DNA of 64,000 nt. Origin: Variovorax paradoxus (GTDB lineage Bacteria > Pseudomonadota > Gammaproteobacteria > Burkholderiales > Burkholderiaceae_C). Position 1 is the stretch's first letter. Each line of letters begins with the position of its first letter. Positions 1-64,000 of the stretch are shown one piece after another. Position numbers and translations under genes: made by a program. The notes under the pieces were generated by a model that was not told the origin of the DNA, ran no database searches, and saw only the letters and a program-made list of their open reading frames with translations. The stretch is taken from positions 4,886,501 through 4,950,500 of the forward strand of contig NZ_JAUSXL010000002.1 of the NCBI RefSeq assembly GCF_030815975.1, read 5' to 3'.

Positions 1-1192
1 GCCGCCGCCCGAGGTGCTTTCGCTTTCGATGGTGGCCAGCGATCCCTCGGCGCAGGCGGCGCTGTGGAGCGACGTCAAGAACCCGCTCTTCAACGCGCAA
101 GGCGGGCAGCTGCCGCGCTTCTTCCAGAACCTGCTGCCCGAAGGCGTGCTGCGCAGCCATATCGCGCAACTGCGCGGCTGCCGCGAGAACGACCATTTCG
201 AGCTGCTCGCGGCCTGCGGCGGCGACCTGCCCGGCGCGGTGAGCGCCCGGCCGGTTGCGGTCGACCGCGGCACCTTGCAGCGGCTCATCACCCAGGACCA
301 GGATGCACTCGAGATGTCGGTGGTCGAGCTGCCCATGCCGCAAGGCATCTCGGTGTCGGGCGTGCAGCCCAAGCTCGGCCTGCGCCGGCAGGGCGGGCGC
401 TACGTGGCCCGCACCCGTGCCGGCGCGAGCACGCGCGTGATCGCCAAGCTGCCCGTGGCCGGGCGCCCCCACATGCCGCAGCTGGAAATGCTGTCGCTTC
501 AGCTGGCGGGCGCGGCCGGCGTCGAGGTCTGCCATGCCGAACTCGCGCCGCTCTCGGCCATTGCGGCCGAGCACAGCTATGCGCTGCCCGACGAGCCCGA
601 CTTTCTGGCCGTGACGCGCTTCGACCGCGAAGGCGCGCGCCGCATCCATTTCGAGGATTTCGCGCAGGTGCTCGCGGTCGACCCGATGCACAAGTACAGC
701 GCCAGCTACCTCGACATGGCGCTGGCCATGCGAGCCTTTCCGTCGCTCGGCGAAGAAGCGGTGCTCGAACTCGTGCGGCGCCTCGCGGTGAACGACCTGC
801 TCGGCAACCCCGACGCGCATCTGAAGAACTTCGGCGTGCTGTACCCCGACGGCATCGCGCCGCGGCTGGCCCCCGCCTACGACATCGTGGCCTATGCGGC
901 GCTCCAGGGCGTCGACGGCCATGCCCTGCCCCTGTTGCCTGCGGCGCCCGGCGAGGCCGCGCCCAGACGCACCGCCCTGTTCACGCCCGCCAGCGTGCGC
1001 GCCTTCTGCTTCTCGGCCGGGCTGCACGAGCCGCTGGTGCGGCGCGCCATCGCGGACACGGCGCGGCTCGCGCGCAGCCACTGGCCCGCGATGATCGATG
1101 CATCGGCGCTGCCTGCCGCGTGGAAAAAACGGCTGCAGCAGCGCTTGCAGGCACATCCCTTGCTGCAAGGCATGGCGAGGCGCGGCAAGTAG
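1..1192 (+). CDS. HipA-family serine/threonine kinase (5' truncated by window edge)
   Basis: HipA-type kinases are the toxin half of HipBA toxin-antitoxin systems or HipA-like regulators; some phosphorylate glutamyl-tRNA synthetase. The frame is open from base 2, and its first residues (PPPEVLSLSM) resemble the middle of the HipA N-terminal subdomain, so the true start lies outside the window. Visible family motifs are the nucleotide-loop region ISVSGVQPKLGL, a lysine in VIAKLP, the catalytic-loop motif NPDAHLKNFG and the metal-binding motif AYDIVAY. All key kinase residues seem present, so the protein is probably active. A HipB-like antitoxin would be expected upstream but cannot be seen. 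The target is unknown. Confidence 0.88.
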   Translation, partial: PPPEVLSLSMVASDPSAQAALWSDVKNPLFNAQGGQLPRFFQNLLPEGVLRSHIAQLRGCRENDHFELLAACGGDLPGAVSARPVAVDRGTLQRLITQDQDALEMSVVELPMPQGISVSGVQPKLGLRRQGGRYVARTRAGASTRVIAKLPVAGRPHMPQLEMLSLQLAGAAGVEVCHAELAPLSAIAAEHSYALPDEPDFLAVTRFDREGARRIHFEDFAQVLAVDPMHKYSASYLDMALAMRAFPSLGEEAVLELVRRLAVNDLLGNPDAHLKNFGVLYPDGIAPRLAPAYDIVAYAALQGVDGHALPLLPAAPGEAAPRRTALFTPASVRAFCFSAGLHEPLVRRAIADTARLARSHWPAMIDASALPAAWKKRLQQRLQAHPLLQGMARRGK

Positions 1193-1266
1193 GAGAAAAG
1201 AAAAAACGCGGCCCCTAGAATGATCCGGCCCTTCACTCCTCCACCCATTCGAGGCAGCAGCAATTC

Positions 1267-1959
1267 ATGAGCTCCATCAATTTCATCGGCGGCGAAAAAG
1301 GCGGTGTCGGCAAGTCGGTCACGGCGCGCGTGCTGGCGCAGTACTTCATCGACCACAGCAAGCCCTTCACGGGATTCGACACCGACCGCTCGCACAGCTC
1401 GTTCACGCGCTTCTACGAAGGCTTTGCCTCGCCGATCGTGGTCGACAGCTTCGAGGGCCTGGACACCGTGGTGAACGGCTTCGAGACCAACCCGAAGCAG
1501 AGCGTCATCGTCGACCTTGCGGCCCAGACGCTGGCGCCGCTGTCGCGCTGGATCAAGGAGTCGGACCTGTTCGACGTGTTCGACGAGCTGGGCGTGGCGG
1601 TCAACTTCTGGCATGTGCTGGATGACGGCAAGGACTCCACCGACCTGCTCGGCGCGCTGATCGACACCTTCGGCAACCGGCCCAACTACTTCGTGGTGCA
1701 GAACTACGGCCGCGGCAGCGACTTCGGCATGCTGCTGGCGTCGCAGTCGCTCTCCAAGGCCACCGCGAACGGCGCCCGCGTGATCACCCTGCCGCGCCTG
1801 CACGAGGCGAGCATGCGCAAGATCGATGCGCAGAACACCAGTTTCTGGAAGGCCGTGAACGACCGCGAGGGGGCCCACGCGCTCGGCCTGCTGGAGCGCC
1901 AGCGCGTGAAGTCCTGGCTGGCGACCGCCTATGCGGCCTTCGATACCCTGCCGTTGTAG
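1267..1959 (+). CDS. ParA/MinD-like P-loop ATPase, orphan
   Basis: This 230-residue protein starts with a deviant Walker A motif (GGEKGGVGKS, residues 8-17) typical of the ParA/MinD/Soj family, with the extra signature lysine. Such ATPases position DNA or protein cargo. FDTDRSHSSF may be the switch I region and VIVDLAAQ the Walker B equivalent. No ParB, MinE or partition-site gene is adjacent, so the cargo is unknown. It lies 74 bp after the hipA-like gene on the same strand and overlaps the 3' end of dsbB by 31 bp in convergent orientation. A chromosomal partition role is unlikely because the usual parB and gidAB neighbours are absent. Confidence 0.75.
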   Translation: MSSINFIGGEKGGVGKSVTARVLAQYFIDHSKPFTGFDTDRSHSSFTRFYEGFASPIVVDSFEGLDTVVNGFETNPKQSVIVDLAAQTLAPLSRWIKESDLFDVFDELGVAVNFWHVLDDGKDSTDLLGALIDTFGNRPNYFVVQNYGRGSDFGMLLASQSLSKATANGARVITLPRLHEASMRKIDAQNTSFWKAVNDREGAHALGLLERQRVKSWLATAYAAFDTLPL

Positions 1960-2459
1960 CGCGCCGCGGGCCGGCGAAGCAGCAGCACGAGCAGCAGAAC
2001 CGCCAGCACCACGAAGGCAATGAACGACCAGTTGGCCAGCGTCAGGCCGAGCAGCGACCAGTCGACCTTCGAGCAATCACCGCCGCCGCGAAAGATCATC
2101 GGCAACGCCCGCTTGAGCGGAAAGGTCTCGATCATTCCGTAGAGGTCGCGCCCGCAGGTCACGACCTCGGGCGGATTCCACTGGAGCCAGCTTTGCGAGG
2201 CCGCCGTGTAGGCGCCGCCAATGGCCGACACCAGCGCCAGAACACCGCCCGTTGCCTGCAGGCCACGGCTCCTGAACACGCCGGCCAGGCCGGTGAACAG
2301 CGCCACCAGCACCAGCGCATAGCGCTGCACGATGCACATGGGGCAAGGCTCGAGGCCGACCACGTGCTGCAGGTAGAGCCCGAAGGCCAGCATCAGGACG
2401 CAGGCCAGGCAGATCAGCCCATACGCGCGGCGCGGCGCGCCGAAGTACCAATCGATCAA
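1929..2459 (-). CDS. dsbB: Disulfide bond formation protein B
   Basis: DsbB is an inner-membrane quinone reductase that reoxidises DsbA. The sequence has four hydrophobic segments, the first periplasmic CPMC active site (motif [12 protein letters not shown]) and a second cysteine pair in VTCGRDL and GGDCSK. A start was chosen at TTG 2459, giving MIDWYFG, which overlaps the cysA stop in TTGA. A second TTG at 2471 would add four residues. Coupling to cysA suggests co-expression with the sulfate transporter. The 3' end runs 31 bp antisense into the ParA-like gene. Confidence 0.9.
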
Positions 2460-3553
2460 GGGGAAACCCAATCTTCTTCTACGAACACCCGGGCCTTGCG
2501 CGGGGTGGCGACGACGGTGTCGCCCTCCTGCAGGCCCAGTTCACGGAACTGTTGCGCAGGGAGTTGCGCCTCGATGATGGTTCCGGAGCCCGGATTATCT
2601 GGATTCGTTTCGGTGGGCTCAAGTTCCAGCCGTGCGATCGGGCCGACCACGATGGCGCGCGACAAGGTGGCCACGATGCCGGTGGCGCCGGCGGTGTAGC
2701 GCTCCACGGTAAGGTCGTGCGGGCGCACGTAGGCCATCGCCTTGGCGTCGCGCGCGCCGCTGTGTTCGGGCGAATCCAGGCGCATGCCGTCCAGCTGCAC
2801 CGCGCCGTTGTCGGCCCGGCCATGGAACAGGTTGACGTCGCCCAGGAAGCCGTAGACGAACGGGCTCGCGGGCTGGTCCCACACCTCCTGCGGGGAGCCG
2901 ACCTGTTCGATGCGGCCCTTGTTGATGACCACCACGCGGTCGGCCACCTCGAGCGCCTCTTCCTGGTCGTGCGTGACGAAGATGGAGGTGACGTGCAGTT
3001 CGTCATGCAGCCGGCGCAGCCAGCGGCGCAACTCCTTGCGCACCTTCGCGTCGAGCGCGCCGAAGGGCTCGTCGAGCAGCAGCACCTTGGGCTCCACCGC
3101 CAGCGCACGCGCCAACGCGATGCGCTGCCGCTGGCCGCCCGAGAGCTGCGAAGGATAGCGGTCGGCCAGCCAGTCGAGCTGCACCAGCTTGAGCAGATCG
3201 GTCACCTTCTGCCTGATCTGCGCGTCGCTCGGGCGCTCCTTGCGCGGCTTCACGCGCAGGCCGAAGGCGACGTTCTCGAACACCGTCATGTGGCGGAACA
3301 GCGCGTAGTGCTGGAACACGAAGCCGACCTGCCGTTCGCGCACGTGCACGTCGGTGGTGTCTTCGCCCGAAAAGAGAATGCTGCCGGTGTCGGCCGTTTC
3401 CAGCCCCGCGATGATGCGCAGCAGCGTGGTCTTGCCGCAGCCCGAGGGGCCGAGCAGCGCGACGAGCTCGCCCGACTCCACGTCGAGGTTCACGTTGTTC
3501 AGCGCCCGGAAGTCGCCGAACTGCTTGCTGATGTTGCGGATTTCGATGCTCAT
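2456..3553 (-). CDS. cysA: Sulfate/thiosulfate ABC transporter ATP-binding protein
   Basis: CysA is the ATPase of the CysTWA-Sbp sulfate/thiosulfate importer. The 365-residue protein has Walker A GPSGCGKT at about residues 35-42, the LSGGQRQR signature, Walker [12 protein letters not shown] and a C-terminal regulatory TOBE-like region. ATG 3553 begins [12 protein letters not shown], the usual start; the frame is open further upstream but without family similarity. It is the last transporter gene in the string sbp-cysT-cysW-cysA and is separated from cysW by 86 bp containing a REP-like hairpin. dsbB follows with an overlap. Confidence 0.96.
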
Positions 3554-3584
3554 GGATCTCTGCCTGTGTCTTCCTCTGATGACT

Positions 3585-3618
3585 CCCTCACCCCTCGGGG
3601 AGAGGGCCGGGGTGAGGG
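3585..3618. repeat. REP-like G/C-rich palindromic repeat between cysW and cysA
   Basis: The 34-bp sequence has the form CCCTCACCCC-GGGGAGAGGG-GGGGTGAGGG and folds on itself. Near-identical copies occur at 53370-53403 and, inverted, at 53446-53479. Its position inside an operon suggests a transcript-stabilising or attenuating hairpin, but that role is inferred. Confidence 0.8.
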
Positions 3619-3639
3619 TTCTCCCCCACCCAAAAATCT

Positions 3640-4533
3640 TCAAGCCGCCGTGGGCCGCTCGGGCGGCAGTTCGGCAATCGCCTTCATCTCGCGTTCGTGG
3701 CGCCACTCGATAACCGACTTGATCACCAGCGTGACCAGCGCCAGGATGGCGAGCAGCGAGGCCACGGCAAAGGCCGCCACCGACTGGTATTCGTTGTAGA
3801 GCACTTCCACATGCAGCGGCATGGTGTTGGTCTGGCCGCGGATGTGGCCCGACACCACCGACACCGCGCCGAACTCGCCCATGGCGCGCGCATTGCAAAG
3901 AATCACGCCGTACAGCAGGCCCCACTTGATGTTGGGCAGGGTCACGCGCCAGAAGGTCTGCCAGCCGGTCGCGCCCAGCACGATGGCGGCCTGCTCTTCG
4001 TCGGTGCCCTGCGCCTGCATCAGCGGCACGAGTTCGCGCGCGATGAACGGGAAGGTCACGAACACGGTCGCCAGCACGATGCCGGGCACGGCAAAGATGA
4101 TCTTGATGTCGTGCTCGGCCAGCCACGGGCCGAGCCAGCCCTGCGCGCCGAACACCAGCACGTAGATCAGGCCCGCCACCACCGGCGACACCGCGAACGG
4201 CAGGTCCACCAGCGTGGTCAGGAAGGCCTTGCCGCGGAACTCGAACTTGGCGATGGCCCAGGCCGCGGCCACGCCGAACACCAGGTTCAGCGGCACCGCG
4301 ATGGCGGCCGTGATCAGCGTGAGGCGGATCGCGCTCCAGGCGTCGGGCTCCTTCAGCGCCTCGATATAGGCATCGAGGCCCTTGCGCAAGGCTTCCGTGG
4401 CCACGGCGGCCAGGGGCAGCACGAGGAACAGGAACATGAACGCGAGCGCAAGGCCGATCAGCGTCCAGCGCACCCAGGGCGATTCGGTGGTGCCGGCCTG
4501 CGCGCGGCGAATGATTTTGGAAGGCGCACTCAT
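3640..4533 (-). CDS. cysW: Sulfate ABC transporter permease CysW
   Basis: CysW is one of the two inner-membrane permeases of the sulfate/thiosulfate importer. The 297-residue protein has about six hydrophobic segments and an EAA-like cytoplasmic loop ([21 protein letters not shown]) that contacts CysA. The motif [16 protein letters not shown] is characteristic of CysW. The start ATG at 4533 lies 1 bp after the cysT stop, so the genes are probably translationally coupled. Most similar alternatives would be molybdate permeases (ModB), but pairing with cysT and sbp makes CysW clear. Confidence 0.96.
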
Positions 4534-4534
4534 C

Positions 4535-5422
4535 TCATGCTCCTGCGCGCTTGCGCTGCCAGGCCTGAAGGCCGTTGATGACCAGCAGCAGGATGAATGA
4601 AATGACCAACATCACCAGCGCGACTGCGGTGGCGCCCGCATAGTCGTACTGCTCCAGCTTGCCGATGATGATGAGCGGCGTGATCTCCGAGATCATCGGC
4701 ATGTTGCCGGCAATGAAGATCACCGAGCCGTACTCGCCGATGGCGCGCGCGAAAGCCATCGCAAAGCCGGTGAGCAATGCCGGCGCAATCGACGGAAAGA
4801 TCACCTTCGTGAAGGTCTGCAGCCGCGTCGCGCCCAGCGAAGTGGCGGCTTCTTCGAGCTCCTTCTCGGCATCTTCGAGCACCGGCTGCACCGTGCGCAC
4901 CACGAACGGCAGCCCGATGAAGATCAGCGCAATCACGATGCCCGCGGGCGTGAACGCCAGCTTGATGCCGTGCGGCTCCAGCAGTTGCCCGACCCAGCCG
5001 TTGCCCGCGAGCAGCGCGGTCAGCGAGATGCCGGCCACCGCCGTCGGCAGTGCGAACGGCAGATCGACCAGCGCGTCGACGATGCGCTTGCCCGGGAACT
5101 TGTAGCGCACCAGCACCCAGGCCACGAGCAGGCCGAACACGGCGTTGACCACGGCCGCGATCAGCGAGGCGCCGAACGTGAGCCGGTACGAGGCCATCAC
5201 GCGCGGCGCGGTCACGGCCACCCAGAACTGCTCCCAGCTCAGCGTGAAGGTCTTGAAGACCAGCGCCGAGAGTGGAATCAAGACGATCAGGCTCAGGTAG
5301 AGGATCGAGAAGCCGAGCGTGATGTGGAAACCAGGCAGCACGCGCCTGGCGCCGCCGGCCCGGTTGGCACGCGCAAAAGGCGCTCCCGCGGACGGGAGCG
5401 CCGAAGAAACAGCGCCGCTCAT
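4535..5422 (-). CDS. cysT: Sulfate ABC transporter permease CysT (CysU)
   Basis: CysT is the second permease of the sulfate importer and forms the membrane channel with CysW. The 295-residue protein has six predicted membrane segments after a short polar N-terminus. It carries the EAA-like loop [19 protein letters not shown] and the conserved block [17 protein letters not shown]. Its start codon abuts the sbp stop codon (5422/5423), indicating one transcript and likely coupling. Confidence 0.96.
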
Positions 5423-6439
5423 TTACTTTGCGCCAGGGGTGTAGAGCTTGTCGAACTGGCCGCCGTCGTTGAAGTGCACCTTCTGTGCTTCGCCGAGGCT
5501 GCCGAACAGTTCCTGCACCGTGAACAGCTGCAGCGGCTTGAAGGTGGTGGCGTACTTCTTGAGCACGGCCTGCGAGCGCGGGCGCAGCGCATGCCTGGCC
5601 GCGATCTCCTGCGCTTCTTCGGAGTAGAGCCAGTCGAGGTAGGCCTTGGCGAGTTCGCCGGTGCCCTTCTTTTTGGTGCTGCGCTCGACCACGGCCACCG
5701 GGTTCTCGGCCACGATGCTGATCGACGGGTAGACCGAGTCGACCTTGCCCGAACCGAATTCGCGATCGATCGACACCACTTCGGATTCGAAGGTGATCAG
5801 CGCATCGCCGATGTTGCGCTGCAGGAAGGCGGTGGTCGCGTCGCGGCCGCCGCGTGCCAGCACCGGCACGTTCTTGAACAGCTTGCCAACGAACTCGGCC
5901 GCCTGGGCGTCGGTGCCGCCCTTCTTCTTGACGTAGCCCCAGGCCGCCAGGTAGGCGTAGCGCCCGTTGCCGCCGGTCTTGGGGTTGACGATCACGACCT
6001 GCACGCCGGGCTTGACCAGGTCGTCCCAGTCCTTGATGCCCTTGGGGTTGCCGTTGCGCACCAGGAACAGCATGGTCGAGGTGGTGGGCGATGCGTTCTC
6101 GGGGAATTGCTTGTTCCAGTCCTTCGCGACCACGCCGGCATTGGCAAGAAAGTCGATGTCGGTGGAGGTGTTCATGGTCACCACGTCGGCATCGAGGCCG
6201 TCGGCCACGGCGCGCGCCTGGGCGCTGGAGCCGCCGTGCGACTGGTCGATCTTCACGTCCTTGCCGGTGGTCTTCTTGTAGTTGGCCACGAACGCCGCGT
6301 TGTAGTCCTTGTAGAACTCGCGCGCCACGTCGTAGGAGGCGTTCAGCAGCGTGGTGCCCTGCGCGAAGGCGCTGCTGCCGGCGAGTGCCGAAGACGCCAG
6401 CGCGAGCACGGCGGCGAAGGTCTTGAATCTGGAAGTCAT
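5423..6439 (-). CDS. sbp: Periplasmic sulfate-binding protein (first copy)
   Basis: Sbp captures sulfate in the periplasm and delivers it to CysTWA. The 338-residue protein begins with a Sec signal peptide ending near SSAFAQ. The mature protein starts LLNASYDVAREFYKDYN, and it contains the sulfate-contact motif QSHGGSSAQARAV and the conserved [13 protein letters not shown]. The mature chain has no cysteine and only two methionines. Its ATG overlaps the stop of the upstream hydrolase by 4 bp. A second copy lies at 19949-20989. Confidence 0.96.
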   Translation of the reverse strand: MTSRFKTFAAVLALASSALAGSSAFAQGTTLLNASYDVAREFYKDYNAAFVANYKKTTGKDVKIDQSHGGSSAQARAVADGLDADVVTMNTSTDIDFLANAGVVAKDWNKQFPENASPTTSTMLFLVRNGNPKGIKDWDDLVKPGVQVVIVNPKTGGNGRYAYLAAWGYVKKKGGTDAQAAEFVGKLFKNVPVLARGGRDATTAFLQRNIGDALITFESEVVSIDREFGSGKVDSVYPSISIVAENPVAVVERSTKKKGTGELAKAYLDWLYSEEAQEIAARHALRPRSQAVLKKYATTFKPLQLFTVQELFGSLGEAQKVHFNDGGQFDKLYTPGAK

Positions 6440-7011
6440 GAGGTTGCCAAGGTTTCTGAAAATTCACGGCCCGCAGGCCAGGCGGCGGGCTCGTCGGTCA
6501 GCGACTGGAGCAGGGCCAAGCCGAGCGGCCAGTCTCCATGTCCCGAATCGATGTTGATATGCCCCGCATTTTGCATGCGGACAAACTCACTGCCCCAGGC
6601 GCGTGAATAGGCGCCGGCCAAGCGGATCGGGCAATACGGGTCGTTGCTGCTCGCCACCACGATGCTGCGGTACGGCAGGGCCGCATACGGCACGGGCGCG
6701 AAGTCCGACAGCACGGCCCGGCGCTCCGGATCGGCCGGCGCCACCAGCAGCGCGCCCCGGATGCGGGCGGCGGCTTCGGGCGGCAGGTGCGCCGTGGCGA
6801 TGCAGCCCAGGCTGTGCGCGGCAATCACCACCGGTCCGGGGCTTTCGAGCACCAGCCTGGCCAGCGTGTCCACCCAGGCCTCGCGCTTGGGCGAGGCCCA
6901 GTCGTCCTGCACCACCCGCGCCGCGCCCGGAATGCGCTCTTCCCACAGGCTCTGCCAATGGCCGGGCCCGGAGTCGCGCCAGCCGGGCACGATGATCACG
7001 GAAGTCTGCAT
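6436..7011 (-). CDS. RBBP9/YdeN-type serine hydrolase (alpha/beta hydrolase)
   Basis: This 191-residue protein is a small alpha/beta hydrolase of the RBBP9/YdeN family, whose substrates are largely unknown. Visible features are the N-terminal IIVPGWRDSGPGHWQ block, the nucleophile elbow AHSLGC with Ser67, an acid in SSNDPYC and a histidine in AGHINID. It is expected to be cytoplasmic, with no signal peptide. It lies 20 bp downstream of the peroxiredoxin gene and overlaps sbp by 4 bp, so it is wedged inside what looks like a sulfate-import operon. Confidence 0.88.
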   Translation of the reverse strand: MQTSVIIVPGWRDSGPGHWQSLWEERIPGAARVVQDDWASPKREAWVDTLARLVLESPGPVVIAAHSLGCIATAHLPPEAAARIRGALLVAPADPERRAVLSDFAPVPYAALPYRSIVVASSNDPYCPIRLAGAYSRAWGSEFVRMQNAGHINIDSGHGDWPLGLALLQSLTDEPAAWPAGREFSETLATS

Positions 7012-7031
7012 GACGGCGCTGCCCTGCCCGC

Positions 7032-7673
7032 CTACCTGTTGGGCTGCGGCGTGATGCGCAGGTAAGGCTTCACGGCCTTGAAGCCCTTGGGGAAGCGCTC
7101 GGCGAGTTCGGCCGGGTCCTGGATGCTCGGGATGATGACCACGTCGTCGCCGTCCTTCCAGTTCACGGGCGTGGCCACCTTGTGGCTGTCGGTGAGCTGC
7201 AGCGAATCGATCACGCGCAGGATCTCGTCGAAGTTGCGGCCGGTCGATGCCGGGTAAGTAATGGTCGCGCGGATCACCTTCTTCGGGTCGATGATGAACA
7301 CGCTGCGCACCGTGGCCGTGGCCGATGCGTTCGGGTGGATCAGGTCGTACAGGTCGGCCACCTTGCGGTCATGGTCCGCAATGATCGGGAAATTGACCGT
7401 GGTGTTCTGCGTCTCGTTGATGTCGCCGATCCATTCCTTGTGCCGGGTGGCCGGGTCGACGCTCAGCGCGATGGGCTTCACGCCGCGCTTGGCGAACTCG
7501 CCCGACAGCGCCGCGGTCTTGCCGAGCTCGGTGGTGCACACGGGCGTGAAATCGGCCGGGTGCGAGAAGAACACCACCCATGAATCGCCGGCCCACTGAT
7601 AGAAGTCGAGGGGGCCGTCGCTGGAGTCCTGGGTGAAATTGGGGGCTGTATCGCCGAGTCGCAGGGTCGCCAT
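7032..7673 (-). CDS. 1-Cys peroxiredoxin (Prx6/AhpC-TSA family)
   Basis: The enzyme reduces hydrogen peroxide or organic peroxides using a peroxidatic cysteine. The 213-residue length, the motif FTPVCTTE (Cys46) and the long C-terminal domain ending PYLRITPQ place it in the 1-Cys Prx6 subfamily, which lacks a resolving cysteine in the same chain. It is the first gene of a minus-strand string that continues into the hydrolase, sbp and cysTWA. The region upstream (7674-7787) contains two inverted repeats that may be operators. Confidence 0.95.
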   Translation of the reverse strand: MATLRLGDTAPNFTQDSSDGPLDFYQWAGDSWVVFFSHPADFTPVCTTELGKTAALSGEFAKRGVKPIALSVDPATRHKEWIGDINETQNTTVNFPIIADHDRKVADLYDLIHPNASATATVRSVFIIDPKKVIRATITYPASTGRNFDEILRVIDSLQLTDSHKVATPVNWKDGDDVVIIPSIQDPAELAERFPKGFKAVKPYLRITPQPNR

Positions 7674-7727
7674 GGTCGCTCCTTGAGTGGATGAGAGCCT
7701 GGGATTGTGCGAAGTGCGGCTTCAATG

Positions 7728-7771
7728 CCAAACGAATATCTACTTGTTTGGTTATGGCGTTTTCCGCATAA
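7728..7771. promoter_or_regulatory. Candidate operator region upstream of the peroxiredoxin-sbp-cysTWA string
   Basis: Two inverted repeats lie side by side: CCAAAC (7728-7733) N12 GTTTGG (7746-7751), and TTATG (7752-7756) N10 CATAA (7767-7771). They stand 55 to 98 bp upstream of the peroxiredoxin start. The TTATG/CATAA arms vaguely resemble CysB-type half-sites; the first pair is of unknown type. No regulator can be assigned from sequence alone. Confidence 0.35.
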
Positions 7772-7787
7772 GGAGCCGCCGATCCGG

Positions 7788-8702
7788 CTAATACATGCCC
7801 GATTGGCTCCCGCTCATGTGCTCGGTCAGGAAATCGATCAGCCGGCGAACCGCCGGCACCAGCGCCCGCCGCTGCGGAAAAACCATGTGCGCGATCACCG
7901 GCGCCGGCCCCCAGCCGGGCAGCACCTGCGCGAGCCGGCCTGCCTCCACGTCGGCGCGGCACATGTAGCCGGGCAACAGCGTCGCGCCCACGCCTTCGAG
8001 CGCGGCCAGCTGCAGCGTTGCCAGGTCGTCCGCCACGCAGCGCGGCGTATGGACGTGCACGTGAATCTCGCCGTTCGGGCCCTCGAGCCGCCATTCGCTG
8101 CGGCCCTCGCCGTTGGCCGACATGGCCGTCGTCGGCAGCCGCGCCAGGTCGTCCGGCGTGCGGACCGGACCCAGGCGCTGCAGCAGCTCTGGCCGGGCGA
8201 CGAGCACGGCGCGGCTGGTGCCCAGCACCTTGGCCACGAGCGTGGTGCTGTCCTCGATGGCGGGGCGCACGCGCAGCGCGATGTCGATTCCCTCTTCGAT
8301 CAGGTCCACCGGACGGTTCATCACGCGCAGGTCGATGCGCACCGCCGGGTAGAGCTCCATGAAACGCGGCAGCAGCTGCGCGAGCCCGCTGTGGGCGATG
8401 GTGATCGGGCAGCTCAGGCGGACCGTGCCGCAGGGCTCGGTATGCACCTGCGCCACCGCCTCGGTCGCGGCCTGGGCCGCGTCCCGCACGGCGGCCGAGT
8501 GGCGCAGGAAGATCTCCCCCGCCGGCGTGAGCGACAGCCGCCGCGTGCTGCGCTGCATCAGCTGCACGCCGAGCCGATCCTCCAGCTCCGCCACGCGGCG
8601 CGACAGGCGCGACTTGGGAATGCCGAGCGCACGGCTGGCCGCGGCAAAGCCGCCGCGCTCTGCCACTTCGGCGAAGAAAACCATGTCGTTGGGGTCTTGC
8701 AT
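7788..8702 (-). CDS. LysR-family transcriptional regulator
   Basis: A typical LysR protein with an N-terminal winged helix-turn-helix (GGFAAASRALGIPKSRLSRRVAELEDRLGVQ, cited here in pieces: ALGIPKSRLSRRVAELE) and a periplasmic-binding-protein-like effector domain. ATG 8702 (MQDPNDMVFF) gives the usual N-terminus and 304 residues; upstream in-frame starts at 8720 and 8756 are possible. It is divergent from azoR and shares a 130-bp intergenic region with a strong palindrome at 8732-8748, so it probably controls azoR and itself. Confidence 0.93.
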   Translation of the reverse strand: MQDPNDMVFFAEVAERGGFAAASRALGIPKSRLSRRVAELEDRLGVQLMQRSTRRLSLTPAGEIFLRHSAAVRDAAQAATEAVAQVHTEPCGTVRLSCPITIAHSGLAQLLPRFMELYPAVRIDLRVMNRPVDLIEEGIDIALRVRPAIEDSTTLVAKVLGTSRAVLVARPELLQRLGPVRTPDDLARLPTTAMSANGEGRSEWRLEGPNGEIHVHVHTPRCVADDLATLQLAALEGVGATLLPGYMCRADVEAGRLAQVLPGWGPAPVIAHMVFPQRRALVPAVRRLIDFLTEHMSGSQSGMY

Positions 8703-8731
8703 GCGCTTATTGTCCTGCATATAGAACGATG

Positions 8732-8748
8732 TAGTCAAAATTTGGCTA
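8732..8748. promoter_or_regulatory. Candidate LysR operator in lysR-azoR intergenic region
   Basis: TAGTCAAAATTTGGCTA is a 17-bp imperfect palindrome with TAG/CTA ends and CAAA/TTTG arms; only two symmetric positions mismatch. It has the T-N11-A form typical of LysR binding sites and lies 30 bp upstream of the regulator's preferred start and 84 bp upstream of azoR. An autoregulatory and azoR-activating site is inferred. Confidence 0.55.
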
Positions 8749-8832
8749 CTTATCACCCACTCGCATCAAAAATAGAATTACCCCATCGCCGGCCAACTTT
8801 GAGCGCCGGCCTCCACACGAAAGCAATCGACC

Positions 8833-9480
8833 ATGAAGCTGCTCCACATCGACTCCAGCATCCTGAGTGCCAATTCGACCTCCCGCCTCCTCACGGCCGA
8901 GATCGTGGCGGCCTGGAAAGCCGCGCATCCCGACACCACCGTCGAGTACCTCGACCTCGCCGCCAACGCCCCGTCGCACTTCGGCGCCGATGCCCTGGGC
9001 ATCAAGACCGGTGTGCAGGCCCAGCCGACCGAAGCCCAGCAGCGCGAGAACGCGCTCTCGGAACAGTTCGTGAGCCAGTTCCTGGCTTCTGATGTCATCG
9101 TGGTGGGCGCGCCGCTGTACAACTTCTCGGTGCCGACCCAGCTCAAGGCCTGGATCGACCGGCTCGCGCAGATCGGCCGCACCTTCAAATACACCGACAA
9201 GGGCCCCGTGGGCCTGGCCGGCGGCAAGACCGTGATCGTGGCGTCCAGCCGCGGCGGCATCTACTCGACCACCGAAGGCGGCCAGGCGACGGAACACCAG
9301 GAGAGCTACCTGAAAGTGATCTTCGGCTTCTTCGGCATCACCGACGTGCGCTTCGTTCGTGCCGAAGGCCTTGCCATGGGCGATGCGCCCAAGGCCGCCG
9401 CGCTGGCCGCGGCACGCGCCGACATCCGGGCGGCAACGGCCGAAGCCGCCAACCAGAAGGACGTGGCCCAGGCTGCCTGA
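8833..9480 (+). CDS. azoR: FMN-dependent NADH-azoreductase
   Basis: AzoR reduces quinones and azo compounds with NADH through bound FMN. The 215-residue flavodoxin-like protein begins [18 protein letters not shown] (phosphate-binding loop) and carries the flavin-contacting [17 protein letters not shown] motif and the ASSRGGIY segment. It is divergent from a LysR regulator, a frequent arrangement for quinone- or electrophile-responsive reductases. A bidirectional terminator follows immediately. Confidence 0.95.
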
Positions 9481-9504
9481 GCCCCGGTTTTCGCCAGAAA
9501 AAAG

Positions 9505-9530
9505 AATGCCGCCCCCTGGGCGGCATTTTT
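9505..9530. terminator. Bidirectional rho-independent terminator
   Basis: The stem ATGCCGCC/GGCGGCAT is followed by a T-run on the plus strand and preceded by an A-run that gives a T-run on the minus strand. It separates the convergent azoR and FMN reductase genes. Confidence 0.85.
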
Positions 9531-9561
9531 CATGGGCTGGTTTCAACAGCGGTTCGGCACA

Positions 9562-10119
9562 TCAGGCCGCCGCGTGGCTCTTGACCCAGGCCACGTACTT
9601 GTCCATCCAGCCCTGCAGGAACTTCTTCGTGCCTTCAATGCCGATGTGGCCCTTGTCGTCGAACAGGCCTTCCTTGGCCTGAAGGAACGCCTCCGGCTGC
9701 CCGAGCGTGGGGACATCGAGGTACGCCAGCACAGTGCGCAGATGCTGCTGCGCCACCGCGGTACCGATGGCGCCTACCGAAATGCCCAGCACGCCCGCCG
9801 GCTTGCCAGCCCAGGCGCTCTGCCCATAGGGGCGCGACGCATGGTCGATCGCGTTCTTCAGCACGCCGGGAACCGAACGGTTGTATTCGGGCGTGACGAA
9901 CAGCAAACCCTGGGCGGCCGCGATCTCGGTCTTGAGCCGCTTCACCGAAGGCGCCTGGTTGCCGTCGTCGTCCTGGTTGTACAAAGGCAGATCGTCGATG
10001 CGCAAATGCTCGAACGTGAAGTCCGACGGCGCGAGGTGCGCCAGCGCAAGGGCCAGCTTCTGGTTGAACGAATCCTTGCGAAGGCTGCCGACGATCACGG
10101 CAATTCGGGTCTGGCTCAT
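9562..10119 (-). CDS. NADPH-dependent FMN reductase / quinone reductase (ChrR-like)
   Basis: This 185-residue flavoprotein of the NADPH-dependent FMN reductase family has the N-terminal phosphate loop GSLRKDSFNQKLA and the signature TPEYNRSVPGVLKNAIDH. Members reduce quinones, chromate or free flavin. It is monocistronic and convergent with azoR, so two flavodoxin-fold reductases lie side by side. Which electron acceptor it uses cannot be told from sequence. Confidence 0.92.
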   Translation of the reverse strand: MSQTRIAVIVGSLRKDSFNQKLALALAHLAPSDFTFEHLRIDDLPLYNQDDDGNQAPSVKRLKTEIAAAQGLLFVTPEYNRSVPGVLKNAIDHASRPYGQSAWAGKPAGVLGISVGAIGTAVAQQHLRTVLAYLDVPTLGQPEAFLQAKEGLFDDKGHIGIEGTKKFLQGWMDKYVAWVKSHAAA

Positions 10120-10302
10120 GGATGAAGCTCCTTTGAGGTGGGAAAAGCATGAATGGAAGGAATCACCGGACGATTATGCGAAGCACCCATGACCTTTTCC
10201 AGCAAAGCTCTTCGGTCTGGCCCGCCTTTGCGGCAGGCCCAGCAGGTCAGCCCAATCACGGGCATCATCGCCCGAGTCCTTTCGGCTCAGGAGCAATTCA
10301 CG

Positions 10303-11235
10303 ATGCGATTTCTAATGGTGGGTGCCGGTGCACTCGGTGGTTATTTCGGCGGCCGGCTGCTCGAAGCGGGGCGCGACGTGACCTTTCTGCTGCGAGCGCG
10401 GCGCGCGGCGCAGATCGCGAAGACCGGGCTGGTGGTTCAGAGCCCGTTCGGCAACCTGCAGCTGCCCTCCCCGCCCCATGTGCTGGCCGAAGACATCAAG
10501 GCGCCCTTCGACGTGGTCGTGGTCGGCAGCAAGGCCTACGACCTCGACTCGACCATGGATTCGTTCGCGCCAGCCGTCGGCCCGAACACGGTCATTCTTC
10601 CCCTGCTCAACGGCATGAAGCACATCGACCGCCTGGCCGGGCGCTTCGGCGGCGAATGCGTGCTGGGCGGCCTGTGCATGATCTCCGCCACGCTGGACGA
10701 CGAAGGCCGCGTGCTGCACCTCAACGACATGCACGGCCTCGCCTTCGGCGAGCGCGCGGGCGGCCGCTCGGCGCGCGTCGATGCCATTGCCGCCCAGTTC
10801 GCCGGTGCAAAGTTCGATGCCACGCTGAGCGAGAACATCTCGCAGGACATGTGGGAGAAGTGGGTCTTCATCGCCTCGGCGGCGGGCCTCACGAGCCTGA
10901 TGCGCGCGTCCATCGGCGACATCGCGAGCGCGGGCGGACAGGACGTGGCGCTCGCGATCTTCGACGAATGCTGCGCCATCGCCGCGCACAACGGCTTCGC
11001 GCCGCGCCCCGCAGCCGTCGAACGCGGCCGCGCCATCATGACGGCGCCGGGCTCCACGATGACGGCCTCCATGTACAAGGACATCGTGCGCGGGGCGCTG
11101 GTCGAGGCCGACCACATCGTCGGCGACCTGCTGGGCCGCGCGCCCGCCGCCCCTTCGCCCGTGCCTTCGGTGCTGCGCACGGCCTATGTCCACTTGAAGG
11201 CCTACGAGGCACGGCGCGCCCGCGAAGCGGCTTGA
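10303..11235 (+). CDS. panE: 2-dehydropantoate 2-reductase (ketopantoate reductase family)
   Basis: PanE/ApbA reduces ketopantoate to pantoate with NADPH in coenzyme A synthesis. The 310-residue protein begins MRFLMVGAGALGGYFGGRL, a Rossmann nucleotide loop. It has the conserved LLNGMKH block and the C-terminal domain with EKWVFIASAAGLTSL. ATG 10303 follows an AGGAG ribosome-binding site; the longer open frame upstream has no similarity. A racemase-family gene follows 7 bp later, so this may be a paralogue acting on another keto acid. Confidence 0.9.
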   Translation: MRFLMVGAGALGGYFGGRLLEAGRDVTFLLRARRAAQIAKTGLVVQSPFGNLQLPSPPHVLAEDIKAPFDVVVVGSKAYDLDSTMDSFAPAVGPNTVILPLLNGMKHIDRLAGRFGGECVLGGLCMISATLDDEGRVLHLNDMHGLAFGERAGGRSARVDAIAAQFAGAKFDATLSENISQDMWEKWVFIASAAGLTSLMRASIGDIASAGGQDVALAIFDECCAIAAHNGFAPRPAAVERGRAIMTAPGSTMTASMYKDIVRGALVEADHIVGDLLGRAPAAPSPVPSVLRTAYVHLKAYEARRAREAA

Positions 11236-11242
11236 ATTCTCG

Positions 11243-11938
11243 ATGACCGACGCCATCGCCTTTCTCCACACGGCGCAGGTTCATGTGCCGACCTTCGAGC
11301 GCCTCACCCGCGAGATCGCGCCCGATCTGGAGGTGCGTCATCTTGTGGTGGAGGAACTGCTGCACGAAGCCCGGGCCGCGGGCATCGACAACCCGATGCT
11401 GGCCGCGCGCGTGCACGAGGCCATGCGCGAGGCCGCATCCGACGGCGCCGCCGTGGTGGCGTGCACCTGCTCGACCATCGGCGGCATCGCCGAAAAAACC
11501 GCCACGGGCGGCGCCTTCACGGCCCAGCGCATCGACCGCGCGATGGCCGACCGCGCCGTGCGCGCCGGCCCGCGCGTGCTGATTGCAGCGGCGCTCGAAA
11601 GCACGCTGGAGCCGACCACCGCGCTGGTTCTTTCGGCCGCCGCGCAGGCCGGCGTCGGTGTCAGGCCGCGTACGCTTTTCGTCGCCGAGGCCTGGACGCA
11701 CTTCGAGGCCGGCGACACCGCTCGCTACATCGAGATGCTGGCAAGCGCGATTCGCGGTGCCGCCATCGGCGCCGACGTGGTGGTTCTGGCGCAGGCCTCG
11801 ATGGCACCTGTGGCGGACGAACTGGCAGACCTCGGCATCGAGGTGCTCGGCAGTCCCGGCCCGGGCGTTGCGCATGCCGTGGCCACACTGCGCGCCTCGC
11901 GCTCGGCGTGGGCGCCATGGGGCGCTACTCCGACTTGA
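11243..11938 (+). CDS. Asp/Glu/hydantoin racemase-family protein
   Basis: The 231-residue protein resembles the Asp/Glu/hydantoin racemase superfamily, where two cysteines act as acid-base pair. The first cysteine is visible in VVACTCSTIGG. The second conserved site reads VVLAQASMAPV, with no cysteine, so true racemase activity is doubtful and the substrate is unknown. It lies 7 bp downstream of panE and overlaps the halogenase-like gene by 14 bp in convergent orientation. Confidence 0.7.
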   Translation: MTDAIAFLHTAQVHVPTFERLTREIAPDLEVRHLVVEELLHEARAAGIDNPMLAARVHEAMREAASDGAAVVACTCSTIGGIAEKTATGGAFTAQRIDRAMADRAVRAGPRVLIAAALESTLEPTTALVLSAAAQAGVGVRPRTLFVAEAWTHFEAGDTARYIEMLASAIRGAAIGADVVVLAQASMAPVADELADLGIEVLGSPGPGVAHAVATLRASRSAWAPWGATPT

Positions 11939-13292
11939 GGATCGTCTCGCCCTTCAATGCACCCATGTCGCGGATGTTGAAGCGGTGCCGCTTCCATCCC
12001 TCCCACGTGCGGCGCAGGTGGGTGATCGAAATGAAGTAGTAAAGAAACTTGAACATGCCGAGCGCGCGCCACATCGGCGTGCCGCGGTAGATGTCGCCGG
12101 CCAGCAGCGACATCAGCCCTTCCTTCACGCGGAACGGATTGCCCGGGTGCATGAACATGTCGCGGATGGTCGGGTTGGTCACGCGGTAGATGAACCACGA
12201 ATACTCCCGCGGTCCCTTGCGCATCATGGCCTCGAAACTTTTTCGCACGGGCGCCAGTTCGGCCGGCCGGTCGAGCGCGGTGGCCACCAGCGCGGCGCCG
12301 TCGAAGGCGCTGTGCATCGCAAGGTACACGCCCGACGAGAACATCGGGTCGATGAAGGTGAAGGCGTCGCCCAGCATCAGGTAACGGTCGCCCGTCGCGT
12401 GGGTGCTCGAATACGAGAAGTTGCCGGTGGCGTGCACCGCGTCGTCGACCAGCGTGGCGTGCTTCAGGCGGTCCACCAGCACCGGACAGAGCGCGATGGT
12501 GTCGTAGAAGAAGTCCTTCAGCGGCTTGTCGCGCGTCTTCAGGTAGTACGGCCAGCAGACCGCGCCCACGCTGGTGGTTCCGTCCGCCAGCGGAATGAAC
12601 CAGAACCAGCCGTGCGGGAACCAGCAGATGCTGATGTTGCCTTCCTTCTTGCCCTCGAGCCGCTCGGCGTTGGTGAAGTGGCCGAACAGCGCAGTGCTGT
12701 TGTGGTCGGGGTTCTTTTCCTTGCAGCGGAATTTGTTGGCCAGCAGCGTGTCGCGTCCCGTGGCATCGACCACGAAGCGGGCGCGCCAGCTGCGCCTGGC
12801 GCCATCGTCCATCTCGGCCTGCACCGTGGCACCGTCGGCATCGAAGGCCACGTCGCGCACCTTGCAGCCTTCGAGCGTCTGCGCGCCGCGCGTGGCGGCA
12901 TTGCGGAACAGCAGTTCGTCGAGTTCCGAGCGGCGCACCTGCCAGGCGGAATCGAGCGACTTGTCCATGCCTTCGGCAAATTCCACATAGCTGCGGTGCT
13001 CGTGCTCGGGCGAGACGAATTCGATGCCGAACTTGGGCATGCCGATCCTGTCGACCTGGTCGCGCACGCCGAGCTTGTCGAACAGCTCGACGTTCCCGGG
13101 CAGCAGCGATTCGCCGATGTGAAAGCGCGGGTGGTGCGCCTTCTCGAGCAGCACCACCTTGCGGCCCTGCTGCGCAAGCAGCGCCGAGATCGTGGAGCCC
13201 GCGGGTCCGCCGCCGATCACGAGGACATCGCAGGACTCGTCGACCGCCGGGGGCGCAGAAGAAGCGGAGGAAGTGGCTTGAGGCAAGGACAT
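11925..13292 (-). CDS. Flavin-dependent halogenase-like FAD oxidoreductase
   Basis: This 455-residue flavoprotein has an N-terminal Rossmann loop (VLVIGGGPAGS, residues 24-34), the GESLLPGN block (60-67), the GD-type FAD motif LMLGDAFTFIDP and the halogenase hallmark GWFWFIP (228-234). A lysine at position 87 (MPKFGIEF) fits the region where halogenases carry the catalytic lysine that forms the chloramine or hypohalous acid adduct. It could be a genuine halogenase or a related monooxygenase or reductase of the same superfamily. ATG 13292 was chosen over a longer arginine-rich extension. It follows cysE by 73 bp; no biosynthetic cluster is visible. Confidence 0.78.
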   Translation of the reverse strand: MSLPQATSSASSAPPAVDESCDVLVIGGGPAGSTISALLAQQGRKVVLLEKAHHPRFHIGESLLPGNVELFDKLGVRDQVDRIGMPKFGIEFVSPEHEHRSYVEFAEGMDKSLDSAWQVRRSELDELLFRNAATRGAQTLEGCKVRDVAFDADGATVQAEMDDGARRSWRARFVVDATGRDTLLANKFRCKEKNPDHNSTALFGHFTNAERLEGKKEGNISICWFPHGWFWFIPLADGTTSVGAVCWPYYLKTRDKPLKDFFYDTIALCPVLVDRLKHATLVDDAVHATGNFSYSSTHATGDRYLMLGDAFTFIDPMFSSGVYLAMHSAFDGAALVATALDRPAELAPVRKSFEAMMRKGPREYSWFIYRVTNPTIRDMFMHPGNPFRVKEGLMSLLAGDIYRGTPMWRALGMFKFLYYFISITHLRRTWEGWKRHRFNIRDMGALKGETILKSE

Positions 13293-13365
13293 GCGAAGGC
13301 AAGCTACATAGTTGACAACGGCCAAGCATAGCGCGGCCGAAGTCGCCTGCCCCTTGGTGCCGTTC

Positions 13366-14280
13366 CTATGGCGCGTTCGCCTTCGGCGCATTCTGCAGGC
13401 TGGCCTGCGTCACGCTCGCGCCCGCAGGCACGTCGTCGGTGATCCACACGTTGCCGCCGATGACCGCGCCCTTGCCCAGCGTCACGCGCCCGAGGATGGT
13501 GGCGCCGGCATAGATCACCACGTCGTCCTCCACCACCGGGTGGCGCGGCAGGCCCTTCTGCAGGTTGCCTTCGGCATCGGTCGGAAAGCGCTTGGCGCCC
13601 AGCGTCACGGCCTGGTACAGGCGCACGCGCTTGCCGATCACCGCCGTCTCGCCGATCACCACGCCCGTGCCGTGGTCCATGAAGAAGCCGGCATCGATCT
13701 GCGCGCCGGGGTGGATGTCGATCCCGGTCTGCGCATGCGCGAGCTCGGCCACGATGCGTGCCAGGAGCGGCAGCCCGAGCTGGTAGAGCTCGTGCGCCAG
13801 CCGGTGGTGGATCATCGCGAGCACGCCCGGGTAGCACAGCAGCACCTCGTCCACGCTGCGCGCGGCCGGGTCGCCCTGGTAGGCCGCGAGCACGTCGGTG
13901 TCGAGCAGGCGGCGCAGCTGCGGCAGCGCGTTCGCGAACTGGCGGATGGCCTCGGCGGCAACGCCGTCGATCTCGCTCGAGGGGCGCGGCTCGTGGCGGG
14001 CGTTGTATTCGAGCTCCAGCCGCGCCTGCTCCAGCAGCGCCTGCAAGGCGGTGTTCAGCGTGTGGCCGACGTAGAAATCCTCGCTCTCATGGCGCAGTTC
14101 CGGCGGCCCGAGCCGCATCGGAAAGAGCGCGCCCTTGAGCGACTCGACGATCTGCGCGAGCGCGTCGCGCGACGGAAACTCGCGCGTGCCGGGCTCGCGC
14201 GAGCGGCGCTGGGAGTCGCGCCACTCGTCGCGCGCGGCGTGCAGCGCGCGAACGATGTCGCCTACTTCGAAATTGGCCAT
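13366..14280 (-). CDS. cysE: Serine O-acetyltransferase
   Basis: CysE acetylates serine with acetyl-CoA to give O-acetylserine, the carbon acceptor for sulfide in cysteine synthesis. The 304-residue protein has an N-terminal helical domain and a C-terminal left-handed beta-helix of hexapeptide repeats. It includes the active-site segment IDAGFFMDHGTGVVIGETAVIG. ATG 14280 gives MANFEVGDIV; an upstream ATG adds ten residues without similarity. It lies between the sulfate and sulfonate gene sets and fits the sulfur theme of the window. Confidence 0.95.
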   Translation of the reverse strand: MANFEVGDIVRALHAARDEWRDSQRRSREPGTREFPSRDALAQIVESLKGALFPMRLGPPELRHESEDFYVGHTLNTALQALLEQARLELEYNARHEPRPSSEIDGVAAEAIRQFANALPQLRRLLDTDVLAAYQGDPAARSVDEVLLCYPGVLAMIHHRLAHELYQLGLPLLARIVAELAHAQTGIDIHPGAQIDAGFFMDHGTGVVIGETAVIGKRVRLYQAVTLGAKRFPTDAEGNLQKGLPRHPVVEDDVVIYAGATILGRVTLGKGAVIGGNVWITDDVPAGASVTQASLQNAPKANAP

Positions 14281-14365
14281 GGCTTTCTCTCCGGGCGTTC
14301 TGTACATCACACTGTAGAAGCCCGCGGCCGATGTGCCAAGAACTGAAAACCCGGCTCTGCAACCG

Positions 14366-14395
14366 GAAAAACCCCGGCGCCAACGCGGCGCCGGG
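14366..14395 (-). terminator. Rho-independent terminator after molbindin gene
   Basis: A GC-rich stem CCCGGCGCC/GGCGCCGGG with a short loop is followed on the minus strand by a run of T residues. It lies just past the molbindin stop codon and closes the sulfonate gene string. Confidence 0.8.
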
Positions 14396-14418
14396 TTGCT
14401 CGCAAGCCCGAGGGTCCA

Positions 14419-14634
14419 TCAGAGCTTCGCGATCGAAACCTCCGTCGACTTCACGAGCGCGACCACGTCGGAGCCCACCTTGAGCTGCAGCTCGTCGACC
14501 GAGCGCGTAGTGATGACCGAGGTCACGATGCCCCAGGCGGTTTCGACGTCGACTTCGGAGACGACGTCGCCGCGGATGATCTCGCGGACTTTGCCCTTGA
14601 ACTGGTTGCGGACGTTGATGGCTTGGATGGACAT
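14419..14634 (-). CDS. Molbindin (TOBE-domain molybdopterin/molybdate-binding protein)
   Basis: The 71-residue protein is a single Mop/TOBE domain, with the typical pattern INVRNQFKGKV, AWGIVTSVITTRSVDEL and LVKSTEVSIAKL. Molbindins form hexamers that store molybdate in the cytoplasm. ATG 14634 gives the usual start. It lies 105 bp downstream of ssuB and just before a terminator, so it may be the last gene of the sulfonate operon. Because molybdate resembles sulfate, its presence here is notable but its role is inferred. Confidence 0.9.
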   Translation of the reverse strand: MSIQAINVRNQFKGKVREIIRGDVVSEVDVETAWGIVTSVITTRSVDELQLKVGSDVVALVKSTEVSIAKL

Positions 14635-14739
14635 GATGTTTCTTTCTCTTTGAGGTTGAAGGAAGGGTTCGGGTAGGAGAAACAAGGGCGACACGGGCAA
14701 GGCGGTCGCTCTTTTCTTTTCTGTGGATGAACGACGGGT

Positions 14740-15561
14740 TCAGATCGCCCAGCGCAACGTGTGCGCGGAGGGCTGCAGCCAGTTGGCGTCCGTGCCGGTG
14801 GGCTCGGCCTCCCCCGACTTCTGCAGCACGCGGTCGAGAATGCGTTTCTCGATGGCCGCGAACGCCGGATCGCCCTGAGAGCGCGGCCTGGCGAGCGCAA
14901 TGTTCTCGTCGAGCGCAATGCGCCCGTCCTCGATCAGGATCACGCGGTCCGCGAGCGCCACGGCCTCCTGCACGTCATGCGTCACCAGCAGCGCGGTGAA
15001 GCGGTGGCGCTGCCAGAGGTTCTCGATGAGGCGGTGCATCTCGATGCGCGTGAGCGCGTCGAGCGCGCCCAGCGGCTCGTCCAGCAGCAGCAGGCGCGGG
15101 TGATGCACCAGCGCCCGCGCGAGCGACACCCGCTGGCGCTGTCCACCCGACAGGCGCGCCGGCCATTCGTTCTCGCGGTCGGCCAGGCCCACCTGCGCGA
15201 GCACTTCCTTGCCACGCGCCGTGGCGTCATTAGGCAAGCCGAGCGTCACGTTGTCGAGCACCCGGCGCCAGGGCAGGAGGCGCGCCTCCTGGAACATGAT
15301 CCGGGTGTCGTCGTGCAGGCCGTCAATGGCCTTGCCGTCCGTGAAGAGCCCGCCGGAGTTGGCCTCTTCGAGCCCGGCGACGAGCCGCAGCAGCGTGCTT
15401 TTGCCGCAGCCGCTGCGCCCGACGATGGCGATGAACTGCCCCGGATCGATGCTGAGCTGGGTGTTGCGCAGTACCTCGCGCGCGCCATAACGCTTGTGCA
15501 GGCCGCGCGCTTCGAGGCGCACGCCGCCGGCGATGAGGGGGGAGTCTTTGACGGCATTCAT
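14740..15561 (-). CDS. ssuB: Aliphatic sulfonate ABC transporter ATP-binding protein
   Basis: SsuB energises sulfonate import by SsuABC. The 273-residue protein has Walker A GRSGCGKS (48-55), the Q-loop [11 protein letters not shown], signature LSGGQRQR and Walker [26 protein letters not shown] is typical of the nitrate/sulfonate/taurine importer class. It is separated from ssuC by 238 bp that hold a large inverted repeat, which is unusual for genes whose products form one complex. Confidence 0.95.
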
Positions 15562-15603
15562 TTCAATCTCTCGTTCCGATAGGTTCTTGTTTCGGGGCGC
15601 TGT

Positions 15604-15728
15604 TGTTCAGGGCGCGTGCACAGGCCACCGGGTACTCCCCTCCGCGAATGCGAAATAAAGGAGGAGGCCGCAGGCCGGGGGACATTCGCGGAGCAAGGTA
15701 CCTCGTCGGCGGGAGCGCGCCCTGAACA
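15604..15728. repeat. Cruciform-forming inverted repeat between ssuC and ssuB
   Basis: Three nested inverted arms are visible: TGTTCAGGGCGC (15604-15615) with GCGCCCTGAACA (15717-15728), GGTAC (15631-15635) with GTACC (15698-15702), and CTCCGCGAATG (15640-15650) with CATTCGCGGAG (15683-15693). The centre is purine-rich. There is no ORF. It looks like a dispersed intergenic element that would fold as a long hairpin in the ssu mRNA. Confidence 0.75.
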
Positions 15729-15799
15729 CAGCACGTCAAACACAACGCGGCGACGAATAGAGAAGCGACTTGTCATCCCGTTTTCCAGAAACGAAGACC

Positions 15800-16654
15800 T
15801 CACTTCGCCGTCTTCTTCTGGTAGCCAGGATGCCAGCGCAGCCACCATTGCTCCAGCCCGCGCGCGAACAGGTCGGCCAGCTTGCCGAGCAGCGCATACA
15901 GCAGGATGCCCACGAGCACGATGTCGGTCTGCAGGAACTCGCGGGCGTTCATCGTGAGATAGCCGATGCCGGCCTGCGCCGAGATGGTTTCGGCCACGAT
16001 CAAGATCACCCACATCAGCCCGAGCGAAAAGCGCAGGCCCACCAGGATGGACGACAGCGCACCGGGCAGGATCACCTCGCGGTACAGCTGCCAGCGCGAC
16101 AGGCCGTAGGTGCGCCCCATCTCGATCAGTTGCGGATCGACGTTGCGGATGCCGTGAAAGGTGTTGAGGTAGATCGGAAAGAACACCGACACCGAGATCA
16201 AAAACAGCTTGGCCGACTCGTCGATGCCGAACCACAGGATCACGAGCGGAATGAGCGCCAGCGCGGGAATGTTGCGCACCATCTGGATGGTCGAGTCGAG
16301 CAGCGTCTCGAAGAACTTCACCGAACCTGTCAAGAGGCCCAGCACCAGCCCCGTTCCGCCGCCGATCGCAAGCCCCGCCAGTGCGCGTCCCGCGCTCACC
16401 TTGACGTGCGTCCAGAGCTCGCCCGACACGGCCAGCGCCCACGCGGCCTTGACCACGTCCACCGGTGCCGGCAGCACCCGCGTGGAGAGCCAGCCCAGCG
16501 ATGAAGCAATCTGCCAGAAGACGATCAGCCCCACCGGCACGAGCCACGGCACCAGCCGCCCCGCCACATTGGCGCCGAAGGCCTTGAGCGCGCCGCCGGC
16601 GTTTTCTTCTCGTGAAGGCGCGACCGCCGGCAGTTCCTGCACTTGTTCCGTCAT
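15800..16654 (-). CDS. ssuC: Aliphatic sulfonate ABC transporter permease
   Basis: SsuC forms the membrane channel for sulfonate import. The 284-residue protein has about six hydrophobic segments, with the EAA-like loop YGLSRWQLYREVILPGALSS that docks on SsuB. ATG 16654 (MTEQVQELP) lies 14 bp after the ssuD stop. The sequence belongs to the BPD-transporter family used for nitrate, sulfonate and taurine; the adjacent ssuD and ssuA fix the substrate class. Confidence 0.95.
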   Translation of the reverse strand: MTEQVQELPAVAPSREENAGGALKAFGANVAGRLVPWLVPVGLIVFWQIASSLGWLSTRVLPAPVDVVKAAWALAVSGELWTHVKVSAGRALAGLAIGGGTGLVLGLLTGSVKFFETLLDSTIQMVRNIPALALIPLVILWFGIDESAKLFLISVSVFFPIYLNTFHGIRNVDPQLIEMGRTYGLSRWQLYREVILPGALSSILVGLRFSLGLMWVILIVAETISAQAGIGYLTMNAREFLQTDIVLVGILLYALLGKLADLFARGLEQWWLRWHPGYQKKTAK

Positions 16655-16668
16655 GGGAGAGATCCTTC

Positions 16669-17838
16669 CTAGCTTTGGGAAGCGAAGCGCGAAGGCGCAT
16701 CGAGATTGGCAACGACTTCGCCGAACGGTCCGCTCAGCGAGCCGCCCGCGAGCCGTGCCTGCGCCTTGCGCGAGAGCAGCGGGAACACCAGTTCGGCGAA
16801 GCGGTAGGCCTCTTCGAGATGCGGATAGCCCGAGAGAATGAATTTGTCGAGGCCGAGCGCCGCGTATTCCTCGATGCGCGCCGCCACGGTCTTCGGGTCG
16901 CCCACCAGCGCCGTGCCCGCGCCGCCGCGTACCAGGCCGACACCGGCCCAGAGGTTGGGCGAGATCTCCAGCTCGGCGCGCGAGCGCCTGGCACCGCCCG
17001 CATGCAGCGCGGCCATGCGGCGCTGGCCTTCGGAGTCCATGCGCGCAAAGGCGGCCTGGGCGCGGATCACGGTCTCGTCGTCGACACGGCTGATCAATTC
17101 TTCCGCGGCCTTCCATGCGGCGTCTTCCGTCTCGCGCACGATCACATGCAGCCGGATGCCGAACTCCACCGTGCGGCCCTTGCGCGCGGCGCGGTTGCGC
17201 ACGTCGGCGATCTTCCTGGCCACCTCGGTGGGTGGTTCGCCCCAGGTGAGGTAGGCATCGACCTGCTCGGCCGCAAGCTCGTGCGCGGCGGCCGACGAGC
17301 CGCCGAACCATATCGGCGGATAGGGTTCCTGCACCGGCGGATAGAGCAGCTTCGCGCCCTTTACGCGGAGGTGCCGGCCTTCGTAGTCGAAGGCCTGGCC
17401 GCTGTGGCTGCGCACAAGAATCTCGCGCCAGATGCGGATGAACTCGGCCGATTGCTCGTAGCGCGCCGCATGGTCCAGGTACACGCCGTCGCCTTCGAGC
17501 TCGGCCTGGTCGCCGCCGGTGACCAGGTTCACCAGCAGGCGGCCGCCCGAGAGGCGATCGAAGGTCGCGGCCATGCGCGCGGCCAGGCTGGGCTGGTGCA
17601 GGCCGGGCCGCACTGCCACCAGGAACTTGAGTTTCGTCGTCGCGCCGATCAGGCTCGAGGCGATCACCCACGGGTCTTCGCACGAACGGCCGGTGGGAAT
17701 CAGCACGCCTTCGTAGCCGAGGCTGTCGGCCGCGCCCGCGATCTGCTGCAGGTAGGCCAGGTCGATCGGCCGCGCGCCTTCGCTGGTGCCGAGATAGCGG
17801 CTGTCGCCGTGCGTGGGGAGAAACCAGAATATCTGCAT
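16669..17838 (-). CDS. ssuD: FMNH2-dependent alkanesulfonate monooxygenase
   Basis: SsuD cleaves the C-S bond of alkanesulfonates with FMNH2 and oxygen, releasing an aldehyde and sulfite for CysI. The 389-residue luciferase-like TIM barrel begins [17 protein letters not shown] and has the conserved stretches [23 protein letters not shown] and NLVTGGD. Reduced flavin would come from SsuE in the same operon. The gene lies between a 50-codon ORF and ssuC. Confidence 0.97.
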
Positions 17839-17858
17839 GTCGTCCTTCCGTCGGTGCG

Positions 17859-18011
17859 TCAGATGGCAAAGAAGAAGCCGCGCACGCGGGGCAGCGCGCA
17901 GCGCGGGCGCCGCAATGCAGCCTGCGTGCGCCGCGGCTCGGGAATGCCCCAGGCGCGCGTGGTCGTGGCGAGCACGCGGGCGGCGCGATCGCGCACTGCG
18001 TCCCGCGTCAC
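17859..18011 (-). CDS. Possible 50-codon ORF coupled to ssuA
   Basis: A GTG start at 18011 overlaps the ssuA stop in the sequence GTGA, and the frame stays open for 50 codons, stopping 20 bp before ssuD. The predicted peptide is arginine-rich with one cysteine and a hydrophobic end (RGFFFAI). It has no recognisable domain. The 4-bp overlap and neat fit between two operon genes argue for translation. The arginine-rich composition is also what a non-coding high-GC frame would give, so this is uncertain. Confidence 0.35.
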
Positions 18012-18967
18012 GCGATTCCCGCCGCGGCGGCCTCGAGCACGTTGATCTTTCGGGGGATCAGCTTCAGGTCGAAGAAGGTGTCGGCGATCTTCTGCTGCTC
18101 GGCAAGAACGGCCCTGGTGATGGAGCCGGTGCCGTAGGCCGCGCGCGCCACCGACAGGTCGGCCACCGGCTTCGGCAAACCCCAGAGGGCGGCCAGCTCG
18201 GTGGCCAGCTCGTTCCTGTTGGCGGTGCCCCAGAGATCGATCTTGTTGATCTCCTCGATCGCGATAGCCAGCACATCGGCGTTCTTTGCCACATAGCCGA
18301 GCGACGAGAAGTAGTAGCCGCGGTTGCCCACCACGCCGGTCGCGTCGGCCAGGACGCGGGCTTCGAGCGATTTCTCGGCGGCGGCAAGGAACGGATCCCA
18401 GATCACCCATGCATCGACCGAGCCCTTCTCGAACGCGGCGCGCGCATCGGCCGGCGGCAGGAAGACGAGGTTCAGGTCGCCGTAGGCAAGGCCGTGCTTC
18501 TCGAGCAGCTTGGCGATGAAGTAGTGGACGTTCGAGCCCTTGTTGAGCGCAACCTTCTTTCCCTTCAGCTCGGCCACGGTCCTGATGGCCGAGCCCCTGG
18601 GCACCAGCACGGCTTCCGATTGGGGCCGCGGCAGTGTGGTGGCCACGTAGGCCAGCGGCGCACCGGCGGCCTGCGCGAAGATGGGCGGCGCCTCGCCCAC
18701 GTCGCCGAAGTCGATGGAGCCGACGTTCAGTGCTTCGAGCTGCACCGGACCGGCGGTGAACTCGGTCCACTTCACAGCCACGCCGAGCGGCGCCAGCCGC
18801 TTCTCGAGCGTGCCGCGGCCCTTGAGGATGCTGAGCGAACCTTTCTGGTTGCCGATGCGCAGCTGGCGCGCCGGCGCCTGGGCCAGCGCGGCGAAGGAAG
18901 GCAATGCGATGGCGGCGGCAGCGGCGCTCTGCAGCAGGCGGCGGCGCGGAATGGAGATGGAAGTCAT
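18008..18967 (-). CDS. ssuA: Sulfonate ABC transporter substrate-binding protein
   Basis: SsuA binds aliphatic sulfonates in the periplasm. The 319-residue protein starts with an RR-containing signal peptide ([13 protein letters not shown], possible Tat substrate) ending near FAALAQA. The mature part has the family blocks [23 protein letters not shown], cited here as [14 protein letters not shown], then [22 protein letters not shown] in part and WVIWDPF. Apart from the initiator there is no methionine, and there is no cysteine at all, a composition expected of a protein made in sulfur starvation. Confidence 0.95.
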
Positions 18968-19002
18968 GAGTTCGTCCTTTTCGAATGCGAATGGAGGCAG
19001 CC

Positions 19003-19137
19003 TCAGGCCGAGATGAAGCCGACGATGAGCGCGATGGCGGTCACCACGATCGTGCTGATGGCCAGGTCTCGCAGCGCCTTCCAGATGGAGCGGGGCTGCG
19101 CGTCGAGCGCGGAGTCTTCGGTGGCAACGGGGTTCAT
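19003..19137 (-). CDS. Small single-pass membrane protein between ssuE and ssuA
   Basis: A 44-codon ORF with an ATG at 19137 encodes a polar N-terminal half (MNPVATEDSALDAQPRS) and one strongly hydrophobic helix (AISTIVVTAIALIVGFISA). This gives a clear small inner-membrane protein topology. It lies 35 bp upstream of ssuA on the same strand. It contains no cysteine and no internal methionine. No function is known to me; an accessory subunit of the sulfonate transporter or a regulator of it is conceivable. Confidence 0.65.
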   Translation of the reverse strand: MNPVATEDSALDAQPRSIWKALRDLAISTIVVTAIALIVGFISA

Positions 19138-19210
19138 GCGTGATTCCTTGTGCAAAAACTTCAGGCAAAGCTGTGCCCGCGACTGCCCAAAGCAGCCAGG
19201 GTCTTTTCTC

Positions 19211-19307
19211 TTTTCGTGAAACACTGCGGAACCGGCTCCGCCGGGCCGCTGGTGTTGCCCCCGGTAGGGGGTTGGCGTAGCGACACGAAGTGCGCGAAGA
19301 CTGGGGG
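19211..19307 (-). repeat. Dispersed ~97-bp repeat, copy 1 (inside ssu operon)
   Basis: Read on the minus strand, this segment runs from CCCCCAGTCTTCGCGCACTT to a GTGTTTCACGAAAA end. It matches 39238-39335 over nearly its whole length, including GCGCACTTCGTGTCGCT, a GGGGGCAACACCAGCGGCC core and a CCGGTTCCGC arm. It contains internal inverted repeats and no ORF. It sits between ssuE and the small membrane ORF. Confidence 0.85.
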
Positions 19308-19318
19308 GCGAGCCAGTG

Positions 19319-19903
19319 CTAAACGCTACATCGCACCTTGGAGAAAGGCACCGGCTCGAAGCCATGCGTGGCCGGCAGCTTCAGCCCTTCGGTCGCGAGC
19401 ACCTCGACGGCCTCGTTGAGCCGCTCGGCCAGGTCGGCATGCACCTGGTAGGCGTTCTCGGGCGTCAGCGCGATCTGCGAATCGGTCGCGTAGACGCCCG
19501 GCAGGATGTGGCGCGCCGAAAGCGCATGCAGCACCGGCCGCAAGGCGTAATCGAGCGCGAGCATGTGGTGCGGGCTGCCGCCGGTGGCCAGCGGCAGCAC
19601 GGTCTTGCCCTTGAGCGCGTTCTGCGCCAGCAGATCGAGAAAAACCTTCAGCACGCCGCTGTAGGCGGCCTTGTAGACCGGCGTAGCCACCACGACCACA
19701 CGTGCATGCGCCACCTGCGCAATCGCACGCTCGATGGCCGGATGGTTCCAGTCGGCCAGGAGCAGCGCCTGGGCCGGCAGGTCGCGGATCGCGAGCCGCT
19801 CGATGTGCGCATGGCGGCCGGCCAGCCGCTCGCCCACGGCCTCGAGCAAGGCGGTGGAGCGCGATGGCGCCGAAGGGCTGCCGGCAATCAGAAGAACGGA
19901 CAC
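19319..19903 (-). CDS. ssuE: NADPH-dependent FMN reductase SsuE
   Basis: SsuE supplies FMNH2 to the SsuD monooxygenase. The 194-residue flavodoxin-like protein begins MSVLLIAGSPSAPSRSTALL and has VVVVATPVYKAAYSGVLKVFLD in the flavin-site position, cited here as VVATPVYKAAYSGVLK. The family block ATGGSPHHMLALDYALRPVL is characteristic of SsuE. It is preceded by sbp2 with a 45-bp gap and is followed by a dispersed repeat. Confidence 0.95.
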   Translation of the reverse strand: MSVLLIAGSPSAPSRSTALLEAVGERLAGRHAHIERLAIRDLPAQALLLADWNHPAIERAIAQVAHARVVVVATPVYKAAYSGVLKVFLDLLAQNALKGKTVLPLATGGSPHHMLALDYALRPVLHALSARHILPGVYATDSQIALTPENAYQVHADLAERLNEAVEVLATEGLKLPATHGFEPVPFSKVRCSV

Positions 19904-19948
19904 GGGAGGCTTTCGGTTTTTTTCGGGATCTTCGGAGCTCGAGGCGGG

Positions 19949-20989
19949 TCAGCGCTGCTTTGCCGTGTAGATCTGGTCGAAGGAGGCGCCGTCCGCGAAG
20001 TGGTCCTTGTCCGCCTTCGCCCAGCCGCCGAAGGCCTGGTCGATGGTCACCAGCGTGAGCTTGGGAAACTGCTTGTCGTACTTGGCCTTGGCCTTCTCCG
20101 AGGTCGGGCGGTAGAAGTTGCGGCCCGCAATGTCCTGGCCTTCGTCCGAATACAGGTACTTGAGGTATTCCTCGGCCACCGCGCGGGTGCCCTTCTTGTC
20201 GACCACCTTGTCGACCACCGCCACTGTGGGTTCGGCCAGGATGGAAATCGACGGCACCACGATCTCGAATTTGTCGGGGCCGAATTCCTTCAGCGCCAGG
20301 AAGGCTTCGTTCTCCCAGGCCAGCAGCACGTCGCCCACGCCGCGCTGCACGAAGGTGATGGTCGAGCCGCGCGCGCCGGTGTCGAGAACGGGCACGTTCT
20401 TGAACAGGCTGCCGATGTATTCCTTGGCCTTGGCGTCGCTGCCGTACTTGCGCTTGGCGAATTCCCAGGCGGCCAGGTAGTTCCAGCGCGCGCCGCCGGA
20501 GGTCTTGGGGTTGGGCGTGATCACCTGCACGCCGGGCTTGACGAGGTCGTCCCAGTCCTTCAGGCCCTTGGGGTTGCCCTTCTTCACCAGGAACACGATG
20601 GTCGAGGTGTAGGGCGCGGAGTTTTGCGGCAGGCGCTTCTGCCAGCCGGCCTTGACGGCCCCGCCGTGCGTGACCAGCGCGTCGATGTCGCCGCCGAGCG
20701 CCAGGGTGGCGACGTCGGCGTCGATGCCGTCGATGATCGAGCGGGCCTGCTTGCCCGAACCGCCGTGCGACTGCTTGATCGTCACGTCCTGGCCGGTCTT
20801 GCCTTTCCAGTATTTGGCAAACGCGCGGTTGTAGTCGACGTAGAGCTCGCGCGTCGGGTCGTACGACACGTTCAGCAGCGTGACGGGAGCCGCGCCCTGC
20901 TGCGCGAACGACGGCAACGCCGTCAGGGCCATGGCACCGGCCACGCCGGCACCCAGGGAAAGCTTGATAAAGTCGCGGCGAAGGCTCAT
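19949..20989 (-). CDS. Sulfate-binding protein, second copy (sulfur-free mature chain)
   Basis: A second Sbp-type protein (346 residues) heads the sulfonate operon. It has a signal peptide with RRDF near the N-terminus and ending PSFAQQ. The mature chain has [31 protein letters not shown] and [13 protein letters not shown], as in the first Sbp. The two methionines of mature Sbp (VVTMNTS and TSTMLF) are replaced here (VATLALG and TSTIVF), leaving no sulfur amino acid after processing. No permease genes of its own are adjacent, so it may feed the CysTWA channel. ATG 20989 was chosen; an upstream ATG adds 18 residues. Confidence 0.93.
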
Positions 20990-21024
20990 GGTGTCTTGCT
21001 CAAAAAGGCATATCAATGAAGCTG

Positions 21025-21039
21025 CGTATTCTGAATACG
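21025..21039. promoter_or_regulatory. Palindromic operator candidate upstream of sbp2 (CysB-like)
   Basis: CGTATTCTGAATACG is a perfect 7-1-7 palindrome 36 bp upstream of the sbp2 start. It matches 12 of 15 positions of the palindrome upstream of cysI at 42823-42837 when that one is read on the other strand. The shared motif suggests one sulfur regulator, probably CysB or a paralogue, which is an inference. Confidence 0.5.
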
Positions 21040-21126
21040 ACATATAGAAACTGGAACAACCAAGTTCTCAGTTCTAAATAGCCAAATCAACTAAGCAACC
21101 GCTTTCCCCACCAGAGGCAATCAAAA

Positions 21127-21408
21127 ATGGCACGCATGGTTCAGTGCATCAAGCTCGGCAAAGAGGCCGAAGGGCTCGACTTCCCGCCCTATCCGGGGGA
21201 ACTGGGCAAGCGCCTGTGGGAAAACGTCAGCAAGGAAGCCTGGGCCGCCTGGCTCAAGCAGCAGACCATGCTGGTCAACGAAAACCGGCTGAATCTGGCC
21301 GATCTGCGCGCCCGCCAATACCTTGCCCGCCAGATGGAAAAGCATTTCTTCGGCGAAGGCGCCGACGTGGCCCAGGGTTACGTGCCTCCTCCTCCCCCCT
21401 CGAACTGA
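21127..21408 (+). CDS. yggX: Fe(2+)-trafficking protein YggX
   Basis: YggX protects iron-sulfur proteins from oxidative damage and is linked to iron handling. The 93-residue protein begins [21 protein letters not shown] with the conserved cysteine in VQCIKL. It has [16 protein letters not shown] and ends in a proline tail. It is divergent from sbp2 across a 137-bp region and is followed after 7 bp by mnmC. Confidence 0.96.
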
Positions 21409-21415
21409 GCCCGCC

Positions 21416-23272
21416 TTGGCCGCCGAGCCCGTCGCCTGGCGCGCCGACGGCGTGCCGCACAGCGAGCGCTTCGACGACATCTATCACACCGTAACCGGGG
21501 CGCTGGCGCAGTCGCGCCACGTGTTCCTGGGCGGCTGTGGCCTGCCTGAAGCCTGGTCCGGACGGCCGCATTGGCGGATTCTCGAAACCGGATTCGGGCT
21601 GGGCCTCAATTTCCTGACAACCTGGCAAGCGTGGCGTGCGGACGCGAACCGGCCGCGGATGCTGCACTTCGTCGCCATCGAGGCGCATCCGGTCGGGCCC
21701 GAAGACCTGCTGCGCGCCGCCGGGGCCTACCCGGAGCTGATGCCGCTGGCCAGGGAACTGGCCGCGCAGTGGCACGGGCTGCTGCCGGGCTTTCATCGCC
21801 TGGCCTTCGACGCGGGCCGCGTGCTGCTCACGCTGTGCATCGGCGACGTGCAGCCAATGCTGCGCGCGCAGCGCTTCGAGGCCGACAGCATCTTTCTCGA
21901 CGGTTTCAGCCCGCAGCAGAACCCGGCCATGTGGTCGCCCGACACGCTGAAGGCCGTGTCGCGCTTTGCGCGCCAGGGCACCGGCCTGGCCACCTGGACC
22001 TATGCCCGTGCGGTGCGCGATGCGCTCTCGCAGAACGGCTTCCAGCTCCAAAGGCGCCAGGGCCTGCCGCCCAAGCGCGACTGCCTGAACGGCGTGTTCG
22101 CGCCGGCCTGGACGGTTCGGCGCCGCGGCCCCGCGCCGGAGCGGATCGAAACCCCGGGCCGCTGCGCCGTGATCGGCGCCGGGCTGGCCGGCGCGGCGGT
22201 GGCCGCCAGCCTGGCGCGCCGCGGATGGCAGGTCATGGTGCTCGATGCGGCCGACCGCCCGGCCGCCGGCGCTTCCGGCCTGCCGGTCGGCGTGATGGCG
22301 CCGCACGTCTCGCCCGACGACGCCCTGCTGTCGCGGCTCACGCGCGCCGGTATTCGCGCGACCTGGCACGAACTGCAACGCCTGCTGGAGCAAGGCCGCG
22401 ACTGGCGCGCCAGCGGCGTGCTGGAGCGCCGGCCCGACGGCGACACGCGCGTTCCCGCCGGGTGGAGCGATGGCGGCCCCAATGAATCGTGGCCTGCAAG
22501 CGCCGCGCAGCTGGCGCAAGCCGGCTTGCCGGCCGATGCGCCCGCCCTCTGGCATGCGCGCGCGGGCTGGGTTCGCCCGCAACGGCTGATCACCGCCTGG
22601 CTGCGCGGGCCGGGCATCGAATTCCGCGGCAGCGCGCGGATGGCACGCATGGCGCGCAGTGCCGGCGCATGGCAGCTGTTCGATGCAGCGGACCGGCTGC
22701 TGGCCGAGGCGGAGCGCGTGGTGGTCGCCGCGGGCTTCGAGTCTGGCCGCTTCGCTCCGGGGCTTCCGCTGCAGCCCGTGCGCGGCCAGGTCATGTGGGG
22801 TTCCATGACGGCCGATCCCGGGCTTCCGGCGGCCCCCATCAATGGTGACGGCCACCTGATCGCGCATGTCCCGGCCGATGATGGCAGCCACCTCTGGCTG
22901 GCCGGCGCCACCTTCGACCGCGACAGCACCGAGCTCGAACCGAACGACGCCGATGCCGCCGCCAACCGCGAGCGCCTGCAGCGCCTGCACCCCGGCGCAG
23001 CCGCCGCACTGGCCGCGAGTTTCGACCGCGGCGAGGCCCACGCCTGGGTCGGCGTGCGCTGCGCGTCGGGCGACCGCCGGCCGCTGGTCGGTCCGCTCGA
23101 TGCCGATGCGGTCGGTGCGTCCAGCCTCTGGGCGTGCACCGCGCTGGGCTCGCGCGGCCTGAGCTTCGCGGCCCTGTGCGCGGAGCTGCTGGCCGCGCAA
23201 TGGCACGGCGAGCCGCTGCCGTTGCCCGCCAACCTGGCCAAGGCGCTCGCAACGCAGCGCACCCAGGCGTAG
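21416..23272 (+). CDS. mnmC: Bifunctional tRNA mnm5s2U biosynthesis protein MnmC
   Basis: MnmC completes mnm5s2U at the wobble base of several tRNAs. The N-terminal half (about residues 1-235) is a methyltransferase with ILETGFGLGLNFL and FLDGFSPQQNPAMW. The C-terminal half is an FAD oxidoreductase starting at CAVIGAGLAGAAVAASLARRG that removes the carboxymethyl group. A TTG at 21416 was chosen as start because it gives the usual N-terminus (AAEPVAWRADGVPHSERFDD) and 618 residues. The open frame upstream overlaps yggX. Confidence 0.93.
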   Translation: MAAEPVAWRADGVPHSERFDDIYHTVTGALAQSRHVFLGGCGLPEAWSGRPHWRILETGFGLGLNFLTTWQAWRADANRPRMLHFVAIEAHPVGPEDLLRAAGAYPELMPLARELAAQWHGLLPGFHRLAFDAGRVLLTLCIGDVQPMLRAQRFEADSIFLDGFSPQQNPAMWSPDTLKAVSRFARQGTGLATWTYARAVRDALSQNGFQLQRRQGLPPKRDCLNGVFAPAWTVRRRGPAPERIETPGRCAVIGAGLAGAAVAASLARRGWQVMVLDAADRPAAGASGLPVGVMAPHVSPDDALLSRLTRAGIRATWHELQRLLEQGRDWRASGVLERRPDGDTRVPAGWSDGGPNESWPASAAQLAQAGLPADAPALWHARAGWVRPQRLITAWLRGPGIEFRGSARMARMARSAGAWQLFDAADRLLAEAERVVVAAGFESGRFAPGLPLQPVRGQVMWGSMTADPGLPAAPINGDGHLIAHVPADDGSHLWLAGATFDRDSTELEPNDADAAANRERLQRLHPGAAAALAASFDRGEAHAWVGVRCASGDRRPLVGPLDADAVGASSLWACTALGSRGLSFAALCAELLAAQWHGEPLPLPANLAKALATQRTQA

Positions 23273-23305
23273 GCGCCAGCCCGCCAAGGCCCGAGAATGC
23301 ATCGC

Positions 23306-24205
23306 ATGGCCATCCAATACGACATCATCCACACCACCGTCTACCGCTACAAAAAGCCGGTCACCTTTGGCCTGCACCGGGTGATGTTCCGCCCGCGCGA
23401 CAGCCATGACCTGCGTGTGCTGGCCACCGACCTGCAGGTGAGCCCCCAGTCGTTCACGCGGCTGATCCAGGACCCGCATTCGAACTCGGTCGCGCTGGTG
23501 CAGCCCATGGGCGAGGCCACCGAGCTGCGCATCGTGTGCTCCTTCACCATCGAGCACGTGCCGGCGCAGCAGGACCAGCTCGCGCTCGATCCGGCCGCCG
23601 AGTTTCTGCCCTTCGCCTATTCGGTGCAGGAGCGCCTCGATCTCGAGCACTACCTGCGTCCGCACCACGACGACGATGCCAGCGGCACGCTGATCCGCTG
23701 GGCCCACCAGTTCCTGCACACCGACCAGCCCAACAGCACGCGCGAAGTGCTCGCGCGCATGAACGCGCACATCGGCCAGAGCCTCGAATACCGGGCGCGC
23801 GACGAAGAAGGCACGCAGACGCCGCTGCAGACGCTGGCGCTCGGCAGCGGCAGCTGCCGCGACTACGCGCTGCTGATGATGGAAGCCGCGCGGCGCCTGG
23901 GCATCGCCACGCGCTTCGTCTCGGGCTACCTGTACGACGCCGCGCTCGACCGCGCGGCCCAGGCACCCGGCGAATCGATGACCGGCGCCGGCACCACGCA
24001 CGCCTGGCTGCAGGCCTACCTGCCGGGCATCGGCTGGCTCGCCTTCGACCCGACCAACAACCTCATGGGCAGCGGCCAGCTGATCCGCGTCGGCGTCACG
24101 CGCGACCCGGCGCAGGCCGCGCCGATCTCGGGCAGCTGGTATGGCGATGCCGAGGCCTACGAGGGCCTCGAAGCCACGGTGGTGGTGACGCGCCGCAAGG
24201 ACTGA
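23306..24205 (+). CDS. Transglutaminase-like cysteine peptidase family protein
   Basis: The 299-residue protein has an N-terminal bacterial transglutaminase-associated domain and a transglutaminase core. The triad is visible: Cys184 in SGSCRDYA, histidine in TTHAWLQAYLP and aspartate in AFDPTNN. Such proteins are usually cytoplasmic and of unknown substrate, often next to alpha-E or circularly permuted ATP-grasp genes, which are not present here. ATG 23306 was preferred; one at 23297 adds three residues. Confidence 0.9.
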   Translation: MAIQYDIIHTTVYRYKKPVTFGLHRVMFRPRDSHDLRVLATDLQVSPQSFTRLIQDPHSNSVALVQPMGEATELRIVCSFTIEHVPAQQDQLALDPAAEFLPFAYSVQERLDLEHYLRPHHDDDASGTLIRWAHQFLHTDQPNSTREVLARMNAHIGQSLEYRARDEEGTQTPLQTLALGSGSCRDYALLMMEAARRLGIATRFVSGYLYDAALDRAAQAPGESMTGAGTTHAWLQAYLPGIGWLAFDPTNNLMGSGQLIRVGVTRDPAQAAPISGSWYGDAEAYEGLEATVVVTRRKD

Positions 24206-24389
24206 TGCGCCGCACCCAGGTGTCGCGCAGGAGATAGCAGCTACGGGAAAGCCCGGGCCGACGCGCCCGGCAACGCTCCTACGCTCCGCCGCCGGTTCAG
24301 TGAAATAGCACGGTCGTTCTCTACGGGCCGGCCAGGCTGCGCTGCGCCGGGCTTCTTCCCAACAACACAAGAACGGAGAGAGACATCCC

Positions 24390-25895
24390 ATGCATTCCAC
24401 GCGCCTGACATTTCTTGCCCTTGCAGCCAGCCTTGCCGTCGCATCCTGCGGCGGGGGCGGAGGCAACGGTTTTGCCTTCACGCCACTGGCGCCGGCTCCG
24501 GCACCCGCGCCGCCGGCGCCGCCTCCTCCTCCCCCTGCGCCGCCCGAAGAGACGCGCCTGCAGGACAGCCGCAATTCCTTCGCACCCGCCGACCCGGCGG
24601 CCACCACCTTCGCAGCGCTCGCGGCCGATGCGGGCGACACCATCGACAACACCACCACCAGCCGTTGGGCCGGCATGCTCGGCGGCGCGCAGTACCGCAT
24701 CGAGGTGCCCGCCAACTGGAACGGCAAGCTCGTGATGTACGCCCACGGCTATGCCGGCGAGAGCAACCTGCTGGTCGTGAACAACCCTTCCATCCGCCGC
24801 TTCCTGATCCAGAACGGCTACGCCTGGGCCGCATCGAGCTACAGCAAGAATTTCTACGACGTGCGCGCAGGCGTGGAAGACACCAACGCGCTGGCCCTGC
24901 AGTTCAACGCCGTCGCCAAGGCCAGCGGCCGCGAGCTCGCGGCGCCATCGAAGATCTACATCACGGGCCATTCGATGGGCGGCCACATCACGGCGGCGGC
25001 CATCGAGGACGAGGCCTACGCCACCGCCAACCACAAGGTGAAGTACCACGGCGCGGTGCCGATGTGCGGCGTGACGGGCGACACCGAGCTGTTCGACTAC
25101 TTCGCTGGCGCGCAGGTTGCCGCGCAGGCGCTCGCGGGACTACCGAAGTACCCGACCGTGAACTGGTCGGACATCAAGGCGCAGGTCACGGGCACGCTGT
25201 ACACCGCCTTCCCGGGCACGCCCACGGCCACCGGCCTGAAGTTCGGCTCGGTGGTGAAGAACCTCACGGGCGGCGAGCGGCCCATGTTCGACCTCGGCTT
25301 CACGCAGGGCGGCTCGTTCGCGGCGGTGTGGGGCGTGTTCGGCAGCGACGGCACGGTCAACGGCATCCTGAACAGGAGCACGCTCGACACCAACCGCTTC
25401 ACCTACACCATCGACGGCGACGTGCCGGGAACCACGGCACTGAACGCCGCAACGCTCAAGCTCAGCGCGGCGGCCGACGCCAACCGCCTGCGCACCGATG
25501 GCCTGCGCTGGATCCCCAAGGCGAATGGCGAGTTCAAGATTCCGGTGGTCACGCTGCACACGCTGGGCGACCTCTACGTGCCCTTCAGCATGGAGCAGAT
25601 CTACAACCAGCGCGTGGCGGTCAAGGGCAACAGCGGCTGGCTGGTGCAGCGCGCGGTGCGCGGCATCTCGCATTGCGACTTCACGATCGCCGAGCAGGTC
25701 GAAGCCTTCGACGCGATGGTCAAGTGGGAGCGCGACGGCGTGAAGCCGGCCGGCGACGACGTGATCACCGCGGCCACGGTGGCCGACCCGGCCTATGGCT
25801 GCACATTCACGCGCCCGCTCGGCGCGGTGGATGAAAGCAGCACCAGCAAGGCGACGCGTCCGGGCGCGGCGGCCGCACGCCCCTGCCCGCCGTGA
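24390..25895 (+). CDS. Secreted alpha/beta hydrolase lipoprotein
   Basis: The 501-residue protein has a lipoprotein signal with lipobox VASC followed by a glycine run, then a proline/alanine linker (residues about 32-52). The catalytic domain carries a GHSMGG nucleophile elbow (Ser195), an aspartate candidate in LHTLGDLYVPF and a histidine candidate in ISHCDF. These mark a serine esterase or peptidase anchored to the cell envelope. The substrate is unknown. It is monocistronic. Confidence 0.85.
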   Translation: MHSTRLTFLALAASLAVASCGGGGGNGFAFTPLAPAPAPAPPAPPPPPPAPPEETRLQDSRNSFAPADPAATTFAALAADAGDTIDNTTTSRWAGMLGGAQYRIEVPANWNGKLVMYAHGYAGESNLLVVNNPSIRRFLIQNGYAWAASSYSKNFYDVRAGVEDTNALALQFNAVAKASGRELAAPSKIYITGHSMGGHITAAAIEDEAYATANHKVKYHGAVPMCGVTGDTELFDYFAGAQVAAQALAGLPKYPTVNWSDIKAQVTGTLYTAFPGTPTATGLKFGSVVKNLTGGERPMFDLGFTQGGSFAAVWGVFGSDGTVNGILNRSTLDTNRFTYTIDGDVPGTTALNAATLKLSAAADANRLRTDGLRWIPKANGEFKIPVVTLHTLGDLYVPFSMEQIYNQRVAVKGNSGWLVQRAVRGISHCDFTIAEQVEAFDAMVKWERDGVKPAGDDVITAATVADPAYGCTFTRPLGAVDESSTSKATRPGAAAARPCPP

Positions 25896-25984
25896 ACCGC
25901 GTGACCGGCATGTGGATCGGCAGGCGGTCGGCGGCCGCGCTGTAGCATCGCCTCCACCCATAGGCAACCCACGAGCGCTGCACG

Positions 25985-26473
25985 ATGCCCGCGACATTCA
26001 AGATCTCCGAAGACGACTACGTCGATGCCATGAAGCTCTACGCGCGGTTGCCGCGCCTGGCGCAATGGATCCTGGCCGCCGCTGCCGTGCTGCTCGTGCT
26101 GGCGGCGGTCTTCGGCACGCGGCAGGTCCAGGCGAGCGCACTGGGCGGGCTGGTCGGCGGCGCGAGCGTTCTGCTGGCCATGCGCTTCGTGCTCATGCCG
26201 ATGACGGCCCGCCGGCACTACCGCAAGTACAAGGCGATCCGGGAAGAGTTTTCGGCGGAGCTGCTCGACGACGCACTGCGCCTTCGCGCCCCGCACGGCG
26301 AGAGCCGGATCGTCTGGGCGAACGTGCTCAAGTGGCGCCAGGACGATCGCTTCGTGCTGCTCTACCTGATGCCGCGCCTCTTCCATGCGCTGCCCAAGTC
26401 GGTGGGCGCGCAGGGCTTCGACCTGCCAGGACTCATCGAACGGCTGAACCGGCACGTCGGCCCCGAACATTGA
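25985..26473 (+). CDS. YcxB-like membrane protein
   Basis: The 162-residue protein has two adjacent hydrophobic segments (about residues 27-45 and 50-70). These are followed by a soluble domain with the YcxB-like pattern IVWANVLKWRQDDRFVLLYLM, cited here as WANVLKWRQDDRFVLLYL. The function of this family is unknown. It lies 89 bp after the lipoprotein gene and 69 bp before msrA, on the same strand. Confidence 0.75.
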   Translation: MPATFKISEDDYVDAMKLYARLPRLAQWILAAAAVLLVLAAVFGTRQVQASALGGLVGGASVLLAMRFVLMPMTARRHYRKYKAIREEFSAELLDDALRLRAPHGESRIVWANVLKWRQDDRFVLLYLMPRLFHALPKSVGAQGFDLPGLIERLNRHVGPEH

Positions 26474-26542
26474 CGGCCGCTGGAATCAGCGGCAATGTCG
26501 CTCCCATTGGCCAGGCACCCAAGGCTCCTTCAAGGACAGCAC

Positions 26543-27244
26543 ATGAGATTCCCCGCACTCACCGCCGGCATGCTCGCTGCCGCGGCGCTGGCCTGGCATG
26601 CCGCACCTTCGTCCGCAGAGCCGGCCCGGCGCGTGCCGGCGCCAGCGGCCGACCTGCCGGCCTCGCCCACCACGAAATACGACGTCGCCGTGTTCGCCGG
26701 CGGTTGCTTCTGGGGCGTGCAAGGCGTGTTCCAGCGCGTCAGGGGCGTGAACAACGCCGTGTCCGGCTATGCCGGCGGCCAAGCGAAGACGGCGCGCTAT
26801 GAGGACGTGGGTTCAGGCCGCACCGGCCATGCCGAATCGGTGCGCATCACCTACGACCCGCGGCAGATCAGCTACGGCAAGCTGCTGCAGATCTATTTCT
26901 CGGTGGCGCACGACCCGACCCAGCTGAACCGGCAGGGGCCGGACACAGGCCCTCAATACCGCTCCACCGTGTTTGCCGAGAACGCCGAGCAGGCCCACAT
27001 CGCGAAGGCATACATCGTGCAGCTGAACCAGGCCAGGACCTTCGGCAAGCCACTGGCGACCACCATCGAAATGGCGAAGCCGTTTTATGCGGCCGAGTCC
27101 TATCACCAGGACTTCCTCACCCGCCATCCAGGCAACGAGTACATCGTATTCAACGACCTGCCGAAGATCGAAGACTTGAGGAAGCTGTTTCCGGAGAGCT
27201 ACCGCTCGAAGCCCGTGCTGGTGAATGCGGCGAAGGGCGGCTGA
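26543..27244 (+). CDS. msrA: Peptide methionine sulfoxide reductase A, exported
   Basis: MsrA reduces the S-epimer of methionine sulfoxide. The catalytic cysteine is Cys55 in FAGGCFWGVQ, with the family blocks GYAGG, HAESVRITYDP and YHQDFL. An N-terminal signal peptide (LTAGMLAAAALAWHA) predicts export, unlike the common cytoplasmic form. ATG 26543 follows an AAGGA ribosome-binding site; an upstream start at 26495 adds 16 residues. It ends 3 bp from the convergent aldolase gene. Confidence 0.95.
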   Translation: MRFPALTAGMLAAAALAWHAAPSSAEPARRVPAPAADLPASPTTKYDVAVFAGGCFWGVQGVFQRVRGVNNAVSGYAGGQAKTARYEDVGSGRTGHAESVRITYDPRQISYGKLLQIYFSVAHDPTQLNRQGPDTGPQYRSTVFAENAEQAHIAKAYIVQLNQARTFGKPLATTIEMAKPFYAAESYHQDFLTRHPGNEYIVFNDLPKIEDLRKLFPESYRSKPVLVNAAKGG

Positions 27245-27247
27245 AGC

Positions 27248-28279
27248 TCAGCCTGGCTTCGGCGCGTCCGCCAGCGCGTCGTAGGCACCGCGGCGCGCGG
27301 CCTGGTTGCAGCGGGCACGGTGCACCAGCGCCTTCTGCGCCGCAGCGGCATTGGCGGCGTCGCCTTTCCAGGCGTCCAGCGCCGGCTGCTGGACGGCGCG
27401 CGAGTATGAAAACGCCAGCGCCCAGGGCAGCCGCGGCCCGGCTTTCGCGTTCATGGCGTTCAACCGGGCCGAAGCGAGCTGCGCCGACTGGCCGCCCGAC
27501 AGGAACGCGATGCCCGGCACGGCCGCAGGCACGACACGCAGCAGGCACGACAGCGTGGCGTGGGCGACCTCGTCCACGCTCTCCTGCGTCGGGCAATCGT
27601 GCCCGGGCAGCACCATGTTCGGCTTCAGGAGCATGCCTTCGAGCAGCACACCCTGCAGACGCAGTTGGACGAACACCGCATGCAGGGTTTCTTCGGTAAT
27701 TTCCGCGCAGCGCGCGAGGGAATGATCGCCCTCCATCAGCACTTCGGGCTCGACGATGGGAACGAGTCCGGCCTCCTGGCACAAGGCTGCATAGCGGGCC
27801 AGCGCGTGGGCATTGACCTCGATGCACGCACGGCTGGGCAGGCCGGCGCCGGGCGTGATGACGCCGCGCCATTTGGCGAAGCGCGCACCCATGGCGGCAT
27901 ATTCGGCCAGTCGCTCGCGCAGGCCGTCCAACCCTTCGGTGACCGTCTCCCCGGGATGGCCCGCCAGCGGCTTCGCGCCGGTGTCGACCTTGATGCCGGG
28001 GATGATGCCCGCGCTGGCGAGCACCGAGACAAAGGACGCGCCCGAGTTCGTTCGCTGGCGGATGGTTTCGTCGAAGAGGATCGCGCCGCTGATGCTGGCG
28101 CCCAGGCCCGGCGCGGTGACGATCAGTTCGCGCCAGTCGCGCCGTGCATCCTCGGTCTGGGGAATGCCCAGTTTCGCGAAGCGCTTGTGGCAGGTGGCGT
28201 TGCTCTCGTCCATCGCGAGCAAGCCCTTGTCGCCGGCGACCAGCGCCTGTGCGGTATCGATCAATGCCTGTGCAGTCAT
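27248..28279 (-). CDS. Class I fructose-bisphosphate aldolase
   Basis: This 343-residue enzyme is a Schiff-base (class I) aldolase of the animal/plant-like family. It shows LLAMDESNATCHKRF near the N-terminus, the acidic IVEPEVL block and the Schiff-base lysine in GMLLKPNMVLPG. It cleaves fructose-1,6-bisphosphate to triose phosphates, independent of metal. It follows the FAD oxidoreductase gene by 51 bp on the same strand. A class II aldolase usually serves the main pathway in these bacteria, but it is not in this window. Confidence 0.93.
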   Translation of the reverse strand: MTAQALIDTAQALVAGDKGLLAMDESNATCHKRFAKLGIPQTEDARRDWRELIVTAPGLGASISGAILFDETIRQRTNSGASFVSVLASAGIIPGIKVDTGAKPLAGHPGETVTEGLDGLRERLAEYAAMGARFAKWRGVITPGAGLPSRACIEVNAHALARYAALCQEAGLVPIVEPEVLMEGDHSLARCAEITEETLHAVFVQLRLQGVLLEGMLLKPNMVLPGHDCPTQESVDEVAHATLSCLLRVVPAAVPGIAFLSGGQSAQLASARLNAMNAKAGPRLPWALAFSYSRAVQQPALDAWKGDAANAAAAQKALVHRARCNQAARRGAYDALADAPKPG

Positions 28280-28330
28280 GGTGCTGTGACCCTCGCTTGC
28301 GAAGATCGTACGCCTCCCCCTGCGCCAAGG

Positions 28331-29503
28331 CTAGATCACGTTCTTCTCGATCAATGGCCGGTTCTCGAGGATCCGCGCGAAGGACACCGGCGACAGGTCG
28401 AGGCTGCGGTACCCGCCATACCGGATCAGCTCCGCCACGCCGCGCCCTGCCGCCGGGCACTGCTGGAGCCCATGCCCGGAAAAGCCGTTGGCGAAGAACA
28501 GGTTGTCGCAGTCCGGATGCAGGCCGAGGATCGCGTTGTGGTCGAACAGGTTCATCTCGTAGTAGCCGGCCCATGCGCCGGTCATGCGAACAGCCTCGAA
28601 GGCGGGCACGCGCCTGGCCAATGCGGGCCAGATGAAATCGTCGAACACGCGGTAGTCGACTTCGAGCGGCGCATCGTCGCGGTCCCGGTCCTGTGGCGGC
28701 GCAAAGCCGCAGATGAACCGACGGCCCTCGGGGCGCAGCCAGATGCCCGAGGTGTCGATCACCAACGGGCAGCCCGGCAGGGTCTCGGGGCACGAAAAAC
28801 TGAACACCATGCGGCGGCGCCCGCGCACCGGCAGGTCGATGCCGGCCCAGCCCGCCACCTTTGCGGCCCAGGCGCCGGCGGCATTGACCACCACGTCGGC
28901 GGGGAGCACGCTGCCAATGTCGAGTTCGACGCCCGCCACCGCCCGGCCGCTGCGCTGCAATCCGGTGGCCTGCGCCTGCACATAGCGCGCCCCCTGCGAA
29001 ATGGCTTTCTTGCGAAAGGCCTGCAACAGGCTGTAGCCGTCGTACCAGCCCTCGCCCGAAAGGCCCAGCGACGCCAGCGCGATGCCCTCGGCCGACATCC
29101 ATGGAAAGCGCGCCTTCAGTTCGCCGGGCGCCATCAGGATCACGTCGACGCCGTGCGCCTTCTGCAACGCATGGTTCTCGCGCAGCACATCGACGCCCTC
29201 CGGCGGCGCCAGGTACAGATACCCGGGCTCGACCAGGCCGATGTCGGGCACGTTGTCTTCGACCCGCAGGCTTTCGCCAAGGCCGCGAAAGAACTCGATG
29301 CCGTAGAGCGACATCTCGATGTTGATGGCGGTCGAAAACTGCTGCCGGATCGAACTGGCCGACAAGGCCGACGACGCCTGCGTGTACGAGAAGTCGCGCT
29401 CGACCACGGTAATGTCGAACGGCTCCTCCTGCGGGTCCCGGTTCAGGAAATAGGCGATGGCGGAGCCGATGGCACCGCCGCCGATGATCACCACACGACG
29501 CAT
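28331..29503 (-). CDS. FAD-dependent oxidoreductase, D-amino acid oxidase family
   Basis: The 390-residue protein begins MRRVVIIGGGAIGSAIAYFL, an FAD-binding Rossmann loop. It ends with the DAO-family block FFANGFSGHGLQQCPAAGRG. Members oxidise glycine, sarcosine, D-amino acids or similar amines. The substrate is not evident. ATG 29503 was chosen. It is divergent from a GcvA-like LysR regulator across only 59 bp, so that protein is the likely regulator. Confidence 0.9.
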   Translation of the reverse strand: MRRVVIIGGGAIGSAIAYFLNRDPQEEPFDITVVERDFSYTQASSALSASSIRQQFSTAINIEMSLYGIEFFRGLGESLRVEDNVPDIGLVEPGYLYLAPPEGVDVLRENHALQKAHGVDVILMAPGELKARFPWMSAEGIALASLGLSGEGWYDGYSLLQAFRKKAISQGARYVQAQATGLQRSGRAVAGVELDIGSVLPADVVVNAAGAWAAKVAGWAGIDLPVRGRRRMVFSFSCPETLPGCPLVIDTSGIWLRPEGRRFICGFAPPQDRDRDDAPLEVDYRVFDDFIWPALARRVPAFEAVRMTGAWAGYYEMNLFDHNAILGLHPDCDNLFFANGFSGHGLQQCPAAGRGVAELIRYGGYRSLDLSPVSFARILENRPLIEKNVI

Positions 29504-29562
29504 GAAATTCCTTTCTTGCTGTTCACCGAAAAGGCGCGAGCCCGGCACGCAGAATAGCAACG

Positions 29563-30456
29563 ATGAGAAAAGATATTCCCAACCTGGGTGCCTTGCAGGC
29601 CTTCGAGGCCTCGGCACGCCTGGGGAGCTTCACCCGCGCGGCTGCCGAACTCGCGCTGACGCAAAGCGCCGTCGGGCGGCAGGTGGCCACGCTCGAACAG
29701 CGGCTGGGCGTGGCGCTGTTTTCGCGCGTGCGGCGGCGCCTCACGCTCACCGACACCGGGCGCGAATACGCGGCGCGCATCCGCCGCCATCTCGACCAGA
29801 TCCGCCGCGACACGCTGGAGATCAGCGCCGGCCACGAGATGGGCTTTGTGCTCGAAGTGGCCGTGGTGCCCACCTTTGCCACGCAATGGCTGATTCCGCG
29901 GCTGCCCGATTTCAGCCGGCGGCATCCCAACATCACCGTCAATCTTTCGGCGCGCTCGCAGCCCTTCTCGTTCCAGGAGAACGCCTACGACGCGGCCATC
30001 TATTTCGGCGACCAGTTCTGGCCCGGCACCCAGGGCGGGCTGATCTTTTCCGAAGGCGAGATGGTTCCGGTCTGCAGCCCCGCCTTCCGCGATGCCAACG
30101 GCCCGTGGGATGAATCTGCCTTCGGGCGTTGCCGCCACGTTCACCTGGGCACGCGCACGCAGGCGTGGCGCGACTGGTATGCGCAGCAGGGCTGGGACTA
30201 CACCGTGCACGCCTCGCGCGGGCCGCGCTACGAACTCTTCACCATGGTGACCGCCGCTGCGGCCGCCGGCATGGGCGTGGGCCTGGCGCCGCGCATCCTG
30301 ATCGAGCGCGAACTGCGCACCGGCGAGCTCGTGATCCCGATCGACCGGCACCTGGACGTGCGCCAGGGCTACTACTTCGCGTATCCCGAGGGCCGCCCGG
30401 CTTCCGGGGCGCTGGAGCACTTCGAGCGCTGGGTGCTTGGGCTGATGCCAGCCTAG
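29563..30456 (+). CDS. LysR-family regulator, GcvA-like
   Basis: The 297-residue protein has the GcvA-type N-terminus PNLGALQAFEASARLGSFTRA and a helix-turn-helix (ELALTQSAVGRQVATLEQRLG, cited as LALTQSAVGRQVATLEQ). The substrate-binding-like domain follows. GcvA relatives often control amino-acid oxidation genes. Its divergent arrangement with a D-amino-acid-oxidase-like gene fits. The stop overlaps the aldo/keto reductase gene by 4 bp in convergent orientation. Confidence 0.92.
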   Translation: MRKDIPNLGALQAFEASARLGSFTRAAAELALTQSAVGRQVATLEQRLGVALFSRVRRRLTLTDTGREYAARIRRHLDQIRRDTLEISAGHEMGFVLEVAVVPTFATQWLIPRLPDFSRRHPNITVNLSARSQPFSFQENAYDAAIYFGDQFWPGTQGGLIFSEGEMVPVCSPAFRDANGPWDESAFGRCRHVHLGTRTQAWRDWYAQQGWDYTVHASRGPRYELFTMVTAAAAAGMGVGLAPRILIERELRTGELVIPIDRHLDVRQGYYFAYPEGRPASGALEHFERWVLGLMPA

Positions 30457-31481
30457 ACCGGATTGGGATTGCGCTCCAGGAACCCCTGCTGGTGCCAGTA
30501 CGGGTACGCCCGCGTCGTGGCGCTGGCGGCATCGAGTTCGGCCACCTGCGCGGGCGTGAGCTTCCAGCCCGTGGCGCCCAGGTTCTGGCGAAGCTGCGCC
30601 TCGTCGCGCGCGCCGATCACCACGCTCGACACGGTCGGGCGCTGCAGCAGCCAGTTCAGCGCCACCTGCGGCACGGTCTTGCCGACCTCGGTGCCGACCT
30701 TCTCGAGCGCATCGACCACGCGAAAAAGCAGTTCGTCGGGCACCGGCGGGCCCATGTCGGCCGTCACGTGCAGCCGGCTCGTGGCCGGCAGCGGCTGGCC
30801 GCGGCGGATCTTGCCGGTGAGCCGGCCCCAGCCCAGCGGACTCCAGACCACCGCGCCCACGCCCTGGTCCTGCGCGAGCGGCATCAGCTCCCATTCGTAG
30901 TCGCGCCCGACCAGCGAGTAGTAGGCCTGGTGCGCCACGTAGCGCGCGTAGCCATAGCGCTCGGCCACCGCCAGCGACTTCATCAGGTGCCAGCCCGAGA
31001 AGTTCGAAACGCCGATGTAGCGCAGCTTGCCTGCGCGCACCAGGTCGTCGAGCGTGGCGAGCGTTTCCTCCATCGGCGTGCTCGCGTCGAAGCCATGCAG
31101 CTGGAACAGGTCGATGTAGTCGGTGCCCAGGCGCTTGAGCGCGCCATCGACCGCGCGCACCAGGTGGTAGCGCGACGAACCCACCTCGTTCGGCCCGTCG
31201 CCGCTGCGAAAGGTGGCCTTGGTCGAGATCAGCAGCTGGTCGCGCGGGCGGCCCTTGATCGCCTCGCCGAGCACCGACTCGGCCGCGCCGGCCGAATAGA
31301 TGTCCGCGCTGTCGAACATGTTGACGCCCGCCTCCAGGCAGATGTCGATCAGCTTGCGGGCCCCGGCCACGTCGGTGCTGCCCCAGGCACTGAAAAGCTC
31401 GCCTTTGCCGCCGAAAGTACCGGTGCCGAAACTCAATACGGGGACCTTGAGGCCCGATTTGCCGAGATGACGGTATTCCAA
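30453..31481 (-). CDS. Aldo/keto reductase
   Basis: A 342-residue NADPH-dependent aldo/keto reductase of the voltage-gated potassium channel beta-subunit-like class. It shows FDSADIYSAGAAESVLGEAI, the KATF active-site lysine region, DYIDLFQLHGFD with the histidine, and the NADPH site WSPLGWGRLTGK. A TTG at 31481 is the best start because it gives EYRHLGKSGLKVPVLSFGTG and follows GGAG by 7 bases. The frame is open further upstream without similarity. Confidence 0.93.
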   Translation of the reverse strand: MEYRHLGKSGLKVPVLSFGTGTFGGKGELFSAWGSTDVAGARKLIDICLEAGVNMFDSADIYSAGAAESVLGEAIKGRPRDQLLISTKATFRSGDGPNEVGSSRYHLVRAVDGALKRLGTDYIDLFQLHGFDASTPMEETLATLDDLVRAGKLRYIGVSNFSGWHLMKSLAVAERYGYARYVAHQAYYSLVGRDYEWELMPLAQDQGVGAVVWSPLGWGRLTGKIRRGQPLPATSRLHVTADMGPPVPDELLFRVVDALEKVGTEVGKTVPQVALNWLLQRPTVSSVVIGARDEAQLRQNLGATGWKLTPAQVAELDAASATTRAYPYWHQQGFLERNPNPV

Positions 31482-31605
31482 GGTATGACTCCTTTCATCG
31501 AATGAACGAACGAACAGGACGAATGACGCATCCATTGTTGGCCGCTGCATGGAACCCTCGCCGCGCGTCGGGCTTTGCGATCCACCGGCCCGGTACGATC
31601 GAGCG

Positions 31606-32064
31606 ATGCAGATCGCGATTGAAAACCCCGACCAACCCGACGTCATCCAGCTCATCGCCGACCTCGATGCATACCAGAAGCCGCTGTACCCGCCCGAGAG
31701 CCACTACGGCATCAGCATTGCGGCGCTGTCGGCGGCCCACGTGCTGTTCGCGGTCGCGCGCGACGAGGCGGGCACGGCCATCGGCTGCGGCGCCCTCGTC
31801 GTGAACCCCGGCTACGGCGAACTCAAGCGCATGTACGTGCGGCCGCAGCACCGCGGACAAGGCGTTGCCGCGAAGGTGCTGGGCTTTCTCGAAGCCGAAG
31901 CGGCCGCGCGCGGATGTGCCGTGTTCCGGCTGGAAACGGGTGTGCGGCAGCCCGAGGCGCTCGCGTTCTATGCGCGTGCAGGGTACGCGCGGCGCGAGCG
32001 GTTCGGCGGCTACCCCGACGATCCGTTGAGCGTTTTCATGCAGAAGGAGAAGGCGGCGCCGTAG
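31606..32064 (+). CDS. GNAT-family N-acetyltransferase
   Basis: The 152-residue protein has the GNAT acetyl-CoA site pattern YVRPQHRGQGVAAKVLGFLE and the C-terminal block ALAFYARAGYARRERFG. The substrate is unknown. It is divergent from the aldo/keto reductase. ATG 31606 gives MQIAIENPDQPD; the longer frame upstream runs through the intergenic region. It ends 2 bp from the convergent MerR-like gene. Confidence 0.92.
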   Translation: MQIAIENPDQPDVIQLIADLDAYQKPLYPPESHYGISIAALSAAHVLFAVARDEAGTAIGCGALVVNPGYGELKRMYVRPQHRGQGVAAKVLGFLEAEAAARGCAVFRLETGVRQPEALAFYARAGYARRERFGGYPDDPLSVFMQKEKAAP

Positions 32065-32066
32065 CC

Positions 32067-32528
32067 CTATCCACGTCGCGCTTCGCAGTTGGCGAACCCC
32101 TGGAGCCCGGCCAGCTCATCCAGGATGGGACATTCCGGGCGGTCGTCACCTTCGCAGCAATGGGCCAGGCGCTCCAGCAGGCGCTTCATGTGCGCGAGCT
32201 CCTCGATCCGCTGGGCCAGGTCGTCGGCCCGTTCGAGTGCGACGCGCTTCACATCGAAGCTCGCGCGATGCCCGTCGCGCCACAGTGCGTGCAACGCGGC
32301 GACTTCCGGTGTTTCGAAACCCAGTGCGTGCGCCCTTCGCGCGAAGCGCAGTGTCGACACGGCGCGTTCGTCATAGCGGCAGCCGTCCTCTTCGGTGCGC
32401 GCCATCCCGTCGAGCAGCCCGAGCGACTCGCAGTCGCGCAGCAATTGCGCTGACGCGCCGGACCGGGCAACAACGTCGGCAAGAGACAAGCGCGCCGCAG
32501 CAGTCGGTGCCGTGATGAGACGTTCCAT
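32067..32528 (-). CDS. CueR-like MerR-family regulator
   Basis: The 153-residue protein is MerR-type. Its C-terminal metal-site segment CCEGDDRPECPILDELAG closely follows the CueR pattern C-x-GDD-x3-C-P-I, the Cu(I)/Ag(I)/Au(I) site. The N-terminal helix-turn-helix is diverged: the usual RYYE reads RDCE. ATG 32528 follows an AAGGAG ribosome-binding site. The promoter upstream has a CueR-like dyad and 19-bp spacer. No copper ATPase or chaperone is nearby, so the targets other than itself are not visible. Confidence 0.82.
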   Translation of the reverse strand: MERLITAPTAAARLSLADVVARSGASAQLLRDCESLGLLDGMARTEEDGCRYDERAVSTLRFARRAHALGFETPEVAALHALWRDGHRASFDVKRVALERADDLAQRIEELAHMKRLLERLAHCCEGDDRPECPILDELAGLQGFANCEARRG

Positions 32529-32555
32529 GGAGTTCTCCTTCCAGCCAAAGTGCAA

Positions 32556-32586
32556 AGTCTCGCCCTTCACACCATGGGAGAGTCAA
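32556..32586 (-). promoter_or_regulatory. MerR/CueR-type promoter of the regulator gene
   Basis: On the minus strand a -35 TTGACT (32586-32581) and a -10 GAGACT (32561-32556) are separated by 19 bp, the overlong spacer typical of MerR-activated promoters. The spacer region GACTCTCCCATGGTG and GAAGGGC approximates the CueR dyad (ACCTTCCC...GGAAGGT). The -10 is weak, and activation by metal-bound regulator is inferred. Confidence 0.5.
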
Positions 32587-32779
32587 GAAGCCGCAAGGTG
32601 GGCATGAAAGACGGGATCAGGGTAATCCCTTGATTTCGCACGTCGACCACGCCAAAGCCCCTCTTTCCTGGCCCGCTACTTGCGATATCGTTCGAAAATG
32701 ACAGAAAATTTTCTTATCTGTCATATATTTGTAAATTCATTTTCATCGCCCGCACCCTTCAAGGTGCATCGCCCGCCCC

Positions 32780-33748
32780 ATGAGCACCAACGTCGACACC
32801 AATGGCACCACCGTGGCCCAGCGCATCGCGCAGGCGCTGCCGCGGCTGACGCGTTCGCACCGCCAGGTGGCTGACTTCGTGCTGGAGCATCCGCTGCAAG
32901 TCGCCACGCTGCCGATCGACGAACTCGCGGCTGCCGTGGGCGTGTCCGTTGCCACCGCCAACCGCTTTGCGCGCGCGCTGGATTTCGACGGCTACGCCAC
33001 CTTCCGCGCCGAACTCGTGCGCGGCTTCGAATCGCTGGTGGCGCCGGTGGAGCGGCTGCGCGGCAACCTTGAGCATCCGACCACCGTGGCCGAAGTGTTC
33101 GCCACTGCGCTCGACGAGAGCCGGCGCAACATCGAAGCCACGCGCCAGTCGCTCGACTACGCGGCCTGCGAAGCCGCGGTGCAGCGCATCGGCAAGGCGC
33201 GCTCCGTCTACATTGCCGGCTTCGGCGCCAGCGCCTGGCTCGCCGGGCTGTTGCAGCACGGGCTCGACGGCAGCTGCAACGACGTGCGGATGCTGTCCAG
33301 CGTCAGCGGCGTCACGCATGCGGCGCGCACGCTGATGCATGCCGGCCCGCAAGACCTTTTCATCGGCCTGACCTTTCCGCGCTACCTCACGGACACGGTG
33401 GCGCTGGCGCAGATCGCCAAGGGCCAGGGCTGCGCCGTGCTCGCGCTGACCGACCGCCCGAGTTCCCCGCTGGCGCCGCTGGCCGACGTGGTGCTCTATT
33501 GCCAGACCGAAACCAGCTACCGGCCGAACTGCGAAACCAGCGTGCTGGCATTGATCGAGGCGCTGACCAGCGCGGTGGCGCTGCGCGCGCCCCGCGCGGT
33601 GCAGTCCGCGGGCCGCATCCTGCAGGCGGTGCGGCCCTGGCTGCATGGCGCGCAGGGCCTGCCGCGGGCGGAAGCCTCCTCCTCCACGCAGGTTGCCGGT
33701 GCCGCTCCGGCCGGCGCCCGCAACAAAAAGAAGAAAGCTTCCCGATGA
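32780..33748 (+). CDS. MurR/RpiR-family transcriptional regulator
   Basis: The 322-residue protein has an N-terminal RpiR helix-turn-helix (IDELAAAVGVSVATANRFARAL in part) and a C-terminal SIS domain (SVYIAGFGASAWLAGLLQHG, then VLALTDRPSSPLAPLADVVL in part) that would sense a phosphosugar-like or other small ligand. A lysine-rich tail ends the protein. Its stop overlaps the iaaA start by 4 bp, so it heads the peptide-uptake operon and probably regulates it. Confidence 0.92.
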   Translation: MSTNVDTNGTTVAQRIAQALPRLTRSHRQVADFVLEHPLQVATLPIDELAAAVGVSVATANRFARALDFDGYATFRAELVRGFESLVAPVERLRGNLEHPTTVAEVFATALDESRRNIEATRQSLDYAACEAAVQRIGKARSVYIAGFGASAWLAGLLQHGLDGSCNDVRMLSSVSGVTHAARTLMHAGPQDLFIGLTFPRYLTDTVALAQIAKGQGCAVLALTDRPSSPLAPLADVVLYCQTETSYRPNCETSVLALIEALTSAVALRAPRAVQSAGRILQAVRPWLHGAQGLPRAEASSSTQVAGAAPAGARNKKKKASR

Positions 33749-34701
33749 AGAACATCACGCCCGTCATCGCCATTCACGGCGGTGCCGGCACCATCAGTGC
33801 CGCCACGACCAGCGCAGACCAGGCGCAGGCTTATCACGACGCGTTGCAGAACATCGTGCGTGCCGCGCAGGCGATGCTGCGGAAGGGCGCATCCGCGCTC
33901 GACGCTACCTGCCTGGCGGTCGAACTGCTCGAAGAGTGCCCGCTTTTCAACGCGGGCCACGGCGCGGTGTTCACGCATGAGGAAACCCACGAGCTCGACG
34001 CCGCCGTGATGGACGGCGCAACGCTCGCCGCCGGTGCCATTGCCGGCGTCTGCCATGTCCGCCGCCCGGTGCGCGCCGCGCGTGCCGTGCTCGAAGACGG
34101 CGCCCATGTGCTGCTGGCCGGCGCCGGCGCCGAAGCCTTCGCATGCGAGCATGGGCTCGAGATGGTCGAACCTTTCTTCTTCTCCACCGAGGCACGCCGC
34201 CAGCAGCTCTACCGCGTGCGCGACACCGGCCGCGTGGTGACCGACCACGAAGGTGCCGCCATGACGCCGCCGCTCGACGAAGACAAGAAGTTCGGCACCG
34301 TGGGTGCTGTCGCGCTCGACATGCACGGCCATCTTGCGGCGGCCACCTCGACCGGCGGCATGACCAACAAGCGCGTCGGCCGCATCGGCGATTCGCCGCT
34401 GATCGGCGCCGGCACCTATGCCGACGACCGCACGGCCGCCGTGTCTTGCACCGGCAGCGGCGAAATGTTCATCCGCGTCGCTGCCGCCTACGACATCTGC
34501 GCGCGCATGGCCTACGGCGGCGCCACGCTCGAAGCCGCCACGCATGCCGTGGTGCACCAGTCGCTGCCCGCCATCGGCGGCACCGGCGGGCTGATCGCCA
34601 TCGACCGCCACGGCAACCTGAGCCTCGCCTTCAACACCGAAGGCATGTACCGCGGCCACGCGCGCGGCGACGAAGCACCCGCAACAGCCATCTTCGCCTG
34701 A
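33745..34701 (+). CDS. iaaA: Isoaspartyl peptidase / L-asparaginase
   Basis: An Ntn-hydrolase of the plant-type asparaginase family that cleaves beta-aspartyl dipeptides and asparagine. The 318-residue precursor begins with IAIHGGAGTIS. It would self-cleave before Thr185 in KKFGTVGAVALD to expose the nucleophile, with the substrate-site segments STGGMTNKRVGRIGDSPLIG and GEMFIR downstream. The start overlaps the rpiR-like stop (ATGA). In E. coli iaaA is likewise adjacent to the gsi transporter genes. Confidence 0.95.
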   Translation: MKNITPVIAIHGGAGTISAATTSADQAQAYHDALQNIVRAAQAMLRKGASALDATCLAVELLEECPLFNAGHGAVFTHEETHELDAAVMDGATLAAGAIAGVCHVRRPVRAARAVLEDGAHVLLAGAGAEAFACEHGLEMVEPFFFSTEARRQQLYRVRDTGRVVTDHEGAAMTPPLDEDKKFGTVGAVALDMHGHLAAATSTGGMTNKRVGRIGDSPLIGAGTYADDRTAAVSCTGSGEMFIRVAAAYDICARMAYGGATLEAATHAVVHQSLPAIGGTGGLIAIDRHGNLSLAFNTEGMYRGHARGDEAPATAIFA

Positions 34702-34731
34702 CCGCACGCGCCCTCTTCCTTTCGCACTCCC

Positions 34732-36609
<1,878 letters not shown>

Positions 36610-36678
36610 GCGATCGACAGATTTTTTCAACCCGCAGGCCCTCCTGCTTTTTCCTCGAACCGACTGGAGTTTCTTTCC

Positions 36679-38232
36679 ATGAAGCAATCTTCTTCCTCCC
36701 TGCGATGGGCATCGGCACTGCTGGGCCTGGCCGCGCTGGCCGCATCGGGCACGGCACTGGCCGCGAAAGACGTGGTGCTGTCGATCGGCTACCAGCCCGA
36801 GACGCTGGACCCGTACAACACCAACACCACCATCACCACGGCCGTGACCAAGTCCTTCTATGAAGGGCTGTTTCAGTTCGACAAGGACCTGAAGGTGCAG
36901 AACGTGCTGGCCGAAGGCTACGAAGTGTCGAAGGATGGCCTGGTCTACACCATCAAGCTGCGCACCGGCGTCAAGTTCCACGACGGCACCGACTTCAACG
37001 CCGAGGCCGTGAAATTCACGCTCGACCGCGTGCTGAACCAGGACAACAAGCTGCTGCGCTACAACCAGTTCAACCGCGTGGGCAAGGTCGAGGCGCTGAA
37101 CCCCACCACCGTGCGCATCACGCTGAAGGAGCCCTTCGGTCCCTTCATCAACTCGCTGGCCCACGCCTCGGCCGCGATGATCTCGCCCACCGCGCTGAAG
37201 AAGTGGGGCAACAAGGACATCGCCTTCCACCCCGTGGGCACGGGCCCCTTCGAATTCGTCGAGTGGAAGCAGACCGAAGCCGTCAAGGCCAAGAAGTTCG
37301 ACGGCTACTGGAAGAAGGGCTACCCGAAGGTCGACACGGTGTCGTGGAAGCCGGTGCTCGAGAACAACACGCGCGCCGCGATGCTGCAGACCGGCGAAGC
37401 CGACTTCGCGTACCCGATTCCCTACGAGCAGGCCGAACTGCTGAAGAAGAGCGACAAGCTCGAAGTGGTGGCCACGCCGTCGATCATCACGCGCTTCCTG
37501 GCATTCAACATGCTGCAGAAGCCCTACGACAACCCGAAGGTGCGCGAAGCCATCGGCTACGCCATCAACAAGGAAGCGCTGGCCAAGGTCGCGTTCGGCG
37601 GCTATGCCTTCCCCGCGCAGGGCATCGTGCCGCAGGGCGTGAAATACGCCGAGAAGATGGCCCCCATTCCCTACGACCTGAAGAAGGCCAAGGAACTGAT
37701 GAAGGAAGCCGGCTACCCCGACGGCTTCGAGTCGGTGCTGTGGAGCGCCTACAACAACACGACCAGCCAGAAGACGATCCAGTTCGTGCAACAGCAGCTC
37801 GCGCAGATCGGCATCAAGCTGCAGGTGCAGGCGCTCGAAGTGGGCCAGCGCACCGAGCAGGTCGATGCATGGCCTGATCCGAAGACGGCCAAGGTCCGCA
37901 TGTACTACACGGGCTGGTCGTCGTCGACCGGTGAAGCCGACTGGGGCCTGCGCCCGCTGTTCGCCTCGGAAGCCTGGGCGCCCAAGCTGAACAACATGTC
38001 GTTCTACAAGAGCGAAGTGGTCGACAACGCGCTGGCCAAGGCGCTGGTGACGGTGGACGAAAAGGAAAGGACCGCGCTCTACAAGACCGCGCAGGAAGAG
38101 ATCCGCAAGGACCTGCCGCGCGTGCCGATGGTCACGGAGCAGAACCTGTCGGCGCATGCCAAGCGCCTCTCGGGTGTGTTCGTGATGCCTGACGGCAACA
38201 TCAACATCGACGCTATTGCAGTGTCGAATTGA
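36679..38232 (+). CDS. gsiB: Glutathione/peptide ABC transporter substrate-binding protein
   Basis: The 517-residue family-5 solute-binding protein has a Sec signal peptide (WASALLGLAALAASGTALA). It carries the family blocks ETLDPYNTN, FHDGTDFNAEAVKFTLDRVL and YAINKEALAKVAFGG. GsiB-type proteins bind glutathione in E. coli, but the substrate range here is inferred from context. A stem-loop directly follows the stop codon, as often seen after highly expressed binding-protein genes. Confidence 0.94.
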   Translation: MKQSSSSLRWASALLGLAALAASGTALAAKDVVLSIGYQPETLDPYNTNTTITTAVTKSFYEGLFQFDKDLKVQNVLAEGYEVSKDGLVYTIKLRTGVKFHDGTDFNAEAVKFTLDRVLNQDNKLLRYNQFNRVGKVEALNPTTVRITLKEPFGPFINSLAHASAAMISPTALKKWGNKDIAFHPVGTGPFEFVEWKQTEAVKAKKFDGYWKKGYPKVDTVSWKPVLENNTRAAMLQTGEADFAYPIPYEQAELLKKSDKLEVVATPSIITRFLAFNMLQKPYDNPKVREAIGYAINKEALAKVAFGGYAFPAQGIVPQGVKYAEKMAPIPYDLKKAKELMKEAGYPDGFESVLWSAYNNTTSQKTIQFVQQQLAQIGIKLQVQALEVGQRTEQVDAWPDPKTAKVRMYYTGWSSSTGEADWGLRPLFASEAWAPKLNNMSFYKSEVVDNALAKALVTVDEKERTALYKTAQEEIRKDLPRVPMVTEQNLSAHAKRLSGVFVMPDGNINIDAIAVSN

Positions 38233-38270
38233 TCGCCGGCTCCCTGTTTTCCTGACTGACTGTCCGACGG

Positions 38271-38291
38271 GCGATGGCATGCCGCCATCGC
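38271..38291 (+). other. Intercistronic stem-loop after gsiB
   Basis: GCGATGGC (38271-38278) and GCCATCGC (38284-38291) form a perfect 8-bp stem with a 5-base loop and no T-run. It lies between gsiB and gsiC and probably protects the gsiB message from 3' decay, an inference from its place. Confidence 0.6.
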
Positions 38292-38313
38292 TCGCTCGCG
38301 GCAACCGCACCCC

Positions 38314-39234
38314 ATGCTGAATTACTTCCTCAAACGACTGTTGGGCCTCGTCCCCACGCTGCTCATCGTGGCGGTGCTGGTGTTCCTGTTCGTCCACATG
38401 CTGCCCGGCGATCCGGCGCGCCTTGCCGCCGGCCAGGATGCCGACGAGCAGACCGTGGCCATGGTCCGCGCAGAACTCGGCCTCGACAAGCCGCTGCCGC
38501 AGCAGTTCGTGAGCTTCTTCACCCACATGCTGCAGGGCGACTTCGGCACCTCGATCCGCACGCGGCGGCCAGTGTCGATGGAGATCGGCGAGCGCTTCTT
38601 CCCCACGGTGATGCTGACCATCACCAGCATGGTGTGGGCCGTGATCTTCGGCATGGGCATCGGCATCGTCTCGGCCGTGTTCCGCAACCAATGGCCCGAC
38701 CGGCTCGGCATGACGCTGGCCGTGTCGGGCATCTCCTTTCCGGCATTTGCCCTGGGCATGCTGCTGATGCAGATCTTCTCGGTCCAGCTCGGCTGGCTGC
38801 CCACGGTGGGCGCCGCCACCTGGAAGCACTACATCCTGCCCTCGATCACGCTGGGCGCCGCGGTGGCCGCCGTGATGGCGCGCTTCACGCGCGCGTCGTT
38901 CGTCGAGGTGATCCAGGAAGATTTCGTTCGCACTGCGCGCGCCAAGGGCGTGCGCGAACGCACCGTGATCATCAAGCACTGCCTGCGCAACGCGCTGATT
39001 CCGGTGGTCACGATGATGGGCCTGCAGTTCGGCTTCCTGCTGGGCGGCTCGATCCTGGTCGAGGCAGTCTTCAACTGGCCGGGCCTCGGACGCCTCCTGG
39101 TCGATGCCGTGCAGATGCGCGACTACCCCGTGATCCAGACGCTGGTGCTGCTGTTCTCGCTCGAATTCATTTTGATCAACCTGGTGGTGGACGTGCTGTA
39201 CGGCTACATCAATCCCACCATCCGGTACAAATGA
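38314..39234 (+). CDS. gsiC: Peptide/glutathione ABC transporter permease GsiC
   Basis: A 306-residue DppB/GsiC-type permease with the N-terminal [20 protein letters not shown] helix and [11 protein letters not shown]. The inner-membrane loop [25 protein letters not shown] contacts the ATPase; it is cited here as [20 protein letters not shown]. About six membrane segments are visible. It pairs with GsiD; a dispersed repeat separates the two genes. Confidence 0.95.
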
Positions 39235-39237
39235 CCA

Positions 39238-39335
39238 CCCCCAGGCTACGCGCACTTCGTGTCGCTTCTCCTACCCCCTCACCGGGGGCAACACCAGCGG
39301 CCCGGCAAAGCCGGTTCCGCGGTGTTCCACGAAAA
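39238..39335 (+). repeat. Dispersed ~97-bp repeat, copy 2 (inside gsi operon)
   Basis: This segment matches the minus strand of 19211-19307 over almost its full length: CAGGCTACGCGCACTTCGTG, GGGGGCAACACCAGCGGCC and CCGGTTCCGC are shared. Differences are scattered single bases. It starts right after the gsiC stop and ends 20 bp before gsiD. Confidence 0.85.
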
Positions 39336-39355
39336 AGCCGCAACGAGCGACTGAT

Positions 39356-40273
39356 ATGACCCAAGCTTCCGCCGAATCCATCGTTCCTCTTTCTCCTGTC
39401 GTGGCGGTTCAAACCGCGGGCAAGGTCCGCACGCCCTGGGGCGAGTGCTGGCGCCGCTTCAAGAAGCAGCCCGTGGGCATCGTCGCGGCGGCGTTCGTGC
39501 TGCTGCTGGTGTTCGTCGCGGTGTTCGCGCCGTGGATCGTGCCCTTCGACGCGGAGAACTTCTTCGACTACGACATGCTGAACACGGGGCCTTCGGCCAC
39601 GCACTGGTTCGGCGTCGATCCGCTGGGCCGCGACATCTTCAGCCGCATCCTGATGGGTGCGCGCATCTCGCTGATGGCCGGCTTCCTGTCGGTGCTGGTG
39701 GGCGGCTTCGTCGGCACGGCGTTCGGCCTGCTCGCGGGCTACTACGAAGGCTGGTGGGACCGCATCGTGATGCGCATCTCCGACGTGCTGTTCGCCTTTC
39801 CCGGCATCCTGCTGGCGCTGGGCGTGGTCGCCATCCTCGGCAGCAGCATGACCAACGTGGTGGTGGCGGTGTCGGTGTTCAGCGTGCCGGCCTTCGCGCG
39901 CCTGGTGCGCGGCAACACGCTGGTGCTCAAGCAGCAGACCTACATCGAGGCCGAGCGCAGCATCGGCGCATCGGACTGGACCATCATCGTGCGGCACATC
40001 CTGCCGGGCACCATCTCGTCGATCGTGGTGTATTTTTCGATGCGCGTGGGCACCTCGATCATCACGGCCGCGAGCCTTTCGTTCCTGGGCATGGGCGCGC
40101 AGCCGCCCACGCCGGAATGGGGCGCGATGCTCAGCGAAGCCCGCGCCGACATGGTGACCTCGCCGCACGTGGCGCTGTTCCCGAGCCTGGCCATCTTCTT
40201 CACCGTGCTGGCGTTCAACCTGCTCGGCGATGCGCTGCGCGATGCGCTCGATCCGAAGATCGACCGCGAATAA
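39356..40273 (+). CDS. gsiD: Peptide/glutathione ABC transporter permease GsiD
   Basis: A 305-residue DppC/GsiD-type permease with the N-terminal block [37 protein letters not shown] and the cytoplasmic loop [19 protein letters not shown]. It completes the two-permease, one fused-ATPase, one binding-protein importer. It ends 14 bp before the P1 peptidase gene. Confidence 0.95.
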
Positions 40274-40287
40274 TTCCATCTGTCTTG

Positions 40288-41361
40288 ATGCCAGCGAACA
40301 CCCTGCCCTACATCGGCACCCTGCTGCAAGGCGCGCGCAATGCCATCACGGACGTCGAAGGCGTCACGGTCGGCCACCAGACGCTCGACGACGGCGGCGT
40401 GCAGACCGGCGTGACGGTGATCCGTCCGCATGCGGGCGACCCGTTCCGCGACAAGGTGCCGGCCGCCGCCGTGGTGCTCAACGGTTTCGGCAAGAGCGTG
40501 GGGCTGGTGCAGCTCGGAGAGCTCGGTGTGCTGGAGACGCCGATTGCGCTGACCAACACTTTTTCGGTCGGCACGGTGGCCACGGCGCAGATCCGCCATT
40601 GCCTCGCGGCCAACCCCGAGAGCGGACGGTCGCTGCCGACGGTGAACCCGCTGGTCTTCGAGTGCAACGACGGCTTTCTGAACGACATCCAGCGGCTGGC
40701 CGTGACCGAGACCGACTACCTTCGCGCGCTCGAGAGCGCCGGCGCCGACTTCGCGCAGGGCTCGGTCGGCGCGGGGCGCGGCATGTCGAGCTTCCAGCTC
40801 AAGGGCGGCATCGGCAGCGCCTCGCGGCGCGTCTCGGCGCCCGGGGGGGAGCTGCACACCGTCGGCACGCTGGTGCTGGCGAACTACGGGCGCCAGCCGC
40901 AACTGGTGCTGGCCGGGCATCCGGCCGGCGAACGGCTGGCCGCGCACAGCACGCGCGAATGCAAGGAGCCCGAGAAGGGCTCGATCATCATCGTCGTTGC
41001 CACCGATGCGCCGCTCGACGCGCGCCAGCTGCGCCGCCTCGCGCTGCGCGCGGGCGCCGGGCTGGCACGCACCGGCTCGGTCTTCGGCCATGGCAGCGGC
41101 GACATCGTGCTGGCCTTTTCGACCGCCTACACCGTGCCCGATCGCGTCGACCGCCCGATGCCGGCCATCGCCATGATGCATGACGGATTGCTCGACGGCC
41201 TCTTCCAGGCCGCGGCCGACAGCACCGAACAGGCGATCCTGCATGCGCTCTGGTGCGCCACGGCCGTGACGGGCCGCGATGGCAATCACCGGGCAGCGCT
41301 GTCGGAACTGCTGCCGCCCTCTTCCCTTTCTTCCTTCACACAACCGCACCCCCTCCCATGA
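40288..41361 (+). CDS. P1-family (DmpA-type) aminopeptidase
   Basis: This 357-residue Ntn-hydrolase resembles DmpA/BapA beta-peptidyl aminopeptidases (peptidase family S58), which self-cleave before a serine nucleophile. It has AITDVEGVTVGHQTL, a VVLNGFGKSVGLVQLGELG region and the TGSVFGHGSGDIVLAFSTAY block, cited in part. A GRGMSSFQLKGGIGSASR stretch contains candidate nucleophile serines. It can be expected to split short peptides imported by Gsi. Its stop overlaps the dppA-like start (ATGA). Confidence 0.9.
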   Translation: MPANTLPYIGTLLQGARNAITDVEGVTVGHQTLDDGGVQTGVTVIRPHAGDPFRDKVPAAAVVLNGFGKSVGLVQLGELGVLETPIALTNTFSVGTVATAQIRHCLAANPESGRSLPTVNPLVFECNDGFLNDIQRLAVTETDYLRALESAGADFAQGSVGAGRGMSSFQLKGGIGSASRRVSAPGGELHTVGTLVLANYGRQPQLVLAGHPAGERLAAHSTRECKEPEKGSIIIVVATDAPLDARQLRRLALRAGAGLARTGSVFGHGSGDIVLAFSTAYTVPDRVDRPMPAIAMMHDGLLDGLFQAAADSTEQAILHALWCATAVTGRDGNHRAALSELLPPSSLSSFTQPHPLP

Positions 41362-42176
41362 AAGTCCTGATCTCCACCGACATCGAAGGCGTTGCGGGCG
41401 TCTACCACCACGAGCAGGCGCGGCCGGGCAATCCCGAGTACGAACGCGCCCGCCTGCTGATGGCGCACGAGGCCAGCGCGGCCATTGCCGGCGCCTTCGA
41501 GGCCGGCGCCACCGAGGTGCTGGTCAACGATTCGCATGGCGGCTTTCGCAACATGCCGCCCGACGTGCTCGATGCGCGCGCCCGCGTGGTGCAGGGCAAG
41601 CCGCGCTACCTGAGCATGGTGGCCGGCGTCGAGGAAGGCGTGGACGCCGTCTGCATGGTGGGCTACCACTCGCGCGCCCAGGGGCGCGGCATCCTCGCCC
41701 ACACCATCAACAGCTTTGCCTTTGCCGGCATCCGGCTCGGCGAGCAGGAACTGGGCGAGGCCGGGCTCTACGGCGCGCTGGCCGGCGAATACGGCGCACC
41801 GGTGGTCATGGCCAGCGGGGACGACGTGTTCATCGCAGAGAACCGGGTGCTCTTTCCGCATGCGACCTTCGTGGAAACCAAGAAGGCGACGGGGTTCAAC
41901 AGCGGGGTGTCGCTGTCGCCGGAGCAATCGCGCAAGGCGATCCGCGCCGGTGTGGCTGCGGCGCTGGCTGCGCGCGGCAATGCGAGCCCATTGGTGTTGA
42001 AGGGCCCGCAGGTGGTCACTCTGCGCACGCAGTCGCCGATGATGGCCGACCTGTTCTGTCAGTGGCCATCGTTCGAACGCATCGACGGTGTGAGCTTGCG
42101 TTTTACCGCGGACACGGTGGAAGCGGCTGTGCGGATGCTGAACTGCTGTTCGGCGATGTCTTCTATGTTGCGTTGA
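41358..42176 (+). CDS. dppA: D-aminopeptidase, M55 family (DppA-like)
   Basis: DppA is a zinc D-aminopeptidase that removes D-residues from short peptides. The 272-residue protein begins MKVLISTDIEGVAGV with the metal-binding S-x-D-x-E-G motif. It has NDSHGGFRNM and the histidine-containing MVGYHSRAQG and ILAHTINS. It is the last gene of the operon; beyond its stop lies the 567-bp palindrome. Confidence 0.93.
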   Translation: MKVLISTDIEGVAGVYHHEQARPGNPEYERARLLMAHEASAAIAGAFEAGATEVLVNDSHGGFRNMPPDVLDARARVVQGKPRYLSMVAGVEEGVDAVCMVGYHSRAQGRGILAHTINSFAFAGIRLGEQELGEAGLYGALAGEYGAPVVMASGDDVFIAENRVLFPHATFVETKKATGFNSGVSLSPEQSRKAIRAGVAAALAARGNASPLVLKGPQVVTLRTQSPMMADLFCQWPSFERIDGVSLRFTADTVEAAVRMLNCCSAMSSMLR

Positions 42177-42201
42177 GTTGAGTTGAGTTTTTTTGAGGGC
42201 G

Positions 42202-42768
42202 GGGGCCGGGTCTCGCCCCGGCGGGCGACCTACTTTTCTTTGCTTCGCCAAAGAAACGTAGGCAAAAGAAAGGCGACCCTACTGTCTGCGTCCCTTCGCT
42301 TCGCTACGGGCAACCTGCGGTGCTCGACTCCGGCGGGGGTCCGCAGAACTCGCTTCGCTCAAACAGCTGCGGCCCTGATCCCGCCTCCATCTGCGCTCCT
42401 CGGCGCATACAGAAGGGGTGGGAGCGGGCAGCCTTCGCTTCGCTCGGCCCCCAAGACCAACAGCCAAATTCAACAGCCCAACCACCACAGGCGCTGCGCG
42501 CCTGCGGTGGCTTGGTGGCCGAGCGAAGCAAAGGCCCGTGTGGTTTGCCCTCCCCTCTGTATGCGCCGAGGAGCGGAGCGTTTCGCGGATCAGGGCCGCA
42601 GCTGTTTGAGCGAAGCGAGTTCTGCGGACCCCCGCGAAACGCGAGCACCGCAGGTTGCCCCGTAGCGCAGCGAAGGGGTCGCAGACAGTGGGGTCGCCTT
42701 TCTTTTGCCTACGTTTCTTTGGCGAAGCAAAGAAAAGTAGGTCGCCCGCCGGGGCGAGACCCGGCCCC
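42202..42768. repeat. 567-bp imperfect palindrome (intergenic element)
   Basis: The outer arms match almost perfectly in inverted order: GGGGCCGGGTCTCGCCCCGG at the left end and its complement at the right end. They are followed inward by GGCGACCTACTTTTCTTTGC and CGCAGAACTCGCTTCGCTCA on the left, with complements on the right. The middle is looser, and the centre (42482-42510) is itself a GC palindrome. No convincing ORF is present. It lies between dppA and cysI. A long hairpin or cruciform is expected, and the function is unknown. Confidence 0.9.
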
Positions 42769-42822
42769 GGAACCAAGATCAAAGCACGTTGCCAAAAAGC
42801 ACCCGTCCCAAACCCCTTCGCC

Positions 42823-42886
42823 CTTATCCAGAATAAGCATTCAACCGCCCGCAAACCCGCATGGCTATTGAAGAATAAGCTTATCC
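42823..42886. promoter_or_regulatory. cysI: Candidate CysB-type operators upstream of cysI
   Basis: Two inverted repeats use the same half-sites in opposite order: CTTATCC-A-GAATAAG (42823-42837) and GAATAAG-CTTATCC (42873-42886), with centres about 50 bp apart. The TTATTC/TTATCC half-sites resemble CysB recognition elements, and the first site matches the palindrome near sbp2. They lie 120-185 bp upstream of cysI. Regulation by CysB is inferred, not proven. Confidence 0.55.
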
Positions 42887-43007
42887 GCATAAAGCGCGAA
42901 CCAAAAAATAGTTTGCTTCCATAAGGCCCGGTTTCAGAATCTCGGCTTCTTGCTGGGGCGCCCCGTTGTACGTGCGGCACCGCACTTCTTCAAGACACAC
43001 ACGCACG

Positions 43008-44786
43008 ATGTACCAATACACAGAATTCGACCGACAGTTCGTTCATCAGCGGGCCGCCCAATTCCGGGACCAGCTCGAGCGCTGGCAAAAGGGCCGCCTC
43101 CACGAGGATGAGTTCCGTCCCCTGCGCCTGCAAAACGGCTGGTATGTCCAGCGCTACGCACCGATGCTTCGCGTGGCCGTGCCTTATGGCGAGCTTTCGA
43201 GCCGCCAGCTGCGCGTGCTGGCGAAGATCGCCCGCGAGTACGACGAGCCCGAAGCCGAGGTCTACCGCAAGGCCGTCGAGACGCAGGGCCTGCTCGGCAG
43301 CCACAAGCTCCCCACGCACTACGCCCACTTCTCGACGCGCCAGAACGTCCAGTACAACTGGATTCCGCTCGCCAAGTCGGCCGACGTGATGGACCTGCTG
43401 GCTTCGGTCGACATGCACGGCATCCAGACCAGCGGCAACTGCATCCGCAACATCACGAGCGACGAGCGCGCGGGCATCGCGGTCGACGAAATCGCCGATC
43501 CGCGCCCGTTCGCGGAAATCATGCGCCAGTGGAGCACGCTGCACCCCGAGTTCGCGTTCCTGCCGCGCAAGTTCAAGATCGCGATCACCGGCGCCACCGA
43601 AGACCGCGCCGCCACCGGCTGGCACGACGTGGGCCTGCATGTGGTAAAGAACGAAGCGGGCGAGATCGGCTTCCGCGTGCAGGTGGGCGGCGGCATGGGC
43701 CGCACGCCCATCATCGGCACCGTGCTGCGCGAGTTCCTGCCCTGGCAGCAGATCATGAATTACCTCGAAGCGGTGATCCGGGTCTACAACCGCTATGGCC
43801 GCCGCGACAACATCTACAAGGCGCGCATCAAGATTCTGGTGAAGGCCGAGGGCCAGCGCTACATCGACGACGTCGAGGCCGAGTACAAGCAGATCATCGA
43901 GCACGACGGCGCGCCGCACACCATCACGCAGCAAGAATACGACCGCGTGGCCGCCTCCTTCGTGCCGCCGACGCTCGCCACCCGCGTGCTGCAAAGCGCC
44001 GAAAAGACCGACGCCGAACTGCGTGCCCACGCCGACGACGACGTGATGTTCGCCCGCTGGCTGGCCCGCAACGTGGCCGCGCACAAGAACCCCGCGCTGC
44101 GCGCCGTGACGCTGTCGTTCAAGCGCCTGAAACAGGCGCCCGGCGACGCCTCGGCCGACCAGCTCGACACGCTCGCCGAACTGGCCGACCGCTTCTCGGC
44201 CGGCGAAGCCCGCGTCACGCACGACCAGAACATCGTGCTGCCCTGGGTGCATGCCGAAGACCTGCATGCGCTGTGGCTCGCCGCCCGCGCGGCCGGCTTT
44301 GCCAGCGCCAACGTGCACCTCTTGACCGACATGATCGCCTGCCCCGGCGGCGACTTCTGCGCGCTGGCCAATGCGCGCTCCATTCCCATCGCCGAAGCCA
44401 TCACCGAGCGCTACCAGGACCTCGACGAGCTCGACGACCTGGGCGAGATCGACCTGCACATCAGCGGCTGCATCAACTCCTGCGGCCACCACCACAGCGG
44501 CCATATCGGCATCCTGGGCGTCGACAAGGACGGCAAGGAGTGGTACCAGGTGTCGCTGGGCGGCTCTGACGGCTCCGCGCTCAGCGGCGCGCCGGTGGCC
44601 GGCAAGGCCGTGGGCCCCTCGTTCTCGGCGGCCGAAGTGCCGGGCGTGATCGAGGCCGTGCTCACCACCTACCGCGACACCCGCGTGTCGGGCGAGACCT
44701 TCATCGACACGCTGCGCCGCGTCGGACCCGACCCGTTCAAGGCCGCGGCCAACGGTGCGCGTTTCAAGGTGGAGGAGGCAGCATGA
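43008..44786 (+). CDS. cysI: Assimilatory sulfite reductase, hemoprotein (ferredoxin/CysI type)
   Basis: This enzyme reduces sulfite to sulfide with six electrons. The 592-residue protein has the siroheme/4Fe-4S cysteines as Cys445-x5-Cys451 (ACPGGDFC) and Cys488-x3-Cys492 (GCINSC). It also has the nitrite/sulfite reductase repeat regions. No CysJ flavoprotein is encoded nearby; the operon carries a ferredoxin and its reductase instead. ATG 43008 (MYQYTEFDRQF) was chosen; an upstream ATG adds 14 residues. Confidence 0.95.
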   Translation: MYQYTEFDRQFVHQRAAQFRDQLERWQKGRLHEDEFRPLRLQNGWYVQRYAPMLRVAVPYGELSSRQLRVLAKIAREYDEPEAEVYRKAVETQGLLGSHKLPTHYAHFSTRQNVQYNWIPLAKSADVMDLLASVDMHGIQTSGNCIRNITSDERAGIAVDEIADPRPFAEIMRQWSTLHPEFAFLPRKFKIAITGATEDRAATGWHDVGLHVVKNEAGEIGFRVQVGGGMGRTPIIGTVLREFLPWQQIMNYLEAVIRVYNRYGRRDNIYKARIKILVKAEGQRYIDDVEAEYKQIIEHDGAPHTITQQEYDRVAASFVPPTLATRVLQSAEKTDAELRAHADDDVMFARWLARNVAAHKNPALRAVTLSFKRLKQAPGDASADQLDTLAELADRFSAGEARVTHDQNIVLPWVHAEDLHALWLAARAAGFASANVHLLTDMIACPGGDFCALANARSIPIAEAITERYQDLDELDDLGEIDLHISGCINSCGHHHSGHIGILGVDKDGKEWYQVSLGGSDGSALSGAPVAGKAVGPSFSAAEVPGVIEAVLTTYRDTRVSGETFIDTLRRVGPDPFKAAANGARFKVEEAA

Positions 44787-45178
44787 ACAGGCGCCTCAAC
44801 ATCCTCGCCGCCGAAGAACACGTCGACGACGGCGACCCGAAGGTCCTGCAGCTGCCCAACGATGCCGATCCGCTCGCCATCGAGGTGTGCCTGGAAGACA
44901 TCGAGCGCATCGACCTGAACTTTCCGAAGTTCACCGATGGCCGTGCTTACAGCCAGGCTTTTCTGCTGCGCCGCCGCCTGGGTTTCAAGGGCGACATCCG
45001 CGCCACCGGCGACGTGCTGATCGACCAGCTGGTGCAGATGGAACGCACCGGCTTCTCCAGCGCCGTGCTGAAGGAAGGCGTGGACGCCACCGATGCACAG
45101 CGCCAGTTCGACCGCTTCGCCGCCTTCTACCAGGGCGATGCGGTACAGACCGCGCCGCACTTCGCGGCCGGTGCCTGA
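44783..45178 (+). CDS. DUF934 protein, sulfite-reduction accessory
   Basis: The 131-residue protein belongs to the DUF934 family, always found with cysI-type reductases in proteobacteria and of unknown mechanism. Its conserved block is IDLNFPKFTDGRAYSQAFLLRR, cited here as FPKFTDGRAYSQAFLLRR. It overlaps cysI by 4 bp (ATGA). A role in electron delivery or assembly of the sulfite reductase is an inference from this linkage. Confidence 0.9.
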   Translation: MNRRLNILAAEEHVDDGDPKVLQLPNDADPLAIEVCLEDIERIDLNFPKFTDGRAYSQAFLLRRRLGFKGDIRATGDVLIDQLVQMERTGFSSAVLKEGVDATDAQRQFDRFAAFYQGDAVQTAPHFAAGA

Positions 45179-45184
45179 GCCCGC

Positions 45185-45832
45185 ATGGAAACCATCGACA
45201 TGAGCATTGCCACGGACATCGACTTCGCACGCATCAACACCGAACTCGGCCGCAATGCGCAGGGCCTGGTGGACTGGGCGATCGGCCTGGGCCAGAGCGC
45301 GATCATCACCACCAACTTCCGCCCTTTCGAGGCCGTGATCCTGCACATGGTCACGCGCGCAAAGCGGGATGTTCCCGTGGTCTGGATGGACAACGGCTAC
45401 AACACCGAGGCCACCTACCGCTTTGCCGACGAGGTGACGAAGCAGCTGGGCCTTCATCTACACATCTACCTGCCGCGCCGCTCGCGTGCGCATCGCGAAG
45501 CGGTGGAGGGCCCGACGCCGGCGCTCGACGATCCGCGCCATGCCGCTTTCACGGAAGAAGTGAAGCTGGAGCCCTTTGCCCGCGCGCTGCGCGAGACGGC
45601 ACCGAAGGTCTGGTTCACCGCGCTGCGGGCCACCGACACGGCCGTGCGCGCGCAGATGGACCCGGTCAGCGTCAACCCCGATGGCCTGATCAAGGTCGCG
45701 CCGCTCTTGCACTGGTCGTCCAAGGATCTGTACGCGTACTGCGAGGCGCATGGCCTGCCCAACAACTTCGACTACGTGGACCCGACCAAAGGCGAAGACA
45801 ACCGCGAGTGCGGATTGCATCTCGCGCACTGA
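45185..45832 (+). CDS. cysH: Phosphoadenosine phosphosulfate reductase-type CysH
   Basis: CysH reduces activated sulfate to sulfite using thioredoxin. The 215-residue protein has VVWMDNGYNTEATYRFADEV in part, VKLEPFARAL and the C-terminal catalytic motif ECGLHLAH. Only two cysteines are present, so the paired cysteines that bind the 4Fe-4S cluster of APS reductases (CC plus CxxC) are absent. That fits the PAPS-using type, although no APS kinase is encoded here. The conserved GLRREQS region reads ALRATDT. Confidence 0.92.
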   Translation: METIDMSIATDIDFARINTELGRNAQGLVDWAIGLGQSAIITTNFRPFEAVILHMVTRAKRDVPVVWMDNGYNTEATYRFADEVTKQLGLHLHIYLPRRSRAHREAVEGPTPALDDPRHAAFTEEVKLEPFARALRETAPKVWFTALRATDTAVRAQMDPVSVNPDGLIKVAPLLHWSSKDLYAYCEAHGLPNNFDYVDPTKGEDNRECGLHLAH

Positions 45833-45873
45833 GAGCCAACGCTTCACCGATTCCCGTATTCAGCACTCCTCCG

Positions 45874-46827
45874 ATGAACGCCCGTACCGAAACCGAACTG
45901 CTGCTGCCGCCCATGCACTCTCCCGCGCGCCTGTCCAACACGCACCTCGATGCGCTGGAAGAAGAAACCGTTTTCATCCTGCGCGAAGTGGCGGCCGCTT
46001 TCGAGCGCCCCACCCTGCTGTTCTCGGGCGGCAAGGATTCGCTGGTGCTGCTGAAGTGCGCGGAAAAGGCCTTCGGCGCCGGCCGCATTCCGTATCCGCT
46101 CCTGATGATCGACACCGGCCACAACTTCCCCGAAGTGACGGCCTACCGCGATCAGCGCGCTGAGGAACTGGGCGCCGATTTGATCGTGCGCAGCGTCGAG
46201 GACTCGATGGCGCGCGGCACCGTGCGCCTTGCGCACCCCGGCGAATCGCGCAATGCGCACCAGTCGGTGACGCTGCTCGAAGCCATTGAAGAATTCCGCT
46301 TCGACGCGCTGATCGGCGGCGCGCGCCGCGACGAGGAAAAGGCACGCGCCAAGGAGCGCATCTTCTCGCACCGCGACAGCTTCGGCCAATGGCAGCCCAA
46401 GGACCAGCGCCCCGAGCTGTGGACGCTGTTCAACACGCGCCTGGCCCCGGGCGAGCACTTCCGCGTGTTCCCGATCTCGAACTGGACCGAACTCGACGTG
46501 TGGCAGTACATCGAGCGCGAGCACGTCGGCCTGCCGTCGATCTACTACACCCACAAGCGCGAAGTGGTCGAGCGCCGCGGCCTGCTGGTGCCCGTGACCG
46601 AACTGACTCCGCCGCGCGACGGCGAAACCGTGCAGGTGCGCGACGTGCGCTTTCGCACCGTGGGCGACATCACGACCACCTGCCCGGTCGAGAGCCTTGC
46701 CGCCGATGCGGGCGACGTGGTACTGGAAACGCTGTCGGTCGACGTCAGCGAACGCGGCGCCACCCGCATGGACGACATGACTTCCGAAGCATCCATGGAA
46801 AAACGCAAGAAAGACGGTTACTTCTGA
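45874..46827 (+). CDS. cysD: Sulfate adenylyltransferase small subunit
   Basis: CysD transfers sulfate onto ATP to make APS. The 317-residue protein has the PP-loop SGGKDS (51-56), the motif IDTGHNFPEV and DALIGGARRDEEKARAKER. It ends with the typical KRKKDGYF. It works with CysN, whose start codon overlaps its stop by one base (TGATG). Confidence 0.97.
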   Translation: MNARTETELLLPPMHSPARLSNTHLDALEEETVFILREVAAAFERPTLLFSGGKDSLVLLKCAEKAFGAGRIPYPLLMIDTGHNFPEVTAYRDQRAEELGADLIVRSVEDSMARGTVRLAHPGESRNAHQSVTLLEAIEEFRFDALIGGARRDEEKARAKERIFSHRDSFGQWQPKDQRPELWTLFNTRLAPGEHFRVFPISNWTELDVWQYIEREHVGLPSIYYTHKREVVERRGLLVPVTELTPPRDGETVQVRDVRFRTVGDITTTCPVESLAADAGDVVLETLSVDVSERGATRMDDMTSEASMEKRKKDGYF

Positions 46828-48164
46828 TGAGCGCGACGACTGCAACCCCTGCGACCACCGACGTGCACGGCGACACCGGCACCGCCCTGCGCTTCATCAC
46901 CTGCGGCTCGGTCGACGACGGCAAGAGCACGCTGATTGGCCGCCTGCTGGTCGACAGCAAGACCGTGCTGCAGGACCAGCTCGCCGGCGTGCAGCGCGGC
47001 GGCGAAACCGATCTGGCCCTCCTGACCGACGGCCTCTCGGCCGAGCGCGAACAGGGCATCACGATCGATGTGGCCTACCGCTACTTCTCGACCGCCAAGC
47101 GCAAGTTCATCATCGGCGACGCGCCGGGCCACGAGCAATACACCCGCAACATGGTCACGGCCGCCTCGGCCGCCGATGCCGCCGTGGTGCTGGTCGATGC
47201 CACCAAGCTGGCCTGGGCCGCCGAGGTGGAAGACGGCACCGTGGTCAAGCGCGAACTGCTGCCGCAGACGCGCCGCCACACGCTGCTCGCTCATCTTCTG
47301 CGCGTGCAGTCGATCGTGTTTGCGGTCAACAAGCTCGACGCCATCGACGATGCCGGCCTGGCCTTCGAACGCATCTCGACCGCGCTGAACGCCTTTGCGG
47401 AAGCGGCCGGCGTGCAGGTGGCCGCGATCGTGCCAATCTCCGCGCTCAAGGGCTGGAACGTCGCCACCCGCCATGCCGACTGGGTCGGCTACGAAGGTCC
47501 GAGCCTGCTCGAACTGCTCGAAGAGCTGCCGGTCACCGTGCAGGACGAGGCCGTGCCCTTCGCCTTCCCGGTGCAGTGGGTCGAGAAGTTCTCGGCCTCG
47601 GCCGACACCTCGCGGGGCCGCCGCGTGTTCTGGGGCCGCGTGGCTTCAGGCCATGTGGAACCCGGCCAGCGCGTGACCGTGCTGCCAAGCAACCAGACCG
47701 CCACCGTCGCCCAGGTGCTGAGCCACACGCGCCAGCCGAAGGTGGTGCATGCGGGCCACAGCGCCGGCATCGTGCTCGACCGCGAAGTCGACGTGTCCCG
47801 CGGCGACTGGCTGCTCGCGCCCGACGCCTTCGAGCCGGTGCGCGAAATCACCGCCACCGTGGCCTGGCTCGACGACGAGCCGCTGGTTGCGGGCCGCATC
47901 TACTGGGCGTTGCAGGGCCACCGCTGGGTCAAGGCCAAGGTGGCGCGCATCGTCGACCGGGTGAACATCACCACGCTCGAATCGGAGCCCGCCACGCAGC
48001 TGGAAGCCAATTCCATCGGCGATGTGGTGCTTTCGCTGCAGCAGCCGCTGGCCGTGCTGCCCTTCACGCAATCGCGGGCCCTGGGCTCGCTGGTGCTGGT
48101 CGATACGGCCTCCCACAAGACCGCTGCCGCCGTGCTCGTGCAGCCTGCCGCCGCAAAGGCCTAA
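46827..48164 (+). CDS. cysN: Sulfate adenylyltransferase GTPase subunit
   Basis: CysN is the GTPase that drives APS synthesis by CysD. The 445-residue protein has the P-loop GSVDDGKS (27-34), the effector region [27 protein letters not shown] and VNKLDAIDD. It has EF-Tu-like C-terminal barrels and ends without the APS kinase domain of CysNC fusions. The gene is translationally coupled to cysD. Confidence 0.96.
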
Positions 48165-48207
48165 AATCTCGGGTTTTCCCCGACCTCACACTGACGTTAG
48201 AAGACAA

Positions 48208-48537
48208 ATGACCCACGTCGTCTCCGAAGCCTGCATCCGCTGCAAATACACCGACTGCGTGGACGTATGCCCCGTGGATTGCTTCCGCGAAGGCCCCAAC
48301 ATGTTGGTGATCGACCCGGACGAGTGCATCGACTGCGCGGTCTGCATCCCCGAATGCCCGGTCAATGCGATCTATGCCGAGGAAGACCTCCCGGCCAACC
48401 AGATCGCTTTCATCAAGCTCAACGCCGAGCTCTCGCTGGCCGATGGCTGGAAGAGCATCACCAAGCGCAAGCCCGCGCTGCCTGACGCCGAAGAGTGGAA
48501 AGACAAGACCGACAAGATCGGCGAACTGGTCCGTTGA
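48208..48537 (+). CDS. fdxA: Seven-iron ferredoxin (FdxA)
   Basis: The 109-residue ferredoxin matches the Azotobacter FdI type with one 3Fe-4S and one 4Fe-4S cluster. Cysteines occur at 9, 12, 17, 21 and 25 and at 40, 43, 46 and 50 ([13 protein letters not shown]). A longer polar tail follows. It lies 43 bp after cysN with a TAAAAT box near 48163 that may be a -10 element. It is a good candidate electron donor for CysI. Confidence 0.96.
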
Positions 48538-49568
48538 ACCCCGAAGGCCGAGCCCTCATCGAAACCGACGCGCTGATCATCGGCGCCGGTCCGGTCGGGC
48601 TGTTCCAGGCCTTCCAGCTCGGCCTGCTCGAGATCTCCTGCCACATCGTCGATGCGCTGCCCGCCGCGGGCGGCCAGTGCGTGGCGCTCTATGGCGACAA
48701 GCCGATCTACGACATTCCCGGCACGCCGGTCACCAGCGGACGCGGCCTTGCGCAATCGCTGCTGGAGCAGCTCGCGCCCTTCAAGCCGCAATTCCATTTC
48801 GGCGAGCAGGTGGCCACACTCGAACGGCAGGCCGATGAGCGGCTGCTGCTGACCACCTCCGCCGGCACGGCTTTCCTGGCAAAGACGGTGTTCATCGCGG
48901 CCGGTGTCGGCGCCTTCGTGCCCAAGCACATCGCAATCGAAGGCATTGCGCAGTTCGAAGGCAGCTCCCTTTTCTATCACCCCGATTCGCTGGACCGCTT
49001 TGCCGGGCAGGCGGTGGTGGTCAATGGCGGCGACGACGTTGCGCTGGCAACCGCGGTTGCGCTCGTGGCCATTGCAAGGCAGGTCACGCTGGTCCACCGG
49101 CGCGACGGCTTCCAGGCCGACGAAGGCCTCGTCGCTTCGATGCGTGCGCTGGTGGCCGAAGGCAGGCTCGCGTTCAAGGTCGGCCAACCCACGGCTTTCG
49201 ACGGCAGGCAACTGCAGATCACCACGCCCGATGCAACGACCGTCGATCTGCCGCTCGACGCGCTGATTGCCTGCCTGGGCATCTCCCCGCGCCTCGGCCC
49301 CATTGCCGACTGGGGCCTGGAGCTCGAGCGCAAGCAGGTGCCGGTCGACACCGAGAAGTACGAAACCCGCGAGCGCGGCGTGTTCGCGGTGGGCGACATC
49401 AACACCTATCCGGGCAAGAAGAAGCTCATCGTCTGCGGCTTCCACGAAGCCACGCTGGCGGCCTGGGGCGCCACCGCCATCGTGTTCCCGGGCAAGGCGA
49501 TTCCGCTGCAGTACACCACCACCAGCACGCGGCTGCACGAGCTGCTGGGCGTGGCTACTTCCCGCTAG
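48534..49568 (+). CDS. Ferredoxin-NADP reductase, thioredoxin-reductase-like
   Basis: The 344-residue FAD/NAD protein has an N-terminal loop [20 protein letters not shown] in part and no CxxC redox pair, which distinguishes it from thioredoxin reductase. The second Rossmann motif is [17 protein letters not shown], and [21 protein letters not shown] closes the FAD site, cited as [20 protein letters not shown] at 48534 overlaps the fdxA stop (TTGA). An ATG at 48495 would add 13 residues inside fdxA. It probably reduces FdxA with NADPH. Confidence 0.92.
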
Positions 49569-50859
49569 GCAGCAGCGCGCGGTATTCGCCGATGAAGCTG
49601 CCGATGGCGGCCACGAATCGGTCGATGTCCGCGTCGGTCAGCGGCAGCGAGAGCACGATGAAACCGCGCGGCGAGGCGTAGATGCCTTGGCTCAGCAGGT
49701 GGAAGAACAGCAGCTGCCGCAGCCGGCCGTCGACCGCCGCCAGGTCTTCCACGCGCCGCACTTCCCCATGCACGAAATGCGCGTTCATCAGCGAGCCGAC
49801 GCCGGTGAACTGCATGGCCACGCCCTCCTTCGTGCACAGCGCATTGAGCCGCGCACGCATCGCCTCGCCGCGCTCGGCCAGCGCGCCGGCCGCCTCGGGC
49901 GTGAACAGCTTCGTGAGGCCCGCGTACCCGGCCGCCATGGTCATCACGTTGTTGTTGAAGGTGCCCGAATGGGAGAGCGACCCCGTGCGCGGATCGAACT
50001 GCGCCATCACGTCCGAACGCCCGCCGAAGGCGCCGAACGACATGCCGCCGCCGATGTACTTGCCGAGCGTGGTGAGGTCCGACCGGACGCCGAGCCTGTT
50101 GGCCAGGCCCTGCGGCCCCAGGCGCGAAGTCATGACCTCGTCGAAGATCAGCAGCGCGCCCACCTTCGTCGCGGCATCGCGAAGTGCTTGCAGAAAGTCG
50201 AGGCGCCCCGGAATGCATCCGCTCGCACCCTGCATCGGTTCGACCAGAATCGCGGCGATCTCCGGCCCGTGCCTGGCGATCTGCTCGTCCACAGCCTGCA
50301 CGTCGTTGTAGGGCAGCACCAGGAAGTCGAAGGGCACGGTCGTCGGCAGCGGCTTGGCGCCGAAGCCGAGCACGCCGCCGTGATAGCCGCCCGAGAACAC
50401 CACGATCTTTCGCCTTCCCGTGAAGTGCAGCGCGGCCGTGAGCGCCATCAGGTTGGCCTCTGTGCCCGAGTTGGTGAAGCGCAGTTGCTCGATCTGCGGA
50501 AAGCGCTCGCAGATGGTCTTGGCGAGCCGGCCTTCGAGCAGGTTGTGGCCCGTGAGGTTGATGCCGCCCTGCATCGCCTCGACGACGGCATCGCGTATCT
50601 CGGGTGCCGAGTGGCCGTAGGCGCCGGCCGTGTACTCGGCGATGAAATCGGCATAGCGGTGGCCGTCGGAGTCCCAGAGCGCGGCGCCCTCGCCCCGCGC
50701 GATGGTGAGCGGAAACGGCGCATAGAAAAGCACCGAGCGGCTGTTGGCGCCGGGCATGTAGCGCGCCTGTTCGTCGAACTGGCGCCGGCTCGCGGGGTTG
50801 GCCTCGGTGAAGCGCTGGAAGGCCTGGGCAAGGGACTGGTCGATTGCAGGATCGCTCAT
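49555..50859 (-). CDS. Class III aminotransferase, glutamate-1-semialdehyde aminomutase-like
   Basis: The 434-residue PLP enzyme has GYGHSAPEI-type and TNSGTEANLMALTAALHFTG segments, the PLP aspartate in LLIFDEVMTSR and the Schiff-base lysine in TTLGKYIGGGMSFGAFGG. It is a GSA-aminomutase-like class III aminotransferase, but it lacks the gene context of hemL, so its substrate is unclear. ATG 50859 was preferred to one 9 bp upstream. It overlaps the ferredoxin reductase gene by 14 bp and is divergent from the TPP riboswitch. Confidence 0.9.
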   Translation of the reverse strand: MSDPAIDQSLAQAFQRFTEANPASRRQFDEQARYMPGANSRSVLFYAPFPLTIARGEGAALWDSDGHRYADFIAEYTAGAYGHSAPEIRDAVVEAMQGGINLTGHNLLEGRLAKTICERFPQIEQLRFTNSGTEANLMALTAALHFTGRRKIVVFSGGYHGGVLGFGAKPLPTTVPFDFLVLPYNDVQAVDEQIARHGPEIAAILVEPMQGASGCIPGRLDFLQALRDAATKVGALLIFDEVMTSRLGPQGLANRLGVRSDLTTLGKYIGGGMSFGAFGGRSDVMAQFDPRTGSLSHSGTFNNNVMTMAAGYAGLTKLFTPEAAGALAERGEAMRARLNALCTKEGVAMQFTGVGSLMNAHFVHGEVRRVEDLAAVDGRLRQLLFFHLLSQGIYASPRGFIVLSLPLTDADIDRFVAAIGSFIGEYRALLPSGK

Positions 50860-50978
50860 GGGACACATCCTCGAAGTGGCGGCATGCGGGTTGCCAAACC
50901 TGGGCCATCATCCATGGTTTGGAGGCTTGGCGCGCAGGCTCGTACAATAGTTTCCGCTTTGCGCCACGGCGCGGAGCA

Positions 50979-51072
50979 CCACGCTAGGGGTGTCGAACCG
51001 GAATCCATTCCGGGGCTGACTGAGAGAGTCCCTTTGAACCTGACTGAGGTAATCCTCGCGCAGGGAAGCTGG
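50979..51072 (+). promoter_or_regulatory. TPP (thi-box) riboswitch
   Basis: The segment carries the conserved TPP elements in order: GGGGTG, the variable P3 arm (CGGAATCCATTCCG), CTGAGAG, CCCTTTGAACCTGACTGAGG and GCGCAGGGAAG. It ends about 90 bp upstream of cytX. An expression-platform stem TCCGGCGG (51073-51080) with CCGCCGGA (51111-51118) follows. Binding of thiamin pyrophosphate should reduce cytX expression. A TACAAT box at 50943-50948 is a likely -10. Confidence 0.95.
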
Positions 51073-52456
51073 TCCGGCGGCCTGTCGCGTTGTCTCGCGC
51101 GATGGCCCCACCGCCGGAGCCTCGCCCACCTGCCAAACCTTTTGCACTGGAGCAACTGGATGGCACACGACGACGACGAACGTTCTTCCGCCAACGAGGC
51201 GCTGGCGCCGTTGCCCGCGTCGCAGCGCGTGTTCGGCTGGCATGACCACGCATCGCTCTGGTTCAGCCTGGGCGTGGGGCTGCTGGTGATGCAGATCGGC
51301 GCCTACCTGGTGCCGGCGGTGGGCACGCGCGACGCAGCCATCGCGATCATGCTGGGCTCGCTGCTCGGCGCGGGCCTGCTGGCCTGGACCGCGCGGCTGG
51401 GCTGCGAGAGCGGCCTGGCGAGCGCCGGGCTGATGCACGCCACCTACGGCAGTGCCTTCGCGCGGCTGCCGGTGCTGCTCAACATCGTGCAGCTGGTGGG
51501 CTGGACCACCTTCGAGCTGGTGATCATGCGGGAGGGCACGCAGGCCATCGGGCAGCAGGCGTTCGGCCTGGCACTCGGTGGGCCGCTGGGCGGCGCCCTC
51601 ACCACGCTGCTCTGGGGCGCTGTGCTGCTGGCGCTCCTGGCCGGCTCCATGGTGAAACTGGTGCGGCGCTTCGTGAGCCGCTTCGGCCTGCCGCTGGTGG
51701 TGCTGTCGCTGCTCTGGTTGACCTGGCAGTTCGCAACGCGGCTGCAGGCCAAGGGACTCGACGCCTTCTGGGCCCGGCCGGGCGACGGCAGCATGGGCAT
51801 GTTCGGCGCGCTCGACCTCGTGATTGCCATGCCGGTTTCTTGGCTGCCGCTGGTGGCCGACTACGCGCGCCACGGCAAGCGCAGCGCGGGCGGCCTGGGC
51901 AGCGCGTTCAGCGGCACCTGGGCCGGCTACGCGCTGGCGAACGTCTGGTGCTATGCGCTCGGCGTGATGGTGGTGAGCGTGGCGGAACCGGGCACGGGCC
52001 TGGTCACCGCGCTGCTGCTCGCGCAGGGCGGGCTGGTGGCGTTGGGCCTCATCCTCATCGACGAGCTCGACAACGCTTACGGCGATGTCTATTCGGGCTC
52101 GGTATCGACGCACAGCCTGCTGCCGCGCTGGAGCGTGAAGCGCTGGGGCCTGCTGCTGGCCGCGCTGTGCACCGCGCTGGCGCTGGTGCTGCCGATGCAC
52201 ACGCTCGAACCGTTCCTGCTGCTGTTGAGTTCGGTGTTCGTGCCGCTCTACGGCGTGATCCTCGGGCGGCTGGGCACGGGCGGCGCCATCTCGTCGGCGG
52301 GCACGCGCCGGGTCGATCTGGGCGCGGCACTGATCTGGATTGCGGGCATCGCGGCCTACCACGCGCTCGCCAAGTGGGCGCCGCAGTTCGGCTCGGCGCT
52401 GCCCACGCTCGCGGCAACTTTCGTGCTGGCCTGGGCCAGTCGGCCCAAGCCCACAT

Positions 52457-53317
<861 letters not shown>

Positions 53318-53369
53318 AGGGAAAATTATCGGCGACGCGCGCTTCGGCCCGCGCCGCGGCCGTCCTGCT

Positions 53370-53403
53370 CCCTCTCCCCCTGGGGAGAGGGTCGGGGTGA
53401 GGG
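53370..53403 (+). repeat. REP-like palindromic repeat, left copy of an inverted pair
   Basis: CCCTCTCCCC-TGGGGAGAGGG-TCGGGGTGAGGG is the same family as 3585-3618. Together with the copy at 53446-53479 it forms an inverted pair separated by 42 bp, in the thiD-thiO intergenic region. Confidence 0.85.
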
Positions 53404-53445
53404 CATGGGCGTCTGCAAGCGCGCGGCCCTGGCCAGCGCCGTCGG

Positions 53446-53479
53446 CCCTCACCCCAGCCCTCTCCCCAAGGGGAGAGGG
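53446..53479 (-). repeat. REP-like palindromic repeat, right copy of an inverted pair
   Basis: CCCTCACCCC-AGCCCTCTCCCC-AAGGGGAGAGGG is nearly the exact reverse complement of 53370-53403. It lies 23 bp upstream of thiO, overlapping the region where a riboswitch might be expected. Confidence 0.85.
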
Positions 53480-53502
53480 GGCAACAGCCGCGGAGCAAAG
53501 CC

Positions 53503-54594
53503 ATGAACCTCCCATTCCAATCCGCCGCCATCCTCGGCGCAGGCCTCATGGGCCGGCTGCTCGCAGTCACGCTGGCGCGGTCCGGCTGCAAGGTCGAGCT
53601 GTTCGAAGCCGGCAGCCCCGAGGCCGAAGGCGCCGCCGCACGCGTGGCGGCCGCCATGCTCGCGCCGCTGGCCGAATCGGCCGTGGCGCCGGTGCCGGTT
53701 GTGCGCATGGGGCAGTACGCGCTGAGCCGCTGGCCCGAGCTGCTGGCACCACTGGCGCAGCCCGTGTTCTTCCAGCGCAAAGGCACGCTGGTGCTCTGGC
53801 ACCGGCAGGACGCCGCCGAGGCCGCGCGGCTCGCACGCGTGCTGGCGCGCACCGGCACGCAGGTGCCCGAACTCGCCCCGATGCGCACGCTCGACGGCGC
53901 CGGCATCGCCGCGCTGGAGCCTTCGCTCGGCCAGCGCTTCGCGCAGGGCTTGTTTCTGCCGGGCGAGGGCCAGCTCGACAACCGTGCGCTGCTGGCTTCC
54001 CTGCTTGCCACGCTGCAAGCCAGCAACGGCGTGAAGCTGCATTGGCAGTCGCCGCGCGCACCCGGCGACTTCTCCCCCGGCACGCCGGGCCAACCCGACT
54101 GGGTGATCGACTGCCGCGGCCTCGGTGCCAAACCGCAGTGGAACGCGCTGCGCGGCGTGCGCGGCGAGGTCATCCGCGTGCATGCGCCCGAGGTGGCGCT
54201 GCAGCGGCCCACGCGGCTGGTGCATCCGCGCTATCCGCTCTACATCGCACCCAAGCCGGGCAGCGTATTCGTGATCGGCGCGACCGAAATCGAATCCGAC
54301 GACATGTCGCCCGCCAGCGTGCGCTCCACGCTCGAACTGCTGAGCGCGGCCTACGCCGTGCACAGCGGCTTCGCCGAAGCCCGCATCCTCGAGATCGCGA
54401 CCCAATGCCGCCCCACGCTGCCCGACAACCTGCCCGCCATCCGGCAGCCGCAGGCGCGCGTGCTGCAGATCAACGGGCTGTACCGCCACGGTTTCATGAT
54501 CGCGCCCGCCGTGCTCGATGCCGCCATGGAGCTGCTCGCGCACGGCCGCTCCGCGCTTGCGCAGAAGCTCGGCCTGGAGACATCCGAAGCATGA
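53503..54594 (+). CDS. thiO: Glycine oxidase ThiO (FAD-dependent)
   Basis: ThiO oxidises glycine to the imine used in making the thiazole of thiamin. The 363-residue DAO-family protein begins with AAILGAGLMGRLLAVTLARSG. It has the FAD blocks GEGQLDNRALLASLL and LYIAPKPGSVFVIGATEIES, and ends near NGLYRHGFMIAPAV. It starts the operon thiO-thiS-thiG-thiE and overlaps thiS by 4 bp. Confidence 0.94.
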   Translation: MNLPFQSAAILGAGLMGRLLAVTLARSGCKVELFEAGSPEAEGAAARVAAAMLAPLAESAVAPVPVVRMGQYALSRWPELLAPLAQPVFFQRKGTLVLWHRQDAAEAARLARVLARTGTQVPELAPMRTLDGAGIAALEPSLGQRFAQGLFLPGEGQLDNRALLASLLATLQASNGVKLHWQSPRAPGDFSPGTPGQPDWVIDCRGLGAKPQWNALRGVRGEVIRVHAPEVALQRPTRLVHPRYPLYIAPKPGSVFVIGATEIESDDMSPASVRSTLELLSAAYAVHSGFAEARILEIATQCRPTLPDNLPAIRQPQARVLQINGLYRHGFMIAPAVLDAAMELLAHGRSALAQKLGLETSEA

Positions 54595-54794
54595 CGATCA
54601 ACGTCCTGATCAACGACAAGCCTTTCACGCTGCCGGACGGCGCCACGGTGATCGACGCGCTGGCCGCACTGGACGCCGTGCCGCCGTTCGCGGTGGCCGT
54701 GAACCGCGAGTTCGTGCCGCGCTCGGCCCATGCGGCGCGCGCACTGCAGTCCGAAGACCGCATCGAAGTGATCCGCCCCGTGACCGGCGGCTGA
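54591..54794 (+). CDS. thiS: Sulfur carrier protein ThiS
   Basis: ThiS is a 67-residue ubiquitin-like protein whose C-terminal Gly-Gly (ending IRPVTGG) is thiocarboxylated and donates sulfur to thiazole. It begins MTINVLINDKPFTLPDGATV. The start overlaps the thiO stop (ATGA). The activating ThiF is not encoded in the window. Confidence 0.96.
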   Translation: MTINVLINDKPFTLPDGATVIDALAALDAVPPFAVAVNREFVPRSAHAARALQSEDRIEVIRPVTGG

Positions 54795-54830
54795 GCGAAA
54801 CGACCCGCAGAGATGGAGACAACACACACC

Positions 54831-55652
54831 ATGACCACCACATCTTCCGTGCCAGACAACGATCCGTTGGTTCTCTACGGCCAGACCTTCCAGAGCCGCC
54901 TGCTGCTGGGCACCGCGCGGTACCCATCGCCGGACCTGCTCGAAGCCGCGGTGAAGCGCGCCAGGCCCGCCATGCTGACGGCCTCGCTGCGCCGCCAGTC
55001 CGCAAGCCCCGGCGCAAGCGACAGCGGCAACGGCTTCTGGGAACTGCTGCGCCGCCTTGCGGTGCCGGTGCTGCCCAACACCGCCGGCTGCCACAGCGTG
55101 CAGGAAGTGATCGCCACCGCGCAGATGGCGCGCGAACTGTTCGATACGCCGTGGATCAAGCTCGAACTCATCGGCGACGACTACACGCTGCAACCTGACA
55201 CGCTGAACCTCGTCGATGCCGCATCGCAGCTGATCCGCGACGGGTTCCAGGTGCTGCCCTATTGCACCGAAGACCTCGTGCTGTGCCAGCGGCTGGTCGA
55301 TGTCGGCTGCCAGGCCGTGATGCCCTGGGCCGCGCCCATCGGCACCGGCCGCGGGCCCGTCAATCCCTACGCGCTGCAGTTGCTGCGTGAGCGGCTCAGC
55401 GTGCCGATGCTGGTCGATGCGGGCCTGGGCCTGCCCTCGCATGCCTGCCAGGTCATGGAGTGGGGCTACGACGGCGTGTTGCTCAACACCGCAGTGGCGC
55501 TGGCGCAAGACCCGGTGTCGATGGCCGGCGCCTTCGCGGACGCCGTGCAGGCCGGCCGTGCTGCCCACCGCGCCGGCGCCATGGCCGCGCAAGACTCCGC
55601 GCAGCCCAGCACGCCGGTGCTCGGCACGCCCTTCTGGCATCACGCAGCATGA
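54831..55652 (+). CDS. thiG: Thiazole synthase
   Basis: ThiG makes the thiazole phosphate from deoxyxylulose phosphate, dehydroglycine and ThiS-thiocarboxylate. The 273-residue TIM barrel has [20 protein letters not shown] and [24 protein letters not shown] in part. The catalytic lysine lies in [19 protein letters not shown] 54831 is preceded by GGAGA at a good distance; an in-frame ATG at 54813 adds six residues. It is coupled to thiE. Confidence 0.95.
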
Positions 55653-56593
55653 ACGCTTCGACCGGCTCCCGCGCCAACGCCGGCGCCATCTCCCACGCGA
55701 TCGTTGCGGCGCACGGGCTGCGCTTCGGTGCCGCCACGGCCGCGGCCATTTCGGCGGGCCGCTTTTCTTCGGACGACCCGGTGTATCGCGGCGCGAAGCA
55801 AGCCTGCACGGCGCTCGGCTTCATCGAGATCGATGCCGAATGCCTGGCGCGGGCGTGGCAGGCGCAGACGGTGCGCACCGGCGCGTTCGATGCGAACCAA
55901 TGGCCCGAGACGCCCGCAGATTTCGGTTTGCGCGAATTCCCGCCGGCCGCACGTAGCGATGCCTTCGCGCCCTGCCCCGAACGGCTCGGCCTCTATGCGG
56001 TGCTGCCCGATGCGCAAGGGGTCGGCCGCATGGCACGCGCCGGGGTTCCCACGGTGCAGCTGCGCTTCAAGTCGGACGACGCTGCGGCCACCGAGCGCGA
56101 AGTGCATGCCGCCGTCGATGCCGTGCGCGGCATGGGCGCGCTGCTCTTCATCAATGACCATTGGCAGACGGCCATCGCCGCCGGCGCCTACGGCGTGCAC
56201 CTGGGCCAGGAAGACCTCGACGCGCTCACGCCCGCCCAGGTGCGGCAGATCCGCAATGCGGGCCTGCGGCTCGGTGTCAGCACCCACGGCTATGCCGAGA
56301 TGGTGCGCGCCGATGCGGTGAGCCCGAGCTACATCGCGATGGGCGCGGTGTATCCGACCACCCTCAAGAAGATGGCCACGGCGCCGCAGGGCGTGGCACG
56401 GCTCGGGGCCTATGCGCGCCTGTTGCGCGGCTACCCGCTGGTGGGCATCGGCGGCATCGATGCGCAGCGCCTGCCCGAGGTGCTGGCCACGGGTGTCGGC
56501 TCGGTCGCGGTGGTGCGCGCGCTGGTCGCCGCAGAAGATCCCGAGGCCACGGCCGCGCAATGGATGGCGGCCATGAGCGCCGCCTCGGCATGA
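55649..56593 (+). CDS. thiE: Thiamine phosphate synthase with N-terminal extension
   Basis: ThiE joins HMP pyrophosphate and thiazole phosphate. The catalytic barrel is the C-terminal ~200 residues: [51 protein letters not shown] in part, [17 protein letters not shown] and [14 protein letters not shown]. The first ~110 residues (from [12 protein letters not shown]) are an extra region of unknown function ending near [14 protein letters not shown] typical ThiE has about 210 residues, so this one is a fusion or extended form. It overlaps thiG and the TonB receptor gene by 4 bp each. Confidence 0.93.
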
Positions 56594-58758
56594 ACGAACC
56601 AATGACACAAAAGCAATTCCGATCCTGGCTGCTGTCGCCGCTCTCGCGTGCAATGGCTGCTGCCTTTCTTCTGGCCACCGGCGGCGCGCAGGCCCAGCAG
56701 CCAACCGAATTGCCTGCCGTCACGGTGAACGAAAGCAGCGCCGCACCGCAAGCCGACGTGAGCGGCTTCGGCGATGTGCCGCTGCGCGAACTGCCCCTCT
56801 CGGCCACGGTGATCGACAGCACGCAGCTTCGCGCGAGCGGCGCGCGCCGCCTCGCCGACCTCACGCAGTTCGACGCCTCGGTGACCGACGCCTACAACTC
56901 GGCCGGCTACTGGGACTACCTGACGGTGCGCGGCTTCGTGCTGGACAACCGCTTCAACTACCGGCGCGAGGGCCTGCCGATCAGCGCCGAGACATCGATC
57001 CCGCTCGACAACAAGGAACGCATCGAGATCCTGCGTGGCACCAGCGGCATCCAGGCCGGCACCAGTGCGCCCGGCGGGCTGGTCAACTACGTGGTCAAGC
57101 GGCCCACCGAGCAGGACCTGCGCACGCTGCGCATCGAAACCACCAGCCGCGGCAGCGTGCTCGGCGCGCTCGACCTGGGCGGGCGCTTCGGCGCGAACCG
57201 CGAGTTCGGCTATCGGCTCAACGTGGCGAACGAAAACCTCAAGCCGCTCGTGCACAACCTCGACGGCAACCGCAATCTGTTCGCGCTGGCGGGCGACTGG
57301 CGCATCACGCGCGATTCGGTGCTCGAGTTCGAGATCGAGCGCAGCCACAAGATGCAGCCGAGCCAGAACGGCTTCAGCCTGCTGGGCAGCACCCTGCCCG
57401 CGCCGGTCGACCCAAGGATCAACCTCAACAACCAGCCGTGGTCGCAGCCTTCGGAATTCAATGCGCTCACCGGCAGCGTGCGCTTCAGCCAGGCGATCAA
57501 TGCCGACTGGCGCTGGAGCGCGCAGATCGGCCAGCAAAGGCTCAAGAGCGATGACCGGCTGGCCTATGCGTTCGGCTGCGGCGCCGAAGGCAATTACGAC
57601 CGCTATTGCTCCGATGGCACCTTCGATTTCTACGACTTCCGCAGCGAGAACGAGCGGCGCACGCAAACCGCCGGCAGCCTGAACCTCAAGGGCAATGTGA
57701 TGACCGGCAGCGTGCGGCACGAGCTGGGCTTCGGCCTGCTCGCGAGCCGCGTGCGCAACCGCTTCCAGGACCAGGCCTACAACTACGTCGGCACCGGCAA
57801 TGTCTGGGCCACGGCCATCGTGCCGCCGGACCCCACGCTGACCGACGCCAACACCAACCGCGACGAACGTTCCACCGAGCTCTCGGTGCAGGACGCGATC
57901 CGCTGGAACAGCCGCTTCACCACCTGGATCGGCGTGCGCCACACGCGGCTCGACCGCGACAGCATCCGCACCGATGGCTCGCGCCCCACCGGCTACAAGG
58001 ACGGCATCACCACGCCATGGATCGCCGCCAGCTACGCCATCCAGCCGGGCCTCCTGGCCTATGCGAGCTGGGGCAAGGGCATCGAGTCGCAGGTGGTGCC
58101 GAACAAGAGCTCGCAGTACACCAACGCAGGCGAGGCGCTGCCCGCGCTGACCTCGCGCCAGTGGGAGCTGGGACTCAAGGGCGGCAGCGATACCTTCGCG
58201 TGGCAGCTCGCATGGTTCGACATCAAGCGACCCATGACGAACCTTGACGCCTGCAACCGCCTCGGCACCACGCCCTGCGAGGGTCGCTACGACGGAAGCG
58301 CGGTGCACCGCGGGCTCGAGGCGGGCGCGCAATGGAACGCGGGGCCCTGGCGCCTTGGCGGCAGCGTGACCTTGATCGATGCCAAGCGCCACGGAAGCAC
58401 TGCCGAGCCCGCCACCAACGGCCAGTCGCCCACCAACGTGCCCAAGCAGGTAGTGCGCGCACAAGCAGCCTACCGCGTGGCTTCGGTGCCCGGTCTCGAG
58501 GTGCTGGGACTGCTTTCGCATGAAGGCCGCCGCAACGTGCTGCCCGACGGTTCGATCAGCCTGCCCTCGTGGACACGCGTCGATGCGGCGCTGCGCTACG
58601 ACACCAGGCTGCGCGGCGTCCAGACGAGCTGGAGCCTCGCCATCGACAACCTGTTCGACCGCCGCTACTGGAAGGAATCGCCCTACCAGTTCGGCCACAT
58701 CTATCTCTTTCCCGGAGCGCCGCGCACGCTGCGCCTCGGGTTGAGCGTGTCGCTCTGA
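56590..58758 (+). CDS. TonB-dependent outer-membrane receptor, coupled to thiE
   Basis: The 722-residue protein has a signal peptide (MAAAFLLATGGAQAQQ), a TonB-box-like LPAVTVNES and a plug domain with VRGFVLDNRFNYRREGLPIS and IEILRGTSGIQAGTSAPGG. A 22-strand-type barrel follows and ends in LRLGLSVSL. By sequence it resembles TonB-dependent siderophore receptors. Its start overlaps the thiE stop (ATGA), so it is the last gene of the thiamin operon. A function in uptake of thiamin or a precursor, rather than a siderophore, is inferred from this context. Confidence 0.9.
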   Translation: MNEPMTQKQFRSWLLSPLSRAMAAAFLLATGGAQAQQPTELPAVTVNESSAAPQADVSGFGDVPLRELPLSATVIDSTQLRASGARRLADLTQFDASVTDAYNSAGYWDYLTVRGFVLDNRFNYRREGLPISAETSIPLDNKERIEILRGTSGIQAGTSAPGGLVNYVVKRPTEQDLRTLRIETTSRGSVLGALDLGGRFGANREFGYRLNVANENLKPLVHNLDGNRNLFALAGDWRITRDSVLEFEIERSHKMQPSQNGFSLLGSTLPAPVDPRINLNNQPWSQPSEFNALTGSVRFSQAINADWRWSAQIGQQRLKSDDRLAYAFGCGAEGNYDRYCSDGTFDFYDFRSENERRTQTAGSLNLKGNVMTGSVRHELGFGLLASRVRNRFQDQAYNYVGTGNVWATAIVPPDPTLTDANTNRDERSTELSVQDAIRWNSRFTTWIGVRHTRLDRDSIRTDGSRPTGYKDGITTPWIAASYAIQPGLLAYASWGKGIESQVVPNKSSQYTNAGEALPALTSRQWELGLKGGSDTFAWQLAWFDIKRPMTNLDACNRLGTTPCEGRYDGSAVHRGLEAGAQWNAGPWRLGGSVTLIDAKRHGSTAEPATNGQSPTNVPKQVVRAQAAYRVASVPGLEVLGLLSHEGRRNVLPDGSISLPSWTRVDAALRYDTRLRGVQTSWSLAIDNLFDRRYWKESPYQFGHIYLFPGAPRTLRLGLSVSL

Positions 58759-58807
58759 GTGCGGGTTCAAAAAATTTTCGGAAATTTATGGCGGCCGTAT
58801 TCGCGCG

Positions 58808-58837
58808 TTCAGAAGGCTCAAAAAACCACGCTATAAT
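58808..58837 (+). promoter_or_regulatory. Promoter of tRNA-Asn
   Basis: A consensus -10 TATAAT at 58832-58837 is preceded by TTCAGA at 58808-58813 with an 18-bp spacer (4 of 6 matches to TTGACA). The tRNA begins 11 bp after the -10 box. Confidence 0.75.
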
Positions 58838-58848
58838 TTGAGGCTTGT

Positions 58849-58924
58849 TCCTCGATAGCTCAGTTGGTAGAGCGCCGGACTGTTAATCCGTAGGTCCCTG
58901 GTTCGAGCCCAGGTCGAGGAGCCA
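58849..58924 (+). tRNA. tRNA-Asn (anticodon GTT)
   Basis: The 76-base cloverleaf has acceptor arms TCCTCGA and TCGAGGA, a D arm with GCTCAGTTGGTAGAGC and anticodon loop CTGTTAA with anticodon GTT. The T arm holds GGTTCGAGCC, and the CCA end is encoded at 58922-58924. A strong promoter precedes and a terminator follows, so it is a single-gene transcript. Confidence 0.97.
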
Positions 58925-58946
58925 CCACAAGCCGCAAGGCCTCTGG

Positions 58947-58985
58947 ATGCCCCGCTACTCAAAAGGTAGCGGGGCATTTCCTTTT
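58947..58985 (+). terminator. Rho-independent terminator after tRNA-Asn
   Basis: ATGCCCCGCTAC (58947-58958) and GTAGCGGGGCAT (58966-58977) form a 12-bp perfect stem with a 7-base loop, followed by TTCCTTTT. Confidence 0.9.
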
Positions 58986-58992
58986 GGGGGCC

Positions 58993-59014
58993 GATATTGG
59001 AAGCTTCCAATATC
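58993..59014. repeat. 22-bp perfect palindrome downstream of tRNA-Asn
   Basis: The sequence from GATATTGGAAG to its exact mirror CTTCCAATATC is a 22-bp perfect, loopless palindrome centred on AAGCTT. It follows the tRNA terminator by a few bases and lies 64 bp before the 3' end of the next minus-strand gene. It could be a protein-binding site or a recombination-related sequence; nothing in the window decides this. Confidence 0.6.
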
Positions 59015-59078
59015 CAGTACTCCTACCCCGGAACCATGCCTTCTGGGGCGCTGCGCAGGCGCGATGCCGCTTGGAAGA

Positions 59079-59360
59079 TCAGCCCATCTTCGGCAGCCAA
59101 AACCCGAAGCCGAAGACGGACCCGCTCTTCTTGCTCTTCGCCACTTTGGGCTCATCCTCGCGCGGCCCGACATCGAGATCCTCGACCATCTTCTGCAACT
59201 CGAGCAGGCCAGCCGCCATCGCTGCCTTGTAGGTCTTCATGGACCTCGCCTGCTGGTTGAGGATGTGCCAGCCATCGCCTTCGAGTTCGACCAGGCGCCA
59301 GCGGTAGGCGCCCTCTTCCTCTTCGATCACGGTGACGGCGATTCTGTGGAGTGGCTGCAT
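59079..59360 (-). CDS. Hypothetical protein
   Basis: The 93-residue ORF encodes a soluble protein with a well-formed N-terminal part (VTVIEEEEGAYRWRLVELEG) followed by a helical segment (MKTYKAAMAAGLLELQKMVE) and a lysine-rich, glycine-phenylalanine tail. Codon use looks coding. No domain is recognised. It is convergent with the tRNA and may be co-transcribed with nothing else, since a terminator-like stem lies upstream at 59425-59454. Confidence 0.6.
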   Translation of the reverse strand: MQPLHRIAVTVIEEEEGAYRWRLVELEGDGWHILNQQARSMKTYKAAMAAGLLELQKMVEDLDVGPREDEPKVAKSKKSGSVFGFGFWLPKMG

Positions 59361-59424
59361 GGCCTGATGCTCACTCGAATCCGGGCTTCGCCGTGTCGGA
59401 CGATCTGCTCACCCGCCGTCCAGA

Positions 59425-59454
59425 CAAAAAAAACGCCCAGCACGCGGCTGGGCG
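59425..59454 (-). terminator. Rho-independent terminator on the minus strand
   Basis: CGCCCAG (59434-59440) pairs with CTGGGCG (59448-59454), and on the minus strand the stem is followed by a run of eight or nine T residues. It terminates transcription from the 77-codon gene at 59543-59776. Confidence 0.85.
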
Positions 59455-59542
59455 GAATCCTTGAGGTGTCGCCACATCAAGGGCCCCGCAAACCAAGATT
59501 CGGGGCAACTGCAAGTCAGGTTTCGAGCACTGGCGCGAGATG

Positions 59543-59776
59543 TCAGGCGTGGTCAACTTCCAGGCCAACGGCCACCCGAACAACAGAGCCAGGTCGCTCG
59601 GTGATCGGCTTCAGCCACTTCACGGCCGCAGCCTCGGGCGGCATCGATCGCAGGCGTTCATCGCGCCACAGATCGCGGGCGACATCCTCCAGCTCGAGCG
59701 GGTCGACGGTGTGCCACTGCTGCTGCAGCCGATGCGCGCAAGCGGCAATCCAGAGCGTTGCAGGCACGTTTTCCAT
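59543..59776 (-). CDS. Hypothetical protein, probably LexA-controlled
   Basis: The 77-residue ORF encodes a basic/acidic mixed helical protein (IAACAHRLQQQWHTVDPLEL, then VARDLWRDERLRSMPPEAAA). It has no signal or membrane segment. Its ATG is 10 bp from a strong LexA box, so induction in the SOS response is likely. It ends before a good terminator. No family is recognised. Confidence 0.6.
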   Translation of the reverse strand: MENVPATLWIAACAHRLQQQWHTVDPLELEDVARDLWRDERLRSMPPEAAAVKWLKPITERPGSVVRVAVGLEVDHA

Positions 59777-59786
59777 GCCCCAATAC

Positions 59787-59806
59787 TACTGTATATTCAT
59801 ACAGGT
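59787..59806. promoter_or_regulatory. LexA (SOS) box
   Basis: TACTGTATATTCATACAGGT matches the E. coli LexA consensus at 16 of 20 positions, with perfect CTGT-N8-ACAG ends (59789-59804). It lies between the divergent ORFs at 59543-59776 and 59876-60283, very close to the start of the former. Confidence 0.85.
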
Positions 59807-59875
59807 TTGCTGCAAAATGTTTCGATCCCGAAGGAAGTGCGCAAAGCTTTGCCGAACTCGATGGAGAACATGAAC

Positions 59876-60283
59876 ATGAACCAGGCTGAACTTTTTTACC
59901 CCCAAGCCGCAGTTCCAAGACAGCCGGTCGCAGCATCGCAGACCGACGCACCGGAAGAACCGCCCTTCAGGTTCGAAGACATCGAGCCGGAACCTCGAGT
60001 GGCGTACATCGTGCGGCTCGCCGACTATCCGCACCCCGCAACCGATGCCGTCAAGGTGGCGGAGCAGCGCTTTCAGCGTGAACTCGATCGGCAGCTCAGC
60101 GGCGAGGTCGTGCAGGCACTGCACGCGTTCCAGAATGCCAGCGAGTCCAGCGAAACCGACCTCACGAGAAACGAGATGGCGCTGGCCAAGCGGTGGATGA
60201 AGGCCTATGACGCGGCCCGAACTTCCGGCTTTCGCGATCTTGGAGATACCGATGAAGCGTTCTTCGATGTGCGGCCGATCTGA
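59876..60283 (+). CDS. Hypothetical protein divergent from the LexA box
   Basis: The 135-residue ORF begins MNQAELFYPQAAVPRQPVAA after a GGAG ribosome-binding site. The N-terminal part is proline-rich and the C-terminal part is helical and charged (VKVAEQRFQRELDRQLSG, MALAKRWMKAYDAARTSG). In-frame ATGs at 59861 and 59870 also exist. No domain is recognised. It may share SOS control with the divergent gene. Confidence 0.6.
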   Translation: MNQAELFYPQAAVPRQPVAASQTDAPEEPPFRFEDIEPEPRVAYIVRLADYPHPATDAVKVAEQRFQRELDRQLSGEVVQALHAFQNASESSETDLTRNEMALAKRWMKAYDAARTSGFRDLGDTDEAFFDVRPI

Positions 60284-60395
60284 GCAACGGTCCTGTTGGA
60301 CATGCACCTGTCCGACGCCGTTGTAAGGTGGTCCGCACGAATCTCATCAACACAGGCTGAGCGCAAGCCGCCGCGGTTGGGCCATCATCCCGACT

Positions 60396-60629
60396 GTGCC
60401 AGCTACACCCATCGAGTACCTGCTCGAGATCGAGCACGCGAGCTTCCCGGTTCATGTGCGCGATCCGGAGTTGATCCAGGCCATCGCGGTTCTCAAGGCG
60501 CTGGGCTGCGTGGAAGCGGACATCTCCCCGCCGCTCGATCTTCGCAGTTCGTTCAGGAGCTACGAATCCGCGGTGGTCGTGAAGATCACGCCGGAAGGAA
60601 TCACGGAACTCGCGCTGGCATACGGCTGA
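60396..60629 (+). CDS. Hypothetical protein
   Basis: A 77-residue ORF with a GTG start encodes IEYLLEIEHASFPVHVRDPE, LIQAIAVLKALGCVEADISP and KITPEGITELALAYG. The alternation of helices and strands and good codon use suggest a real small soluble protein. No clear ribosome-binding site is seen and no family is recognised. Confidence 0.45.
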   Translation: MPATPIEYLLEIEHASFPVHVRDPELIQAIAVLKALGCVEADISPPLDLRSSFRSYESAVVVKITPEGITELALAYG

Positions 60630-60638
60630 CCGCCCTCT

Positions 60639-60848
60639 TCAGGTTCTTCCAGTCTGGGACGAGTGGCTCATCCCCTCTTTTGAGTTCGTCTGCTTTCCGA
60701 CGGATTCCTCGAGCGGTGAACCCGCCGTGACTTTCACGGTGTCGATGTCCCTGTTGCGGTGTCCCTTGGGCGGAATCACGGCCGAGGGATCCTCGGATGC
60801 CAGCTTCGGATCTTCGGAAGGCTGGAAAGGCTTGCGCGTACGCGGCAT
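60639..60848 (-). CDS. Hypothetical disordered protein
   Basis: The 69-residue ORF has a strong ribosome-binding site (GGAGG, 7 bases before the ATG). It encodes a hydrophilic, probably disordered protein (MPRTRKPFQPSEDPKLASED, IPPKGHRNRDIDTVKVTAG). No domain is recognised. Confidence 0.5.
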   Translation of the reverse strand: MPRTRKPFQPSEDPKLASEDPSAVIPPKGHRNRDIDTVKVTAGSPLEESVGKQTNSKEGMSHSSQTGRT

Positions 60849-61088
60849 GGTAGTACCTCCGATGTTTCAAGCACCGTAGGACAGCTCGCCTGCGCGCACA
60901 TGTAGGAGTGAGCCGCGGAAGACCTATCGATGGAGCGCTACGCCCCCCCGCAGCACGCCAGGCCGGGAGCTCGCCCGCATTTAATGCAGATCGAGAAATG
61001 TCAAAAAGAGGGTATATCCCGAACCACAAGCCACGCGCCAAACGGTAACGACGCGTACATTAGCGCCAACGTACTATCGGCTTGGGCC

Positions 61089-61298
61089 ATGCACTTGAAA
61101 ACTTTACTCATCACCGCGCTGCTGCTCGTTGCGGGCGGTTTGTTCTGGTGGTGGGCCTTCGACGGCGGATTCATTGCCGTGATTGTTGCCATTGGCCTGG
61201 GCGCCGTACTTTTTCTGGCCCTTCGAGGAAACAAATCCATCAAGGATGAGCTCGACGCACAGGTTCCCGACAAGGATCCGGGCAACAAGGACTCGTGA
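61089..61298 (+). CDS. Small two-helix membrane protein
   Basis: The 69-residue ORF has two hydrophobic segments (LLITALLLVAGGLFWWWAF and FIAVIVAIGLGAVLFLAL) and a charged tail (KDELDAQVPDKDPGNKDS). An ATG at 61089 was chosen; the frame is open to 60930. No family is recognised. Confidence 0.5.
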   Translation: MHLKTLLITALLLVAGGLFWWWAFDGGFIAVIVAIGLGAVLFLALRGNKSIKDELDAQVPDKDPGNKDS

Positions 61299-61346
61299 AC
61301 CGGCGGGAAACCCCGCCGTAAAAAGGCGGGATTCGCCGCTCGGCCC

Positions 61347-61595
61347 TCAGCGCAGCGCGAAAGCCAGTGTCACCGCGCCCAGGGCCAGCAACGCGAGGCC
61401 CGCAATGAAGACCATCTCGCCCCAGGCCTCCAGCCGCACGCCCGAGCTGCGCGAGCGCATCGAGATGAAAGACAGCAGCGCGCTGGCCAGGAAGACCAGC
61501 GCGTCGATGGCCAGCAGGCGGTCGATCAAGAGCCGCAGATCGTCGCGCGGGCCCAGGTGGCCGATCGACATCACGGTCATGCACACGCCGATCAT
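61347..61595 (-). CDS. Putative membrane protein (N-terminus uncertain)
   Basis: The 82-residue ORF from ATG 61595 has hydrophobic segments IDALVFLASALLSFISM and MVFIAGLALLALGAVTLAFAL. Upstream of the ATG the frame stays open to the htrA stop at 61671 and encodes plausible protein (RWLHPRAGLSAHILPTSAT) but has no ATG, GTG or TTG. The real start may thus be a rare codon, or the annotated one. It follows htrA on the same strand. Confidence 0.55.
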   Translation of the reverse strand: MIGVCMTVMSIGHLGPRDDLRLLIDRLLAIDALVFLASALLSFISMRSRSSGVRLEAWGEMVFIAGLALLALGAVTLAFALR

Positions 61596-61670
61596 GGTGG
61601 CCGACGTGGGCAGGATGTGCGCCGAAAGGCCCGCCCGCGGATGAAGCCATCTTTTGTCCTGGCGCGGGCT

Positions 61671-63150
61671 TCACCCGATCCGCACCGGCACGAAGATCTT
61701 GTCTTCGCCGCGCTGGATCAAGAGCGCCACCGACTTGTCGGCCTTGGCCACCACCTCGCGCACCTGTTCCAGGCTTTTCGCGGGCGTGCCGTTGATGGCC
61801 AGCAGCACGTCGCCCGCCTGCACGCCGGCCATGGCGGACGGCCCTGCCACATCCTCGACGAGCAGCCCGTTCTCGATGGCGGCCTCGCGCTTTTCCTGAG
61901 GCTGCAGCGGGCGCAGCGCAAGACCGAGCTTGCCCTGCCCCGCCGCGCTGTCGTTCTTGGCAACCTGCGCGGGCTTGTCGCTCGCATCGCCGAGCTTGGC
62001 CGAAAGCTCCTGCCGCTCGCCCTGGCGCCAGACTTCGAGCGTGACCTTCTTGCCCGGCGCCTGCTGCCCGATCACGGCGGGCAGGTCGCCCGACGAGACG
62101 ATGGGCTGGCCGTCCACCTTGCGGATCACGTCCGCCCGCCTTCAGGCCGGCCTTGTCGCCGGGGCCGCCCTTCTCGATGTTGGAAACCAGCGCGCCTTCG
62201 GGCTTGTCGAGCTTGAAGGAATCGGCAAAGGCCTGGTTCACCTCCTGCACCGCCACGCCAAGGCGCGCATGCGTGGCCTTGCCGGTCGCGACGATCTGGT
62301 CCTTCACCTGCACCGCCACGTCGATCGGAATGGCGAACGACACGCCCTGGTAGCCGCCGCTGCGGCTGTAGATCTGCGAGTTGATGCCGACCACCTCGCC
62401 GCGCGTGTTGAGCAGCGGCCCGCCGGAGTTGCCAGGGTTCACCGCCACGTCGGTCTGGATGAACGGCACGTAGCTGTCGTCGGGCAGCGAGCGGCCCTTG
62501 GCGCTCACGACGCCGGCCGTCACCGTGCTCTCGAAGCCGAAGGGCGAGCCGATGGCCAGCACCCATTCGCCGACCTTCAGGTCCTTGGTGTTGCCGAGCG
62601 CGAGCGTGGGCAGGTTCTTCGCGTCGATCTTGAGCACCGCGATGTCGGTCTTGGCGTCGGCGCCGAGCACCTTCGCGCGGTACTCGCGCCGGTCGGTCAG
62701 CTTGACGGTGACCTCCTTGGCGTCCTTCACGACGTGGGCGTTGGTCATGATGATGCCGTCGGGGCTCACGATGAAGCCCGAGCCCTGCGCCCGCGTCGGC
62801 ACTTCGCGCTGCTGCTGGGCGCGCGGGCCGATCTGGCCCTGGAAGCGGCGGAAGAACTGGAACATCGGGTCGTCCGGATCGATGCCCTGCATCTCGGCCG
62901 CGGCCTGGTCCTCCGAGGCCTTGGCGGTGCCGGTCACGCTGATGTTGACCACCGCGGGGCCGTCGCGCGATGTGATGGTCGAGAAGTCGGGCAGCGTCAC
63001 CATGGCCGCGGGCGCCACGCTCGTGGCGTTGGTGGTCGGCGCGTTCACGGCGCGGGCACTGGTGTAGGCGCCGGCACCGACGGCACCGATCACCCCGGCA
63101 GTCGCCAGGGCAAGAACCAGGGCATGGGGAGAAGTCAGGCGGGTGTTCAT
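61671..63150 (-). pseudogene. HtrA/DegP-family serine protease, frameshifted
   Basis: The protein is a periplasmic trypsin-like protease with a signal peptide or membrane anchor. The triad is visible in TNAHVV, TDIAVLK and GNSGGPL, followed by two PDZ domains. The frame from ATG 63150 breaks at about 62132-62133, within the first PDZ domain: one extra C on the plus strand changes AGLKAGDVIRKVDG to an arginine-rich read-through. The second frame ends at 61671. Without the extra base the product would be about 492 residues, normal for the family. A sequencing error or a real pseudogene is possible. Confidence 0.85.
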
Positions 63151-63213
63151 TTCTAGCTTTCCTTTCAATGCGTCTGCACGCAAATCACGATGAAAGGAAT
63201 GTCGGTCCGCTGG

Positions 63214-63230
63214 CTTAAGCCCGGCTTAAA
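63214..63230 (-). promoter_or_regulatory. PmrA/QseB-type response-regulator box upstream of htrA
   Basis: On the minus strand the sequence reads TTTAAG-N5-CTTAAG, which fits the HTTAAK-N5-HTTAAK consensus of PmrA/QseB-type regulators exactly. It lies 64-80 bp upstream of htrA and 16 bp past the stop of the adjacent sensor kinase gene. Confidence 0.6.
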
Positions 63231-63245
63231 CCGCGCGCGGCGATT

Positions 63246-64000
63246 TCAGGCCCTGGCGGCAAAGCGCACCAGCACCCGCAGGCCGCCCAGCGTCGGCGAT
63301 GCCGCGAGCGCGACGGTGGCGCCGTGCAATTCGGCGATCGACTTCACGATGGCCAGGCCAAGTCCGCTGCCCGGCGCCTGCGGCTCGCCCGAGCGGTAGA
63401 AGCGGTCGAGCACGCGTTCGCGCTCTTCCTGCGGCAAGCCGGGGCCGCTGTCGTCCACGCTGAGCTCGACCGCCTTGCCGAGACTTGCAATGCCGACATC
63501 GACGCGTCCTTCTTCGGGCGTGTACTTGACGGCGTTGTCGATCAGGTTGCGAAGCAGCATGCGCAGTGCCTCGGGTTGGCCCTCCACCACGGCCGGATTG
63601 GCATGCGAAATGCCGATGTCGATGCGCCGGGCCTGCGCAGCCGCGACCGCATCCGAAATGGCCAGGCGCGCCACCTCGGCCAGGTCGACCGGCTCGGACT
63701 TTGCGCCCGCGGCCATGCTGGCTTCATGCCGGGCCAATGCAAGCATCTGCTCGACCAGGCGCGTCGCGCGATCGATGCCCGCGACCAGCCGGCTCACGGC
63801 CAGCTCGCGCGATGCGGCATCGGGTGCGCGCTGCAGGCCCTGCACCTGCAGCTTGAGCGCGGCCAGCGGCGAGCGCAGCTCGTGCGCCGCATCGGCGACG
63901 AAGTGCTTCTGCGCATCGAAGGCATGCCGCACCCGGTCGAACAGAAGGTTGAGCTCCTGCACCAGCGGGCGCACCTCGTCGGGCAGGTTCTCCTCGCTCA
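63246..64000 (-). CDS. Sensor histidine kinase, C-terminal part (5' end outside window)
   Basis: The open frame runs off the window edge. It has the H-box DAAHELRSPLAALKLQ, the N-box LIDNAVKYTPEEG, the G1 box VDDSGPGLPQEER and the G2 box GSGLGLAIVKSIAELHG, all intact. The sequence resembles QseC/TctE/PmrB-type kinases of the EnvZ family. Its response regulator is presumably encoded upstream, outside the window. The adjacent box at 63214-63230 suggests that the pair regulates htrA. Confidence 0.9.
   Translation of the reverse strand, partial: SEENLPDEVRPLVQELNLLFDRVRHAFDAQKHFVADAAHELRSPLAALKLQVQGLQRAPDAASRELAVSRLVAGIDRATRLVEQMLALARHEASMAAGAKSEPVDLAEVARLAISDAVAAAQARRIDIGISHANPAVVEGQPEALRMLLRNLIDNAVKYTPEEGRVDVGIASLGKAVELSVDDSGPGLPQEERERVLDRFYRSGEPQAPGSGLGLAIVKSIAELHGATVALAASPTLGGLRVLVRFAARA

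Follow-up and report, generated by a model that had tools for sequence, protein, structure and literature searches.

The locus described here raises the question of why two neighbouring binding proteins, both predicted to serve the uptake of sulfur compounds, carry neither methionine (Met) nor cysteine (Cys) in their mature chains. All coordinates below refer to the window, that is, to the whole analyzed stretch of 64,000 nucleotides of Variovorax paradoxus DNA. The genes concerned are as follows.

19949..20989, minus strand: sbp2, predicted sulfate-binding protein of the E. coli Sbp type, 346 aa (NCBIfam NF008022, 512.9 bits, cut-off 288); free of Met and Cys past the presumed signal peptide
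19319..19903, minus strand: ssuE, NADPH-dependent FMN reductase (TIGR03567, 231.4 bits, cut-off 164.05); 1 internal Met, 1 Cys
19003..19137, minus strand: 44-aa ORF that appears to be what is left of the signal anchor of a tandem ssuA paralogue; no internal Met or Cys
18008..18967, minus strand: ssuA, aliphatic sulfonate-binding protein, 319 aa (TIGR01728 SsuA_fam, 208.2 bits, cut-off 163.5); adjoins the ssu genes
16669..17838, minus strand: ssuD, FMNH2-dependent alkanesulfonate monooxygenase (TIGR03565, 617.7 bits, cut-off 518.2); 3 internal Met, 1 Cys
15800..16654, minus strand: ssuC, putative sulfonate permease, 284 aa, named from its place in the run and the character of its sequence; 4 internal Met, no Cys
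14740..15561, minus strand: ssuB, sulfonate transporter ATPase (best match NF008420, aliphatic sulfonates ATPase, 359.6 bits, below the cut-off of 395); 2 internal Met, 1 Cys
14419..14634, minus strand: ssuF-like molybdopterin-binding (TOBE/Mop) protein, 71 aa (PF03459 TOBE; TIGR00638 Mop, 65.0 bits, cut-off 55; both scored on the longer ORF 14419-14700); no internal Met, no Cys

Sbp2 also scored above the cut-off of TIGR00971 (466.0 against 155.5 bits) and above that of the CysP model (331.4 against 308), and it shares 65% identity with E. coli Sbp. It aligns a Trp at Trp192 of 1SBP (position counted from the alignment), which we take to be the indole donor to the ligand. This ligand Trp is kept in the motif WENEA, which was found in 89 of 91 Sbp2-type chains. 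SsuA stayed under the cut-off of the narrower model NF008588 (272.4 against 299 bits). The name SsuF presumably follows usage in Pseudomonas putida. As for the 44-aa ORF, 14 of its 37 matched loci run on into a full-length SsuA-like protein and 21 end after 44-51 codons, while the second half alone was matched in 2; the 19 stand-alone copies, of which L043 is misaligned, gave a pooled pN/pS of 0.50.

The earlier note on this DNA had claimed that SsuA has no Met beyond its initiator and no Cys, and that mature Sbp2 has neither residue. Our recount agrees with both claims. In the 319 residues of SsuA, Met occurs at position 1 alone and Cys is absent. In the 346 residues of Sbp2, Met is restricted to positions 1 and 20 and Cys is again absent; both Met lie inside the predicted signal peptide, whose cleavage after ...LPSFA is an assumption. 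SsuE, SsuD, SsuC and SsuB together contain 13 internal Met and Cys, and the same 13 compare with 39.9 expected when the SsuF-like protein is included. That is, the Met/Cys-free state is a property of the two binding proteins alone and not of SsuE, SsuD, SsuC and SsuB.

In order to judge this absence, we set it against a control group of 89 further solute-binding proteins encoded in this genome, namely the best 30, 30 and 29 loci out of 129, 34 and 29 matches to three families. Their composition was 2.34% Met and 0.36% Cys, a pooled 2.7 Met and Cys per 100 residues, which predicts 8.5 such residues for mature Sbp2 and 7.8 for mature SsuA; the Poisson probability of zero is 2e-4 and 4e-4, respectively. 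Because only 1 of the 89 controls was free of both residues and so many were expected, the absence is unlikely to be due to chance. We also scanned stretches placed at roughly fixed spacing along the genome, and none of the 340 ORFs of at least 250 counted residues had one or fewer Met and Cys; the analysis as a whole covered about 16% of the genome. Thus the Met/Cys content of Sbp2 and SsuA is far below both the genome and the compartment controls, and it is conserved, as described next. Within the genome, SsuA has nine further SsuA-like matches, of which seven were fetched: three were free of Met and Cys from the match start on, one had a single Met, and three had 5 to 21 Met and Cys.

Family-wide, 85 of 91 Sbp2-type chains (the matches listed minus the 11 lowest-ranked) were free of Met and Cys, against 1 of 40 chains of the type of Sbp1, the paralogue encoded at 5423..6439 (40 fetched of 48 listed, its own included). 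The earlier note had regarded its sulfur-sparing reading as failing if Sbp2 orthologues of the family commonly carried Met or Cys; when this check was run, any such residue was found in 6 of the 91. Counted by locus, Sbp2 was free in 107 of 109 and SsuA in 78 of 82, a set that includes 3 paralogues below 55% identity; among the SsuA copies not cut by the locus end the count was 68 of 69. In the best 120 of 7999 scored homologues each, 109 for Sbp2 and 119 for SsuA were free, and the name 'Sulfate starvation-induced protein 2' had been submitted for 2 of 120 listed homologues. Outside the family the trait is looser, with one Met in 4 of 9 Sbp-type chains.

We then counted, by parsimony, the changes to Met among all changes to Met, Leu, Ile, Val or Phe. 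These were 8 of 753 in Sbp2 and 2 of 386 in SsuA, compared with 106 of 1050 in MnmC and 16 of 151 in a transglutaminase-like protein, two neighbouring genes unconnected with sulfur. Inferred Met gains are therefore about 10 times rarer in Sbp2 and about 20 times rarer in SsuA than in these neighbours. In Sbp1 the count was 29 of 523, five times the frequency in Sbp2.

The comparison with Sbp1 requires care, and the genes concerned are listed here.

5423..6439, minus strand: sbp1, CysP-type sulfate/thiosulfate-binding protein, the comparison gene; 2 internal Met, no Cys; FESEV replaces WENEA; first gene before cysT-W-A
4535..5422, minus strand: cysT (TIGR02139, 423.5 bits, cut-off 246.1)
3640..4533, minus strand: cysW (TIGR02140, 431.3 bits, cut-off 329.1)
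2456..3553, minus strand: cysA (TIGR00968, 410.9 bits, cut-off 342.75, scored on 2456-3580)

The two internal Met of Sbp1 are at positions 89 (VVTMNTS) and 123 (TSTMLF), and Sbp2 has VATLALG and TSTIVF there, just as the earlier note had described. Phe stands in place of the ligand Trp (FE.E) in all 40 Sbp1-type chains, and the order sbp1-cysT-cysW-cysA matches that of the E. coli cysP operon. By family model, Sbp1 is not closer to CysP than to Sbp (NF008022, 370.5 bits; NF008106, 337.3 bits; both pass their cut-offs), and its identity is 50% with E. coli Sbp and 46% with E. coli CysP. Since Sbp1 is slightly nearer to E. coli Sbp, we call it CysP-type by ligand site and gene order and not a clear orthologue. 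On these two features Sbp1 is predicted to be a CysP-type paralogue, not a housekeeping copy of Sbp2.

The earlier note had also proposed that the operon is tuned for sulfur famine while a constitutive-looking copy, Sbp1, is not. The first part of this proposal stood: sulfur sparing in Sbp2 and SsuA is well supported by the sequences, being conserved, not explained by the periplasm and accompanied by few Met gains. The constitutive contrast was dropped as unsupported, for Sbp1 is CysP-type and itself Met-poor; Sbp1 and CysTWA also lie below the genome background in Met and Cys. Since CysB controls Sbp as well as CysP in E. coli, the retention of Met does not show constitutive expression.

There are hints that sulfur thrift extends to other sulfur-scavenging genes of this genome. 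We examined ten targeted stretches, three of which (L357, L359 and L360) had been picked partly for low Met/Cys. In the cluster L110, 6 of 13 ORFs had one or fewer Met and Cys, and two of these six are SfnB proteins that pass the curated cut-off; in L104 the same low content was seen in 1 of 14, an SsuD-like monooxygenase. The remaining 7 and 13 ORFs, respectively, were not depleted to this degree. Three SfnB-type proteins, which have no binding-protein role, are as depleted. L357 encodes an amino-acid-type binding protein with no known link to sulfur that is free of Met and Cys, as are 8 of 13 relatives. We also observed that the amino-acid-type ABC transporter of L357 adjoins a 2-oxoglutarate oxygenase, and that an amidohydrolase of L110 overlaps an NMT1-type binding protein.

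Could the absence arise without selection for sparing sulfur? Abundant exported binding proteins might shun the costly Met and Cys whatever nutrient they bind. The 319 residues of this genome's PstS likewise include few Met (3) and lack Cys, and PstS is induced by phosphate shortage, not by sulfur shortage; part of the effect may therefore be a general thrift in abundant binding proteins. Among the TctC/Bug proteins, those with the lowest content also keep just 3 Met, at lengths of 275-278 residues, and in one SBP_bac_3 protein there is none. Nevertheless, Met or Cys is present in 88 of the 89 controls, the SfnB-type proteins are equally depleted although they do not act as binding proteins, and Sbp1, of the same family and genome, gains Met far more often than Sbp2. 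We therefore consider general cost saving an improbable account of the whole pattern.

Protection from oxidation or mis-pairing in the oxidizing periplasm would fit the overall rarity of Cys in the control binding proteins. However, these 89 proteins of the same compartment keep Met at the level given above, on which ground we rejected periplasmic oxidation as the cause, and the SfnB-type enzymes of the sulfur cluster are depleted too; this explanation is hardly credible. Simple inheritance, in which an ancestral Sbp happened to be Met-free and its descendants were too constrained to regain Met, seems scarcely more probable. Since E. coli Sbp is free as well, and so is Salmonella 1SBP over its aligned part, the Met/Cys-free state is old. 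In contrast to such constraint, 745 changes to Leu, Ile, Val or Phe were inferred in Sbp2 against the 8 to Met; that is, the hydrophobic residues vary and Met is still avoided. The absence of Met and Cys is best read as the outcome of selection for sparing sulfur.

Upstream of sbp2 we found a candidate operator.

21025..21039, minus strand: CGTATTCAGAATACG, a palindrome of perfect 7+1+7 form that starts 50 bp ahead of the ATG of sbp2, on its upstream side

The 15-bp form, with C or G at its centre, was present in 29 of 80 upstream regions, all 29 titled Variovorax, and the core TTSAGAAT in 59 of 80; these are the best 80 of 551 loci and are not independent, being mostly Variovorax with one strain three times. 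The extended motif was not found elsewhere in the genome. This single exact match, upstream of sbp2, rules out the extended form as a regulon-wide operator.

We propose, with a probability of roughly 80%, that the sbp2-ssu run scavenges sulfur at low sulfate and that selection excludes Met and Cys from mature Sbp2 and SsuA, acts less strongly on the remaining operon products, and extends to several proteins encoded in other clusters. The proposal starts from the observed composition, its conservation, the under-represented Met gains and the gene identities. Weighing against it are the Met-poor PstS, the L357 binding protein, the SsuA-like paralogues that contain Met and Cys, the less depleted ORFs of L110 and L104, the looser trait outside the family and the single occurrence of the extended palindrome. 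The run sbp2-ssuE-ssuA-ssuD-ssuC-ssuB-ssuF, headed by sbp2, would form one operon that is induced by sulfur limitation and supplies sulfur when sulfate is scarce. Sbp2 would capture residual sulfate and hand it to CysTWA, while SsuA with SsuBC would import sulfonates, to be desulfurized by SsuDE. Binding proteins would be the most abundant component of such uptake systems, so that each Met or Cys in them would cost the starving cell the very element it seeks; for this reason selection may exclude both residues from mature Sbp2 and SsuA, with sulfur economy as the selective cause. The initiator Met of each chain would sit in the signal peptide and be removed on cleavage. The exclusion would be weaker in the other products of the operon and would act on several proteins of other sulfur-scavenging clusters. 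This soil bacterium probably relies on Sbp2 and SsuA under sulfur scarcity.

It is possible, and we suggest it only tentatively, that within Variovorax and its family the near-absence of Met and Cys is a beacon by which the sulfur-starvation regulon can be recognized from sequence, marking Sbp2, SsuA and proteins of unlinked clusters including the SfnB type. It would then predict unannotated members, such as the amidohydrolase of L110 that overlaps the NMT1-type protein and the L357 transporter. If this mark holds beyond the present genome, protein sequence could suffice to identify sulfur-starvation regulons, with no need for transcriptomics, and the mark would lead to enzymes and transporters of organosulfur compounds, unknown so far, in bacteria of soil and roots. 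Met/Cys content also separates the two sulfate-binding paralogues: the Sbp type is mostly free, and the CysP type is Met-poor and rarely free. The operon would be a record of selection that has long acted against sulfur in just those proteins on which the cell depends most once sulfur is exhausted.

Proteins used in shortage of an element are said to avoid that element; Mazel and Marliere in 1989 and Baudouin-Cornu in 2001 reportedly showed this with the cyanobacterial phycocyanin swap and with element-cost studies of assimilatory proteins. What is new here is the family-wide count, the substitution test and the finding that an unlinked sulfur cluster encodes proteins depleted to the same degree, including two SfnB enzymes. 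The principle itself is already known, and E. coli Sbp is equally sulfur-free. The sulfur-acquisition proteins that Rhodococcus qingshengii IGTS8 makes at sulfate starvation hold few or no Met and Cys, as seen by proteomics (PMC8557817). This precedent speaks for the sulfur-sparing reading proposed here. Rhodococcus is an actinobacterium with proteomic data, whereas Variovorax is a beta-proteobacterium for which the evidence is that of sequence, extended by the family-wide count and the substitution test.

The closest parallel is found in E. coli and Salmonella. Their Sbp (PDB 1SBP) belongs to the same family as Sbp2 and likewise carries the ligand-site Trp. In E. coli Sbp, Met is confined to positions 1 and 18 and Cys is absent; over the aligned stretch of Salmonella 1SBP (3-307) neither residue occurs, as in mature Sbp2. 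The location differs, in that pfkA and cdh flank sbp in E. coli whereas Variovorax sbp2 lies ahead of the ssu genes. E. coli CysP resembles Sbp1 in having Phe at the position of the ligand Trp (SFESE), in being the first gene before cysU-W-A and in keeping Met, including the STM site. Thus E. coli Sbp and CysP show the same split between a sulfur-free and a Met-keeping protein as Sbp2 and Sbp1 of Variovorax.

The translations agreed with every Met and Cys count that the earlier note had given. In SsuA the only Met is that of position 1, Sbp2 possesses Met at positions 1 and 20, both chains lack Cys, and the paralogue Sbp1 possesses two internal Met, in VVTMNTS and TSTMLF. The features concerned are as follows.

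19949..20989, minus strand, Sbp2
18008..18967, minus strand, SsuA
5423..6439, minus strand, Sbp1
19003-19137, minus strand, 44-codon ORF between ssuE and ssuA, which matches a further SsuA-like gene, arranged in tandem, over its signal-anchor start
14419-14634, minus strand, SsuF-like Mop/TOBE protein of 71 aa that closes the ssu run, with no internal Met and no Cys

Sbp1 likewise has little Met, with 2 among 308 residues (P 2e-3). The other ssu products hold 13 Met+Cys against 39.9 expected over 1206 residues, and CysTWA hold 15 against 31.6 expected. The depletion is graded: it peaks in the binding proteins, is less marked in the remaining ssu products and is approximately twofold in CysTWA.

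As controls we used 89 solute-binding chains of three families from the host genome, namely the best-scoring 30, 30 and 29 of 129, 34 and 29 matches. They contained 2.34% Met and 0.36% Cys, and one of the 89 lacked both. At this composition, 8.5 Met+Cys are expected in mature Sbp2 and 7.8 in mature SsuA, and the P of zero is 2e-4 and 4e-4, respectively. The 129 matches were of the TctC/Bug type; such a number per genome is large, even for this family. The genome background, taken as stretches at roughly fixed spacing, comprised 456 ORFs with a length of 200 aa or more (Met 2.26%, Cys 1.05%); a GC3 rule was used to call them, and their starts are therefore approximate. At most one Met+Cys was present in 0 of 340 background ORFs that had 250 or more counted residues versus 10 of 118 in ten targeted stretches, which were picked for holding or adjoining SsuA-like or low-sulfur binding proteins, three of them (L357, L359 and L360) partly on composition.

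The absence of Met and Cys was conserved among relatives, in 107 of 109 loci for mature Sbp2 and in 78 of 82 for SsuA (three of the 82 being paralogues below 55% identity), or 68 of 69 when not cut by the locus end. Among the best 120 homologues of each protein, 109, 119 and 0 were free for Sbp2, SsuA and Sbp1, respectively. When Sbp and Sbp2 chains were compared across the bacterial family, mostly with one genome per genus, as the earlier note had proposed, 85 of 91 Sbp2-type chains were free, with Cys in none, versus 1 of 40 Sbp1-type chains; the Met of the TMN site was retained in 38 of these 40. Nine Sbp-type chains from a class-wide draw outside the family had zero (five) or one Met (four). 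In E. coli Sbp, Met occurs at 1 and 18 only and Cys is absent; Salmonella 1SBP has neither residue over its aligned part.

Furthermore, on trees of unique sequences we inferred by parsimony all substitutions leading to M, L, I, V or F, and took the share of them that led to Met. The proportion was 8/753 (1.1%) for Sbp2 and 2/386 (0.5%) for SsuA, 2.7-2.9% for SsuB (4/148), SsuD (5/177) and SsuE (7/240), 29/523 (5.5%) for Sbp1, and 106/1050 (10.1%) and 16/151 (10.6%) for the neighbouring MnmC and transglutaminase-like genes. Against pooled SsuB, MnmC and transglutaminase, the nominal Fisher P was 7e-17 for Sbp2 and 4e-12 for SsuA, values that are descriptive because tree events are not fully independent. 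The low gain of Met in Sbp2 and SsuA most probably reflects selection rather than inertia.

On the minus strand sbp2, ssuE, the 44-codon ORF, ssuA, ssuD, ssuC, ssuB and the small molybdopterin-binding protein, which resembles SsuF, follow one another and probably form a single operon. Among 37 loci matching the 44-codon ORF, the full protein continues in 14, a stop follows after 44-51 codons in 21, and the match is partial in 2. By eye, one locus (L028) resembles a fusion of both tandem SsuA-like copies. By name, the nearest Sbp2 relatives among the matches listed belong to V. beijingensis and V. paradoxus, at 97% identity. The region upstream of sbp2 contains a perfect palindrome of 15 bp, CGTATTSAGAATACG, whose start lies 50 bp before the ATG; it was found in 29 of 80 relatives, and its core TTSAGAAT in 59 of 80. 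In its extended form it matches the genome exactly at a single site.

Depletion was also seen elsewhere in the genome, including the following loci.

G000:C1:432001-452000, 20 kb (L110), unlinked second sulfur cluster, fetched for its SsuA-like matches
L357 5851-10081 (G000:C2:3.17-3.18 Mb), ABC transporter of the amino-acid type, next to a 2OG-Fe(II) oxygenase with DIOX_N and 2OG-FeII_Oxy domains

Among seven other SsuA-like proteins fetched, those of L004, L005 and L006 lack Met and Cys from the match start onward, that of L008 has one Met, and those of L007, L009 and L010 have 21, 5 and 10 Met+Cys. L110 has 13 ORFs with a length of 200 aa or more, and 6 of these have 0 or 1 Met+Cys over 275-475 counted residues: two SfnB, which pass the curated cut-off (610.4 and 595.7 vs 430.9 bits), one SfnB-like protein, which falls below it, MetQ/NlpA-type and NMT1-type binding proteins, and an amidohydrolase. 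L110 additionally encodes a luciferase-like monooxygenase. In the stretch L104, the one ORF of 14 with at most one Met+Cys is an SsuD-like monooxygenase. Since enzymes share the depletion, it argues for sulfur economy and not for an effect of compartment. Counting against sulfur economy, PstS, which belongs to a phosphate system, lacks Cys and contains only 3 Met over its 319 residues, and the L357 binding protein, with no known sulfur link, has neither residue; 8 of 13 relatives are likewise free, and two have 6 and 7 Met. Either this protein belongs to an unrecognised sulfur transporter or the Met/Cys rule leaks.

The description of Sbp1 as a constitutive-looking copy proved too simple. The sbp1 gene heads sbp1-cysT-cysW-cysA, the same order as cysP-U-W-A of E. 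coli, and at the ligand site Sbp1 has Phe, as E. coli CysP does, versus Trp in 1SBP and Sbp2. This Phe is present in 40 of 40 Sbp1-type chains, and WENEA in 89 of 91 Sbp2-type chains. The term CysP-type rests on site and order, because Sbp1 scores better against the Sbp family model than against that for CysP, and by identity is slightly nearer to E. coli Sbp. The E. coli pair is split alike, with four internal Met in CysP and none in mature Sbp, although both are controlled by CysB; therefore the retention of Met says little about regulation.

The outline of the regulon may be readable from composition alone. Both the principle and a closely similar case are already published: PMC8557817, on sulfate starvation in Rhodococcus, describes SfnG, TauD, AtsA, MetY and the Dsz enzymes as having few or no Met and Cys, for which its authors use the term sulfur sparing. 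The Variovorax case is an unusually well conserved instance of it, and adds the substitution test.
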